A stretch of 49,543 nucleotides of DNA from Chthonomonadales bacterium (GCA_020849275.1 JADLGO010000060.1:1-49543), one strand, 5' to 3'; positions 1 to 49,543 are shown, counted from the first letter of the stretch. Program-made: numbers and translations. Notes: generated from the letters alone by a model not told the origin.

Positions 1-156
1 GCCGAACCGGGCCATGGCTACGAAATCCTCGGCTCCGCAGACCATCGCGCAGATGGCCAGCACCAGGATGTCGATGAGCTTGTGGCGCTTCGTACGGTTC
101 AGGCGGGGATCCGGCAACGCGCCGAAGCGCTCGTTCAGCGAGGGAGATAACGCCAT
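1..156 (-). CDS. ISAs1-family transposase, N-terminal part (runs off left edge)
   Basis: Reading leftwards from the ATG at 156, 52 codons stay open to the window edge. The peptide starts MALSPSLNERFGALPDPR and continues with RHKLIDILVLAICAMVCGAEDF. This is the typical DDE_Tnp_1-associated N-terminal domain of ISAs1 (H-repeat) transposases: a DPR motif, then a hydrophobic helix, then CGAxxF. The DDE catalytic core would lie outside the window, so intactness cannot be judged. The element's terminal inverted repeat should lie just right of 156, but I could not delimit it from one end. Confidence 0.75.
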   Translation of the reverse strand, partial: MALSPSLNERFGALPDPRLNRTKRHKLIDILVLAICAMVCGAEDFVAMARFG

Positions 157-554
157 GGCGGCCTCCAGACTGGCAGATTGTCTCTCCAAACATACGCCGC
201 GAAGCGGACGCGACTACTCCCTCGTTATGATGCAATCGCCCTGGGTTGCGCGCTCCCAGCCCTTGACACTCGTCGAGCCCGGTGTTACTATGGAGTAGTT
301 ACGTCGTTGCGCCTTGCGCCGCGCGCGAGGAGCGAGGCCATGATGTGCCTCCCGTCGCACACGCATGACGTTCGCCGCGCCTCGACGACCGGCTGCCCGG
401 CCGGCCCGAAGCGCGCGTCTTCGCCCCCCTCCCCGCGCGAAGCCGCCCAGTCCCCTCCTGTCCTTTCGCGTCGTCTGACCGCGTCCGCGCGCGGGCGCGT
501 GCCTGCGAGAGGGCGAGCTCTCGTCCGGCCGTAAGGAGCGAAAGGAGGACGGCG
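157..554. other. non-coding gap with one promoter
   Basis: This stretch holds the outer end of the ISAs1-like element, a good sigma-70 promoter (263-291) and a long GC-rich leader. Open frames here on both strands are low-complexity Arg/Ala/Pro translations without start signals. I see no gene. Confidence 0.5.
263..291 (+). promoter_or_regulatory. sigma-70-type promoter upstream of the 555 gene
   Basis: A perfect -35 TTGACA (263-268), a 17-base spacer and a -10 TACTAT (286-291) point towards the gene at 555. The predicted leader of roughly 255 bases is long, and nothing obvious was recognised in it. Confidence 0.6.
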
Positions 555-1052
555 TTGCGTCCCATCCCAGCCATCTGGGCCGGCGTGTCCCGCGCCATGG
601 TTGGCCTCGTACTGCTCCTGTGCCTGGCTGCCGCGACCGCGCGGCCGGCGCATGCGGCCACCGCGAGCGTGACTAACACCGAGTTCCTGCTATCGACAGT
701 CCGCGGGGTTGAGGACGTCATCAACTACCGTGCGTACGCCTCGTGGAGCACACCCACGATGTTCGCGAGAGAGTACGTCTACCACAAGCGCAAGTACTAC
801 GACAGCCAGGGACGGCAGATCGGGTCGCCGCGGTGGGACATCGCCTTCGCCTCCAACACCTACGCGAGCCCGCTCGATGCCTACCGCGGCGTCCTGTTCA
901 TGGGCCTCGACACCACCATCAGCGGCGCGCCCGGCAGTGCCGTGACCTGCGTGCGCTGCTATGAGATCCACCTGGACGTCGTCGATATGTTCACCAACCA
1001 GGTGGTCGCCTCGGACACGAAGGTGAGCGAGCCACAGAACGTGAGCCTCTGA
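555..1052 (+). CDS. secreted protein of unknown function
   Basis: 165 residues. The TTG start is chosen because AAAGGAGG (541-548) sits 6-7 bases upstream. An N-terminal signal peptide (hydrophobic VGLVLLLCLAAA, cleavage likely after the AHA near residue 34) implies export. The mature part is rich in Tyr/Ser/Thr, with a segment EYVYHKRKYYDSQGRQIG and a CVRC pair near residue 137 that could form a disulphide. No family was recognised. It is followed after 71 bases by the STN-domain gene in the same direction and could share its transcript. Confidence 0.7.
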   Translation: MRPIPAIWAGVSRAMVGLVLLLCLAAATARPAHAATASVTNTEFLLSTVRGVEDVINYRAYASWSTPTMFAREYVYHKRKYYDSQGRQIGSPRWDIAFASNTYASPLDAYRGVLFMGLDTTISGAPGSAVTCVRCYEIHLDVVDMFTNQVVASDTKVSEPQNVSL

Positions 1053-1061
1053 GGCGCCGGT

Positions 1062-1093
1062 GGGCCACGCGAGCCTGCCAGGGGCCGTGGCCC
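1062..1093 (+). terminator. weak hairpin between the two secreted-protein genes
   Basis: GGGCCACG (1062-1069) pairs with CGTGGCCC (1086-1093) across a 16-base loop, just after the stop at 1052. There is no T tract, so it may only attenuate. Confidence 0.3.
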
Positions 1094-1123
1094 GCCAATC
1101 CGATAGGAACCGGGGGTACCCGA

Positions 1124-1912
1124 ATGTACAGAGCAACGACGAGAGTGTCGATGGCGCGCGTGGGAGCGCTCTGCGCGCTGGTCGCCTGCTGGGCGCCGCA
1201 AGCCCTGGCCGCGCAGGAGCCGGGGAGCGCCGATGATGCCGCCGCGCCCCGGGCCGAGCGGGCGAAGCCGGACGTGCTGGCGGCGGACCCGCGCCTGAAG
1301 GTGAAGGTGACGGTGAAGGTGCGCCGCGCCACCATCGGCGACGTGCTGGAGGACCTGGCCGAGCAGGCGAACGTGGGACTGGTGGCGCAGGCCGGGGAGG
1401 TGTCCCAGCAGCGAGTGGCCATTCGGCTGGAGAAGGTGACGCTCAAGGACGCGCTTGACGCGGTCGCCGCCGCCTTCCACTACACGTGGGAGCGGCGCGA
1501 GAGCGGCGTCTTCGTGCTGCGCGCCAGGCGCTTGGGCACGGCGGAGGTTCAGCGGGCGCTGGGGCTCGGAGGCGACCCGGACCCGGAGGTCTCGAAGCAT
1601 CTGCGCCAGGCGATGGAAGGACTGCCTCCAGAGATGCTCGCGGAGTTGGGAAACGCGGGGAACGACTATGGGGTCCCGCTGGGAGCGCTGCCGCCCGCAG
1701 CTCAGCAGGCGGTATCGGCGTTCGTCGCCGAGAGGGCCAACGCGGTGGATCGGAACCTGCAGCCGCGGATCTGGAGCATGCGGCAGGAGATCCTCGCCAA
1801 CCTGGGTCAGGCGCGCGTGCGCTGGGGGACGGATCAGAACGGTCGCGTCAGCCTTGGCGTAGCCACGGCTTTGTCCTCAGGTGACTACACCGGAAGTTGG
1901 ATCGTCCCGTAA
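1124..1912 (+). CDS. exported STN (secretin/TonB short N-terminal) domain protein
   Basis: 262 residues with an N-terminal signal peptide (cleavage likely after ALAAQ, near residue 30). Residues about 55-135 read as an STN domain: two beta-alpha-beta units with ATIGDVLEDLAEQANVGLVAQ followed by VTLKDALDAVAAAFHYTWERR and a final FVLRAR strand. This domain usually opens secretins and TonB-dependent receptors, where it binds partner proteins in the periplasm. Here no secretin or receptor barrel follows. The remaining about 125 residues are helical and unrecognised, so this is a stand-alone periplasmic STN protein. A strong hairpin follows the gene. Confidence 0.7.
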   Translation: MYRATTRVSMARVGALCALVACWAPQALAAQEPGSADDAAAPRAERAKPDVLAADPRLKVKVTVKVRRATIGDVLEDLAEQANVGLVAQAGEVSQQRVAIRLEKVTLKDALDAVAAAFHYTWERRESGVFVLRARRLGTAEVQRALGLGGDPDPEVSKHLRQAMEGLPPEMLAELGNAGNDYGVPLGALPPAAQQAVSAFVAERANAVDRNLQPRIWSMRQEILANLGQARVRWGTDQNGRVSLGVATALSSGDYTGSWIVP

Positions 1913-1935
1913 AAGGGATATGCGTCTTTCCATTC

Positions 1936-1963
1936 ACTCCCCGGCGCTCGTGCGCCGGGGAGT
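1936..1963 (+). terminator. terminator hairpin after the STN gene
   Basis: Perfect 12-bp stem ACTCCCCGGCGC / GCGCCGGGGAGT with loop TCGT, 24 bases after the stop codon; only a weak T run (ATTT) follows. Confidence 0.7.
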
Positions 1964-2118
1964 ATGATTTCTGACACGCACGTGTCGCCCGGCGTCTGCT
2001 GGCGCATTGGCGGCCTGGACCGTGAGGCGCTCCGGAGGGCCTGCCCGGCCGCTCGCCCCGCGTAGACTGCTCGTGGGCACCCATGGTGCGCGATACCTGC
2101 TTGCTGCAGGCAGGGCTG

Positions 2119-2748
2119 TCAGTCGAAGGGATGTGTCTTGCCGTACGGCTTGCCGTCCAGGCGACTCCAGACATCCGTCGTGAAGAGGTACTTTTCGTAG
2201 TCACTGTCCCAGAATCCGATGATTCCTGCCGTACTCGCAAGTCTCCGGAAAGAGGACCGTCCGCTGACACCCGCGTCGGGCAGAGGTCGTACCACGCTGG
2301 CGTGGTAGAGCAGCAACGAAAGCCGCAGGGTCCACCTGTCTCCTGGACGTGATCGGACCACCCAGGCCTGCGCCGTCGCCTGCCAGGGGTCGGCCGGGTT
2401 CGTCGCGCGGTCGGGCGTCAGCATGAACGGGCGATAGCTGCTGGTGGGGGTCGGCGCGTCGGCCCGCACGTAGATAGCCTCCTGCCGCGGCGTCCGCCAG
2501 AGCGTCCGGTCGAGTATGGCATGCACACTCCACGGCGTTAAGTGCAACTCCCGCACCTCCAGCGGGTCCGCCAGCGCCACCAGCGCCACGGCGTCCCGCC
2601 GCTCCAGCGCCCGGGCCGCGCGCATCGCCACGGCCATCGCCGGGTCCGCCGTCAGCCAGCGGACAACCAGGACGAGGACGAGCGCGATGCCGAGCAGCCA
2701 CAGATAGCGCCGAGGTAGGCGGCCGGCTAGGGCAGGGGCGTATGGCAT
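2119..2748 (-). CDS. membrane-anchored protein of unknown function
   Basis: 209 residues from the ATG at 2748, chosen because a GGGAG motif lies about 10 bases upstream; the frame stays open a further 15 codons to 2793. One N-terminal membrane helix (YLWLLGIALVLVLVV) is followed by a roughly 170-residue extracytoplasmic domain of mixed alpha/beta character with several Trp. The helix-plus-small-domain layout (ALERRDAVALVALADP...) resembles NTF2-like exported proteins, but this is only a guess. Its start overlaps the end of the Cys-rich gene by 22 bases, so it is the last gene of the thioredoxin/prepilin operon. Confidence 0.6.
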   Translation of the reverse strand: MPYAPALAGRLPRRYLWLLGIALVLVLVVRWLTADPAMAVAMRAARALERRDAVALVALADPLEVRELHLTPWSVHAILDRTLWRTPRQEAIYVRADAPTPTSSYRPFMLTPDRATNPADPWQATAQAWVVRSRPGDRWTLRLSLLLYHASVVRPLPDAGVSGRSSFRRLASTAGIIGFWDSDYEKYLFTTDVWSRLDGKPYGKTHPFD

Positions 2749-3146
2749 TCCGCCGGCTCTCCCTGCTGGTCGCAGCATCCGTAGGCAACCCATTGGCCCC
2801 CGGTGTAGCGCGAGCAGCGCTTGGCCGAGACCTCGTGGGCACTGGAAACCACCCAGCAGACAGCCGGCTCGGCCGAGCAGTCAGGCCCCTCCTTGATGTA
2901 CTTGGTCCAGGTCCACGAGCAGCACGTCGACGGGGCGCCCGCGCAGGGATCCGGGCTCCCGCATAGCGTCTTGCACATCTGCTTCGGGGCCTCGTTCGTG
3001 TCCTCGATCCACGAGCACCCCTGCTGGGCGGGGCACTGCGTCACCGCGTAGTTGCTGCAGCGGGCCACTCCCGCCCACGCCGCGTAGGAGAGCGTACCGA
3101 TGAGTGTGGCCATCACGGCCGCGACACACACTGGTGCAAAGCGCAT
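2727..3146 (-). CDS. Cys-rich secreted protein
   Basis: 139 residues. A signal peptide (VAAVMATLIGTLSYAAWA, cleavage likely after AWA near residue 25) precedes a mature chain of about 114 residues with 14 cysteines, including two CC pairs (STCCSW, YGCCDQ). The spacing suggests about seven disulphides and a compact extracellular fold. No family was recognised. It starts 39 bases after the prepilin stop and overlaps the next gene. A membrane thioredoxin-like protein heads the same operon and could serve its oxidative folding; that link is inference from context. Confidence 0.7.
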   Translation of the reverse strand: MRFAPVCVAAVMATLIGTLSYAAWAGVARCSNYAVTQCPAQQGCSWIEDTNEAPKQMCKTLCGSPDPCAGAPSTCCSWTWTKYIKEGPDCSAEPAVCWVVSSAHEVSAKRCSRYTGGQWVAYGCCDQQGEPAECHTPLP

Positions 3147-3185
3147 GGCGATCTCTCCTCGGTCGAGTCCCTCCGTGCCGTGGAG

Positions 3186-3797
3186 CTACCACAGCCAGTA
3201 CGGAGGTATGTGGCGCGCGGGCACGCGAGTCCACGACAGGCTCTGGTCGTAGCGCAGGGCCCGCACACGGAACTGGAACCAGTCCGGGACGTCCCAGGGC
3301 TCCTTGACCCGCTTCCCCTCGTTGCCATGGCTCGAACACACCGTCAGGGGAAAGCGGGTGCCCTGCGCCGCAAGGTAGTCGGCGCCCTTCTCTCCCTCGT
3401 CGGCGAGGCTCAAGGCCGGATAGCCCCGGATGCTCTTAACTCCCGGGGGATCGACCCTCGTCTCGGAAGGGCACCTCTCGATGGGTGTCAGCTTGTAGAG
3501 CCACAGGAAGTGATAGTTCGGCGGGAAGCCCACCTGCCAGTATTGCATCCGCACGCCCCTGGCCGGCTCCACGCCCCCGTAGTCGGCCATGTACAGGAAG
3601 AGAGCCTTGCCGATCTGGTGCATCTGCTGGCCGCAGACCGCCTCCCGGCCCTTCTCCCGGGCGGGGCCCAGCACGCCGAAGACCAGCCCGGAGAGCGCGC
3701 CCAGGATGCCGATGACGACCAGGAGCTCGAGCAGCGTCCAGCCCTGCCTGCCGACAGGCAGGCAGGAGGAGCGCTCCAGCCTCGCGGAGGTTCTCAT
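3186..3797 (-). CDS. type IV/II prepilin-like protein (N-methylation motif)
   Basis: 203 residues. The leader MRTSARLERSSCLPVGRQG is followed by W-T-L-L-E and a hydrophobic helix: prepilin peptidase would cut after Gly19, leaving the conserved Glu at position 5 of the mature chain. Downstream, PAREKGREAVCGQQMHQIG then ALFLYMADYGG matches the pseudopilin/prepilin type common in Armatimonadota and Planctomycetota. The start is fixed by overlap with the upstream gene: its TGA and this ATG share ATGA at 3797-3794. The leader contains an in-frame palindromic insert (see 3743-3766). The open frame extends far upstream, but that part is only antisense-like noise over the neighbouring gene. Confidence 0.88.
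   Translation of the reverse strand: MRTSARLERSSCLPVGRQGWTLLELLVVIGILGALSGLVFGVLGPAREKGREAVCGQQMHQIGKALFLYMADYGGVEPARGVRMQYWQVGFPPNYHFLWLYKLTPIERCPSETRVDPPGVKSIRGYPALSLADEGEKGADYLAAQGTRFPLTVCSSHGNEGKRVKEPWDVPDWFQFRVRALRYDQSLSWTRVPARHIPPYWLW
3743..3766. repeat. palindromic element inside the prepilin leader
   Basis: CCTGCCTGCC (3743-3752) and GGCAGGCAGG (3757-3766) form a perfect 10-bp stem with loop GACA. Translated, it supplies the CLPVGRQ stretch immediately before the prepilin cleavage site. The CLPVGRQ string is a recurring translation of small palindromic repeats I have seen in proteins from uncultured bacteria (recollection, not searched). Confidence 0.6.
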
Positions 3798-4423
3798 CGC
3801 AGTTGCTCCAAACGCCGCTCCAACGAGCGCACAAGCTCGCGCGGCGGCGCCAACTCCTGCCCGAACTCCGTGCGCCAGAGAAGGCGCCAGGAGCCGTCGA
3901 AGTAGTAGACACGGCCCGCGTAGATGGAGTGCAGCCCGCTCGATACCGCCGCCTGAGGGTCGGGCACCACCGGCAAGAGCCCTCGCATCTCGCGCTCCTG
4001 CTCGCGCGCCGCCTTCGGCCCCACATCGGCCACGCCGACCAGAAGCAGGTTGTGCCGGTCCGCAGCCTCCTTCCAGGGCCGCGGGTCGAAGCGAGTGCAT
4101 CCGCTGCACGTGCCCAGAGTGACCAGCAGGCAGCCGGAGCGCGACGAGCTTGTCAGGCGCTGGACCCGGCTCATGGCGGGGCTCGAGGGAAGGATCGCGC
4201 CGAGCGGAGGCTCGGCCGCCCGCAGGGCGGCGATGCCGGCAACGTCGTCGCGTCGGAGCGAGGGGAGAGCGGCGGCCAGGCGGGCCATTAATGCGACGTC
4301 GCGCGAGAGCGTCCACGTCGCCGCCGACACCAGTACGACGAAGAGGAGGGTGAGAACCCGCACGCGCCGCCGCTGGGAGGCGCGCCCTGCGTCCACCGCC
4401 GGGTCGGCGGGGGTTGGAGACAT
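3794..4423 (-). CDS. membrane-anchored thioredoxin-fold protein with CxxC
   Basis: 209 residues. A short basic cytoplasmic tail (ASQRRRVR) precedes one membrane helix (about residues 22-39), so the rest faces outwards. A thioredoxin-like core begins near residue 97: CLLVTLGTCSGCTRFD carries Cys106-Ser-Gly-Cys109, the redox CxxC, followed by NLLLVGVADVG and an IYAGRVYYFDGSWRLLWR strand-turn-strand. The ATG at 4423 is preferred over a GTG at 4450 because GGGAGAG precedes it. It is the first gene of the operon, behind the promoter at 4547-4575, and overlaps the prepilin start by four bases. Likely a thiol oxidoreductase or reductase acting on exported proteins. Confidence 0.7.
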   Translation of the reverse strand: MSPTPADPAVDAGRASQRRRVRVLTLLFVVLVSAATWTLSRDVALMARLAAALPSLRRDDVAGIAALRAAEPPLGAILPSSPAMSRVQRLTSSSRSGCLLVTLGTCSGCTRFDPRPWKEAADRHNLLLVGVADVGPKAAREQEREMRGLLPVVPDPQAAVSSGLHSIYAGRVYYFDGSWRLLWRTEFGQELAPPRELVRSLERRLEQLR

Positions 4424-4546
4424 TGCGACTCTCCCGTGCTTCGCGAGCACAGCCTGGCCGCACCTAGCCCCACAGGCGCCGCGCGGGGGGAGAGCGGGCG
4501 CCCGAAGTGCGCACTGGAGAGCGCGCGTACCTGGAGCATCTCCGCC

Positions 4547-4575
4547 ATTGTAGGATACCTCTTCGATGATGACAA
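4547..4575 (-). promoter_or_regulatory. strong sigma-70 promoter of the thioredoxin-prepilin operon
   Basis: On the minus strand: -35 TTGTCA (4575-4570), 17-base spacer, -10 TACAAT (4552-4547), each 5/6 to consensus. The leader to the ATG at 4423 would be about 115 bases. Confidence 0.75.
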
Positions 4576-4606
4576 GTAGACCTATGTCGGTGTAACCGGT
4601 GGGTGC

Positions 4607-4644
4607 GCGATCAAGAGGCCGCCGCCAGGCTACCCCTTGATCGC
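4607..4644 (-). terminator. possible terminator of the glycan-transport operon
   Basis: CTTGATCGC (4644-4636) and GCGATCAAG (4615-4607) form a 9-bp inverted repeat with a 20-base loop around the last codons of the permease gene. There is no T tract; weak support. Confidence 0.3.
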
Positions 4645-5565
4645 CCCGATCGTGATCCCCTTCGTCAGCTTCTCCTGCAGCACCATGTAAACCAGGATCG
4701 TCGGGAGCATCGCGATCACCAGGCCGGCGAAGAGCAGGCCGAAGTCGCTCTTGTACTGCGCCTGCATCGATATGCTGGCGAGCCCCAGCGGCAGCGTCTT
4801 CAGGCGGTCGCTCGAGAGGAACACCAGGCCGAACAGGTACTCGTTCCAGAGCCCGAGGAAGTTGAAGATCGCGATGGTCACGATGCCCGGCTTGCCGAGC
4901 GGCATCATCACGGAGAAGAAAGTGCGATACTCGCTGGCGCCCTCAATCATCGCCGCCTCGCGCAGCTCGCCCGGCAGGGTGCGGAAGAAGGCGGTGAGCG
5001 TGAAGACCGTGAACGGCAGACTCGCGGCGACGTAGATGAGGATCAGACCGGCGTGCGAGTCGTGGAGGGAGACCGTGAGGGCGCCCAGACCGAGTGCGCG
5101 CGCCGGCGGAGCCAGCGCGCGCGTGAGCCATTCGCCCAGGTCGGAGAACTGAAAGAAGAGGGGGATCAGGATGAGCTGCATGGGGATCAGCATGCCGCTC
5201 AGGAAGAGGTAGTAGGAGAGAGAGCGCCCGCGGAACTCGAAGCGCGCCAGCACGTAGGCGGCCATGCTCCCGAGGAGGAGGATGAGCGCCAGGCTGATGC
5301 CCACCACGTACAGGCTGTTGACGAAGTAGCGGCTGAACCGGCTCCCCACCCACGCCTGGCGGTAGTTGGCCACCAGGGGCGCGGCGCTCGCGCGGCTCGG
5401 CGCGGTGATGACCTCTGGCAGCCCGAACGGGCTGCGATAGATGTCGCGCGTGCTCTTGGCGCTCGTGCAAAGCACCCAGAGCATGGGCAGCACCACGGCC
5501 AGCAGGTAGGCCGCCAGGAACGCGTGCTTGAGGGCGTCGCCCAGCCGGCCCGCCAGAGCGCCCAT
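4630..5565 (-). CDS. carbohydrate ABC transporter permease (CUT1, MalG type)
   Basis: 311 residues with about six membrane helices. The family's cytoplasmic EAA loop, which docks the ATPase, is clear: REAAMIEGASEYRTFFSVMMPLGKPGI near residue 210, followed by LGLWNEYLFGLVF typical of MalG-like permeases. The ATG at 5565 shares one base with the TGA of the MalF-like gene (TGATG), indicating translational coupling. The frame continues upstream but only over the neighbour. It forms the inner-membrane channel with the 5565-6443 permease for the sugar bound by the 6440-7765 lipoprotein. No ATPase gene is nearby; CUT1 systems often share one encoded elsewhere. Confidence 0.92.
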   Translation of the reverse strand: MGALAGRLGDALKHAFLAAYLLAVVLPMLWVLCTSAKSTRDIYRSPFGLPEVITAPSRASAAPLVANYRQAWVGSRFSRYFVNSLYVVGISLALILLLGSMAAYVLARFEFRGRSLSYYLFLSGMLIPMQLILIPLFFQFSDLGEWLTRALAPPARALGLGALTVSLHDSHAGLILIYVAASLPFTVFTLTAFFRTLPGELREAAMIEGASEYRTFFSVMMPLGKPGIVTIAIFNFLGLWNEYLFGLVFLSSDRLKTLPLGLASISMQAQYKSDFGLLFAGLVIAMLPTILVYMVLQEKLTKGITIGAIKG

Positions 5566-6443
5566 CAATACTCCAGTCTTTCCCGCCGCAGCAGGCGCAG
5601 GCTCACCAGCGTGGCCGTCAGCACGAGCACGAAGAGCATCACCGAGATCGCCGTGCCGTAGCCCACGTTGTACTCCTGGAAGACCTTCGAGTACATCAGC
5701 GTGGACATCGTGTGGGTGGCGGGCGAGGGGCGCCCATTCTCCATCACCCAGATCGCGTCGAAGAACTTGAGGCCCCCGACCACCAGGAAGATGATCCCGG
5801 TGGTCAGCACGTCCCACATGAGCGGGAGCGTGATGTGGCGAAACTGCCCGGAGGGGGTTGTCCCGTCCAGGCGCGCGGCCTCGTAGTAGGTCTCCGGGAT
5901 GTTCTCCATCGCCGCCAGGAAGAGCAGCATGTAGAAGCCGGTGGCCGTCCAGACGACCATCGGGACGATCGCCCACAGCAGGTTGCCGCTCTCGGTGAAC
6001 GCGATCGCCTGACGGCGCCCGAGCAGCTTGAGCAGGTTGTTGAGCAGACCCACGTCCGTGGTGCTATAGATGAGCACCCAGAGCAGCGCGATGGCCACGG
6101 AGCTGATGACGTTCGGGAAGAAGAACGCCACGCGGTAGATCCGGGCTCCGCGAATGCCCTGGTGGATGCTGTAGGCGAAGAAGAGCGCCAGCGAGAGGAT
6201 AATGGCGCCGGGCACCAGGGTCAGGAACACGTTGTGGCCGATGGCCGGCAGAAAGTCAGAGCCGGAGGCCAGGATCTTGCGGAAGTTGGCAAGTCCCGCC
6301 CAGCGCGGCGGGGTGAGCCCGTCCCAGCGCGACAGGCTATAGCGGAAGGCATTGACCGCCGGCAGCAGCACAAAGAGGGCATAGAGCGCAAGGGGCGGCC
6401 CAAGAAAGGTCAGTATGAACAGCCTCTGCTCGCGTCTTCTCAT
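5565..6443 (-). CDS. carbohydrate ABC transporter permease (CUT1, MalF/UgpA type)
   Basis: 292 residues, about six membrane helices. The N-terminus (FLGPPLALYALFVLLPAVNAFRYSL...W) is characteristic of UgpA/LacF-like permeases. The EAA loop reads YYEAARLDGTTPSGQFRHITLP near residue 190. The start overlaps the binding-protein stop by four bases (ATGA at 6443-6440), and the stop overlaps the next permease by one base. Partner of the MalG-type permease. Confidence 0.92.
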   Translation of the reverse strand: MRRREQRLFILTFLGPPLALYALFVLLPAVNAFRYSLSRWDGLTPPRWAGLANFRKILASGSDFLPAIGHNVFLTLVPGAIILSLALFFAYSIHQGIRGARIYRVAFFFPNVISSVAIALLWVLIYSTTDVGLLNNLLKLLGRRQAIAFTESGNLLWAIVPMVVWTATGFYMLLFLAAMENIPETYYEAARLDGTTPSGQFRHITLPLMWDVLTTGIIFLVVGGLKFFDAIWVMENGRPSPATHTMSTLMYSKVFQEYNVGYGTAISVMLFVLVLTATLVSLRLLRRERLEY

Positions 6444-7765
6444 CGCAAGACCGGGACGCCCCTGGGCGGGGGCTTGTAGACGTCCGGATCGCGGCGCACC
6501 TTCTCTGCGCCAGCCTCCAGCCGTCGGCCGAACTCCTCCGGGGTGATGCGCCCGGCGAGCAGGTCGGCCTGCGCCTCCTGCAGCACCGTCACGTTGAACT
6601 CCAGGTAGAGGCTGCCCAGGCGGTCGGAGAAGATGCGCGAGCTCTGGTCGAGCACGTCCACGGCGCTCTGCAGCTCGCGGGAGATGGGGATGCCGCGAGC
6701 GGCGTCACGCACCGGCGAGAGCGTATCCAGCAGCAGCGTGTAGGAGCGCGCGCCCTCCAGGCTGAGCATGAACTTCAGGAAGTCGGCGGCCTCGCGCGGG
6801 TGCTTGGCGTCGGCGAACACGAAAAAGTTCTCGGCGCCGCCTCCGTAGACAGCGTGCGGGTCGCCCCGACCCCCCTCCACTGCGGGAACCGGGAAACAGG
6901 CCATCTCGAAGCCGGGAGGGATCGCGCTCTTCATCTCGTTCTTCAGCCAGAGGCCGCAGAAGATCATCGCCGCGCGGCCATTCACCCACTCGAGTTGGCT
7001 CTCCGTGTGCGTCATCGCCAGCGCGCCCGGCTCGAAGTAGCGGGTGGCCATCTCCTGCAGCATCCGCGCGGCCCGCGCAAACTGGGGGTCGGTGAACGCG
7101 CCCGGCGCCAGGTCCTGCATGGCGTACCAGCGCTCGAACGGCACGAGCCGCTGGTAGATTGAGAGCAGCGTGGACCAGGCGTATCCGGGGTATTTGCCCT
7201 GAAAGGCCAGCGGCGCCACGCCCGCGGCCTTGATGCGGCGGCAGAGGGCGGTGAACTGCCCCCAGGTGCGCGGCACCGCCCAGCCGTGATGGCGAAACTG
7301 CCGACGGTCGTACCAGCAGACCCAGGCGCCCATGTTGCTCGGCACGGCGTAGGTGTGCCCGCGATAGACGAAATCGCCCGCGATGCCCGGCACGAGCGAG
7401 CGCCGCCAGGTGAGGCCGGGCTGCCCACAGGCCGGACTGTCCAGCGCCTCGTCGAGCGGGTAGAGCTTGCCGGCGACGATGAGCTTCCATACGGGCAGGC
7501 TGGCGCTGACCAGGTCCGGGGGGTTGCGCCGCAACACGCGCGGCTTGAGTTTCTCGTCCACGCGTGGGTCGCCCCACAGGTTCACGCGGACGCCAGGATG
7601 GCTCGCCTCGTAGCGCCGGGCCATGCTCCTGTGCCACTGAATGCCGTAGCCGCCCTCGAACACCGCCACCTCCAGCGTGATGCCCCGGCGCGCGTCCTCG
7701 CGACGCAGGGAGCACCCGGAGCCCACGAGCACGAGCGTCGCCAGGGCGCAGAGCGCTCGCCTCAC
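6440..7765 (-). CDS. extracellular sugar-binding lipoprotein (CUT1, MalE-like family 1)
   Basis: 441 residues. The lipobox VGSGC places the lipidated Cys at residue 18, so it is anchored outside the membrane. The family-1 binding fold is visible: GITLEVAVFEGGYGIQW, then HRSMARRYEASHPGVRVNL, ending with a helical lobe carrying AADFLKFMLSLEGARSYT. The ligand cannot be read from sequence; the adjacent GH29-like and GH-A hydrolases suggest an oligosaccharide they release. The start overlaps the hydrolase stop (ATGA at 7765-7762). Confidence 0.9.
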   Translation of the reverse strand: MRRALCALATLVLVGSGCSLRREDARRGITLEVAVFEGGYGIQWHRSMARRYEASHPGVRVNLWGDPRVDEKLKPRVLRRNPPDLVSASLPVWKLIVAGKLYPLDEALDSPACGQPGLTWRRSLVPGIAGDFVYRGHTYAVPSNMGAWVCWYDRRQFRHHGWAVPRTWGQFTALCRRIKAAGVAPLAFQGKYPGYAWSTLLSIYQRLVPFERWYAMQDLAPGAFTDPQFARAARMLQEMATRYFEPGALAMTHTESQLEWVNGRAAMIFCGLWLKNEMKSAIPPGFEMACFPVPAVEGGRGDPHAVYGGGAENFFVFADAKHPREAADFLKFMLSLEGARSYTLLLDTLSPVRDAARGIPISRELQSAVDVLDQSSRIFSDRLGSLYLEFNVTVLQEAQADLLAGRITPEEFGRRLEAGAEKVRRDPDVYKPPPRGVPVLR

Positions 7766-9357
7766 GGCGCGCCCACCGGCTGGCCCATCCGGCGGGCCCA
7801 GCCCACCACCGCGGCGAACTTGGGGGAGCGCGCCGGCGAGTCATCGGCGTACTGCAGGAGGCCCCAGCTTCCCCACTTGCTCCAGGCGCTCACCGAGGAG
7901 AAATGGCAGAACAGGCCGCCCCCCTCCCGTTGCCAAGCGTCGAGATACCGCTCGTAGATCGCGCCCATGCGGGGATGCGCGTTGGCGGCCAGGAGCAGGC
8001 GCGTCAACGCCTCATCGTTCTCGCCGCCGCCCACGCCCACCAGGTGCTGCCCGCCCTCGTATGCGATGAGCCTGAGGCCGTGTTTGGCGGCCACGCGCTT
8101 CTGTTCCCGGATCCAGCGCACGCTCTCCGGCAGCGCCGCGCGCTCCACATGATTCAGCAGGCGCTCCACCGTCCAGCCGCGCACCTGCGCCGCCGTCAGC
8201 TCCCTCGGATCGTCGGATCGGGCGGGCACGACCATCGAGACGTAGGGCGCGATCGCCAGCGCGTCCACCCGGGCGGCGACGCCCTCACGCCCCAGAAGCA
8301 TGCCGTCGGTCCAGTACGGCCCCGAGGCTGCCTGCCACGCCAGCACGCGCACCAGCCGCCCTCCCGGCCCGAGCGCCTCGCGCCAGATGTCGAAGATTCG
8401 CAGCGATCGCCGGGCGTAGAAGAGCGCGGCGCCTTCCCAGGGCCGCTCTGCGGGGCCCAGGCCGAGCTCGCGCGCGCGCTGCTCCGCGTAGCGGTGCTGC
8501 TCGAATCCGGCGTTCCACACCTCGTTGGAGTACTCGACGTAGACCTTGAGGCGCGGGTCGAGCCGCCGCTTCACCTCGGCGGCGAAGCGGCGCACATAGT
8601 CGTCGTCGGCCCGGTGGGGCATGCAGAACCAGGCGTCGGCGCGCAGGCGGTTCGCCAGGCCGATCATCGTCTCGAGCGGCACCCCGCGCACGCAGAAGGT
8701 GGCGTCGTCTGGCCGGGGGCGGTCCGCCCAGCGCGCGACCGGCGAGCCGTTCGTCTGCATCCAGTCCATGAAGCGCAGGCAGGCGACCCCTTTCCAGCGC
8801 GCGAGGAAGGAGGGGTTGAACGGGTCGATGGGCGCCCGCCGCTCGGAGCCGGGCATCAGGACGCGTATGTTGCGGACCGGATCGGCCGGATCGGTGGCCC
8901 GGAGGCGCAGAAAGATGGCGCCCTTCATCGGGTCCACGCGCAGCGTCATGCGGCCCGGCGCGGAGGCGACTGCGCGAGCGGCGCCCGCGGCCTCCAGCGT
9001 GCCGCGGCCGTCGTGGAGCAGGCGGTAGTCGCCGGCCGGATAGTGGCCTCCCTCGATGGTACAGAGAAGCGTCTCCGCCCAACAGCCCGGCTCCAGCCGC
9101 TTTACCCAGCCGCGCTCGTCCAGAGCGAGGACGGGGCCCTTGCCCCACGCGGCGCCTTTGCGTTGGCTGATCCACTCGCGCGAGAGCCGGAAAACGTCGG
9201 AGAAGGGAAGCTCCGTGTTCCAGTCGGCCGGTCCGGCCAGGTTGATGCCCAGCCGCGCGGCGGGGACGCGCGCGGGTGCGGCGCCCGCCGCCGTCATCCG
9301 GAGGACGAGCGCCAGCGCCACCAGTGGGCCAAACAGCATCGTGTCAGCTTTTCCCAT
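7762..9357 (-). CDS. secreted clan GH-A-like glycosidase
   Basis: 531 residues with a signal peptide (LVALALVLRMTAAGAAPA). An N-terminal beta-rich domain is followed by a (beta/alpha)8 barrel. The signature VYVEYSNEVWN puts the likely acid/base at Glu279, and LIAYEGGQ puts the likely nucleophile at Glu434, the two strand-end glutamates of clan GH-A. SNEVWN-type proteins are often annotated as cellulose-binding or GH5/GH39-like; the exact family is uncertain. It lies between the GH29-like gene (six-base gap) and the sugar-binding lipoprotein (four-base overlap), so it probably acts on the transported glycan. Confidence 0.75.
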   Translation of the reverse strand: MGKADTMLFGPLVALALVLRMTAAGAAPARVPAARLGINLAGPADWNTELPFSDVFRLSREWISQRKGAAWGKGPVLALDERGWVKRLEPGCWAETLLCTIEGGHYPAGDYRLLHDGRGTLEAAGAARAVASAPGRMTLRVDPMKGAIFLRLRATDPADPVRNIRVLMPGSERRAPIDPFNPSFLARWKGVACLRFMDWMQTNGSPVARWADRPRPDDATFCVRGVPLETMIGLANRLRADAWFCMPHRADDDYVRRFAAEVKRRLDPRLKVYVEYSNEVWNAGFEQHRYAEQRARELGLGPAERPWEGAALFYARRSLRIFDIWREALGPGGRLVRVLAWQAASGPYWTDGMLLGREGVAARVDALAIAPYVSMVVPARSDDPRELTAAQVRGWTVERLLNHVERAALPESVRWIREQKRVAAKHGLRLIAYEGGQHLVGVGGGENDEALTRLLLAANAHPRMGAIYERYLDAWQREGGGLFCHFSSVSAWSKWGSWGLLQYADDSPARSPKFAAVVGWARRMGQPVGAP

Positions 9358-9363
9358 AGTGCC

Positions 9364-10800
9364 TCACTCGTAGACCCGCAGATCTGCCACCTGCATCTGA
9401 GTACCGGGTTGGCCCTCTGCGTCTGGCCGATAGCCGCGCACGCGCACGAAGCGGGCGCGCGCCACGTCGCAGGCGAGGTCGACCGGGCTGCCGTCATGGC
9501 CCTGGAAGCGGCGGATCACGCTCCAGTGCTCGCGGTCCTCGGAGACGGCCACATCGAAGTCGGTGGCATACCCGCGGCCGAAGGTCACGGCGATGCGACG
9601 GATGGGGCCGGGCTCCAGCAGGTCCACGTCCAGCGCCCACGCGTACTCGCCGCCGGCCTCGGCGCTGGTGACCGGGTCTCCGTCCACGGCGGCGCGGGCC
9701 TCGTGCTGCTCGCCCACGCTGGGCCCCAGGCGGTAGCCCTTGAGCGAGAGGAGCGCGGCCGGCTTGCGCCAGGCCTTGTTGCGCGGCGGGATCGCCTTGC
9801 CGCGCCGCCAGGCGTCCGCCTCCCGGCGGCGCACCGCCAGGCCCGGCCGCAGCGCCTTGAGCACCTCAAGCTGCGAGCGGTCGATCGTGCCGTCGCGGTA
9901 GAGGAGGACATCGATGGAGACGACGCCGCCCACCGCGCTGCACGCGAACACGTAGTCGACGAGTTGCTGCTTGCTCAGGCGCGTGCCGGCCCGACCCCAG
10001 GCGCCGCCGAGAAAGGAGAGGACGTGCCACTGCTCCCCATCGACGAAGCGGCTCACCGGCACGTCGGCGAAGGCGTTCTGCTCTCCAGTGGTGTAGTCCT
10101 CGTGGCGCGTATAGGGGCGCACGCGGTCAAGCACACCGTTGTTGAGCGCGACGATTCGCTGCGGATAGCCGGCGCGCAGCGCCCCGGCCATGATGCCGAG
10201 CGTCGCGTCGGTGTAGCCAATGAAGGGGTAGCAGCCATCGCACCACCATCCCTTCACCTTGTCGCCGTAGCGCTCTCCGTACTCGCGCGCCACGGCGGCC
10301 CAGTTGCGCACAAACTCCTCGGTCACCTTCCCGTCGGCCGGCCACTGGAGCGCGGCGGCGGCCTTCGGGTCCTCGCGCGGACCGTCTCCGGTCCAGTAGA
10401 GCATCAGGGGAACGCCGCGCCGGGAGAGCGCGCGATAGAGGTCGTCCACCAGGTCGCGCGTGGCGCAGGCCTCGCCCGGGTGATAGCCGGTCATGCGGTC
10501 AAAGGTAGCGTTCGGGGCAATGAGATAACGGGTGCGCTGGTGCATCGTAAAGATGACGTAGCCGGCGCCAGCCTGCTTCATCTGATCCGCGAACCGCTCC
10601 ACGTCGAACTCGCGCACGCAGGCGTCCCAGCTCGTGGATCGCCCGAGCCCGTTCACGGTCTCCGGTACGTTCTGAAGGTCCCAGAGATAGTGGACAAACA
10701 CTCCGTAGCCGGCGCGGAAGAACCAGTCGGTGCGATGTGACGGCGCGGGCGCCGCCACGGCGGCGGGCAATAGGAGGCCGGCGAGGGCGAGAACGTGCAT
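9364..10800 (-). CDS. secreted GH29 (alpha-L-fucosidase-like) hydrolase with F5/8-type C domain
   Basis: 478 residues from the ATG at 10800, supported by AGGAGAG just upstream; the frame's extra upstream codons are not supported. A signal peptide (HVLALAGLLLPAAVAAPA) precedes a GH29-like barrel: GYGVFVHYLWDL near 31, and KGWWCDGCYPF near 183-193 with Asp188 in the place of the GH29 nucleophile. Residues about 325-478 read as a discoidin/F5-8C carbohydrate-binding domain (AVDGDPVTSAEAG...FDVAVSEDREHWSVIRRFQG...ARFVRVRGY). The typical HWG motif is changed to HYL, so substrate preference may differ from fucose. First gene of the glycan operon. Confidence 0.72.
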   Translation of the reverse strand: MHVLALAGLLLPAAVAAPAPSHRTDWFFRAGYGVFVHYLWDLQNVPETVNGLGRSTSWDACVREFDVERFADQMKQAGAGYVIFTMHQRTRYLIAPNATFDRMTGYHPGEACATRDLVDDLYRALSRRGVPLMLYWTGDGPREDPKAAAALQWPADGKVTEEFVRNWAAVAREYGERYGDKVKGWWCDGCYPFIGYTDATLGIMAGALRAGYPQRIVALNNGVLDRVRPYTRHEDYTTGEQNAFADVPVSRFVDGEQWHVLSFLGGAWGRAGTRLSKQQLVDYVFACSAVGGVVSIDVLLYRDGTIDRSQLEVLKALRPGLAVRRREADAWRRGKAIPPRNKAWRKPAALLSLKGYRLGPSVGEQHEARAAVDGDPVTSAEAGGEYAWALDVDLLEPGPIRRIAVTFGRGYATDFDVAVSEDREHWSVIRRFQGHDGSPVDLACDVARARFVRVRGYRPDAEGQPGTQMQVADLRVYE

Positions 10801-10950
10801 GGAGGCTCTCCTGGCGCGCGACGCCGCTCGACGCGCGCACGCGAGCGCGGGGCGAGCGGCGAATGCACCAGAGTTGGGCGTCCGGCGGCCCGGCTCCTGC
10901 GTGCGGCGCGGCGCGGCCGTGCGCGGCAACGCGATCACTCCTGGTACTAG

Positions 10951-11405
10951 AGTGTGTTATGGACTCATGCCCGTCAGGTAGGGCCGCAACTGGACGAGCA
11001 TGAGGACGCCGAAGACGACGAAGTGTATCTGCACCAGCGTCTCCTCCAAGCGTTCGTAGTCACGCGCGAGGCCGCGGAACCGGCTGGCCCAAGCGAAGCT
11101 GCGCTCGACAACCCAGCGCCTGGGCAGCAGCACGAAGCCCTTCTTGGCCTCTTGCAGCTTGACAACCAACAGGTCGATGCCGTGCTCCCTGGCTTCTCGG
11201 GCAGGCTCCTCGCCCGTGTAGCCCTGGTCCACGTAGGCGACCTGGACGCTCTGACCGGTAGCAGCTTGCACCTGCTGGGCAACCTCGCCTACCTGAGCGC
11301 GTTCCTGCGCGTTGGCGGGCGTGACGTGGCAGGCCAATAGGTGACCGAGTGTGTCGACGGCCATGTGTACCTTGCTGCCCCGCTTGCGCTTGTGGCGTGG
11401 CGTCT
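10951..11405 (-). mobile_element. truncated IS5-type insertion sequence (one end only)
   Basis: One IS end appears to lie at 10951 (AGTGTGTTATGGAC, preceded by CTAG, compatible with a TNA-type target). The other end is missing: transposase homology stops abruptly near 11405, and a different plus-strand coding frame begins. Confidence 0.6.
10957..11405 (-). pseudogene. IS5-family transposase, C-terminal remnant
   Basis: About 149 C-terminal residues remain. The order KRKRGSKVHMAVDTLGH, then VAYVDQGYTG, then RRWVVERSFAW followed by RDYER and LVQIHFVV is the DDE core of IS5-type transposases, with the second Asp and the Glu visible. The N-terminal half, including the DNA-binding region and first catalytic Asp, is absent, and no start codon fits the remaining part. 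It should be inactive. Confidence 0.8.
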
Positions 11406-11457
11406 CTACCGGGAAGCGGAGAAGAGAGGGTGGAGGGCTGAGCCGCCGCCCGCCGCG

Positions 11458-11670
11458 ATGGTCGATTCCGCCAACCGCAGGCCGCTCTCCGGCGTCGTGC
11501 GAGTGCTGGCCAGCATCACCGGCACGCGTCACGGCAGGGTCGTGATGGAGCACGGCAAGACGGCGCACAATCCGGATGGAACGAAGAAGATCAACTGGGA
11601 TCCGATCCCGCCGGACCGCCAGCGCCAGTACGCCTACCTCAGGGCCTGGGCCGCCGCTCTGGTACCGTAG
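11458..11670 (+). pseudogene. 3' tail of a disrupted gene
   Basis: A plus-strand frame ends at 11670 with residues such as RVLASITGTRHGRVVMEHGK and IPPDRQRQYAYLRAWAAALVP. Seven bases after its stop is a perfect terminator hairpin, which argues that this is the true 3' end of a gene. Nothing upstream continues it: the frame runs into the truncated transposase. I do not recognise the family. The coordinates start at an internal ATG (11458) for convenience; homology could begin anywhere after about 11406. Confidence 0.4.
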
Positions 11671-11676
11671 TCAGCG

Positions 11677-11706
11677 GCACGGGGCCGGTCCCGACCGGCC
11701 CCGTGC
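11677..11706. terminator. perfect terminator hairpin
   Basis: GCACGGGGCCGGTC / GACCGGCCCCGTGC, a 14-bp perfect stem with a two-base gap, lies between the plus-strand gene tail and the minus-strand toxin stop, so it can serve both directions. Confidence 0.7.
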
Positions 11707-11774
11707 GCCCTCCAATCGCATCTCCCGCCAGCACGCCACGCCAAGCACCGCGCAGGCTGATGCGTTCGTGAGTC

Positions 11775-12131
11775 TCACGACAACGCAAGCACGCGTCTCA
11801 GAGCGGCGTCAACGCGCGACAGGTCTCTGGCGTCCACAGTGCCGATGTACGCCTGCAGGCGGGCTTTGGCGATGGTGAAAAGCTGCTCGCACTTGACGCT
11901 GAAGACTGAGCGCAGGCCGTTAGTATCGGTCGGCTGGATCTCGACATGGGTCGGCACGCGCGCCGACGCCGTGCTGACCGCAACCACGATCGTGTTCAGG
12001 TATTTGGGCGAGCGGTTTCCCGCATCGGCCTGGACAACCAGGGCCGGACGTCTCCCTGCCTGCTCGGATCCGCGTGCAGGACGCCAGTCCACCCAGTAGA
12101 GATCGCCTCTCGTGATCTCGGCCTCACTCAT
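11775..12131 (-). CDS. MazF/PemK-like mRNA-interferase toxin
   Basis: 118 residues. The N-terminus EITRGDLYWVDWRPARGSEQAGRRPALVVQ matches the MazF/PemK beta-barrel (GDIYWVDL...G.E..G.RPALVV), followed by VPTHVEI and SVFSVKCEQLFTI, the conserved second half. MazF proteins cleave mRNA at short sequences and are neutralised by a co-transcribed antitoxin. The ATG at 12131 overlaps the antitoxin stop by eight bases, the classic toxin-antitoxin arrangement. Length is normal for the family, so it is probably intact. Confidence 0.88.
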   Translation of the reverse strand: MSEAEITRGDLYWVDWRPARGSEQAGRRPALVVQADAGNRSPKYLNTIVVAVSTASARVPTHVEIQPTDTNGLRSVFSVKCEQLFTIAKARLQAYIGTVDARDLSRVDAALRRVLALS

Positions 12132-12360
12132 CGCGCAGCACCACCTCTGCCTGGGCGGCAAACGCATATTCCGCCCGGGACTCCTCGGCATCTTGCCCCA
12201 GCCGCTCGAACCCCTCGAACAGCTCACGCTCCTCCTCTTCTCTGAGGTACCGCTCCACCATCGTCCTGAACATGTCGTTCAGGCTCGTCCTGGTTCTTGC
12301 GGACTGGTGGCGCAATGCCTGATGCACCCCATCGGGCAGACGAACAGTGACGACGCGCAT
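12124..12360 (-). CDS. ribbon-helix-helix antitoxin paired with the MazF-like toxin
   Basis: 78 residues. MRVVTVRLPDGVHQALRHQSARTRTSLNDMFRTMVERYL is a ribbon-helix-helix DNA-binding domain: a short beta strand (VVTVRLP) and two helices. An acidic, Glu-rich tail (REEEERELFEGFERL) is suited to binding and inhibiting the toxin. The stop lies inside the toxin start, ensuring coupled translation. RHH antitoxins usually repress their own promoter; repeats suited to that lie at 12373-12408. Confidence 0.85.
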   Translation of the reverse strand: MRVVTVRLPDGVHQALRHQSARTRTSLNDMFRTMVERYLREEEERELFEGFERLGQDAEESRAEYAFAAQAEVVLRDE

Positions 12361-12372
12361 GACGTTGTTCCC

Positions 12373-12408
12373 CTCTCAGGAGAATGAGAGCATACCATGA
12401 TAGCATAC
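12373..12408. promoter_or_regulatory. candidate autoregulatory operator of the toxin-antitoxin pair
   Basis: Just upstream of the antitoxin start are an inverted repeat CTCTCA/TGAGAG (12373-12378, 12385-12390) and a direct repeat AGCATAC (12389-12395, 12402-12408; 13-base period). This AT-richer island is where an RHH dimer would be expected to bind. No convincing -35/-10 pair was found. Confidence 0.45.
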
Positions 12409-12424
12409 TACGATTTCATATACT

Positions 12425-12739
12425 GCTGTCGCGTTCTCCGTGTTCGCGCCCGACGGCCGCCCGGTTGCGCACGACGGCGCGATCGGTGCCCATGCCGCGT
12501 GCGGCATGAGACCGGCGAGAGCGCGGCTCCCGCGTTCGAGAGGGCGCATCGATCCGCCGGGGTCGCGCGGCGTCCGGCAGCGTCTACGGGGCGGTCCTTC
12601 TGCCGGCGGCGCCGTGCGCCCATCGAAGCCGCTGCAGGAAGGTCGCCGGCCGCCGCGGTGGGCAGGCACACGGCGGTGGCGGGACGAAACCAACAGGGGC
12701 CGCGCCGCCGGAACGTGCGCGGCCAGGAGATGACCCGCC
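12425..12739. other. intergenic leader upstream of the plus-strand glycosidase operon
   Basis: A 315-base GC-rich stretch between the divergent toxin-antitoxin promoter region and the glycosidase at 12740. Open frames exist on both strands without ribosome-binding sites or recognisable motifs. A TATACT box at 12419-12424 could be a -10 for rightward transcription, but no -35 matches. No gene seen. Confidence 0.4.
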
Positions 12740-13966
12740 ATGCCAATGCCCCGCCCCTGGCTCCTTGCCGTCCTGCTCGCGGCGGTCCTTGGAGCCGCGA
12801 CGCCCGCGAGCGGCGCTCCGGAGCGCCGGTTCACGCAGGACCGCTTCGCCATCGGGTTCTGGGTGGACCCGCCGGCCGACGCAGAGATGGACGCGCGCTA
12901 CAAGGAGATCGCCGAGGCCAACTTCACGCTGGTGATCGGCGGCTTCGGCGCCACCACCCCGGAGACGGTGCGCAGGCAACTGCGGCTGTGCCAGAAGTAC
13001 GGGCTCAAGGCCGTGGTGGCGCGCGCGGGCCTGCCGCCGGACCGCTTGCCGGACGGCCCCGCGTGCTGGGGGTACATGCTGCGGGACGAGCCGGGAGCGG
13101 CCGCCTTCCCCGAGTTGCGGCGAGAAGCGGACGCCATCCAGGCGGCGCGGCCGGGGCGCTTCGCGTACATCAACCTGTTCCCCAACTACGCGCCGGCCTG
13201 GGCGCTCGGAACCGCCACCTACGACGAGCACGTGGAGCGGTTCGTGCGGGAAGTGGCCCCCCGCGTGCTCTCGATGGACCACTACCCCATGATGCAGCCG
13301 GGGGCCGACAGCCGCGAGAGCTACTGCGCCAACCTGGAGACGATGCGCCGGTGCGCCCTGGAGGCGGGGATCCCGTTCTGGAACTTCTTCAACACCATGC
13401 CCTTCGGCCCCCACTTCGACCCGACCGAGGCGGCTATCCGCTGGCAGGTCTACACGTCGCTGGCCTATGGCGCGAAGGGAGTGCTCTACTTCTGCTACTG
13501 GACCCCGGCGGGCGCCGAGTTTCCGCGCGGGGGCGCCATCATTACGGCGGAAGGACGGCGCACCCGCCACTACGAGCAAGCGAAACGGATCAACGCCGCC
13601 CTGAAGCACCTCGGCCCCACGCTGATGCGACTGACGAGCCTGGGCGTGCGCCGCCTTGCTCCAAAGCAGGACGCCGCGGCGCTGGAGGGCACGCCGATCC
13701 GCCGGCTGGACGGCGGCGAGTGGGGCGCCTATCTGGTCGGCCTGTTCCGCCACGCGGACGGCCGCAGGGCGGTGCTGCTGACCAACTACGACTACACGCA
13801 CACCTCGTGGCCGACGGTTGCCTTCGATGCCGATCCGGCGCGCGTGCGGGAAGTGGACCCGCACACCGGCCGCGAGGCGCCCGTGGTAGACGACAGCCCG
13901 GCGATGGAGGGCCTGCAGGTCTCATTGGACGCCGGCGAGGGGCGCCTGTTCCTGCTGCCGCCGTAG
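12740..13966 (+). CDS. secreted glycosidase-like TIM-barrel protein
   Basis: 408 residues; AGGAGATG lies about eight bases before the ATG. A signal peptide (LLAVLLAAVLGAATPASGAP) is followed by a (beta/alpha)8-like region: FAIGFWVDPP, FTLVIGGFG, KAVVARAG and WGYMLRDEPG, where Glu117 in the DEP motif is the likely acid/base. VLSMDHYPMM and GVLYFCYWTP follow on later strands. A C-terminal beta sandwich (YLVGLFRHADGRRAVLLTNYDY) resembles those after GH42- or GH5-like domains. Family not assignable from sequence alone. First gene of a plus-strand series with the GH30-like and membrane proteins. Confidence 0.65.
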   Translation: MPMPRPWLLAVLLAAVLGAATPASGAPERRFTQDRFAIGFWVDPPADAEMDARYKEIAEANFTLVIGGFGATTPETVRRQLRLCQKYGLKAVVARAGLPPDRLPDGPACWGYMLRDEPGAAAFPELRREADAIQAARPGRFAYINLFPNYAPAWALGTATYDEHVERFVREVAPRVLSMDHYPMMQPGADSRESYCANLETMRRCALEAGIPFWNFFNTMPFGPHFDPTEAAIRWQVYTSLAYGAKGVLYFCYWTPAGAEFPRGGAIITAEGRRTRHYEQAKRINAALKHLGPTLMRLTSLGVRRLAPKQDAAALEGTPIRRLDGGEWGAYLVGLFRHADGRRAVLLTNYDYTHTSWPTVAFDADPARVREVDPHTGREAPVVDDSPAMEGLQVSLDAGEGRLFLLPP

Positions 13967-14158
13967 CGGGCAGGCGATTCGGCGGCACACGGAGGCGACG
14001 GTGGCTGTCGGCGCGATGCCGGGCCCGCGCTCGCGCTCACGGTATTCCCCGGGCGTCAGGAGAGGAATCGACACGGTTGCGCGCCAAACGGATCGCGGCT
14101 GCCGCCGCGCCCTCGCGCGCCAGGGAGCCCCGACATCCCGCGACATCGAGGTGTGCCC

Positions 14159-16078
14159 ATGCCCGCGGCATCTCGCTTCGACCGGCCGGCCGCGCGCGCC
14201 ATGCCGAGCGCAAGAGCGGCGCTGAGCTGCCTGGTTCCGCTGGCCGTCCTGCTCGCCGCGCTCGCTGGAGCGGGCGCGCCGCGGTCCGCCCTGCCGGAAG
14301 GAGGCCGACCCGTGCTCGCCGCCGACGCCCTGCTCACCACGCCGGTCGGCGGCCTGGAAAACACGAACGCCGCCGCCGAGATCGTCTCCGTCTCCGGTCA
14401 GCCCTTCGCGAAGGCCCTGCGCGTCATCGTCCGCGGCGAGGCGCCCGAGACGAACGCGACCCAGCTCACCCTCGCCAACGCCGCTCCGGTGGAGAAGGGC
14501 GACGCGCTGCTGGCCTCCTTCTACGTGCGCGGACGCACCGCCGACGGTCGGCGGCCCGCGCGCCTGATGTTTCTCTTCGAGCGCGGAACCGCGCCCTGGA
14601 CCAAGTCCGTGGCGGAGGGGGCGGCGGCGCCGGCCGAGGCGGGAACCTGGCGCCGCGTGCTCGTGCCCTTCGTTGCCACCGAGAGCTACGGTCCCGGCCA
14701 GGCGATGGCGTCGCTCCGCTTCGCGTTCGGCCCGCAGACCGTGGAGGTGGGTGGGCTCGCGCTGGAGAGCTACGGCCAGACGCGCACCTACGATCACCTC
14801 GTCGCCCTGGCCGCCGAGGCCAGCCCGCTTGGCGACGCGCGCGTCGAGGTGCGCCTGCGCGAGCCGGCGCAGGCGCTGCTTGGCTTCGGCGGTAACTTTT
14901 GCCAGCCCCGCTACGGCGCCACGGAGCCGATGGACCCGGTCGGCCGCTACAACCTGGAGCATCTGCGCGTGGCTCACGCGCGAGTCGGCCTCCCGCTGGA
15001 ACGGTGGACTCCGGAGCCCGGTGTCTACCGCGACGAGGCCCAGGCGCGCGCCGCCCTCCTGCTGATGCGGGACCTGGCCCGCCGCCGCATCCCCATCACC
15101 GTCTCCGTGTGGGAGGGGCCGATCTGGATGCTCGGCGGACGGCGAGAGCAGTCCGGGCGGACGCTCCCGCCCGAGCGCTACGGCGACTGCATCGAGGCGG
15201 TCGCTCGCTTCCTGGTGACCGCGCGCGACCGCTACCAGGCAACCGCCGACTACTTCTCGTTCAACGAGCCGGACTACGGCGTCAACTTCCGCTTCACCCC
15301 GGAGCAGATGGCGCGCTTCATTCGGCAAGCCGGGCCGCGCTTCCGCGCCCTCGGGCTTCCGACGCGCTTCCTGGTGGCCGACACGGCCAACGGCGCGGCC
15401 TTCTCCTCGTATGCCCGAACACTCCTCCGCGACAAGGCGATCGCCTCCTACCTGGGCCCGCTCGCCTTCCACTGCTGGGACGCGCTCAGCGCCTCCGACG
15501 CGCAGTATGCCGAGATCGCCGCGGTCGGCCGCGAGTCGGGCAAGCCGGTCTGGTGCACCGAGGCCGGCCACGACGCGGCGCTCTGGGAGAAGCCGAACCC
15601 CTGGGCCTCATGGGACAACGCCCTGCGCACCGCGCTGGCGTACGAGAAGACGCTGCGCCTGACCGGGGCCGCGCTGATGGACTACTGGACCTACCAGGAC
15701 AACTACCCGCTCGTGTCGCGCGACGGCACACAGCCCTACCCGGTCTTCCACGTGATCCGGCAGATGGGGGAGGCGCTGCCGCGCGGCGCCCGCGTGGCGC
15801 GCACGCTGCCCTCCGGCGAAGACCTTCGCGCGCTCGCCTCCGTCGGCCCGGCGCCCGGCCAGTTTTCGGTGCTGCTCGTCAACCCGACCGGCGCGGGCCG
15901 GGCCGAGCTGAGCGGCCTGACGGCCGGCGCGAACGTGCTGGTGGAGCGCAGCACAGCCGATCGGCAGCGAGCGCAAGAGACGGGAGGCCGCGTCGACTCG
16001 ACCGGCCGGCTCATCGTCACCATCCCGGCGCGCTCCGTGGTGAGCATCGTCGGCGTGACTCCCATGCCGGCGCGCTGA
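14159..16078 (+). CDS. secreted GH30-like glycosidase with N-terminal carbohydrate-binding module
   Basis: 639 residues from the ATG at 14159 (GAGGTG five bases upstream; a GTG at 14153 is possible). After a signal-type helix (LVPLAVLLAALAGAGAP), residues about 55-205 read as a CBM4/9-like jelly roll (AKALRVIVRGEAPETNATQLTL). The catalytic barrel begins at LGFGGNFCQPRYG. SFNEPDY gives the acid/base Glu370 and VWCTEAGHD the nucleophile Glu468, both expected in clan GH-A/GH30. The C-terminal GARVARTLPSGEDLRALASVG...VLLVNPTG is the beta domain usual in GH30. Five bases separate it from the membrane-protein gene, so they are co-transcribed. Confidence 0.75.
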   Translation: MPAASRFDRPAARAMPSARAALSCLVPLAVLLAALAGAGAPRSALPEGGRPVLAADALLTTPVGGLENTNAAAEIVSVSGQPFAKALRVIVRGEAPETNATQLTLANAAPVEKGDALLASFYVRGRTADGRRPARLMFLFERGTAPWTKSVAEGAAAPAEAGTWRRVLVPFVATESYGPGQAMASLRFAFGPQTVEVGGLALESYGQTRTYDHLVALAAEASPLGDARVEVRLREPAQALLGFGGNFCQPRYGATEPMDPVGRYNLEHLRVAHARVGLPLERWTPEPGVYRDEAQARAALLLMRDLARRRIPITVSVWEGPIWMLGGRREQSGRTLPPERYGDCIEAVARFLVTARDRYQATADYFSFNEPDYGVNFRFTPEQMARFIRQAGPRFRALGLPTRFLVADTANGAAFSSYARTLLRDKAIASYLGPLAFHCWDALSASDAQYAEIAAVGRESGKPVWCTEAGHDAALWEKPNPWASWDNALRTALAYEKTLRLTGAALMDYWTYQDNYPLVSRDGTQPYPVFHVIRQMGEALPRGARVARTLPSGEDLRALASVGPAPGQFSVLLVNPTGAGRAELSGLTAGANVLVERSTADRQRAQETGGRVDSTGRLIVTIPARSVVSIVGVTPMPAR

Positions 16079-16083
16079 CGCCG

Positions 16084-18090
16084 ATGCCCCACGCGAGCGC
16101 GGGGTCCGCGCCCCGCAGGCCGCCGCGCGGCGAGGGGCCCGGGCCGGGCGGCGCGCCACACCGGACGGCCGGGGCCCCTCGCGCGTGGGTGATCTATGGC
16201 CTCGGGACGCTGCTCATCGCCTTCAGCGTCTACTTTGGCGCCTACGTCTATGTGGTGGTGCAGGCGCTCATCTGGTCGCAGGTCTCGCTCCAGCGCGGGC
16301 CGGTGGTGCTGCTGTTTCTCCTCGTGCTCATCAACCTCGCCGTCCGCCGTCTGCTGCGCGGGCGCGGCCTCTCGCAGCAGGAGCTGGTCTTCCTCTACGC
16401 GATGCTAACCATTGCCGGCTGCGCGGCGGGCATCGGCTTCGTGCAGTTCGCCGTCAACGTGATGGCCGCGCCGCGCTACTTCGCCACGCCTGGCAACTCC
16501 TGGCGCACACGGCTCTGGCCGGACATCCCGCCCTGGCTCGCCCCCACGAACCCCGATGCCGTGACCGCCTACTACCGCGGTCATAGCTCGCTCTATCGAG
16601 AGCGCTGGCTGGAGGCCTGGGCCGTGCCGGTGCTCGCGTGGGGCGCCTTTCTGTTCGTCGCCTTCTGGGTGATGCTCTGCGCCGTCGCCCTCGTGCGCCG
16701 TCACTGGGTGGAGCACGAACGCCTCACCTTTCCCCTGGTCGAGTTGCCGCTGCGGATGACGGAGGCGTCCGGCGGCTTCTGGCGAAGCCGCGCGATGTGG
16801 GCCGGCTTCGCCCTGGCCGGCCTGCTGGAGAGCGTCGACTTCGTCAGCTTCCTGATGCCCTCGGTGCCCTCGATCCCGATCAAGCCGATCGGTCCCAACC
16901 AGCTTGACTCCTACCTGACCACGGCCCCCTGGAACGCCGCCGGCATCCTGCGCATCGCCTTCTATCCGTGGGTGATCGGGCTGGGCTTCCTGCTCTCGCT
17001 CGACGTCTCCTTCTCCTGCTGGTTCTTCTATCTCGGCGTGAAGGCCGCCAACGTGCTGAGCTTCGTGCTCGGCTACTCGCAGGCCGGCGGGGCCGGCGCC
17101 GCCAACCGGGCGCCTTTCATCCGCGAGCAGTCGCTCGGCGCCTTCGTGGGTATCGCGCTCCTCTCGCTCTGGATGGCCCGGCGCGAGCTGTGGCGCCTGT
17201 GGTCCGGCGCGCGCCGGAGCGCGGAGGAGCTGCTGCCCGGCCGCGTGGCGGCGATCGGCGGGCTTGCCGGCGCGGCGGCGATGGTGGCCTTCCTGACTGC
17301 GGCGGGAGTGCCGGCACACGCCGGGCTCCTCTTCGTGCTCGTCTACCTCTGCATCGCCTTCACGCTGGCGCGCATCGTTTCCGAGGCGGGCTCGGGATGG
17401 GCGTTCGCTCCGAGTTGGAGCGCCACCGGCTTCGCGGCGGACGTCATCGGCCCCGACCGGCTCCACGGGCGACAACTCGTGGCCCTGCACGGCCTCACCG
17501 GTTGGATGGGGGAGATGCGCGACAACCCGATGCCGCAGCAGATGCAGGCGGCCAGGCTCGCCCACTCCTCCCACGCGCCGGCGCGCGCGCTGCTGGGGCC
17601 GCTCCTCTGGGCTGCGGGAGCCGGCATCCTGCTGGCCTTCTGGGCACACCTGGACATCTACTACCGGTTCGGAGCCGCCAGCGCCAAGGTACGCTCCTGG
17701 CCCACCCAGGTGGGCGCGGGCAACTGGCAGCAGGCCCTCGCAGTCGCCTCCACACCTACACCGCGCGATACGGCCGGCCTCCTGGCTGCCCTCGTGGGCG
17801 CAGCCGTTGCGGCCTCTCTCTCGTGGATGCGGTTGCGGATGGCGGCCTGGCCGCTGCACCCGCTCGGCTACGCCGTGGCTACCACGAACAGCATGGACTA
17901 CCTCTGGTTCCCGTTCCTGTTGGCGTGGCTGGCCAAGCTGCTCGTGACGCGCTACGGCGGCATCCGCGCCTACCGGGCGGGCGTGCCCTTTGCCCTCGGA
18001 CTCATCCTGGGCGACTACGTGGTGCCTGCGGCCTGGGGCCTCTACGGCATGGTAAGCGGCACGCAGCAGTACATGGTCTTCCCGCACTGA
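16084..18090 (+). CDS. polytopic membrane protein (DUF6785/DUF6784-like)
   Basis: 668 residues with about 13-14 hydrophobic helices; the first about 35 residues are a Pro/Gly/Arg-rich cytoplasmic tail. Recognisable segments are LSQQELVFLYAMLTIAG, WVEHERLTFPLVELP and, near the end, TTNSMDYLWFPFLLAWLAKLL with RYGG, AGVPFALGLILGDYV. I associate these with the DUF6785 (N-terminal) and DUF6784 (C-terminal) families, uncharacterised and frequent in Armatimonadota and Planctomycetota, with a topology like OPT peptide transporters. Family assignment is from memory. The position directly behind two secreted glycosidases suggests import of their products. Confidence 0.7.
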   Translation: MPHASAGSAPRRPPRGEGPGPGGAPHRTAGAPRAWVIYGLGTLLIAFSVYFGAYVYVVVQALIWSQVSLQRGPVVLLFLLVLINLAVRRLLRGRGLSQQELVFLYAMLTIAGCAAGIGFVQFAVNVMAAPRYFATPGNSWRTRLWPDIPPWLAPTNPDAVTAYYRGHSSLYRERWLEAWAVPVLAWGAFLFVAFWVMLCAVALVRRHWVEHERLTFPLVELPLRMTEASGGFWRSRAMWAGFALAGLLESVDFVSFLMPSVPSIPIKPIGPNQLDSYLTTAPWNAAGILRIAFYPWVIGLGFLLSLDVSFSCWFFYLGVKAANVLSFVLGYSQAGGAGAANRAPFIREQSLGAFVGIALLSLWMARRELWRLWSGARRSAEELLPGRVAAIGGLAGAAAMVAFLTAAGVPAHAGLLFVLVYLCIAFTLARIVSEAGSGWAFAPSWSATGFAADVIGPDRLHGRQLVALHGLTGWMGEMRDNPMPQQMQAARLAHSSHAPARALLGPLLWAAGAGILLAFWAHLDIYYRFGAASAKVRSWPTQVGAGNWQQALAVASTPTPRDTAGLLAALVGAAVAASLSWMRLRMAAWPLHPLGYAVATTNSMDYLWFPFLLAWLAKLLVTRYGGIRAYRAGVPFALGLILGDYVVPAAWGLYGMVSGTQQYMVFPH

Positions 18091-18211
18091 GCCCGGATCG
18101 ATACACACGCCGCGGCACGCGGTGCCGGAGAGCTGGATGGGTACCTTCACGCGTTCCGTGATCGACCTGAGCCGCATGTTCCAGCTCCCGTGCCGGCGCC
18201 GCCGGGATCCG

Positions 18212-18808
18212 CTAGCCGGCCTTAGCACGGCCCGCGGGGATCGCGGCCGTCGCCTCGATCTCCACCAGCAGATCCTCGCGGCAGAGGCGAGCCTGGATAC
18301 CGGTGCTGGCGGGAAGCGGGTCCAGACCCAGCCAGGTGAGGAAGCTCGTCCGTACCTCGTTGAAGCTTCGGTAGTCGCGCTCGATGTCGCGCAGGTAGCA
18401 GGAGCAGCGCACGACGTCGTGCCACGTGGCGCCCTCGGACTCCAGCAACCGCGTGATGTTACGGTAGGTACGCCAGCACTGCGCGCGGAAGTCGCCGACG
18501 TGCACGGTGCGCCCTTCCTCGTCGATGCTGGCGGTGCCGGAGATGAGCAGCAGGTCGACCGCGCCGAGGGGAACGCGCAGTCCGCGCGTGAAGGAGGAGG
18601 GCCGAGCATAGTCGTACGCCTCGTTGAGCACCTCCGGCGCCTCGATGGCCCGGCGCGGCACGAGCGCCCCGCCACTCTCCCCCGGCGAACCGGGCGGCGA
18701 CATCAGCTCGCCTCCCTCCGAGAGCATCCCGAGCAGCTTCAGCTCCTTGCGCTCTCCGTCCGTGAGGGCGCGGGTGTCCAGATCGGTCGTTCGTTCGATG
18801 CGGGTCAC
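18212..18808 (-). CDS. RidA/YjgF-family protein
   Basis: 198 residues from a GTG at 18808; AAGGAG lies six bases upstream, which decides the start (the frame itself stays open upstream). The family core is clear: LLLISGTASIDEEGRTVHVGDFRAQCWRTYRNI, then VVRCSCYLRD, ending in LLVEIEATAAI. RidA proteins are trimeric enamine/imine deaminases; several subfamilies have other roles. An N-terminal extension of about 55 residues and the missing canonical Arg (the site reads CREDLLVEIEA) make the subfamily unclear. It starts 17 bases after the PPC-protein stop, so it is the last gene of that operon. Confidence 0.75.
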   Translation of the reverse strand: MTRIERTTDLDTRALTDGERKELKLLGMLSEGGELMSPPGSPGESGGALVPRRAIEAPEVLNEAYDYARPSSFTRGLRVPLGAVDLLLISGTASIDEEGRTVHVGDFRAQCWRTYRNITRLLESEGATWHDVVRCSCYLRDIERDYRSFNEVRTSFLTWLGLDPLPASTGIQARLCREDLLVEIEATAAIPAGRAKAG

Positions 18809-18825
18809 GACAAGCTCCTTATCGG

Positions 18826-21096
18826 TTATCGCCTGGCGATCTCGAAGGGGATGGCCGGCAGCGTGCCCACCTGCGCGCGCCGCGTGGCACCCGCGCGCTT
18901 GTTCGCAGCGGGTACGCTCACCTCGCGGTAGACTTCGACGATCAGATTGCCCTTCGTGCCGGGCTTCGCTTTCGCGGCGTCCGCGCGTAGCGTGACGATG
19001 ACGCCTCCCGGCTCCTCCGCCACGCTCTCGATCGCGATCCCCTCCGGCGGGTCGCTGAGCACCAGTTGCATCTGCGCGGCGAACGCGCGGCCGTAGCCGG
19101 TCAGCCGCACCCGAGCGCTCCCGCCGGCGAGCAGCCGCACCGGGGCGGCATCGCGCAGGCTCAACGCCGCTCCGAACGGCCCGCGCCGTCCTACGGCTGC
19201 CAGCCATTCCGCCGCCGGCACCAGGTGCCGGTAGGCGAAGGCCTGCATCATGTCCTCGGCGGGCACCACCCGGTGGCGAACCGCGCGCCCCCCGATCTCC
19301 GCGCTTCCCTCCATCTCCAGTCGCACCGCGCCATTCTGGCGCACAGCGCCCGGAGTGAGCGTAAGGCGCACGCGGTCCTGGCCGGCCGGCACACGGGCGC
19401 CGCTCAGCGCGAAGCCAGGCAGCGCGTCCTTGAGCTCCAGTGCGATGCCGCCGGAGAAGCCGTCGCGCCGGAGGGCATAGACCGTGATCGGAACGGGTAC
19501 CCCGGCCCGGCCGCTGATGCTCGATGGCACCACGCGCAGCGCGAAGTCCGGCTGAGGCGGCCCGAGGCGCAGGCGATAGCCGTACTCGGGGCCACCCTTG
19601 CCCTGCACGTCGCGCACGGCGAGGTAGCAGGCGCCCGTGGCCGGGAGGCGGACACGCAGATACGAGTCGGCCTGGTGGGTCACAAGCCCGGCGCCGCGGT
19701 CCTCGTGGTCATCGTTTGCCGCCAGGCGCCGGCCGCGCACGTCCGTCAACTCCAGGCCGGAGTCCAGCGGAGAGCCGAGGCGGCGCGCCTCGATCTCGGC
19801 CACGATCTCCTGGCCAGCGCGCCCTTCGAAGCGGTAGACGTCCGCGTCGCCGGTTCGGTCGATGCGCCCGTTGACGATGGCGGGGAGGGCGACGGCCTGC
19901 GAGCGAGCGCGCCGATCGTTCGGCTCAACCTCCGCGCGCTCCGGCAGCTCGCCCTCCGCGAAGGGCACGCGGTTGGAGGCCAAGTCGGCCCGACGCACGC
20001 ACACCGCGCCGGCGCCCGCCTCGACCGCCAGCCGCTCCGTGGGCAGGTTCACGCCACGCAGCGCCACCGCCGTGCGCGTGCCCTCGCGGCCGCCGAGCGG
20101 AAAGATGCTCGTGACGAAGGGCAGTTCGCCCAGGGTGATGCGATACACGAAGTCCTCCCGGCCGCGGTAGATGGCGTCGCGGACTTCCAGCGTGTATCGG
20201 CCGTCCGCGGGCACCACGAAGAAGAGGACCGGGTCGGGATCGAAGCGGAAGTCGTCGGCAAAGGCGACCTCGCGACCCTGCGCGTCGTAGAGCGTGAGCG
20301 TGGCCTGGAACCAGCCGGGCACCGCGTCGGCCAGGTAGGGCACGAGCGCCCGCGCGTCGACGGCGAAGACGAGCCGCTGCCCCTTGCGCGCTGTCAGGGC
20401 GAATCGGTCCAAGTCGCCAGGCAGGATCTGGCCGTTTATGACGGTGGGCATCTCGCCCGCATCGTCGGCCTGTGGCATGGCGTCGTTGGGCTCCCGCTCG
20501 CGGCGCTCCGGCGCCTGCCCGACGTCGAAGCGCAGGGGGTTGGAGAGGCCGGCGGCCGTGAGCAGCCGTAGCTCACGCGGCCCCGGCTTCGCTCGCGGGT
20601 CGATCGTCACCTGGAGCGTTACCTTCTCGGCAATCTGCGGGTTCGGCTGCCGTTTGGGGTCGGTGCGAGCGCGCTGGAAGTCGATGAGCGCGCGAACCTG
20701 CGCGTCGGTGATGCCCGCCTCGCGCGCCAGGCGCATCAGCGCGCCGGCTTCGCCGGGCCGTGGGCGCTGCCCGCCCGCGCGGAGCCCGCCCGCCTCGCGC
20801 AGCTTCTTGCGGGCCTCCTGCAGCCTGTCACGGATCTGGCGCACCTCCCGCGGAGTGAGGGGCCGATCGTAGGCGCCCACGCTCGCGCGGACGCCCTCTC
20901 CAGAGACGACCACGGCGGCGGCGCCCCGCAGAAGCTGGCCGCCCACGGTGATGTCGAGGCTCGCTCCCTGCCGCCCGCCGGCGGGAAAGAGGTACCCAAT
21001 ATGCGGGCTCTGCTGCGCGCGCTGAGCGCTCGTCCCCGGCGCGAAGGCCAGCAAGGCGGCCAGGCACAGGGGCAACCGGAATCGATATGTGTTCAT
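18826..21096 (-). CDS. exported PPC-domain repeat protein
   Basis: 756 residues. A signal peptide (LPLCLAALLAFAPGTSAQ) is followed by an Ig/TIG-like strand set (IGYLFPAGGRQGASLDITVGGQ). A charged helical insert with PLTPREVRQIRDRLQEARKK comes next, and then bacterial pre-peptidase C-terminal (PPC) domains near residues 205-310 and 395-490. Each opens with a REPND or VEPND motif and contains DxDxFxxxAxxG (DLDRFALTARKGQ; DADVYRFEGRAGQ). Such proteins in Planctomycetota-like genomes sit with DUF1501 and DUF1549 genes, exactly as here. No catalytic domain is visible. Role unknown; likely extracytoplasmic binding. Confidence 0.8.
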   Translation of the reverse strand: MNTYRFRLPLCLAALLAFAPGTSAQRAQQSPHIGYLFPAGGRQGASLDITVGGQLLRGAAAVVVSGEGVRASVGAYDRPLTPREVRQIRDRLQEARKKLREAGGLRAGGQRPRPGEAGALMRLAREAGITDAQVRALIDFQRARTDPKRQPNPQIAEKVTLQVTIDPRAKPGPRELRLLTAAGLSNPLRFDVGQAPERREREPNDAMPQADDAGEMPTVINGQILPGDLDRFALTARKGQRLVFAVDARALVPYLADAVPGWFQATLTLYDAQGREVAFADDFRFDPDPVLFFVVPADGRYTLEVRDAIYRGREDFVYRITLGELPFVTSIFPLGGREGTRTAVALRGVNLPTERLAVEAGAGAVCVRRADLASNRVPFAEGELPERAEVEPNDRRARSQAVALPAIVNGRIDRTGDADVYRFEGRAGQEIVAEIEARRLGSPLDSGLELTDVRGRRLAANDDHEDRGAGLVTHQADSYLRVRLPATGACYLAVRDVQGKGGPEYGYRLRLGPPQPDFALRVVPSSISGRAGVPVPITVYALRRDGFSGGIALELKDALPGFALSGARVPAGQDRVRLTLTPGAVRQNGAVRLEMEGSAEIGGRAVRHRVVPAEDMMQAFAYRHLVPAAEWLAAVGRRGPFGAALSLRDAAPVRLLAGGSARVRLTGYGRAFAAQMQLVLSDPPEGIAIESVAEEPGGVIVTLRADAAKAKPGTKGNLIVEVYREVSVPAANKRAGATRRAQVGTLPAIPFEIARR

Positions 21097-21111
21097 GGCA
21101 CGCTCCGCGGC

Positions 21112-22494
21112 CTACATGATCTCGGACAGGAGGGCACCCGCCCTACCGTCCTCGGAAGCGGTGGGAGAGACGCGGACATCGAGGCCCTGCGGATGCGGCA
21201 GCCGGGCGCCGGGATCGATTCCGAGCAGCGCGTAGATGCTGCGCAGCACCTCGGCCGGGTGCACGGGCCGCTCCTTCACCTCCTCGCCGCGGGCGTCCGA
21301 GGCGCCGAGCACCTGCCCGCCGCGGAAGCCGCCTCCGGCCACCACGGCGGAGAAGACCGAGCCGAAGTGACCGCGCCCGCCGTTCCACGGCGGCTCGTAC
21401 ATCACGCGCGGGGTCCGGCCGAACTCGCCACCCCACCAGACGATCGTGCTCTCCAGCAGGCCGCGATCCGAGAGGTCCTGCAGCAGAGAGGCCATGCCCT
21501 TGTCCATATCGGGGAGCTTTCGGCGCATGGTCTGGAAGTTCTCCTTGTGCGTGTCCCACCCTTTGTAGTTGATGGTGACGAACGGCACGCCGCGCTCCAC
21601 GAGCCGCCTCGCCGCCAGACACGACTGCCCGAAGGTGCCGCGCCCATAGCGGGCGCGCAGGTCGTCCTTTTCCTGCGAGAGGTCGAACACCTTGCCAGCG
21701 TCGCCCAGGATCATACCGTAGGCCTGCTCCTCGCACGCGGCGAGAGCGGCCAGGTGCGCGTCGCCCGGCAGGGCGCGGCCGAGCGTATCCAACCGGTGCA
21801 GCAACTCGCGGCGGTCGCGCTGGCGCTCCTCCGTGATGCCCTCGGCCGCCACGCCCTCCACCATGAAGCGCGCCTGGCCGGGGTCGCCCCCCGTGGCGAA
21901 GGGCCGGGCGCGGAAGCCCAGGAAACCGGCCTCGGAGAAGCGGCCCTGCAGCTCCGTCAGTACGATGTAGGGAGGTAGCAGCCCCTTGCGACCGGCCTCC
22001 TCGCCTTTGAAGAGCGATACCACCGCGCCCGCGCCGGGGTAGACCAGATGGCCGCCCGGCATCCGGCCGGTCTGCACCATGTAGGCCGCCGTCTCGTGCG
22101 CGTTGCTCTCGTGGGTCATGCTGCGAATGATCGAGTATTTGTCGGCGTGTTTGGCCAACTCTGGCAGGAGCTCGCAGATGCGTATTCCGGGCACGTTCGT
22201 GGCGACGGGACTGTTAAGTGGGCCGGTGTAGTCCGGCCCGGCCTCCGGCTTCGGGTCGAAGGTGTCCAGGTGCGCCGGGCCGCCCCACATCCAGATCTGG
22301 ATGACCGCGCGTGCCTTCCCTTTGCCGCCGCCCGCCACAGCCGGCGATGCCGGCGCTGTCTGCGCGCGGGCCGCCCCGGCCCCGAGGGGGTCGGCCAGCA
22401 ACAGCCCGGCCGCGCCTCCCAGCCCGGCCATCATCGCCTCGCGCCGCGTAACGCGCGCCGCTCCCGGCCCGTCTTTCCCGCCTGTCGTGCTCAT
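21112..22494 (-). CDS. DUF1501 (sulfatase-fold-like) exported protein
   Basis: 460 residues with a twin-arginine-type leader (VTRREAMMAGLGGAAGLLLADPLGA). Diagnostic DUF1501 segments are VIQIWMWGGPAHLDTFDPKP, then SIIRSMTHESNAHETAAYMVQTG, FVTINYKGWDTHKENF and STIVWWGGEFGRTPR. DUF1501 proteins are related to the alkaline phosphatase/sulfatase superfamily, but their reaction is unproven. The pairing with a DUF1549/DUF1553 gene (22-base gap upstream) and a PPC protein (15-base gap downstream) is a conserved arrangement in Planctomycetota and related phyla. Confidence 0.9.
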   Translation of the reverse strand: MSTTGGKDGPGAARVTRREAMMAGLGGAAGLLLADPLGAGAARAQTAPASPAVAGGGKGKARAVIQIWMWGGPAHLDTFDPKPEAGPDYTGPLNSPVATNVPGIRICELLPELAKHADKYSIIRSMTHESNAHETAAYMVQTGRMPGGHLVYPGAGAVVSLFKGEEAGRKGLLPPYIVLTELQGRFSEAGFLGFRARPFATGGDPGQARFMVEGVAAEGITEERQRDRRELLHRLDTLGRALPGDAHLAALAACEEQAYGMILGDAGKVFDLSQEKDDLRARYGRGTFGQSCLAARRLVERGVPFVTINYKGWDTHKENFQTMRRKLPDMDKGMASLLQDLSDRGLLESTIVWWGGEFGRTPRVMYEPPWNGGRGHFGSVFSAVVAGGGFRGGQVLGASDARGEEVKERPVHPAEVLRSIYALLGIDPGARLPHPQGLDVRVSPTASEDGRAGALLSEIM

Positions 22495-22516
22495 CGTCCG
22501 TCTCCTCGCGCGCCCG

Positions 22517-24037
22517 TCAGTGTCGATACAGGAACTCGGGACTGTTCACCAGCGCCCACGCCACGTCGAACGCCGCGTCGCGCGCTGTCAGCTTGCCGTC
22601 TCGCGCGTGCTCTTCCACGACCGCGCGCTCTTCCTCGGTGGGGAAGCGCGAGAGGACCCGCAGATAGAGCTGCTCCACGATGCCGCGAAGCCCGGAGCCT
22701 GAGCGCAATAGCGCGGCGATCGCCGGCCCGCGCTCGATCTTGCGCCGCACGTGGCTTGAGTTGAGCAGGTGCAGCGACTGCGCGGCCGTGGGCCGGTTGT
22801 TGCGTTCCGAGGCCAGACCGGTGTCGCGCGACGGGCGGCCGAACATCTCCAGGAAGGGGCTCGTGATGCTCCCGTCGGCCAGGCGAACCGCGCGTTGCCC
22901 CTCCGGGATGAAGGTGAAAGGCTCCGGAACGGCGCTGGAATAGGACTCGGACGTGCCGGTGACCTGGTTGAGCGCGTCGATCAGCACCTCGGCCTCCAGC
23001 CGTCGCAGCGGATAGCAGGCGAGCTCGGCCTGCGCATCGCGGTGCCGGGAGGCGGGAACTGACGACTGCTGGTAGGTGGCGGAGGTGAGTATTACCCGGT
23101 AGATGTGCTTGAGATCGTAGCGCGCGGCGACCAGCTCATGCTCTAGCCACGCAAGCAGCGCCGGGTTGCGCGGGGGATTGTCCGGGCGGATGTCGTCCGG
23201 CTCCTCGACGATGCCCCGGCCCATCAGCCAGTACCAGACGCGGTTGACGACACTGCGGGCAAACCAGGCGTTCCTCGGCGCGATGAGCCAGTCAGCGAAC
23301 ACGGCGCGCGGGTCGCGTCCTGGCGCGGGGCGCGGCTTCGTGCCGTCCGGAAACACGGGGGCCGCGCCGCCGCGGCGCGCGGCCGGGTCGAAGAGGAGGA
23401 TCTCCTCTTTCCACTCGTCGGTGCGCTTGAAGCCGATCTGCGCGAAGAAGGCGGCCATGCCCGCAAGCCGGCCCTTCGGCCACTTCTCCGCGCGAGCGCC
23501 CATAAACGTGAGCGCCACGGCTCGCGCAAGCTCCTCCGGATTACGATCCTGCACCGCGCGGTAGAAGTTCACCGGGGGCACGCGAAAGTTGCTCCCGCTG
23601 GCGGTGAGCAGGGCGCGCGCGAAGCGGTCGTAAGGCATCCCCGAGCGCATGCAGGCGCGGACCCAGTGGTAGTAGGCCTGCACGGCGTTCGGCCAGAGGT
23701 TGATGGGGAACTCCGACTTAACGCGGAGGATGTCGCACCAGCGCATCGCCTGGTAGTCGGCGAACTCCTCGCGCTCCAGCAACTGGTCGACCAGCGCGCG
23801 CCGGCGCTCGGGAGTCGCATCGGCAAGGAACGCGCGGGCCTCGACCTCCGTAGGAAGCGTCCCGATCGCGTCGAGGTACGCACGGCGCAGGAAGGCGGCG
23901 TCCGAGCACTCGCGGGCCGGCTGGATCCCCAGGCGCTTCAGGCGCTCGCCTACCAGCGCATCGATCCGCCCGCGCGGGGCCGCCGCGGAGCGGCGCTGCG
24001 CCGCCTCCGCGGAGAGTGGGAAGTCGCGTCGATGCAT
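22517..24037 (-). CDS. DUF1549/DUF1553 protein (planctomycete-type, short form)
   Basis: 506 residues from the ATG at 24037 (GGGAG about ten bases upstream; an ATG at 24088 is the alternative). DUF1549: RIDALVGERLKRLGIQPARECSDAAFLRRAYLDAIGTLPT and YADYQAMRWCDILRVKSEFP-like residues. DUF1553 follows with NAWFARSVVNRVWYWLMGRGIVEEPDDIR, HIYRVILTSATYQQSS and SERNNRPTAAQSLHLLNS. Family members usually carry a signal peptide and an N-terminal cytochrome (PSCyt1) segment with CxxCH. Neither is present here; the N-terminus is short and polar. First gene of the four-gene unit. Function unknown. Confidence 0.85.
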   Translation of the reverse strand: MHRRDFPLSAEAAQRRSAAAPRGRIDALVGERLKRLGIQPARECSDAAFLRRAYLDAIGTLPTEVEARAFLADATPERRRALVDQLLEREEFADYQAMRWCDILRVKSEFPINLWPNAVQAYYHWVRACMRSGMPYDRFARALLTASGSNFRVPPVNFYRAVQDRNPEELARAVALTFMGARAEKWPKGRLAGMAAFFAQIGFKRTDEWKEEILLFDPAARRGGAAPVFPDGTKPRPAPGRDPRAVFADWLIAPRNAWFARSVVNRVWYWLMGRGIVEEPDDIRPDNPPRNPALLAWLEHELVAARYDLKHIYRVILTSATYQQSSVPASRHRDAQAELACYPLRRLEAEVLIDALNQVTGTSESYSSAVPEPFTFIPEGQRAVRLADGSITSPFLEMFGRPSRDTGLASERNNRPTAAQSLHLLNSSHVRRKIERGPAIAALLRSGSGLRGIVEQLYLRVLSRFPTEEERAVVEEHARDGKLTARDAAFDVAWALVNSPEFLYRH

Positions 24038-24169
24038 CGGCAGGCTCCCGTCGGGGCGGGCCTGGGGCGAGGGTCGTCGGCCACGCATCTGTGCGTGCCG
24101 GTTCCCCGCTTGCGCCCGCTCCCGCCCTGACTGACGCAGAGCCCACCGGATTGTTCAGGCAGGCGCCGC

Positions 24170-25054
24170 TCAGGGCAGGCCGATCAGAAGCATCCCGCGC
24201 GCGCCGTCGTGTTCCAGGCGAAAGCCGAGCAGGTCGCGCACCAGGTCGGAGGCGTCTACGTGGCCGGCTCCGCGGAACAGGCGGCCCTCCATGTCGCGCA
24301 GCGCGTCGCCGAACTGCACGGCGATACGGAAGGGACTCTGGCGCGTTGCCGCCACGTGTAGCCCGGGCACAAACGGCTCGAGATGGCGCGGCGCGACCCA
24401 GGAATTGCCCTTCTGGAGGAAGGCGGAGGCGGGTACCTCCCTGCCGTTGACCGCGACACGGAGGGCGCGCGGCGCGCCGGCGAAGGCGTGTATCTCGCGA
24501 TCCACCATCCGCCGCAGCAGCACGGCGCTGCCGCACTGGGCGGAGACCGCGCTCCGGTCGAACACTCCGTCGCGCACAAACTTGCCGGCGATATAGTGGT
24601 CGCAGAAACTCCATAGGTAGGGGGTGGGCACCCTGCGGGAGCGGTAGCCGAAGCCGTTGTACCTCTCCAGAAAGTAGAGGGTCGGCGCGAGTCCCCAGTT
24701 CGGCACCTGGTCGGCCTTCTTGATACGAAGGGCGTCGGCCGCGCTCTCCTGGAAGGTGAATGGAGGGGAGCCGGACCTTGGGCGGCCGCTCGGAGCCCGC
24801 ACGGTGCGGGCCGTGAGCGGGTCGCCGTTGTGCAGGTGGGTCCGCAGGTCGAGGTCGCACTCCATCGCGTGGATCACGCCGATCACCTGCCACGGCATGC
24901 CCACGACCTCCATGACCGCTTCGTAGACAGCGCGATTGCGCAGTATCCGATCCACGAGGCGATCGATCTCCGCCACGCGTTCGGGGCGAATTCGCATGTG
25001 CTCGAACAACCGCTCGTACTCGGGGCCCAGGGCTTCCAGACTCGGGGCAGGCAT
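24170..25054 (-). CDS. lysozyme-like (muramidase/transglycosylase-fold) protein
   Basis: 294 residues from the ATG at 25054, supported by AGGAGAG. The N-terminal 190 residues carry a pattern I associate with lysozyme-family proteins: MPWQVIGVIHAMECDLDLRTHLHNGDPLTARTV, then PPFTFQESAADALRI, LYFLERYNGFGYRSR and YLWSFCDHYIAGKFV. Glu65 after the VIxxIHxxE helix is the likely catalytic acid. There is no signal peptide, as in phage endolysins, so export would need another route. The C-terminal about 100 residues (VNGREVPASAFLQKGNSWVAPRHL) look like a small wall-binding or copper-amine-oxidase-like beta domain. Family assignment is from memory and moderate. Confidence 0.55.
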   Translation of the reverse strand: MPAPSLEALGPEYERLFEHMRIRPERVAEIDRLVDRILRNRAVYEAVMEVVGMPWQVIGVIHAMECDLDLRTHLHNGDPLTARTVRAPSGRPRSGSPPFTFQESAADALRIKKADQVPNWGLAPTLYFLERYNGFGYRSRRVPTPYLWSFCDHYIAGKFVRDGVFDRSAVSAQCGSAVLLRRMVDREIHAFAGAPRALRVAVNGREVPASAFLQKGNSWVAPRHLEPFVPGLHVAATRQSPFRIAVQFGDALRDMEGRLFRGAGHVDASDLVRDLLGFRLEHDGARGMLLIGLP

Positions 25055-25232
25055 GGCCTCTCTCCTCTTCGGGCGAAACGAGTGAAGCTCTGAGCTCCGC
25101 CTGCGATCGCGTGCTCCGCGGTTCGCCCCGTGCGTGGCGGCATCCTGCACCCGATTCGGGGGCTTCTAGGAAGAGTAGCGAGAGGTCGGGTCGGGCGGCG
25201 GAGAGGCCGACGGCCCGCGCCATCGGCTCATC

Positions 25233-25751
25233 TCAGGGCTCGTCGCTCCGATCCCGTCCGCGTCCGCCATCTGGAGGCGTCATGGGGGCGCTGCGCTGAT
25301 GCTCCACTTGCTCCGCGCGGGCGAGAAGCCGCGCGTCGCGACGGTCTTGCGGACGCCCCGCGGCGATCTTATTGGCGATCAGGTCCCGACGGGAGATGAC
25401 CGGAACCGGCACGCCCCCGAAATCGGCCTGTCCCCGACGCGGCCAGGCATCCTCGAAGGCCACGCCGTCGATGGACATCAGGATGTCCACACGGAAGGGA
25501 GAGATGCCGATCTGAAAGACGCCGCCTTCGATCGCGAAATCCTCCACCGTCGCCCCGAGCATCGGCGCTCCGAACTCGGCCAGGGCGCGATAGACCGCTT
25601 CGGCATTGGCTCGATCGGCCGCGATCCAGAGGTCCAGGTCTTTCGTGAACCGCGGCTCGGTGTACTCGATGACCGCGTAGCCCCCGACGAGCAGGTACCT
25701 AACTCCGTGGGCGCCTAAAGCGCACAACAGTTCTTTGAAGTCGGAGCTCAT
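25233..25751 (-). CDS. minimal nucleotidyltransferase (MNT/AbiEii-like)
   Basis: 172 residues. LLVGGYAVIEYTEPRFTKDLDLWI carries the nucleotidyltransferase GG...DxD signature (Gly23-Gly24, Asp38/Asp40); FRVDILMSIDGVAFEDAW supplies a third acidic strand. These enzymes transfer nucleotide groups to proteins or tRNA, and many are toxin or antitoxin components. It overlaps the small upstream gene by 53 bases, so the two form a module. The last about 25 residues (PPDGGRGRDRSDEP) are low-complexity. Confidence 0.78.
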   Translation of the reverse strand: MSSDFKELLCALGAHGVRYLLVGGYAVIEYTEPRFTKDLDLWIAADRANAEAVYRALAEFGAPMLGATVEDFAIEGGVFQIGISPFRVDILMSIDGVAFEDAWPRRGQADFGGVPVPVISRRDLIANKIAAGRPQDRRDARLLARAEQVEHQRSAPMTPPDGGRGRDRSDEP

Positions 25752-25992
25752 CGTCCGTGTGCCCTCTGCGCCGGAGGTAGTGGACCACCATCTCCCAGGC
25801 GGCGTTCATGCGCGCACGCGAGTCGTGGGCCTGCCAGAACTCCAGATCGAACGTGCGGTCATGCGCTTTGAGCGTCGTCATTCGCGCCATGACGACTCGC
25901 CCTGCCGCTTTGGGCTCGCCGTTCTCTTCCGGCTCGACCTGGCCAGGATGGACAAGCGCTTCAGGGAGCGTCTGCGGTTCCACGTTCGACAT
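25699..25992 (-). CDS. small partner protein of the nucleotidyltransferase
   Basis: 97 residues from the ATG at 25992 (AGGAG nine bases upstream). The C-terminal half FDLEFWQAHDSRARMNAAWEMVVHYLRRRG then DELRLQRTVVRFRR matches small proteins often encoded directly ahead of minimal nucleotidyltransferases. The pairing is from memory. Highly charged and helical, with no DNA-binding motif seen. Extensive overlap with the enzyme gene implies co-translation. A toxin-antitoxin-like role is possible but unproven. Confidence 0.65.
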   Translation of the reverse strand: MSNVEPQTLPEALVHPGQVEPEENGEPKAAGRVVMARMTTLKAHDRTFDLEFWQAHDSRARMNAAWEMVVHYLRRRGHTDDELRLQRTVVRFRRPRS

Positions 25993-26048
25993 GAAGGCTC
26001 GCTCCTGTGCATGACTCGCCCGCGCGCCAGGACACGGGGGCCGTGGCC

Positions 26049-26077
26049 ATTCTAACACAGCACGGCGACGGCGTCCA
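26049..26077 (-). promoter_or_regulatory. promoter for the nucleotidyltransferase module
   Basis: On the minus strand: -35 TGGACG (26077-26072), 17-base spacer, -10 TAGAAT (26054-26049), ending about 57 bases before the ATG at 25992. Confidence 0.5.
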
Positions 26078-26092
26078 CGCAGACCGTCGCCG
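26063..26092 (-). terminator. hairpin after the EEP-family gene
   Basis: CGGCGACGG / CCGTCGCCG, 9-bp stem with a 12-base loop, about 33 bases beyond the stop at 26125. It overlaps the promoter of the next unit. No T tract. Confidence 0.45.
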
Positions 26093-26124
26093 GGCGCCAG
26101 GGGGCGGGGCCGGAAGAGAGGTGA

Positions 26125-26808
26125 CTATGCACGGAGCAGGTCGGCGGCGAGCGGGAGATGATCGGAGGCGCGCGAGTCGCCGACGTCCACGCGCTCGGCC
26201 CGCAGCGCCGGGGTGAAGAGGATGTAGTCGATGCGCCGCGTGGGCGCCCCGCCGGGGAAGGTCGGCCGATCCCGCTCCGCGTCGGCATCGCAGAGTCCCG
26301 CGCCCTCCAGGATCCCGCGCACACACCCGTCGTGAGGGCCGGCGTTGAGATCGCCGCAGACCGTGGTCGGCCCGCCGGCCGAGCGCACCAGTCTGGCCAG
26401 GAGAGCCGCCTGGCGGTCCCGCTCCTCCGGATCCAGTCCCCAGTGCGTACAGAACACGCGCACCGCGCCGTCCGGAGTCTCGAGCTCGGCCTGGAGCGCG
26501 CCGCGCCCTTCCGCGCCGCCCGGCAGCGCGTGCCGCGCGACGGAGCGCACGGGCAGGCGCGTGGCGATGCCGATCCCGTAGCCGCCGAAGCCGAGATCGA
26601 TGGTGCGCTGGAAGACGAAGCGCATCGCCAGCAGACGGCCCAGGCGGCGCGGCTGGTCGGTCAGCCCGCCCCACGGGGTGCGCTGATGCACTTCCTGAAA
26701 GCAGACCACGTCGGGACGGAGGGCGCGAAGGGTCTCGGCTACCCGGCCGATCGAGCGGCGCCCGTCCAGACCGAGCCCGCCGCGGATGTTGTAGGTGACG
26801 ATCCGCAC
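26125..26808 (-). CDS. endonuclease/exonuclease/phosphatase (EEP) family hydrolase
   Basis: 227 residues. All superfamily motifs are present: MRIVTYNIRGG (Asn7), VVCFQEVHQ (Glu38), FCTHWG, TVCGDLNAGPHD, RRIDYILFT and the terminal SDHLPLAADL. These metal-dependent enzymes cleave phosphodiester or phosphomonoester bonds in nucleic acids, lipids or sugars; the substrate is not readable here. No signal peptide. The ATG begins immediately after the stop of the putative TIM-barrel gene (zero gap), so it ends the sugar operon. Confidence 0.88.
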   Translation of the reverse strand: MRIVTYNIRGGLGLDGRRSIGRVAETLRALRPDVVCFQEVHQRTPWGGLTDQPRRLGRLLAMRFVFQRTIDLGFGGYGIGIATRLPVRSVARHALPGGAEGRGALQAELETPDGAVRVFCTHWGLDPEERDRQAALLARLVRSAGGPTTVCGDLNAGPHDGCVRGILEGAGLCDADAERDRPTFPGGAPTRRIDYILFTPALRAERVDVGDSRASDHLPLAADLLRA

Positions 26809-28386
26809 TCAGTCGGCCTCCCCGGCACGGCGAGCCGGGCCGGCGATCTCCTCGTCGGCCCGCCGCATCGCGCGCAGAAGCTGCGTCGTGAAGGTCTCGA
26901 ACTTGCGGAAGTTGGCATGGACCTGCTCGGCCGCCGTCGCGATCCCCGGGTCGAAGGGCTCGCGCGCCTCATAGGTCGTGTCGAGCACCGCATCGATCGC
27001 CGGCGACTTCAGCTTGCGCAGCGCCGTGTGCATCTTGCCGTCCCACCAGTTGCCCTGGTAGCCATGGCGGCGCTGCCAGGCCCTGGCCGCGGCCACGAAG
27101 CGATGGAAGGCGCCGGGCACGTCCGTGCCGGTCTCCGCGGCGCTCGCGAACTCCTCAAGGGCGGCGCGCTGGCGCAGCATGAGCCCCAGGTCCGTCAGAA
27201 ACCGCGCCGGGTCGCCGAACAGCAGCCCCTTCAGCGACCCTCCCGTCGGCTTACGCGCCGCAGCCGCCTCGAGCGTGGCGGCGCGCGCGCGCATGGCCGG
27301 CGCGTCGGTCCCGGAGAGCGCCTGCCAGCCCGCCAGGATCTCGGCGCCGAGTCCCGGAACCAGGCTGTCGGCGAAGCGGCGATAGTCGGTCTCGGTCGGG
27401 CTGGAGCCGGCGGCGCCGCGGGCGAAGGCGAAGATGTTCGGGAGCTGCACGCAGTGGGTCTGAGCGTTGCCCATCACGCCGCGAGGCCCCGGCGCGGCGC
27501 CGCCTTCGCTGGCCCCGGTACCGCCGAAGTTGGTCATGGGGAACGAGGGCTCGCCCTCGATGCGGCCGTAGTTGAAGCTGATCACCCGGTCCGCCACTCC
27601 GAGTTGCTCGGCGTAGGCCAGTCCGTTCGCCAGGCCCCACGGCTCCGGGTCGGCGCTCTTGAGGCGCGTGAGCGTGTCGAGTTGCTCCTCCGGCGTGCCC
27701 AGGAGGAGCTTTCCCGTCTCGTAGAAGCGGCTCCACCCGCGCCAGCCCGCATGCATCCAGTAGACCAGCTCGATGCCCGGCCGCAGCCGGTCCATCATCC
27801 TTCGGTGGGCAGCCAGCAGGCCAACGAACTCCGCGTTCGTGGACCCCGGATAGCACCCGGGGTCGCTGTCGATGATCGCGATGCCATCGACCGCCGCGAG
27901 AGGGCGCAGCAGTTTCTCGCGCCGCCGCATCAGCCGCTCGAGCGTCTTGGGGTCGCCGGGATTCACGAGCACGTCGCAGTAGTAGTAGTGGCGCTTCTCG
28001 AACGCAGAGCGCGCCGCCACGCGGTCATCGGCCTCGATGTTGGGGCAGAGCGCCAGGTAGACGCGCATCCCGAAGTCCCGATGCAGCATCTCCACCACGC
28101 GCGTCATCCGCGCAAGGTAGGCGCGGTCACTTGCGGTAGGCGGGTCGGGGATGGTCTCGAGCATCGGCCAGATCAGGAAGGTGTTGTAGCCCAGCCTCCG
28201 GCACCCGTCGGCCCACCCGCGCCAGTCCTCAAGCGTCCATGTCCGCGCGGCGTACGGATGGTTGTAGGGCCAGTGCTGGTGGACGTAGAGCCCAATGATA
28301 CGCTCCATGGGTTCCTCCCGGGGCGCGGCCGCCGGCAAGGCGGTGGCCAGGGCGAGTGCGGCGATCCAGAGAGTCTGCGCGCTCAC
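26809..28386 (-). CDS. exported putative TIM-barrel glycosidase-like protein B
   Basis: 525 residues from a GTG at 28386 (GGGAG nine bases upstream). A signal peptide (LWIAALALATALPAAA) is followed by strands IIGLYVHQHWPYNHPYA, YNTFLIWPML, MRVYLALCPNIEADD, GIAIIDSDPGCYPG and ELVYWMHAGW, consistent with a (beta/alpha)8 fold. The later QTHCVQLPNIFAFARG segment recurs in the protein at 30385-31776 (LPMLQLPNTFAFGRL), so the two look distantly paralogous. No CAZy family was recognised. It lies 26 bases after the CUT2 permease and directly before the EEP gene. Confidence 0.6.
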   Translation of the reverse strand: MSAQTLWIAALALATALPAAAPREEPMERIIGLYVHQHWPYNHPYAARTWTLEDWRGWADGCRRLGYNTFLIWPMLETIPDPPTASDRAYLARMTRVVEMLHRDFGMRVYLALCPNIEADDRVAARSAFEKRHYYYCDVLVNPGDPKTLERLMRRREKLLRPLAAVDGIAIIDSDPGCYPGSTNAEFVGLLAAHRRMMDRLRPGIELVYWMHAGWRGWSRFYETGKLLLGTPEEQLDTLTRLKSADPEPWGLANGLAYAEQLGVADRVISFNYGRIEGEPSFPMTNFGGTGASEGGAAPGPRGVMGNAQTHCVQLPNIFAFARGAAGSSPTETDYRRFADSLVPGLGAEILAGWQALSGTDAPAMRARAATLEAAAARKPTGGSLKGLLFGDPARFLTDLGLMLRQRAALEEFASAAETGTDVPGAFHRFVAAARAWQRRHGYQGNWWDGKMHTALRKLKSPAIDAVLDTTYEAREPFDPGIATAAEQVHANFRKFETFTTQLLRAMRRADEEIAGPARRAGEAD

Positions 28387-28412
28387 GATGATTGTCTCCC
28401 TTTCGGCGCCGC

Positions 28413-29348
28413 TCAGACCCGCCGGGCGCGGTTGAGCAGCACCGCCGTGAAGATCAGCAGGCCCTTAACGATGTACTGCGTGTAGATCGGAATGTCCAGC
28501 AGCGTCATGCCGTTTGCGATCACCCCCGTGAACAGCACGCCCACCAGCGTCCCCCACACCGTGCCGACGCCGCCGGCCAGACTCGTGCCGCCGATGATGA
28601 CCGCCGCGATCACGTCCAACTCCCAGCCGACCGCCGCGTCCGGCGTGCCCGAGTTGATGCGCGAGGCCAGCATGATGCCGCTCACCGCCGAGAGCACACC
28701 CGTGATCGCCAGCGCCTGCGTGCGCACCCATGAGGCGCTGATACCTGACAGCCGCGCCGCCTCCGGGTTGCCGCCCACGGCGTAGACCGCCCGCCCGAAG
28801 CGCGTGCGCGTCATCACGACGTGGAAGAGCAGGAACGTTCCGACGAACACGATGGCGGGGAAGGGAATGCCCGCCACGTAGCCGCTGCCCACGAAGGCGT
28901 ACCAGGGCGGAAAGGAGGTGATGGGGAACCCGCCGGTCAGCGTGAGCGCGGCGCCTTTCAGAATGGTCAGAAGCGCCAGCGTGGTGATGAAGGAGGGCAC
29001 CAGAAAGCGTGCCCGAATCAGCCCGGTGAACGCCCCGATGGCGTAGCCCGTCACCATCGTGAGAGCGCCGCCCAGGGGAATCGGCATGCCGCGCTGCGTG
29101 AGCCACGCGAGGAGGCATCCGGCGAAGGAGGCGTGCGCCCCCACGCTCAGGTCGATCTCCCCGACGATGATCACCAGCGTCATGCCGAAGGCGATCACGC
29201 CCTGGATGGAGACCGACCGGAGCACCGTCAGCAGGTTCTCCGGCGTGGCGAAGCTCGGCGCCCGCCACAGCAGGTAGACGCAGAGCGCGGCCAGGATGGC
29301 CTCCATGCCCGCCCGGGCAAGGAGGCCCCGCGCGCGGCCCAGGATCAA
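28413..29348 (-). CDS. CUT2 sugar ABC transporter permease (RbsC/XylH type)
   Basis: 311 residues with eight or more membrane helices. Hallmarks of the family are SVSIQGVIAFGMTLVIIVGEIDLSVGA near residue 46, RFGRAVYAVGGNPEAARLSGI near 185 and AAVIIGGTSLAGGVGTVWGTLVGV near 255. It forms the membrane channel for a monosaccharide delivered by the adjacent lipoprotein; the start overlaps that gene's stop (ATGA). CUT2 operons normally include a fused double ATPase (RbsA/XylG-like); none occurs between the gene starts at 32989 and 26808. Confidence 0.93.
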   Translation of the reverse strand: MILGRARGLLARAGMEAILAALCVYLLWRAPSFATPENLLTVLRSVSIQGVIAFGMTLVIIVGEIDLSVGAHASFAGCLLAWLTQRGMPIPLGGALTMVTGYAIGAFTGLIRARFLVPSFITTLALLTILKGAALTLTGGFPITSFPPWYAFVGSGYVAGIPFPAIVFVGTFLLFHVVMTRTRFGRAVYAVGGNPEAARLSGISASWVRTQALAITGVLSAVSGIMLASRINSGTPDAAVGWELDVIAAVIIGGTSLAGGVGTVWGTLVGVLFTGVIANGMTLLDIPIYTQYIVKGLLIFTAVLLNRARRV

Positions 29349-30370
29349 CGAGCGATTCCGCGCAGATAGTCCCGGTACTTCGTCACCTCCTCCGGCCGCG
29401 TGCGCGTAAACAGCAGGCCCGGCAGGGCGATCCTCTTCTCCACCGGCTCGCCCTTCAGCGCCTTCACGGCGGTCTCCAGCGCCCGCTCCCCGATCTCAAA
29501 GGGCTTCTGGCCGGTCACCGCTTGAAGGATGCTAGCGGGGTCCAGCAGGAAGCCGGCCATCTGCTCGCTCATATCAGTGCCGAACACCACCACCTTGCCC
29601 GCCAGCCCCGCGTTCTTGACCGCCGTCACGGCGCCCACGGTGCCCCCCTCGTTTGCCGCCCAGATCAGGTCGACGTCCGGGTGCGCCGTCAGGATGCCCT
29701 CCACCACGCCGACCGCCTTCTCCGCCATCCAGGCGTCCTGCTTTGCCACGATCCGCACGCCGGGCAGCTTGCGCACGGCCTCCTCGAAGCCCTTGTTGCG
29801 CTCGCCGGCGGCGATCGGCATCAGTGATAGATAGGTAACAACCGCCACCCTCGCCTTGCCGCCCATTCCCTCGCGTATGTAGCGCGCCGCCTCCTCGCCC
29901 GTGGTCGCCCCGAGCGACACCTGGTCGCTGCGGATAGTGCTCACCGGGAAGTCCGCGTCCACGAAGCTGTCGAAGGTGACCACCTTCATGCCGCTGTCGT
30001 GGGCCCGCTTCAGCGCCGGAAGAGAGGCCTTCTGGTTGTAGGGCGCGATGACCAGAGCGTCCTTGTCCTGGGCGATGTAGGTGTCGACGAGCGAGATCTC
30101 CCTATCGAGCGAGCCGGCGCTGTTTCCGAGCGATATGTCGACGCCAGCCTTGTCCGCCGCCGCCTTCATGCCGAGCTCGGTGAGCTTGAAGAACTGGTCG
30201 TTCTGGAAGCCGACGCCCGCGATGGCGAAGCGAGACGCCGCCTCGCCGGGACCGCCGGGCGCGCCGGAGGGCTTCGGCGCGCTGCAACCGACGAGGGCCA
30301 ACTCCGCGCAACCGAGCGCGGCCGCGAGTGCGCGCGCCGTCGGGCGGCGAAGTGGGCAAGTGCGGCGCAT
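29345..30370 (-). CDS. CUT2 sugar-binding lipoprotein (RbsB/XylF-like)
   Basis: 341 residues from the ATG at 30370 (AGGAGAG upstream). The lipobox LVGC precedes SAPKPSG. The periplasmic-binding-protein type I fold reads FAIAGVGFQNDQFFKLTELGMKAAADKAGV, then QDKDALVIAPYN, GMKVVTFDSFVD and VDLIWAANEGGTVGAV. Ligand unknown; this family binds ribose, xylose, rhamnose, galactose or autoinducer-2. Flanking putative TIM-barrel proteins and a Gfo/Idh/MocA dehydrogenase suggest a sugar released from a glycan. Confidence 0.9.
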   Translation of the reverse strand: MRRTCPLRRPTARALAAALGCAELALVGCSAPKPSGAPGGPGEAASRFAIAGVGFQNDQFFKLTELGMKAAADKAGVDISLGNSAGSLDREISLVDTYIAQDKDALVIAPYNQKASLPALKRAHDSGMKVVTFDSFVDADFPVSTIRSDQVSLGATTGEEAARYIREGMGGKARVAVVTYLSLMPIAAGERNKGFEEAVRKLPGVRIVAKQDAWMAEKAVGVVEGILTAHPDVDLIWAANEGGTVGAVTAVKNAGLAGKVVVFGTDMSEQMAGFLLDPASILQAVTGQKPFEIGERALETAVKALKGEPVEKRIALPGLLFTRTRPEEVTKYRDYLRGIAR

Positions 30371-30384
30371 GGGTTCTCTCCTGC

Positions 30385-31776
30385 TCAGGAAGTCCAGGTC
30401 ATGCGGGCGACGGAGCGGCGCAGATCCGCGAGCCACTCGTCGACCGGGTACGGAAAGGGCACGTCCGGGCGCGTGCGCCCGCGCACGCGTTCCGCCAACT
30501 CGCCCGCCCTGGCGCGGTCGAGCGAGCAGGGCAGGTCCGGCAGGCGCCCATCCGGCGGCATTTGCCGCTGCCAGCAGCTGTTGTTCTCCATCCAGGCCAG
30601 AAGGTCCGCGAGCGCCGCCGCGTCCTCGCGACGGGCCACCAGGCGCGCGAACTCCGCCAGGACCTCCATCGGGTCGCGATCCGGCCGCTCTGTGAGCCGG
30701 CCGAAGGCGAAGGTGTTGGGAAGCTGGAGCATCGGCAGATAGAGGTTTCCGATCACCTGGTCGATCCCTGCCCGGCGCAGGGCCAGAAGGAGCGCGCGAA
30801 TGTAGCGCGCCTCGCTGTGCACGATGCCCCAGGCGGGCGCGCGGGCCGCATCGTCGTCCATCACGAAGTGGGGCCAGGCGAGCACCGGGCGCCCACCCCT
30901 GCGCGCGCGGCGCACGTCGCCCGCAGTGGGAAAGGCCGGCGTCTTCTTCTTCCCACCGTACGACTCGAAGGTGAGTGGCCGGTAGAGGTGATGGCAGGGC
31001 AGGGCGAGGCCCACGTTCCGGGGCAGGCCAGGCAGCGCCTCGATCACCTCACGCGAGCCGGCGATCTCGCGCTCGAAGACGGGTTGCCAGCCCCGTGGCG
31101 CGAGGTCCGGCCCCCAGTAGGCGATGCACCAGGTATCCGCATAGAGCGTCGCCTTCGGGTTGAGGGCAGCCAGATCCCCGGCGAGCGCGCGCACATAGCG
31201 CAGGTATTCGGGCACGCCGCAGCGGCCGCAGTGGCAGCCTCCCCAGTCGGCGGCGAACTCCTCGAAGAAGTCGGCACGACGGTAGGTCTCCAGGAAGAAC
31301 CGCTGGATCGCCATCGTCCTCTCGAAGTTGCCGGGCTCGCGCGGGCAGAGGGTGACGGCGCGGTTGCGGAGTTGGTGGCCGGGCTCGTTGCCCTCCGGCA
31401 CCGTGCTCACCAGTGTGTTGGAAAGGAGATAACCAAAGCGCATGCCGAGGGAGTGGGCCAGGTCCATCACGCGCAGGCGATCCGCGATCTTGCGTCGCTC
31501 CAGGTCGGTGGAGGGGATGCGGCTGAACTCCAGCATTGTAGCGAACTCTACCGTATCGATTCCGCAGGCGAGGAGCCAGCGAATCTGCCGCCGCCAGCGC
31601 TCCTCGTCCCACCAGAGTGGAGCGTGTCGGCGCGGCTCGGCGTCGAAGCCGTCGTGGAAGTAGACGCCGCGCCGCCGGAACGGCCGGGTGGGGGCGGCCG
31701 GCGCCGGCTTGACGGCGGTGGCTGCCAGACCCGCGGCGAGCCCGCCAACGAAGGTTCGTCTGTCAAGGCTCTCCAT
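30385..31776 (-). CDS. exported putative TIM-barrel glycosidase-like protein A
   Basis: 463 residues from the ATG at 31776 (GGGAG upstream). The twin-arginine-like leader LDRRTFVGGLAAGLAATAV implies folded export. Strands FRRRGVYFHDGF, IDTVEFATMLEF, MRFGYLLSNTL, ATLYADTWCIAYWGPD and GRPVLAWPHFVMDDD fit a (beta/alpha)8 barrel. ADWGGCHCGRCG holds a CxCxxC cluster that could bind a metal or stabilise a loop. The QLPNTFAF segment is shared with the 26809-28386 protein. It lies 14 bases before the sugar-binding lipoprotein. Catalytic residues and family are not assigned. Confidence 0.6.
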   Translation of the reverse strand: MESLDRRTFVGGLAAGLAATAVKPAPAAPTRPFRRRGVYFHDGFDAEPRRHAPLWWDEERWRRQIRWLLACGIDTVEFATMLEFSRIPSTDLERRKIADRLRVMDLAHSLGMRFGYLLSNTLVSTVPEGNEPGHQLRNRAVTLCPREPGNFERTMAIQRFFLETYRRADFFEEFAADWGGCHCGRCGVPEYLRYVRALAGDLAALNPKATLYADTWCIAYWGPDLAPRGWQPVFEREIAGSREVIEALPGLPRNVGLALPCHHLYRPLTFESYGGKKKTPAFPTAGDVRRARRGGRPVLAWPHFVMDDDAARAPAWGIVHSEARYIRALLLALRRAGIDQVIGNLYLPMLQLPNTFAFGRLTERPDRDPMEVLAEFARLVARREDAAALADLLAWMENNSCWQRQMPPDGRLPDLPCSLDRARAGELAERVRGRTRPDVPFPYPVDEWLADLRRSVARMTWTS

Positions 31777-31858
31777 GCCCGATCTCCCGTGCTCGCGCGA
31801 GTCACCGGGGCCGCCCGGCATCGTCTCCGTCCGGCCCCGTGCTCACTCCGAAGCCGGA

Positions 31859-32989
31859 TCAGTCCGGGAGCTTGACCGGGTCGCCGTGTAGCGGCGGCAG
31901 CGGGTGCGGCCGCACCAGGGCGCCCCCCTGCTCGTAGGACTCCATCGCGGCCCAGGTGTACTCCAGCGCGGCCAGTGCGTCGCGCCCGGAGGCGCGCAGG
32001 TCCTCGCGCGCGACCCCGTTGGTGACATCCTCCATGAAGGCGTGGATGCGCCGCGGAAAGGTCTGCCCGAAGTCCGTGATGCCGGTGCTCGTGACGATGG
32101 GCCCCTCGACGGGGCCGCCGGCCGGCCGCTCCGCGCTGCCCGCGCCGGAGGAGCCGGGCGCCGGCCAGAAGGTCACCTTCTCGATGCAGTTCTCAATGCA
32201 GAAGGTGCCGCGCGTGCCGGCGATCTCCAGGCTCCACCAACCGCCGAGGCCGTAGGTAGCATCGCCGCGCTGGCTCAGCAAGTAGCCCACGCAGTCGTTG
32301 GCGAAGCGCACGTGGATACTCACGATGGAGAGCATCACGTCGCTGGCCTTGCGGCGCGTCCACGGTCGGTTCACGAAGGCCTGCACGTGGGTGACATCGC
32401 CGCAGAAGTGGCGCATAACGCTGAACGGGTGCGAGAGAAAGGCCTTGAAGTGGGCGTAGGGGAAGCCCTTAAACCGCGAGGAGCTGTTGGGGCTGTAGGA
32501 GTCCTCGCCGGCGGAGAAGCCCATCTTGTGCAGGCAGTAGATAAGCTCGCCGACATGCCCGTCGTCCATGTACTTGCGGGCCTGCTCCGCCGGCGGCGTG
32601 AAGTAGTGATTCAGGTTGCAGCCGAGGTACACGTTCTTCTCGGCGGCACGGGCTACCATCTGCCGCGCCTCGCCGACGTCGTTGGAGAGTGGCTTCTCGA
32701 CCAGAACGTGCTTGCCCGCCTCGATGGCCTCCATGGCCGGCTCGAAGTGCCAGCTCCCGTTCTCGAAGCCGCCCGTGGTAACGTCGACGATGTCGAGATC
32801 GGGCTCGTTGCGCAGCATGTCGCCGAGGTTGTGGTAAGCCCGCACACCGTGCTTCTCCGCCGCGCTGTCCGCGCGCTCCTTCACCACGTCGCAGACGGCG
32901 ACGAGATCCGAGAGCGGATCCTGGGAGTGCGCTCCGGCGTGCGTCAGGCCGATGCCGCGCATGCCGACGATGCCGACCTTCAAAGCCAT
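31859..32989 (-). CDS. Gfo/Idh/MocA-family NAD(P)-dependent oxidoreductase
   Basis: 376 residues. The Rossmann N-terminus is VGIVGMRGIGLTHAGAH with acidic VAVCDVV. The family EKP motif is VLVEKPLSNDVGEARQM near residue 95, followed by GCNLNHYF and the C-terminal alpha/beta domain (HPFSVMRHFCGDVTHVQAF, LEIAGTRGTFCIEN). Such enzymes oxidise or reduce sugars, inositols or their amides in the cytoplasm. It begins the minus-strand sugar operon, 82 bases before the putative TIM-barrel protein A. Probably processes the imported sugar. Confidence 0.92.
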   Translation of the reverse strand: MALKVGIVGMRGIGLTHAGAHSQDPLSDLVAVCDVVKERADSAAEKHGVRAYHNLGDMLRNEPDLDIVDVTTGGFENGSWHFEPAMEAIEAGKHVLVEKPLSNDVGEARQMVARAAEKNVYLGCNLNHYFTPPAEQARKYMDDGHVGELIYCLHKMGFSAGEDSYSPNSSSRFKGFPYAHFKAFLSHPFSVMRHFCGDVTHVQAFVNRPWTRRKASDVMLSIVSIHVRFANDCVGYLLSQRGDATYGLGGWWSLEIAGTRGTFCIENCIEKVTFWPAPGSSGAGSAERPAGGPVEGPIVTSTGITDFGQTFPRRIHAFMEDVTNGVAREDLRASGRDALAALEYTWAAMESYEQGGALVRPHPLPPLHGDPVKLPD

Positions 32990-33190
32990 CTTGATGTCCT
33001 TTCGCGTCCCACAGCCGCGCGTTCCGGCAGGAGCGGGGCAGGGGCCTTAAGTCCTCGTGTGCCGCGCCGCGGGCGGTCAGGCCGGCCGGGCTCTGGCGCG
33101 CCGCGCATTCGCCGCTCTGTTCGCCGCTATGGCCGGCTTCGCCTCCGCGCCGATGCGCCCGCCCGAGGCGCGACGCGCCGGGGAATCCGC

Positions 33191-33219
33191 TTGACATGGC
33201 GACCGCCGGGATACAGAAT
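33191..33219 (+). promoter_or_regulatory. sigma-70 promoter of the DUF1080 gene
   Basis: A perfect -35 TTGACA (33191-33196), 17-base spacer and -10 CAGAAT (33214-33219), about 90 bases ahead of the ATG at 33311. The 321-base divergent region 32990-33310 holds nothing else recognisable; the promoter of the leftward operon was not identified. Confidence 0.6.
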
Positions 33220-33310
33220 AGGGACGACAGGGTGCCAGGCCGCCGGACCGGGGTCCAGCGCTCGCGGAGGCCGGACCGCGCGGCGCGAGCACACGCCAAG
33301 GAGAAGCTCC

Positions 33311-34057
33311 ATGCAGAAGAACCTCGGCTACGAGGACACGCCGTACCTTCCCGGAGGCGAATACCGGGTGCACGATGGGACGCGCCCCCAGCCGCGCGTC
33401 GTCACCCCGGGCACGGCCAGCACACCGGAGCAGCCCGGCCAACCGCCCTCGGACGCCTTCGTCCTCTTCGACGGAACCGACCTCTCGGGCTGGACCTCGC
33501 TGAAGGGCGGCGAGGCGCGCTGGACGGTGGAAGGCGGCTACATGCAGATCGCGCCCGGCACGAGCGACATCCAGACGAAGGAGCGCTTCGGCGACTGCCA
33601 ACTCCACATCGAGTGGGCGGCCCCCACGGTCGCGAAGGGCGAGAGCCAGGGGCGCGGCAACAGCGGCGTCTTCTTGATGGGCCTCTACGAGGTGCAGGTG
33701 CTCGACTGCCACGACAACCCCACCTACCCGGACGGCACCACCGGCGCCATCTACGGGCAGTTCCCGCCGCTGGTGAATGCCTGCCGCAAGCCGGGCGAGT
33801 GGCAGACCTACGACATCCTCTGGGTTGCGCCGCGCTTCGAGGGCGAGCGGCTGGTGAGCCCGGCCCGCATCACCGTGCTGCTCAATGGCGTGGTGCTCCA
33901 CCACGACACCGCGCTCCAGGGCCCTACCCAGCACCGGCAACTCGCCGCCTACCAGCCGCACCCGCCCGCCGGGCCGCTGCAGCTACAGGACCACGGCGAC
34001 CTGGTGCGCTTCCGCAACATCTGGTACCGCCCGCTCACCGCGTACGACCAGAGGTAG
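33311..34057 (+). CDS. DUF1080 (3-keto-disaccharide hydrolase-like) protein
   Basis: 248 residues from the ATG at 33311 (AAGGAG eight bases upstream); codons farther upstream belong to antisense noise. The family core is FVLFDGTDLSGWTSLKGGEARWTVEGGYMQIAPGTSDIQT, then FGDCQLHIEWAAP, GRGNSGVFLMGLYEVQVLDCHDN, WQTYDILWVAPRF and a final QDHGDLVRFRNIWYRPL. DUF1080 proteins have a concanavalin-like jelly roll; some hydrolyse 3-keto-glycosides. No signal peptide: the first 50 residues are polar (GYEDTPYLPGGEYRVHDG). A palindromic terminator follows. Confidence 0.88.
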   Translation: MQKNLGYEDTPYLPGGEYRVHDGTRPQPRVVTPGTASTPEQPGQPPSDAFVLFDGTDLSGWTSLKGGEARWTVEGGYMQIAPGTSDIQTKERFGDCQLHIEWAAPTVAKGESQGRGNSGVFLMGLYEVQVLDCHDNPTYPDGTTGAIYGQFPPLVNACRKPGEWQTYDILWVAPRFEGERLVSPARITVLLNGVVLHHDTALQGPTQHRQLAAYQPHPPAGPLQLQDHGDLVRFRNIWYRPLTAYDQR

Positions 34058-34063
34058 CCGCCC

Positions 34064-34103
34064 GCTCGTGCCGCCGCTCCCCGCGGGGAGCGGCGGCACG
34101 AGC
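34064..34103. terminator. 40-bp perfect palindrome, bidirectional terminator
   Basis: GCTCGTGCCGCCGCTCCCCG and its exact complement abut with no loop, lying between the convergent stops at 34057 (+) and 34103 (-). The minus-strand TAG shares its last base with the palindrome edge. Confidence 0.75.
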
Positions 34104-36262
34104 TACGCGCGGCACGCCTCCACCATGAGCCGAACCGCCTGGCTGCAACGGGTGTTCGGGTTGCCGGGGCTCTCGTCGTTGTCGTCCACCACGGAGTCGT
34201 TCCACGACACCACCAGGTCCAGGCTCGGGATCACCCATACCGCCCGCCGACCTCCGTGCCCGCTCGCCACGTAAAGATCCGGAGGCCCGGTGGGATACAT
34301 CCGGCGGCCACGCCCGTCCAGGCCGTTGACCCACCAGTTGAAGCTGTAGCATCCCGGCCCGGCCGGCGTCTGGTTCTTGCCGCCGCCGAGGGTGCGCTGG
34401 CCCGGAAGCATGGGGGTCTCGCGGCCGGATGAGCGTGGCGTGGTGGCCGGCACGACGCTCGTGAGCGCCAGGCGCGCCAGGTCCGGGCGAAGCACCTGCC
34501 GGTCGCGCCAGCGCCCGCCGCGCAGCCAGAGAAGGCCGAAGCGGGCGAAATCGCGCACAGAGACGGCCAGCCGGCCGGCCCGGTCGCCGGTACCGAACGC
34601 GTTGAACGTGAAGCGATCCTCGAACTGCAGAACGTCCGCCAGGCGCGACTTGAGCACATGGGTGCCATCGTCGCGATAGACGCCCTGCATGAGCGCGTCG
34701 TAATAGAGCGCGATGGCATAGTCGTTGTAGGCCCAGGCCCGGCCGGGAGGCTCCTCCAGGCCGTAGCCGGAGGTCTGCGAGGCCAGATGACGCCAGGTGA
34801 TGGCGGCGTCGCGGCCGTCGTTGAGTTGCGCCAGGCCGGGCACCACATCGGCCACGCGCGCGTCCACGCCCTTGAGCTTGCCCTCCTGTATGGCCAGTAG
34901 CAGCAGCGTGCTGGTTAGCGGCTTGACGGCCGAGGCCACATCTCGCGCCTGCGCCTGGTCGCCCCAGGCGTAGACCAGGGCGCCGTGGCGCACCACGCAC
35001 CCGCGCCCGCCCACCAGGTCGCGCAGCGCATCGAGCCGAGCCGCGTCCATGCCGGCCTCCGCCGGCGTCCTCGTCTCCCAGTGGACGCCAGGATACACGT
35101 CCTTGCGGGCACGGGAGGGCCGCACACCCGTCACCTCGGCCAGCTTCGCGAAGAAGGCCCGCTTGCGCGCGCTGGAGATGCCCCAGTCCACCGGCACGCT
35201 CTGGTAGCCCTCCGCGAAGCCCTCGCCCTTCCTCCGAAAGTCGAGGAAGCCCCACGAGGCGTACTCGCCGACAGCGGCCGTCATGTTGCAGGTCGGCCGG
35301 TCGAAGCCGAAGTGGTCGTCCTCGTTGAACAGGATGGGCATCGGGCGATAACCCGGCACCTGGCGCGCGGCGCGCACCATGGCGGCGATTCGGTCCGGAT
35401 CCGAGACGCCGTTGCCGTGCAGCAACAGGAAATCGGAGGCGCGAACCACGTTCTCGGCGGGGATCGTGCCGCCCCCGTAGCTCGTGCCCGCGAGCAGCCG
35501 GCGCCCCCCGCGTGCGCGGGACCTCACGCGCTCGATGAGCTCGTGCACGCGTCCGGGACGCAGAACCGCATGGTCATAGCGAACATTGCACTCGTTGTTC
35601 ACCTCGATCAGAACATTGCCGTAGCCGCGCTCCAGCACCCAGTCGACCGCGTTGTCGAGCGCGCGCTTCACGGCGGCCTCGTCCCGAAGGCGCTGGTCCT
35701 GCGCGAAGTAGAACACGCCGAGGAGCACCGCCATGCCGAGGGAGTCCGCGCGGTCCAGGATGCGCTCCAGCCGGGCCATGTAGGCCGGGCGCAGCGCGCC
35801 GTCCGGCTCGAAGGCCGAATTGTGCCAGGGCTGCGCGCGAGAGTAGCCCTGCGGGCTGCCACCCTGCAGGTTGAGGGTGAAGGCGAGCAGACCGTGGCGA
35901 TGCCACTCCGGCATGGCCGCGACGAACTCGCGCGTGTTGCGCTCCGGGTCCCAGCGGCGCGTGTCGGGATAGGCCCACAGAGAGCGCGTCTCGGGGTTCA
36001 GGTCGTCGAAGATGCCCTGAACCATGCGCGAGTTCATCAGAAGCCCCTCGATGCGGTGCCCCTGCCAGCGGCGCCCCGCATAGGTGGGGCGGCCATTGAT
36101 GATGAACCGGTCGCCCTCGATTCGGACCTCGGTCCTGCGCGCCACCGTTCCCACGCCTCCGCGGCGCGTTCCCGCCTCCGCGCCCCAGCCCACGGCCAGG
36201 GCCAGCAGCACGGCGAGGGCCAGTCGCCCCGTTCGCCGCGCGGCCTCTCCACCTTCCGGCAT
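34103..36262 (-). CDS. GH5-like glycosidase fused to a class C beta-lactamase-type serine hydrolase
   Basis: 719 residues from the ATG at 36262 (GGAGGTGG upstream). A signal peptide (LALAVLLALAVGWGAEAG) is followed by a clan GH-A-like domain to about residue 375. FIINGRPTYAGRRW opens it, NVLIEVNNECN (Glu224) looks like the acid/base and PILFNEDDHFG (Glu314) like a nucleophile site. The second half is a serine beta-lactamase/esterase fold: SAVK at 444-447 is the SxxK nucleophile motif, AYNDYA at 511-516 the Tyr motif, and VASGHGGRRAVWVIP the KTG-equivalent strand. Both halves look complete. The fusion suggests deglycosylation plus de-esterification of one substrate. Confidence 0.78.
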   Translation of the reverse strand: MPEGGEAARRTGRLALAVLLALAVGWGAEAGTRRGGVGTVARRTEVRIEGDRFIINGRPTYAGRRWQGHRIEGLLMNSRMVQGIFDDLNPETRSLWAYPDTRRWDPERNTREFVAAMPEWHRHGLLAFTLNLQGGSPQGYSRAQPWHNSAFEPDGALRPAYMARLERILDRADSLGMAVLLGVFYFAQDQRLRDEAAVKRALDNAVDWVLERGYGNVLIEVNNECNVRYDHAVLRPGRVHELIERVRSRARGGRRLLAGTSYGGGTIPAENVVRASDFLLLHGNGVSDPDRIAAMVRAARQVPGYRPMPILFNEDDHFGFDRPTCNMTAAVGEYASWGFLDFRRKGEGFAEGYQSVPVDWGISSARKRAFFAKLAEVTGVRPSRARKDVYPGVHWETRTPAEAGMDAARLDALRDLVGGRGCVVRHGALVYAWGDQAQARDVASAVKPLTSTLLLLAIQEGKLKGVDARVADVVPGLAQLNDGRDAAITWRHLASQTSGYGLEEPPGRAWAYNDYAIALYYDALMQGVYRDDGTHVLKSRLADVLQFEDRFTFNAFGTGDRAGRLAVSVRDFARFGLLWLRGGRWRDRQVLRPDLARLALTSVVPATTPRSSGRETPMLPGQRTLGGGKNQTPAGPGCYSFNWWVNGLDGRGRRMYPTGPPDLYVASGHGGRRAVWVIPSLDLVVSWNDSVVDDNDESPGNPNTRCSQAVRLMVEACRA

Positions 36263-36905
36263 TGCGTCCACCTCCTCGGGGCGCACGCGGCCGGCGTCTG
36301 GCGCCCCCGGTGTCGGGCTTCGGCGGGCGCGGCGCGTCTCCCTCCGCGCGATGCACGGTTCACCGACAGCCCTCGCATTGCGCCATACGTCCGATAATGA
36401 TGATTATGTCGCACGGCGCGGCCGTCGCTGGCATGGAGAAACCTGGCCTGTCAGGCGGTTGCCCTCGATGCGCGTCGAGAAGTGGGTCGAGCGCACGCGT
36501 GCGCGGCGGCGTAGCTCTTCCTCGACGGCGGGCAGCAGCGAGGTGCGCTCCACAACCGCGCGGGCGGTCTCCGCCGGCATCAGGCCGCTCGCCATGGAGG
36601 GCGTGATGAGTAGCGTGGCTGCCAGTGCACCGGGGTCACGGAAGATGCCATCGCGCGCTCCGGTGCGGCACCATGCAGGGCCGCACTCCAGTCGACAGAC
36701 GCCGGGGATGGCCCGACGACTGCTCTGGGTTTTTTGGGCGGCTTCTCCTCCCATCCCTTCGCGCCGGCCTTGCGGCGGCGTGGCCGCCCCCCGCCCCTCC
36801 CCCACCGCTCGCGCCCGCCGCGACCGGATCGCGGGTAGTCTGTAGATGCCGTCCCCGCAAGCATCTCCAGCGAAGACCTTCCGGGGATCGGAAAGGAGTG
36901 CCCGC
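36263..36905. other. divergent intergenic region with a Fic gene fragment
   Basis: A 643-base region between divergent genes. It contains an AT-rich dyad ATAAT/ATTAT (36394-36398, 36403-36407), a decayed Fic N-terminus (36404-36607) and a GC-rich remainder without supported frames. No clear sigma-70 promoter was found. Confidence 0.45.
36404..36607 (-). pseudogene. Fic-family protein, N-terminal fragment
   Basis: The minus-strand frame ending at 36404 reads ITPSMASGLMPAETARAVVE, then LPAVEEELRRRARVRSTHFSTRIEGNRLTGQV. The R-x-R-S-x-H-x-S-x-x-IEGN-x-LT segment is the inhibitory/N-terminal helix pattern of Fic proteins, including the Glu that blocks ATP binding. The frame then changes to RRPRRAT and stops; no Fic catalytic HPFxxGN motif exists nearby. 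A remnant of a deleted gene. Confidence 0.55.
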
Positions 36906-37751
36906 ATGAAGATCGCCGTCATCCCCACCACCGGAGGGGCAGACCCTTACCAGGGCATGGAGGTCGCCCGCGAGCTGGGCGTCGAGGGTGTCCACATCTC
37001 GGCCTGCGGCGGCGGACTCGATCTGGAGCGCAAGAGCACCGCGGAGCGCCTGAGCGTGCTCTCCCGCATCCAAGGCATGGGCCTTGAGGTCTCCTGCCTG
37101 ATCGCCTGGGGCGGCAACGTGGATCTCGGCGAGGTGGAAGGTCTCGCCGATAACGTGGCCTGGGGCAAGCGCATCAACGAAACCGCCGTCGACATGTGCG
37201 GCGGGCTCTGGATGGCACACGTGGGCGTGATGCCCGAAGACGTCGGCTCGAACCGCTGGGCGCGCTTCCGCAGCGCGCTGGCGGAGATCGCGCGCCACGG
37301 CGAGCAGGTGGGCGCGCGCCTCGCCATGGAGACGGGGCCGGAGCCGCCGGAGCGCGTGTGCCGCATGATCGAGGAGATCGGAAGCCCGGCGCTTGCCGTC
37401 AACTTCGACCCGGCCAACCTGCTGATCTGGCCGCCCTACCTGGCCAGGCGCGATGGCACGCCCTTCGACTACGATGCCGCCCTGCGCGCCTTCGACCCCG
37501 TCGCGGGCCTCCGCGCGCTGATGCCCTACGTCGCCCACGTCCACGCCAAGGACGCCGTCATGCGCCGAGACGCCACCTTCGACGAGGTGCCGCTCGGCAC
37601 CGGGATGGCCGACTGGCCACGCCTGCACCGCATCTTCGTGGAGAGCGGCTACGCGGGCTTCTACGCCATCGAGCGCGAGTGCGGCGAGGACGCGATGGGC
37701 GACGTGCGCCGCGCCGTGGAGTATCTGCGTCGCCTGGACGCCGCCGATTAG
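36906..37751 (+). CDS. sugar phosphate isomerase/epimerase-like (AP-endonuclease-2 fold)
   Basis: 281 residues from the ATG at 36906 (AAAGGAG eight bases upstream). A TIM barrel of the xylose-isomerase-like superfamily: MKIAVIPTTGG, LGVEGVHISACGGG, GLEVSCLIAWGG, ARLAMETGPEPPE (metal-binding Glu), LAVNFDPANLL (Asp), YVAHVHAKDAV (His/Asp) and FYAIERECG (final Glu). These enzymes isomerise or epimerise sugars or inositol derivatives in the cytoplasm with a divalent metal. The DUF6259-like gene follows after 57 bases. Confidence 0.85.
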   Translation: MKIAVIPTTGGADPYQGMEVARELGVEGVHISACGGGLDLERKSTAERLSVLSRIQGMGLEVSCLIAWGGNVDLGEVEGLADNVAWGKRINETAVDMCGGLWMAHVGVMPEDVGSNRWARFRSALAEIARHGEQVGARLAMETGPEPPERVCRMIEEIGSPALAVNFDPANLLIWPPYLARRDGTPFDYDAALRAFDPVAGLRALMPYVAHVHAKDAVMRRDATFDEVPLGTGMADWPRLHRIFVESGYAGFYAIERECGEDAMGDVRRAVEYLRRLDAAD

Positions 37752-37808
37752 CGCCGACAGCCGCACAGGCGCGGGTGCGCGCCGCCCGCGCCGCGGAGGG
37801 CCGTAACC

Positions 37809-39479
37809 ATGCTATCCGTCCGCGACAACCGGATCCACGCCGAGACGAAGACACTGTCCGCCACCATCGACAACGGCTTCCTCACCTCGCTCGTGAGCCA
37901 CCTCGACGGCGAGGAGTACCTGCGCTGCCCCAGTCCAACCGGGTCGGCGTTGCAGGTCGTCTACACCGGCCGGGACGCCGTCGGAGTGGCGAGCAGCCTG
38001 GCGGCGGAGGTCAGCGCGCACGCCCTTTCCCCCACTCGCGCCCAGCTCCGCTTCAGCGGCTGGGACGCGGACGGGGTGCTCACCGTCTCCGAGGACCCCG
38101 AGAGCGGCGAGCTGATCGTCGAGCCCTCCGCCTATTCTTCTCGCCCGGGCGTGCTGGCCTGTCGCTGGCGCGTGCCCGGCATCCGCGAGGATCTGGAGCT
38201 GGTCGCTCCCTTCTTCCAGGGCGTGCGCCTGCGCCTCGCCGACCCACTGCTGGAGCGCCGCTGGTTCTGGCCGCAGTTCTGGGAGGCCGGCCTGGCCATC
38301 CTGCAGGGGCGCGCAGGCGGCTTCTGGGTCCACTGCCGCGACGACCGCTACCGCTACAAGGCGCTCGACATCGCGGGAGGCACGGTGGGCTTCGACACGG
38401 ACGCCTACGGCCCGCTGGACGAGAGCCGCGGCGCCGGCGGCCTGGCCTGGCGCATCAACACACACCGCGGCGACTGGCAGGAGCCGGCGGCGATCTATCG
38501 CGACTGGCTCTGGCGCGCCTACGATCTCGAGGCCGCCGAGGCTCTCCGCAAACCGTGGACCCGCGAGGCGCGCTTTGCCCTATCGTGGTTCAACGGCGAC
38601 CCGGAGATCCTGGACGCCGTGGCCGAGCGCGTCGACCCCGCTCGGGTGCTGATCCACTACTCCGACTGGCGCACAGACGCCTACGACGAGAACTACCCCA
38701 CCTACCTGCCTTCGGAGCACGCTCGGGGCCTCTTCGCGAAGGCCCGCGCGATGGGCTTCCACGTGATGCCCCACTGCAACGCCGTCGACATGGACCCGAG
38801 CCACCCGGCCTACGCATACCTTCGCGACTTCCAGTATCGCGACGTGCAGACCCGCGCTCTTCTCGGCTGGGGCTACGACAGCCATGCCGGCGGCGTCCTT
38901 GGAGTGCCCAACTCCTCCCACGCCCTGGGCGGCAACCGGGCGCGCAAGGTGATGGTGAAGGTCCATCCCGGTCTCTCCATGTGGCGCTCGATTCTGGCGG
39001 AGAGCGTCCTCGGGGCCGTGCGCGCCGTCGACACGGACAGCGTCTTTCTGGACGTGACGCTCTGCAGCCATAACCTGCACAACTGCCTGGTGGAGGGTTG
39101 CACATCGACGGAGGGCATGCGCCGCCTCATCGCGGAGATAGGCGGGCTCGACGGCGGGCTGGCGGTGGGCGGCGAGGGGCTCAACGAGATCACGATGCAG
39201 GGGCTCTCGTTCGCGCAAGCGCACCTCTTCGCGAGCTGGCAGGCCAACTGCGAGGGGTTGGAGCGCACCGGCGGCTGTGCGCTGAACGACTTCCTGTTCG
39301 GTCGCCTCTGCCGCACCTTCGGCTACAGCGGCCTGGGCGGGCGCACGGAGGCCGAGGCGCTCCGAATGCGTCTGCACGAGGAGCACGGCGCGCTCCCCAC
39401 CGTGGTGGTGCGAAGTGCCGCCGAGATCCGCTCTCCGAACGCGGCGGTGCGCCGGGCGCTGGAGCGTGCGGCGGGGTGA
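37809..39479 (+). CDS. glycosidase-like protein (DUF6259-like)
   Basis: 556 residues, no signal peptide. The N-terminal about 250 residues are beta-rich (RIHAETKTLSATIDNGFLTSL; VPGIREDLELVAPFFQGVRLRL). A barrel-like domain follows with ARFALSWFNGDPEILDAVAERVDPARVLIHYSDWR, then MGFHVMPHCNAVDMD, VDTDSVFLDVT and GGLAVGGEGLNE. The layout resembles DUF6259 and GH31/GH36-like proteins: beta sandwich, then barrel with Asp (FLDVT) and Glu (GGEGLNE) at strand ends. Family named from memory. Likely cytoplasmic or released otherwise; co-transcribed with the isomerase. Confidence 0.65.
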   Translation: MLSVRDNRIHAETKTLSATIDNGFLTSLVSHLDGEEYLRCPSPTGSALQVVYTGRDAVGVASSLAAEVSAHALSPTRAQLRFSGWDADGVLTVSEDPESGELIVEPSAYSSRPGVLACRWRVPGIREDLELVAPFFQGVRLRLADPLLERRWFWPQFWEAGLAILQGRAGGFWVHCRDDRYRYKALDIAGGTVGFDTDAYGPLDESRGAGGLAWRINTHRGDWQEPAAIYRDWLWRAYDLEAAEALRKPWTREARFALSWFNGDPEILDAVAERVDPARVLIHYSDWRTDAYDENYPTYLPSEHARGLFAKARAMGFHVMPHCNAVDMDPSHPAYAYLRDFQYRDVQTRALLGWGYDSHAGGVLGVPNSSHALGGNRARKVMVKVHPGLSMWRSILAESVLGAVRAVDTDSVFLDVTLCSHNLHNCLVEGCTSTEGMRRLIAEIGGLDGGLAVGGEGLNEITMQGLSFAQAHLFASWQANCEGLERTGGCALNDFLFGRLCRTFGYSGLGGRTEAEALRMRLHEEHGALPTVVVRSAAEIRSPNAAVRRALERAAG

Positions 39480-39492
39480 CCCGCCCGGCGCG

Positions 39493-39526
39493 GCGAAGCC
39501 CGCCCGGCGGGCCGGGCGGGCTTCGC
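39493..39526. terminator. bidirectional terminator hairpin
   Basis: GCGAAGCCCGCCCGGC / GCCGGGCGGGCTTCGC, 16-bp perfect stem with a two-base gap, between convergent stops at 39479 (+) and 39545 (-). Confidence 0.8.
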
Positions 39527-39544
39527 TCGAGGAGGAGCCGACGG

Positions 39545-40189
39545 CTAGGCGCGGCGGCGCAGGCGCAGGGCCAGCGGCACCAGGCCTCCCAGCAGGAATG
39601 CCCAGGTCCCGGGCTCCGGCACGGCAGTCACGGCCACGTTGTCGATGCCGAGGGACGGGTTGATCCCCGAGATGGTCAGCGCCACCGAGGAGAACGGCCC
39701 CACGTGGCCGAGGAAACCCTGGCCGTAGCCGAGGGTGCCGCCCGGCCCGAGCGGCGCGAACGGCACCAGCGCGCCACCGTCGAAGGAGGCCATCACGACC
39801 GGCGCCGTGAGGACGGTGTCGCCCTCGATAGTGATGAAGTCGAGGCCCAGGTCCGTGAAGGAAGGCGCCCCGGAGAATGTGATGGTGAGTGTCGTGTCCG
39901 TAGGCGCGGGGAAGGTCGTGTTCCCTCCGTGGAACAGGTTGCCGGAGACCGGTGGGCTGCCATAGAAGTCCGGCGTGGGCGGCACCGTGTTGGAGACGAC
40001 GCCGTAGACCTCGGCCGGATCGGTGTAGGTGAACGTCGCGGTGACTCCGTTGTCCACCAGCGCGAAGCCGGAGGGCACGTCGCCCGGAACGAGCGAGTCG
40101 AAATCGAACACCGCCGTCTGGGCATCGGCTCGCGCGCCCATGAGGACAATCAGGCCCGCCGCAGCCAGCGCGAGCTTGAGCGATTTCAT
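39545..40189 (-). CDS. PEP-CTERM surface protein
   Basis: 214 residues from the ATG at 40189 (AAAGGA upstream). A signal peptide (LALAAAGLIVLMGARADAQ) leads into a beta-rich adhesive-type domain (VFDFDSLVPGDVPSGFALVDNG, LTITFSGAPSFTDLGLDFITIEG). The C-terminus AVPEPGTWAFLLGG then a hydrophobic helix and LRLRRRA is a textbook PEP-CTERM sorting signal: Pro-Glu-Pro, membrane helix, Arg cluster. Exosortase removes this tail during surface sorting; no exosortase gene lies in the window. It lies downstream of the ligase gene after an 82-base gap containing a hairpin. Confidence 0.9.
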   Translation of the reverse strand: MKSLKLALAAAGLIVLMGARADAQTAVFDFDSLVPGDVPSGFALVDNGVTATFTYTDPAEVYGVVSNTVPPTPDFYGSPPVSGNLFHGGNTTFPAPTDTTLTITFSGAPSFTDLGLDFITIEGDTVLTAPVVMASFDGGALVPFAPLGPGGTLGYGQGFLGHVGPFSSVALTISGINPSLGIDNVAVTAVPEPGTWAFLLGGLVPLALRLRRRA

Positions 40190-40227
40190 CAGGTCGGTCC
40201 TTTCCTGGTTACGGTTCGGCCGGCCGC

Positions 40228-40255
40228 CCCCGGATGGCGCCGAGGCCATCCGGGG
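40228..40255 (-). terminator. hairpin between the ligase-like and PEP-CTERM genes
   Basis: CCCCGGATGGC / GCCATCCGGGG, an 11-bp perfect stem with a six-base loop and no T tract; may attenuate rather than end the ligase transcript. Confidence 0.5.
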
Positions 40256-40271
40256 CGCCGAAATGGCGACA

Positions 40272-41951
40272 TCAGCGCGTGAGCGTCACGCTCGACGTGT
40301 CCGTCTGACCGAGGAACTCTGCCGTGACGGCGATGCTCCCCGTGCTGCGCGGACGCGTCTGGAGGACGTTCTTATCCCCGCCGCTCAGCATGCCGCCCAG
40401 CGTGCCAGGCGTTGCCGAGTAGTTGGTGGCCGGGTCGTCGGTCACGTCCACCTCCGTCGTCGAGCCGTCCGTCCCGTAGGTGGCGATCACCGTAAAGGCC
40501 AGCGCCTGCCCCGAACGCAGTGTAGCGACGTCCGGACGGAGATCGATGCTCTGCAGGTACTGCGGGTCGACCGCCGCCCGAGTGGCGGTGGGCAGCACGA
40601 AGGCCGCCAACGCCAGGGAGGCGAGGGCCACCGCCGGGCGCGCGAAGCGCGGAGCCAGCGCCGGGCGGGTGAGCGTCTCGCGCTGGCGAGCGAAGGGCCG
40701 CAGGGCCCCCACGCCCAACCCGAGCACCAACCAGAAGAACATCGAGGTCTGGGCGAGGCCCCACGAGGGGTTGCTGACGGCGTCGACGGCGAACGCCACC
40801 GTCGCCGCGATGGCGCCCATCAGCAGGCTCCGGCGGATGCCGGCATCCATCGTGTAGGCCCGGCGAAGACCGACGAACAGAAACGCGGCCAGGGCAAGCG
40901 CCACCAGCATGGCGGCGGGGATGCCCATCTCTGCGGCGGTCTTCAGCCAGAAGTTGTGCGGGTCGTTCGAGAGCGAGGGATGCGCGGCGCTGTAGCGCAC
41001 CGGGTAGAGGCCCACGCCGATGCCGGTTAGCGGGCGAGACGCGATGGTGCTCGCCGCGTCGCGCCACATCGCCTGGCGGGACTGGAAGGTCGCCTGAGCG
41101 CTCACGTTGCTGAAGGTGGTCGCGCGCTGCAGCAGCGTGTTCGTCTGCGGCCAGAGGGCCAGGAAGACGATGACGCCCACCAGCATCACGGCCGGAAGCA
41201 CGAGCTCATGCTTGCGCGAGGCCAGGCTCGACGGACGGTTGCGCGCGGCGACCGCGATCGCCAGGATCGCCAGAACGCCGAGCCCCACCGCCGACCCGAG
41301 CCACGCGCTGCGGGTCTGGGTCAGAAGCAGACAGGCCGCCATGAGCACGGTCGCCACCTGCGCGGCGAGCTGACGCCCGGCCTTCCTCTCCGTGATCGCC
41401 ACCACGGCCACGATCGGCAGCAAGATCATCAGGAAGGACGCCAGGAGCTGCGGGTTGCCGAAGGGGCCCGCGGCGCGCAGCGTCTCGCCCGTACTGTACT
41501 GCACGAAGCCGTAAAGCGAGGCCGCCACACCAACGAAGAGCAGCGTGTCAAACAGCTTCGACAGGTGCTCCGAGCGCCGGAACTGGTAGGCCACCACGAA
41601 GTAGAGAAGGACGCCCGCAGCGATCCGGGTGGTCTCCTGGATGCTGAAGGCCTTGTTCGAGGACAGGGCGCACGAGACGAGCGCAACGCCCAGAAACAGC
41701 AGGATGGGCAGGTTGGGCCCGGTGCGCAGGAACTCCGTCACCTTCTGGCGGGTGAAGTTCCAGCGCGAGCGCCAGAGCAGAGTGGCGAACAGCAGCACGG
41801 CGAGCCCCTCGAAGGCGAGAGCGGCGATGCCGTTCTGTGCGTTGTTCGCGGGCGACGCGACCAGGGTGACGATCACGACCATCGCCAGGACAAGGGCGAT
41901 CAGTCGGTTCTGCACCGCTTGCGTCCACCACGAGTTGGACTGGTTGGACAT
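40272..41951 (-). CDS. O-antigen ligase/Wzy-like membrane protein with C-terminal Ig-like domain
   Basis: 559 residues. About 10-12 membrane helices, with PILLFLGVALVSCALSSNKAF early and the large loop RQAMWRDAASTIASRPLTGIGVGLYPVRYS then HNFWLKTAAEMGIPA, the pattern of the Wzy_C/O-antigen ligase family (TIGR-type GxG and HN motifs). These enzymes polymerise or transfer polysaccharide chains outside the inner membrane. Residues from about 463 form an unusual extra domain (QSIDLRPDVATLRSGQALAFTVIATYGTDGST), a bacterial Ig-like (Big2-type) module. Transcription probably begins at the sigma-54 site 42157-42172; the leader is about 195 bases. Confidence 0.82.
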   Translation of the reverse strand: MSNQSNSWWTQAVQNRLIALVLAMVVIVTLVASPANNAQNGIAALAFEGLAVLLFATLLWRSRWNFTRQKVTEFLRTGPNLPILLFLGVALVSCALSSNKAFSIQETTRIAAGVLLYFVVAYQFRRSEHLSKLFDTLLFVGVAASLYGFVQYSTGETLRAAGPFGNPQLLASFLMILLPIVAVVAITERKAGRQLAAQVATVLMAACLLLTQTRSAWLGSAVGLGVLAILAIAVAARNRPSSLASRKHELVLPAVMLVGVIVFLALWPQTNTLLQRATTFSNVSAQATFQSRQAMWRDAASTIASRPLTGIGVGLYPVRYSAAHPSLSNDPHNFWLKTAAEMGIPAAMLVALALAAFLFVGLRRAYTMDAGIRRSLLMGAIAATVAFAVDAVSNPSWGLAQTSMFFWLVLGLGVGALRPFARQRETLTRPALAPRFARPAVALASLALAAFVLPTATRAAVDPQYLQSIDLRPDVATLRSGQALAFTVIATYGTDGSTTEVDVTDDPATNYSATPGTLGGMLSGGDKNVLQTRPRSTGSIAVTAEFLGQTDTSSVTLTR

Positions 41952-42156
41952 GCGTTCCTCTCCTTTGCGCCCGCGTGCCGCGATGCCTCACACATTCGCG
42001 TACCGGCGGGCAGAACGTTGCCGACGGTGCCTTACACATCCGCCGGCGACACGCGACCGAGATGAACCACACGGCGCCGCCGTTGTCCTCGACGGCGCGG
42101 CCGGCCCCACGCGCGCCCACGAAGGCGCGTGCGCACGCACGACCTACCTGCTCCGG

Positions 42157-42172
42157 TGCAAAAACCGTGCCA
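42157..42172 (-). promoter_or_regulatory. sigma-54 (RpoN) promoter, perfect -24/-12
   Basis: On the minus strand 42172-42157 reads TGGCACG, four bases (GTTT), then TTGCA: every defined position of the consensus TGGCACG-N4-TTGCW. It faces the ligase-like gene at 41951. The rest of 41952-42270 holds a leader with small GC dyads, the terminator of the upstream operon and no gene. Confidence 0.78.
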
Positions 42173-42212
42173 TACCTGCCGTCGCACCGTGAATCTCGGT
42201 CCAGGCCCCCGG

Positions 42213-42252
42213 AAAAAAGCGGGGGCCGGGCCCGGTTGGCCCGCCCCCGCTT
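42213..42252 (-). terminator. rho-independent terminator of the wzc/wza-like operon
   Basis: On the minus strand: AAGCGGGGGC (42252-42243) pairs with GCCCCCGCTT (42226-42217), with a further GGGCC/GGCCC pairing in the loop, followed directly by a run of six T (42218-42213). Confidence 0.88.
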
Positions 42253-42270
42253 CGATCGCGCCGTCCGCGG

Positions 42271-43437
42271 CTAGCGGAAGAGGCGGATGCCCATGTAGCT
42301 CAGCAGGCTGAACGGCCCGATCACGTCGGTCCAGTTGAACCCGCGCTTGCCCTTCGTGGGCACATAGAGGATGTCGTTGGCCTGAAGCGTCACGTTGGCC
42401 GTCATGTCCCGCTTCTTGAACATCTCCTCGATGTTCACCGGAATCACGGTGGTCTTGCCGTTCACCATGCGGACGACGCCCGCCTTGCTCAGGTCGGCCT
42501 CCGGCGACTGGCCGCCGGCCGCGCTCAGCGCGCTCAGCACCGTCACCGGCTCGCGCTCCGGCAGCGGATAATAGCTTGGCGTACGCACCTGGCCCATCAC
42601 CCCATAGTGCTCCTCGATCTCCGGGATGAAGAGCGCATCGCCCGGTTGCAGCGCGAAGCCCAGGGTCGCCTCGTCCGTCTTGCCCTCCACCAGGATGCGC
42701 CGCAGGTCCACCGGAATGCGCGTGGTGCCCCGCAGGATGTAGGACTTGCTCAGCGCGGCCGTCTCGGTGGGGTTACCCGCCTGCGATAGCAGCGAGATGA
42801 GCGTCGTGCCGTCCTGCAACTCGACGGCGCCCGGTTTGGCCACCTGCCCGAGCACGTGCACCTGCCGGCGAGCGGCGTCCATCTCGCTGAAGATCACCAG
42901 GTCGTCTGGCTGCAGCGGCGGGTTGCTCTCGGAGCTCGGATCGGAAATCGCCCGCTGCACGTCGATCGGGATCACCTTCGTGCCGTCGCGAATCAGGCTG
43001 CCGGAGACCAGCACCGGCTTGGCCGTGAGGCCGCCCGCCACTGCCACCAGGTCCATCAGCCGCCATTTCGGCTTCAGCGCGTAAGAGTTGGGCGAGCGGA
43101 CCGCGCCCACGGCGCGCACCTTGCGCGAGTTCACCTCCTTGACCTCGATGATCACCTCAACGTTGTTGCGCGTCTTCTCCAGCGCCGCCTTCATGTCCGC
43201 CGCAAGCTGCCGCGGCGTCTTGCCCGCCACGCTCAACTCGCCGATCTCGGGGAAGGAGATCTTGCCGTCGGGCCGGACGATGACCGTCCGGTTGAGGTCC
43301 GTATGGTTGGTAACGCTGACGTCGATTACGTCGTCCGCGCCAAGCACGTAGTCGGTCACCGCCTGTGCTCGCGCGCCGGCGCACGGCAGCGCGATCAGGA
43401 CCGCCAGGGCGGCCGTCAGGCCCAGGAGCTTCTGCAT
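42271..43437 (-). CDS. polysaccharide export protein (Wza-like, SLBB domains)
   Basis: 388 residues. A signal peptide (LGLTAALAVLIALPCAGARAQA) is followed by the Poly_export domain: YVLGADDVIDVSVTNHTDLNRTVIVRPDGKISFPEIGEL. Three SLBB repeats follow, each with V-x-G-x-V-x-x-P (VRAVGAVRSPNSY, VHVLGQVAKPGAV, YGVMGQVRTPSYY) and an LLxxAGG tail. The C-terminus WTDVIGPFSLLSYMGIRLFR is the amphipathic segment that in Wza builds the outer-membrane pore. No lipobox (Pro precedes the leader Cys). Two bases after the Wzc-like stop, so co-expressed; a terminator follows. Confidence 0.9.
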   Translation of the reverse strand: MQKLLGLTAALAVLIALPCAGARAQAVTDYVLGADDVIDVSVTNHTDLNRTVIVRPDGKISFPEIGELSVAGKTPRQLAADMKAALEKTRNNVEVIIEVKEVNSRKVRAVGAVRSPNSYALKPKWRLMDLVAVAGGLTAKPVLVSGSLIRDGTKVIPIDVQRAISDPSSESNPPLQPDDLVIFSEMDAARRQVHVLGQVAKPGAVELQDGTTLISLLSQAGNPTETAALSKSYILRGTTRIPVDLRRILVEGKTDEATLGFALQPGDALFIPEIEEHYGVMGQVRTPSYYPLPEREPVTVLSALSAAGGQSPEADLSKAGVVRMVNGKTTVIPVNIEEMFKKRDMTANVTLQANDILYVPTKGKRGFNWTDVIGPFSLLSYMGIRLFR

Positions 43438-43439
43438 CG

Positions 43440-45647
43440 TCAGGCCTCCTCTTCCTCCTCGGCCCGGCCGGCCACCACCGCGGTGTCGGTCGGCGAGGAC
43501 GATCCGTTCTTGGGAAGCAGTGCGTCGCGTCCCGAGGAGGACCGGCGCCGGTGCGTCTCGCCGTTGGGAAGCTGCGAAGTCGTGTAGGCGTTGTAGTAGC
43601 TGTAGTAGCCGTAGTAGTCGTCGCGCCGCGAGCCGGTATCGATCTTGTTGAAGACGACGCCGATGAGCCGGGCGCGCGCCTGCTCCAGCATCTCGATGGC
43701 ATGGCGCACGGCGGACTTGCGGGTCTCGCCGAGCTGCACCACATAGAGCACGCCGTCCACCTCCGCCGAGAGCACCTGCGCGTCGGCCGTGGCCAGGCAG
43801 GGCGGCGTGTCGAAGACGACGACGTCGGCGTGCTCCTTGAGCTGATCGTTGAGACCGCGCATCGCCCGGGAGTTGAGCAGCTCCGCCGGGTTGGGAGGAA
43901 TGGCCCCCGAGGTGACGATTCGCAGGCCCTCGATGTTCGTCTCTTGCAGCGCGTCCTCCAGAGAGGCCTGGCCGATCAGCACGTTGGTGAGGCCGGGCTT
44001 TTGCGATAGGCCGAACTTCTGGTGCAGCGTTGGCCGCCGCAGGTCGGCGTCCACCAGGATCACGCGCTTGCCATCGAGCGCCATCGCGATCGCCAGGTTG
44101 GCGGCCGTGGTGGACTTGCCCTCGCCGGGCGCGGTGCTCGTCACCACCAGGGAGCTGGCCGGCGTGTCCACCGAGGCGAACTGCACCGCCGAGCGAAGAA
44201 CCCGGTAGCTCTCCAGCAGGGCGCCGCCGCGCGGGCCGGTCAGGATGCGGCCCTCCTCCTCGGGCACAAGGGGGATGTAGCCGATGGTGGGGGCGCCCAT
44301 GATGCGGCGCGCGTCCTCGGGCGCGTTAACGCGGTCGTCCAGGAACTCCTGCAGGAGGGCGAAGCAGATGCCGAGCAGCAGGCCGACCACGGCGGAGAGC
44401 ACCAGATTGGTGGGCTGTCGCGGCGAGACCTTCTCGGCCACCGTGGCTGGCTGGATGACCTGCAGCGGGTCGTGGGTGGCGTTGCGGCGCAGGCTCAGGT
44501 CCTCAACGCTCTTGGTGAGCAGCCCGACGGTCTCGCGGTGGCGCTCCACCTCTCGCTCGATCTGGGCCTGGTCGAGCTCCATGGCGCTGTACTGGCTCAG
44601 ATCGGTATCCGAGCGAGCCATGCGCTGGCGCGCCTCGGCCACCTGCATGGAGGCGGAGGAAACGGCGGCCCGAGCCTCGTTCACCTTGTCCTCGTAGGCG
44701 CTCAACTGCGGGTTGGGCGTGCGGGTGACGGAGGTGACCGTTCTCGGCATGCTCCGCAGTCGGCCCTCTAGCGCGGCGATCTGCGCGTCGACCTTGGCCA
44801 CCTCGGCGTGGGTGGGCTTGTAGAGGATGAGCAGCTTGGAGCGGTCGGTCTGGAGCAAGGCGATGCTGTTGCGCGTCTGCTCGATCTGCGGGTTCGTGAC
44901 GGTGGTGGGCGTCTCGAGGACCGGCTTGAGCGAGCGACGCGCCGTCACAAGCGCGTCCAGGCGCGCCTGGGCGCCCGCAAGCGCCGATTCGGCCTGCATC
45001 ACCTCCGAGTCGGCGGCGGTGGCCTGAGCGGTGCGCTTGTTGCGCTCCACCTCCAGGCTGCCGATGCGCTTGCCGCGCCGGTAGTCCTGCAGCGCCTTCT
45101 CCGCCCGGCGCAGGTTCGCGCCCTCGTCGGTCAGCCGATTCCTGGCGAACTCGAGCGCGTTATCGACCTCCTCCTTGCGGTCGCCCTTGATCGCCTTCAG
45201 ATAGGTCCGCGGAAGCTCCTTCGCCACGCGCTCGGCGCGATTGGCGGAGGTGGAGTCCGCGGCGATCTCGATGACGTCGGTGTCGTCCACCTGCCGCACC
45301 TTCACGTCGACGCTCTCGCGCGGGATGCTCAGCGTCTCGAAGGCGTTCTTCATCACCGCGTCGCTCTGGATCACCTCAAGCTGCGTCGCCACGTCGTGGC
45401 CGGCGTTATCGGTGAAGAGACCGCTCAAGGGATCGTTGGCGTTGTACTGGGCCAGCTTGAGGGACTTGCCTTCGACCAGGATACGGGTGGTGGAGCGATA
45501 GATGGGCTTGGTGAGGAACGTGACGACGGCACCGACGACGAAGACGACGACGAACGTCTGGACGATTATCGCTTTTCGGCGCCGCAGGAGGTCCAGGTAG
45601 TCGCGCAGAGTCACGTCCTGGGCCTGCGGATCGGGTCCTTCTTGCAT
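43440..45647 (-). CDS. Wzc-like chain-length/tyrosine autokinase
   Basis: 735 residues. A Wzz domain (DYLDLLRRRKAIIVQTFVVVFVVGAVV; membrane helix 28-45), a long coiled coil (about 155-385) and a second helix (414-432) precede a BY-kinase domain. Walker A is STAPGEGKST (504-513, Lys511), Walker A' is VILVDADLRRP (529-539) and Walker B is VVVFDTPP (609-616). A C-terminal tyrosine cluster at 678-688 has seven Tyr in eleven positions, the site of autophosphorylation in this family. The kinase controls polysaccharide length and export with the Wza-like partner. An acidic tail EEEEEA ends the protein. A sigma-54 site lies about 116-134 bases upstream of the start. Confidence 0.93.
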   Translation of the reverse strand: MQEGPDPQAQDVTLRDYLDLLRRRKAIIVQTFVVVFVVGAVVTFLTKPIYRSTTRILVEGKSLKLAQYNANDPLSGLFTDNAGHDVATQLEVIQSDAVMKNAFETLSIPRESVDVKVRQVDDTDVIEIAADSTSANRAERVAKELPRTYLKAIKGDRKEEVDNALEFARNRLTDEGANLRRAEKALQDYRRGKRIGSLEVERNKRTAQATAADSEVMQAESALAGAQARLDALVTARRSLKPVLETPTTVTNPQIEQTRNSIALLQTDRSKLLILYKPTHAEVAKVDAQIAALEGRLRSMPRTVTSVTRTPNPQLSAYEDKVNEARAAVSSASMQVAEARQRMARSDTDLSQYSAMELDQAQIEREVERHRETVGLLTKSVEDLSLRRNATHDPLQVIQPATVAEKVSPRQPTNLVLSAVVGLLLGICFALLQEFLDDRVNAPEDARRIMGAPTIGYIPLVPEEEGRILTGPRGGALLESYRVLRSAVQFASVDTPASSLVVTSTAPGEGKSTTAANLAIAMALDGKRVILVDADLRRPTLHQKFGLSQKPGLTNVLIGQASLEDALQETNIEGLRIVTSGAIPPNPAELLNSRAMRGLNDQLKEHADVVVFDTPPCLATADAQVLSAEVDGVLYVVQLGETRKSAVRHAIEMLEQARARLIGVVFNKIDTGSRRDDYYGYYSYYNAYTTSQLPNGETHRRRSSSGRDALLPKNGSSSPTDTAVVAGRAEEEEEA

Positions 45648-45762
45648 TGTGTAACCTCTCGTGCCTGCTCCGGGGACGAAAGGGCCTCGTGGCCGCCGCC
45701 CTGGCAGTGAACGCGAGCCGAACGGCCCACCGGCACGCTCACCGGTGGCTTATCCCGGCACT

Positions 45763-45781
45763 ATTGCATGTTCCGTGCCAA
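45763..45781 (-). promoter_or_regulatory. sigma-54 (RpoN) promoter ahead of the wzc-like gene
   Basis: On the minus strand: T-TGGCACG, four bases (GAAC), ATGCA-AT. It matches TGGCACG-N4-TTGCW at all but one position. Predicted leader to the ATG at 45647 is about 105 bases. Confidence 0.7.
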
Positions 45782-45805
45782 GAAGCGCGAGGGACCGCCG
45801 CAATA

Positions 45806-45837
45806 GCAGGGCGGGGCCGCGCGCGGCCCCGCCCTGC
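45806..45837 (-). terminator. 32-bp perfect palindrome after the oxidoreductase gene
   Basis: GCAGGGCGGGGCCGCG and its exact complement abut; they lie 34 bases beyond the stop at 45871 and immediately before the sigma-54 promoter, insulating it. Confidence 0.7.
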
Positions 45838-45870
45838 TTCCCCTCCGGCCGCACGCGGTGCCCGCGCGGC

Positions 45871-46854
45871 CTACTCCCCCGGGTAGCGCAGGCCCCACCC
45901 TGCCCGCAAGGCGTCCATCGTGCGCATCACCGCCAACGTCTCCTCCAGCGGCAGAACGGCGCTCTCCGTGCGCCCCTCGCGCAGGCAGCGCATCGCCTCC
46001 TCCGCCTCGTAGTTGAACCCGTTGCCCGCGAATGGCTCCTCGATCCGCCGCTCCTCGTCGCCCGACCAGAGCGTCATCGCCGAGGGCCGCCACCAGGGCG
46101 ACTCGACCCGAACGCGCCCCTCCGTGCCGGTGAGGGAGGCGTCCTGCGCCGTATTGGCGCGCACGGCGGAGGCCAGCAGCGCCAGCCGGTCCCCCGGGTA
46201 GCCGAGCGCGATGGCGGCAACCTCGTCGACGCCGGTGACGCCCATGCAGGCCAGGCCCGTCACCCGATCCGGCCTGCCGAAGAGCATCGAGGCCAGCGAG
46301 ACGGGGTAGACACCCACGTCCAGCAGCGAGCCGCCGCCCAGTGCCGGGTCGAACAGCCGCCCGCGCGGGTCAAATCCGCCCCGGAAGCCGAAGTCGGCCT
46401 GCAGCAGCACCCCCTCGCCGATGGCGCCGCCGGCGAAGACCTCGCGCAACCGCCCCATGAGCGGGAAGAAGCGCGTCCACATCCCCTCCATGGCGAAGAG
46501 GCCACGTTCCCGGGCCGTTCGGATCACCGTGTCGGCCTGCGCCGCGTTGATGGTGAAAGGCTTCTCGCACACAACCGGCTTTCCTCGCTCCAGGCACAGG
46601 AGCATGTTCTCGTAGTGGAAAGGATGCGGCGTGGCGATGTAGACGATGTCCACCTCGGGGTCATCGGCCAGGGCCTCGTAGCCCACGTGGCGGCGAGGCA
46701 CGCCGAACTGCTCGCCAAAGGCGTCGGCGCGCTCCCGCGTGCGAGAGGCCACCGCCTCCAGGCGGGCGCCGGACGCCGAGCGCAACCCGGTCGCGAACGC
46801 GCGGGCGATACTGCCGGGGCCAAGCACGCCCCAGCGGACGATCTCAGCGGACAA
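45871..46854 (-). CDS. Gfo/Idh/MocA-family oxidoreductase
   Basis: 327 residues from a TTG at 46854: AAAGGAG lies nine bases upstream and the Rossmann strand starts at once, so the longer open frame upstream is unlikely to be translated. IVRWGVLGPGSIARAFATGL binds NAD(P); VVCEKPFTINAAQ is the EKP motif; GMWTRFFPLMGRLREV, GGGSLLDVGVYPVSLASMLFG then resemble the dihydrodiol dehydrogenase/glucose-fructose oxidoreductase subgroup. Cytoplasmic sugar-type dehydrogenase; substrate unknown. Confidence 0.9.
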   Translation of the reverse strand: MSAEIVRWGVLGPGSIARAFATGLRSASGARLEAVASRTRERADAFGEQFGVPRRHVGYEALADDPEVDIVYIATPHPFHYENMLLCLERGKPVVCEKPFTINAAQADTVIRTARERGLFAMEGMWTRFFPLMGRLREVFAGGAIGEGVLLQADFGFRGGFDPRGRLFDPALGGGSLLDVGVYPVSLASMLFGRPDRVTGLACMGVTGVDEVAAIALGYPGDRLALLASAVRANTAQDASLTGTEGRVRVESPWWRPSAMTLWSGDEERRIEEPFAGNGFNYEAEEAMRCLREGRTESAVLPLEETLAVMRTMDALRAGWGLRYPGE

Positions 46855-46964
46855 GAGCGTGCTCTCCTTTCGTGCCGGCGTCGAGGCGGGCCCAATGACG
46901 TCGACAGCGCAACCGGTCACGGATGGTGCTCTGGCAAGCCCCGTTGGCAAGCGGCCCGCCGTGC

Positions 46965-47471
46965 TTACGCCGGCCGAAGGGAGCGCACCGCCTGAAGGAC
47001 CTCCGCCACGTGCCCGTCCACCTTCACCTTGCGGAAGACCTTGCGCACGGTTCCCTCCCCGTCGATCACGAAGGTCGTGCGCTCGATGCCCATATACTTG
47101 CGACCGTAGTTGTTCTTCTCCACCCACACCCCGTAGAGCGAGGCCACGCGGGCGCCCTCGTCCGAGAGCAGCGTGAACGGCAAGCCATGCTTCTCCGCGA
47201 ACCGGCGATGGGAGCTCACGCTGTCCGGGCTGACCCCGAGCACCACGACCTCCTCGCCCTGGAGGACACCCAGGTTATCGCGGAAGCTGCAGGCCTCCTT
47301 CGTGCAACCGGGCGTGTCGTCCCTGGGATAGAAGTAGAGCACCACGATCCGGCCGCGCAGGTCGGCGAGGTGGATCGTCGCGCCGTCGGCGGCCGGCAGG
47401 GTGAAGTCGGGAGCGGGCTGCCCCTCGGCGGGGCGCGATGGCGGGGCTCCCTCGAGCTCGGCGCTGGCCAT
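46965..47471 (-). CDS. bcp: thioredoxin-dependent peroxiredoxin, Bcp/PrxQ type
   Basis: 168 residues from the ATG at 47471 (AGGAGG upstream). PAPDFTLPAADGATIHLADLRG opens the fold; VLYFYPRDDTPGCTKEACSFRD contains peroxidatic Cys56 and, five residues on, Cys61, the resolving Cys of atypical two-Cys PrxQ proteins. GVSPDSVSSHRRFAEKHGLPFTLLSD and RTTFVIDGEG follow as expected. It reduces hydrogen peroxide and organic or lipid peroxides in the cytoplasm using thioredoxin. Single gene between a hairpin and the oxidoreductase. Confidence 0.93.
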   Translation of the reverse strand: MASAELEGAPPSRPAEGQPAPDFTLPAADGATIHLADLRGRIVVLYFYPRDDTPGCTKEACSFRDNLGVLQGEEVVVLGVSPDSVSSHRRFAEKHGLPFTLLSDEGARVASLYGVWVEKNNYGRKYMGIERTTFVIDGEGTVRKVFRKVKVDGHVAEVLQAVRSLRPA

Positions 47472-47537
47472 CGGTTCGGGCCTCCTGGTCGAGTTCACGC
47501 CGTCCGCGGGCGCGTCGGCGTGCCGGGGAGCAGTACG

Positions 47538-47573
47538 CGGCGCCCGGCCACGGCGTTCCAGCGCCGGGCGCCG
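47538..47573 (-). terminator. hairpin after the DinB-like gene
   Basis: CGGCGCCCGGC / GCCGGGCGCCG, 11-bp perfect stem, 14-base loop, just beyond the stop at 47590. Confidence 0.6.
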
Positions 47574-47589
47574 TGATGAGGCGGTGGCG

Positions 47590-48066
47590 TCAGCCGCCAG
47601 GGCGGCGGAACTGCGTGTCGCCGTAGAGGGTCTGTATGTAGTTCACCTGGCCGGCGTGGTACTGCAGGTGCGAGAGGGCGATGTCCAGCACGACCACGCC
47701 GGGCACCGATCCCAGGGGCAGCACGTAGACGCGCTCCAGCGCGGCCTCGTCCATCCCGCGCACGGCGTCGGCCAGTTCCTTGCCGCTCGCCTCCAGATGG
47801 CGGCGAGCCGCCTCGGCGTCGCCGCCGAAGGGGGCGCCCTCGCGCGAGCTCACGAGCGCCGGGGCCGGTTCGCCGCGCAGGACCGCCGCGAACAGCAGGC
47901 TCGCGTGCACACACTCCTCCGCCAGGTCCAGCACGGAGTGCGCCGAGGAGGCGGGATCCGCCTGCGGGCGCCACGTCAGCCGCTCGGGCGCCGTCGTGCT
48001 TACGTAGAAGCCCAGCAGCGTCGCGGCGCGCTCGATTCCGCGGGCATGCCACTCAAAGACCGTCAC
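47590..48066 (-). CDS. DinB-like four-helix metal-binding protein
   Basis: 158 residues from a GTG at 48066 (GGAGAG upstream). The helical bundle carries the metal-ligand pattern of DinB/DUF664 proteins: LAEECVHASLL in helix 2 and LSHLQYHAGQVNYIQTLYGD near the C-terminus, giving a three-His site (one in helix 2, two in HLQYH). The superfamily includes bacillithiol transferases and isomerases; the actual reaction is unknown. It follows the small hypothetical after 34 bases and shares its promoter. Confidence 0.82.
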   Translation of the reverse strand: MTVFEWHARGIERAATLLGFYVSTTAPERLTWRPQADPASSAHSVLDLAEECVHASLLFAAVLRGEPAPALVSSREGAPFGGDAEAARRHLEASGKELADAVRGMDEAALERVYVLPLGSVPGVVVLDIALSHLQYHAGQVNYIQTLYGDTQFRRPGG

Positions 48067-48100
48067 GGACGCTCTCTCCTCTCCGATGAGATGCCGCGGC

Positions 48101-48349
48101 TCACAGCACCCCGTAGTAGTCGCACAGGTCGTGCACGGCGGAGGCCGGCAGCACCGTGACGTCGCGCTCGCCCAGGAAGGAGGCGATATCGCGCCACTCG
48201 CGCTCCGGGAGCCGCCCGTCGCAGAAGGCGTCGTCCTGCTCACACCACTCAGCGAAGAGCGCCCCAAAGTCCTGCCCCTCGTCGAGGAGGACCAGAGGGA
48301 CGCTCGTATCGTCATAGTTCACGCGCAGCAGCCGCACCCGAAGGTCCAT
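48101..48349 (-). CDS. small hypothetical protein
   Basis: 82 residues from the ATG at 48349 (GAGGG about ten bases upstream; the frame stays open to 48394). The acidic sequence begins MDLRVRLLRVNYDDTSVPLV and includes ALFAEWCEQDDAFCDG and WRDIASFLGERDVTVLP. No family recognised. A near-perfect promoter at 48413-48441 and the close DinB-like neighbour support it as a real gene. Confidence 0.6.
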   Translation of the reverse strand: MDLRVRLLRVNYDDTSVPLVLLDEGQDFGALFAEWCEQDDAFCDGRLPEREWRDIASFLGERDVTVLPASAVHDLCDYYGVL

Positions 48350-48412
48350 ATGTTCGCGCCCTCGCCCCGAACGTCCGCGCGCCGCGCGCGGCACCTGGAG
48401 CCCACCGCACGG

Positions 48413-48441
48413 ATTATAGCCGGCGGGTCCGCGGTCGTCAA
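48413..48441 (-). promoter_or_regulatory. strong sigma-70 promoter of the hypothetical/DinB unit
   Basis: Minus strand: -35 TTGACG (48441-48436), 17-base spacer, perfect -10 TATAAT (48418-48413). One of the strongest promoters in the window. Confidence 0.8.
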
Positions 48442-48795
48442 CGCTCGCGTAAACGGCGGTAGTGCTGGTCAGCTGTCCGCCTCCGCGGAACGACGGGTGT
48501 TGCTACATCGAGGACGATGACCTGTGTCCTGTGTCGACGTGTACGCCATGCCGAGCGCTTACGACTCCCCTGCGTCCCGATGTACGGCAGCTCTTCGGCC
48601 ACGGTATCGGGGCAGATCCGGTTGAGCAGGGGTTTCGTTCTCTGACCCCCCATCGGTGGGGTCCGGCGGCCTTCCTGGCAGTGCAGGCGTGGGCGGCCGG
48701 CGCTCCCTGAACCCGCCGCCCCGGGACGCCGTGGTTCCTGCGAAGGGCTCGTGTGCCGATCCGAGACGGGCGGCTGGGATGCAAGGAGTTGTGCG
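48442..48795. other. intergenic stretch, no gene seen
   Basis: 354 bases with open frames on both strands but no start signals or family motifs. A minor GACCCC/GGGGTC dyad lies at 48644-48663. Confidence 0.4.
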
Positions 48796-48954
48796 ATGGG
48801 CGCAACCACGAGCCGAGAGCGTGCCTTCACGCTGGTCGAGCAAATGGCGGCGATCGCGATCATCGAGATCATTGCGGAGCTCGTTGCGCCCCCCGTGCCC
48901 ACTCGGCGCGCCTTGCCCGCAAAGAGCGCGAGAAAGATCCCCCACACCCCCTGA
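48796..48954 (+). pseudogene. degenerate prepilin N-terminus
   Basis: A 52-codon frame with AAGGAG seven bases before the ATG reads MGATTSRERAFTLVEQMAAI then AIIEIIAELVAPP. R-A-F-T-L-V-E is a prepilin cleavage site with its Glu5, followed by a hydrophobic helix interrupted by Gln, two Glu and two Pro. Downstream, the shifted frame HSARLARKEREK looks like the usual ARAREKAR segment, suggesting a frameshift after the helix. Probably decayed; a short functional peptide cannot be excluded. Confidence 0.55.
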
Positions 48955-49257
48955 GTTTTCACCGGGTTGACGGGTTATATACGCAGCGGACGCCCGGCAC
49001 CGCCCGGTCTGGCCGGCGAAGAGCGCCGCGGCGACCACAAGGACAAACCCCCGATGACGAGGGGCGCGGCCGAGGCGTCGAGCCGGTGGTCAGCCCGCGT
49101 CGTGAGGGAGCCCTGCCGCTTCCGAAGCTCCGCGTCCAGACGCGCAGGCAAGATGCTCGGGCCGCCTGGTCCTGTAGCGGGCGGCACGCGACTTGTCTCC
49201 GCGGCTAGTGGTGTTTGGGCGCCATCCACGCCGGGGGCGCCGGAAGGGACCGAGCAC
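48955..49257. other. intergenic stretch ahead of the last gene
   Basis: 303 GC-rich bases, perhaps including the eroded remainder of the prepilin gene; no supported frame, repeat or clear promoter. Confidence 0.35.
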
Positions 49258-49543
49258 ATGCGTCGACTGCTCCTGTCACTGGCCGCTGTCGTCTGTGTGT
49301 CAGGCTGCATTGGGCAACCCGGCTTCGCCCAGTCAGCAGCGCCTTCAGGCGGTGTTCCGCAAGTCGCCGTGGGGTGGAGCCCGCTCGCCCCCATCAACGG
49401 TCCGTTGGTGGTCGGAGGGACGCAGTTTCCGTGGAGGGATCGGCTTGAGCGCTTCGTGTGCACGCTCGGGCAGACCTTCACGATCTACCACGGAGACTCA
49501 CACAACGTCACCGTGAAGGTCAACGGCGCCTCCTGCGATGTCA
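49258..49543 (+). CDS. exported lipoprotein, 5' part (runs off right edge)
   Basis: 95 codons from the ATG at 49258 (AAGGGA nine bases upstream) stay open to the window end. The leader MRRLLLSLAAVVCVSGCIG has a lipobox VSGC (Cys17); an alternative signal-peptidase I site follows GFAQ. The mature part (PLAPINGPLVVGGTQFPWRDRLERFVCTLGQTFTI) has paired Cys residues and no recognised family. Confidence 0.65.
   Translation, partial: MRRLLLSLAAVVCVSGCIGQPGFAQSAAPSGGVPQVAVGWSPLAPINGPLVVGGTQFPWRDRLERFVCTLGQTFTIYHGDSHNVTVKVNGASCDV

Follow-up and report, generated by a model that had tools for sequence, protein, structure and literature searches.

Two predicted sigma-54 promoters before exopolysaccharide ligation and export genes of a Chthonomonadales bacterium probably belong to a genome-wide surface-matrix regulon with an activator devoid of a DNA-binding domain

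The window analysed here, a stretch of 49,543 nucleotides from a Chthonomonadales bacterium, represents the entire contig C60 of a draft genome of 4.80 Mb (73 contigs, 99.9% complete; G+C content of about 70% across those stretches that were read). On its minus strand, a wzc-like gene and, 2 bp further on, a wza-like gene precede a gene encoding an O-antigen-ligase-like protein, and a PEP-CTERM gene comes last (Table 1). The Wzc-like protein carries a C-terminal tyrosine cluster. Two intergenic sites of the sigma-54 -24/-12 type were recognised on the same strand; site 1 (42157-42172, TGGCACGGTTTTTGCA) shows no mismatch to TGGCACG-N4-TTGCW, and site 2 (45765-45780, TGGCACGGAACATGCA) shows one. 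Both display GG at -24 and GC at -12 at a fixed spacing, within TGGCAYG-N4/5-TGCA. The sequence and the scores given below confirmed the two positions and the orientations proposed by a first-pass annotation, site 1 facing the ligase-like gene (205 bp away) and site 2 the wzc-wza pair (117 bp away). By eye, the short frames at 1-156 and 10957-11271 of the window resemble transposase remnants, one of them lying at the contig end.

Table 1. Features surrounding the two predicted promoters (positions in the window)
Feature	Position	Strand	Remarks
Sigma-54 -24/-12 promoter 1 (predicted), TATGGCACGGTTTTTGCACC	42155..42174	-	Faces ligase-like gene; 26.3 bits, leave-out matrix
Sigma-54 -24/-12 promoter 2 (predicted), CTTGGCACGGAACATGCAAT	45763..45782	-	Faces wzc-wza; 26.6 bits, leave-out matrix
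O-antigen ligase / Wzy_C-domain protein, 559 aa	40272..41951	-	PF04932, E 1.7e-20; start 41951, 205 bp after promoter 1
PEP-CTERM protein, 214 aa	39545..40189	-	82 bp behind ligase gene; lacks its own site; may be second in the unit
Wzc-like chain-length determinant + BY-kinase (Wzz + BY-kinase), 735 aa	43440..45647	-	TIGR01007, 203 bits, over cut-off; start 45647, 117 bp after promoter 2
Wza-like polysaccharide export protein (Poly_export + SLBB), 388 aa	42271..43437	-	TIGR03027, 174 bits (cut-off 180)
16-bp GC hairpin, then U6, after wza	42213..42253	-	Intrinsic terminator between the units; MFE -41.9 kcal/mol, z -2.6
15-bp perfect hairpin, between upstream Gfo/Idh gene and promoter 2	45805..45838	-	No U tract; MFE -44.1, z -3.5
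11-bp hairpin, between ligase and PEP-CTERM genes	40228..40255	-	U tract absent; no classical terminator; z -1.75

For scoring, a 20-column matrix was trained on the remaining sites of the genome, both window sites being left out. Scanning the window with this matrix returned exactly two sites (26.6 and 26.3 bits), the runner-up reaching 11.6 bits, while shuffled windows (n = 20) gave 0.1 sites of at least 20 bits each, with a top score of 22.8. The position at which site 2 departs from the initial pattern varies freely throughout the genome (T, 13; G, 13; A, 13; C, 4; 43 sites), so that both sites are full matches to the genome's own consensus, TGGCAYG-N5-TGCA. As the reversed pattern was matched four times in 4.8 Mb, about 0.04 chance sites are expected per 49.5-kb window. 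In view of these scores and this expectation, the earlier statement that the window holds no third site was right.

Because the hairpin and U6 tract after wza precede site 1, the wzc-wza and ligase units are probably separate transcripts, with one promoter each. Since no U tract accompanies the hairpin that separates the ligase gene from the PEP-CTERM gene, read-through from the ligase promoter across the 82-bp gap into the latter is plausible. All these hairpins, including that at 42213..42253, were found by folding and were not listed by a consensus terminator scan. A scan of 39000-46900 for sigma-70-like promoters, weak at such base composition, returned none.

We then considered the genome as a whole, in which TGGCAYG-N5-TGCA occurs 49 times, against 4 for the reversed control pattern. 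Nearly all of these sites (45/49) are intergenic, in stretches that are about 86% coding, and for 40 of the 49 a properly oriented start follows within 300 bp; two spacer positions are A or T in 41 of 43 sites, against the high G+C content. To assign target genes, the 80 sites from a looser search were fetched with their flanks, and genes were called with a home-made codon-usage script. More than half of the promoter-placed sites (25/43) sit before PEP-CTERM genes (23 different genes), as the first-pass annotation had predicted, and most of the others precede exopolysaccharide (EPS) or envelope genes. These other targets include (i) bacterial sugar transferases, glycosyltransferases, a UDP-GlcNAc 2-epimerase and a sugar-nucleotide dehydrogenase-like gene, (ii) a REC-PilZ regulator gene, and (iii) a MinD/FlhG-like ATPase gene divergent from rpoN, the site lying between the two (L053:9500-9835; genome C2:39070). 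Genes for the omega subunit, a cold-shock-like protein and a class II aldolase, off the matrix theme, also stand behind sites, which may be chance matches. The consensus is short, and some single-mismatch matches inside genes are indeed due to chance; that the set as a whole arose in this way is nevertheless exceedingly improbable, given the count of 49 against 4, the intergenic placement and the PEP-CTERM association. The proposal that EPS export and polymerisation form an RpoN regulon thus looks sound in kind but was drawn too small, with about 45 sites genome-wide.

The genome contains a PEP-CTERM/exosortase system, with an exosortase and proteins bearing a signal, a PEP motif, a transmembrane segment and a basic tail. 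Pfam by itself yielded 11 PEP-CTERM genes, each of which carries a site (11/11). A genome-specific tail model recovered 32 PEP-CTERM tails. A site accompanies 28 of them; another three belong to co-directional runs, where they come downstream of a glycosyltransferase gene (two, at C54) or of the ligase gene (one, in the window); the last is unexplained. Only the Pfam set is independent, since the tail model was trained on site-bearing genes. The unexplained gene (genome C13:86487; L208) is the sole PEP-CTERM gene for which no sigma-54 site at all can be recognised; at C50, a PEP-CTERM gene has a variant site (15.8 bits). An exosortase gene lies in a co-directional run behind a site, together with sugar transferase, second Wzc, glycosyltransferase and ABC exporter genes (L350:608-10149).

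Sigma-54 requires an AAA+ activator to open its promoters. As the first-pass annotation pointed out, the promoter reading hangs on the presence of rpoN; a single rpoN gene was found in the genome, so the reading does not fail on this ground. A PF00158 search of the genome returned one strong protein (244 bits), all other matches scoring 31.5 bits or less; these were taken as generic AAA proteins on their score and mostly large open frames, rather than by reading each one. The strong protein (L032:1231-2445) consists of Response_reg, Sigma54_activat and AAA_lid_14 domains, the lid reaching residue 398 of 404; nothing follows the lid, and no HTH was found at E values up to 1. It therefore has the layout of a sigma-54 activator without a DNA-binding domain (DBD), namely a receiver joined to a sigma-54 AAA+ domain. 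Its sigma-54-contacting loop reads NAFTGA instead of GAFTGA, and the N in place of the first G could weaken the contact with sigma-54. The adjoining kinase (GAF-GAF-PAS-HisKA-HATPase; AtoS-like best match) has no clear membrane segment, its only hydrophobic stretch lying inside a GAF domain. Directly behind the activator gene stands the REC-PilZ gene (L044:2953-3960; genome C52), with its own perfect sigma-54 site, a possible c-di-GMP link to the regulon.

This arrangement bears on the activator that had been supposed earlier, the canonical PrsK/PrsR pair, in which the promoters are switched on by a response regulator of the Fis type that sits on an enhancer about 60 bp upstream. Proteobacteria show the same output, sigma-54 sites preceding PEP-CTERM and EPS genes (PMC1569441; PMC9850573). 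However, the activator scores 380.6 bits against the PrsR model TIGR02915 (cut-off 502.6) and has no HTH, and no PrsK match occurs among the kinase's best 25 NCBIfam hits. Upstream of the 43 promoters, no shared dyad motif was detected (best 4.9; null 3.5-5.8), a k-mer search was likewise negative, and TTTACA, the core of Haft motif 1, is present in 0/43 regions. In an implant control, motifs placed in half of the promoters scored 5.6-14.6; at this frequency and with 80% conservation, most trials still revealed them. With both searches negative and their power shown by the implants, a hidden enhancer was rejected. For this genome, PrsK/PrsR wiring is largely refuted, and we regard it as very improbable.

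It might also be supposed that an activator without a DBD is guided by a partner DNA-binding protein or by promoter architecture, or that a second activator lies in assembly gaps, subsets of the promoters then being controlled separately. The draft, with its 73 contigs, leaves some room for this, and the REC-PilZ gene could encode a partner as well as a c-di-GMP input; yet the genome is 99.9% complete, the promoters share no upstream motif to which a partner could bind, and no activator with a DBD occurs among the best PF00158 matches of the family and order relatives read. Either arrangement is, in our judgement, unlikely.

The comparison was extended to 31 genomes of the order. It revealed that (i) 16 genomes hold both rpoN and a strong activator, a single genome (64% complete) being discordant (Fisher, P = 6e-8), (ii) genomes with rpoN hold 8-49 consensus sites, against mostly 1-7 in those without (Mann-Whitney, P = 5e-5), and (iii) wzc homologues have a site at 8 of 17 loci of rpoN-positive relatives and at 0 of 9 loci of rpoN-negative ones (P = 0.016), all of these P values being optimistic, since the relatives are phylogenetically non-independent. 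A wzc homologue with a site is present in 8 of the 15 rpoN-positive relatives. Exceptions in site number among the rpoN-negative genomes are G022 (28 sites) and the incomplete G030 (15 sites). In G022 (95% complete), neither rpoN nor the activator was found, probably because of an assembly gap. In G001 (78% complete), rpoN was not found, three sites accompany 21 PEP-CTERM genes, and no sites were seen at the PEP-CTERM genes read. The patterns of G001 and G022 reflect either assembly gaps or recent rewiring or loss. In G002, G005 and G008, most PEP-CTERM genes carry a site. Since several rpoN-negative relatives retain exosortase, and G001 is rich in PEP-CTERM genes but poor in sites, the PEP-CTERM system can run without sigma-54. 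Overall, sites, rpoN and activator have largely been lost together among the relatives. Loss of the sites along with rpoN in most relatives, and their conservation at wzc, also speak against chance matches; taken with the control patterns and the shuffles, they led us to reject a chance origin.

A tree restricted to the AAA+ core groups the activators without a DBD in a single clade of 20 (support 0.86). A Chthonomonas homologue is nested within this clade and puts the lineage in or near Armatimonadota; the relatives sharing the activator are probably Armatimonadota. Most members of this clade have NAFTGA, which is absent from the DBD-bearing activators examined.

On this evidence, drawn from sequence, we consider it likely (probability of roughly 0.8) that both sites are RpoN promoters, of the EPS polymerisation/ligation unit and of the wzc-wza export unit, within a surface-matrix regulon of about 45 promoters that is presumably opened by the one AAA+ response regulator lacking a DBD. 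The regulon would comprise PEP-CTERM proteins, EPS glycosyltransferases, phosphoglycosyl transferases, Wzc/Wza and probably the exosortase operon. The cytosolic GAF-GAF-PAS histidine kinase would phosphorylate the receiver domain of the adjoining activator, whose AAA+ domain would form a ring and reach sigma-54 RNA polymerase from solution, with no bound enhancer, and the kinase signal might in this way switch the whole regulon on together. Activation from solution has been proposed for CtcC and FlgR, which lack a DBD, and it is the simplest mechanism here, because one such activator must serve all promoters. More tentatively, and with less than even confidence, sigma-54 in this branch of Armatimonadota may have become a nearly dedicated switch of the PEP-CTERM/EPS matrix, worked by one freely diffusing activator; NAFTGA would then have co-evolved with the loss of the tether, and whole lineages would have lost rpoN, activator and sites but kept sorting.

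Among the nearest known systems are those of Proteobacteria. Haft 2006 described a sigma-54 motif (motif 2) and a PrsR motif (motif 1) before PEP-CTERM genes in Proteobacteria only, and stated that outside this phylum other regulators were still to be found (PMC1569441); for one such PEP-CTERM gene, pepA, Xia 2023 reported rpoN-dependence and a mapped start (PMC9850573). The PrsK/PrsR/PrsT systems resemble the present one in that -24/-12 sites for sigma-54 stand ahead of EPS genes and of PEP-CTERM units that mostly consist of a single gene, and in that the response regulator is of the NtrC family and has a kinase beside it. They differ in that here the phylum is another, no PrsR or PrsK equivalogs were found, the activator has no DBD, enhancer motif 1 (there about 63 nt upstream) is missing, and the kinase is apparently cytosolic, whereas PrsK is transmembrane. 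What appears to be new is the same promoter logic in a different phylum with a different activator and kinase and no enhancer motif. Our literature search, outside which most subscription journals lie, found no paper on Armatimonadota dealing with PEP-CTERM regulation or sigma-54 promoters. The present activator would be a regulator of the kind that Haft 2006 left to find, in another phylum, different and apparently enhancer-less. It offers a compact natural system for how an activator without a DBD serves dozens of promoters; natural losses have occurred in sister lineages, and the loop that contacts sigma-54 shows a change specific to the clade.

The domain layout itself is that of CtcC of Chlamydia and FlgR of Helicobacter, type Ic of Francke 2011 (PMC3162934; PMC7482065). 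Common to all are a REC and AAA+ protein ending without an HTH, one activator per sigma-54 regulon and an AtoC-like best match. In contrast to these, in which type III secretion/membrane or flagellar genes are controlled, the regulon described here is one of the surface matrix, and the activator belongs to a separate clade, with NAFTGA for GAFTGA and a multi-GAF kinase. The theme of EPS and envelope genes is shared with the view of sigma-54 as a controller of the bacterial exterior (Francke 2011; PMC3162934); the term PEP-CTERM is absent from that text, whereas here sorted matrix proteins dominate the regulon.
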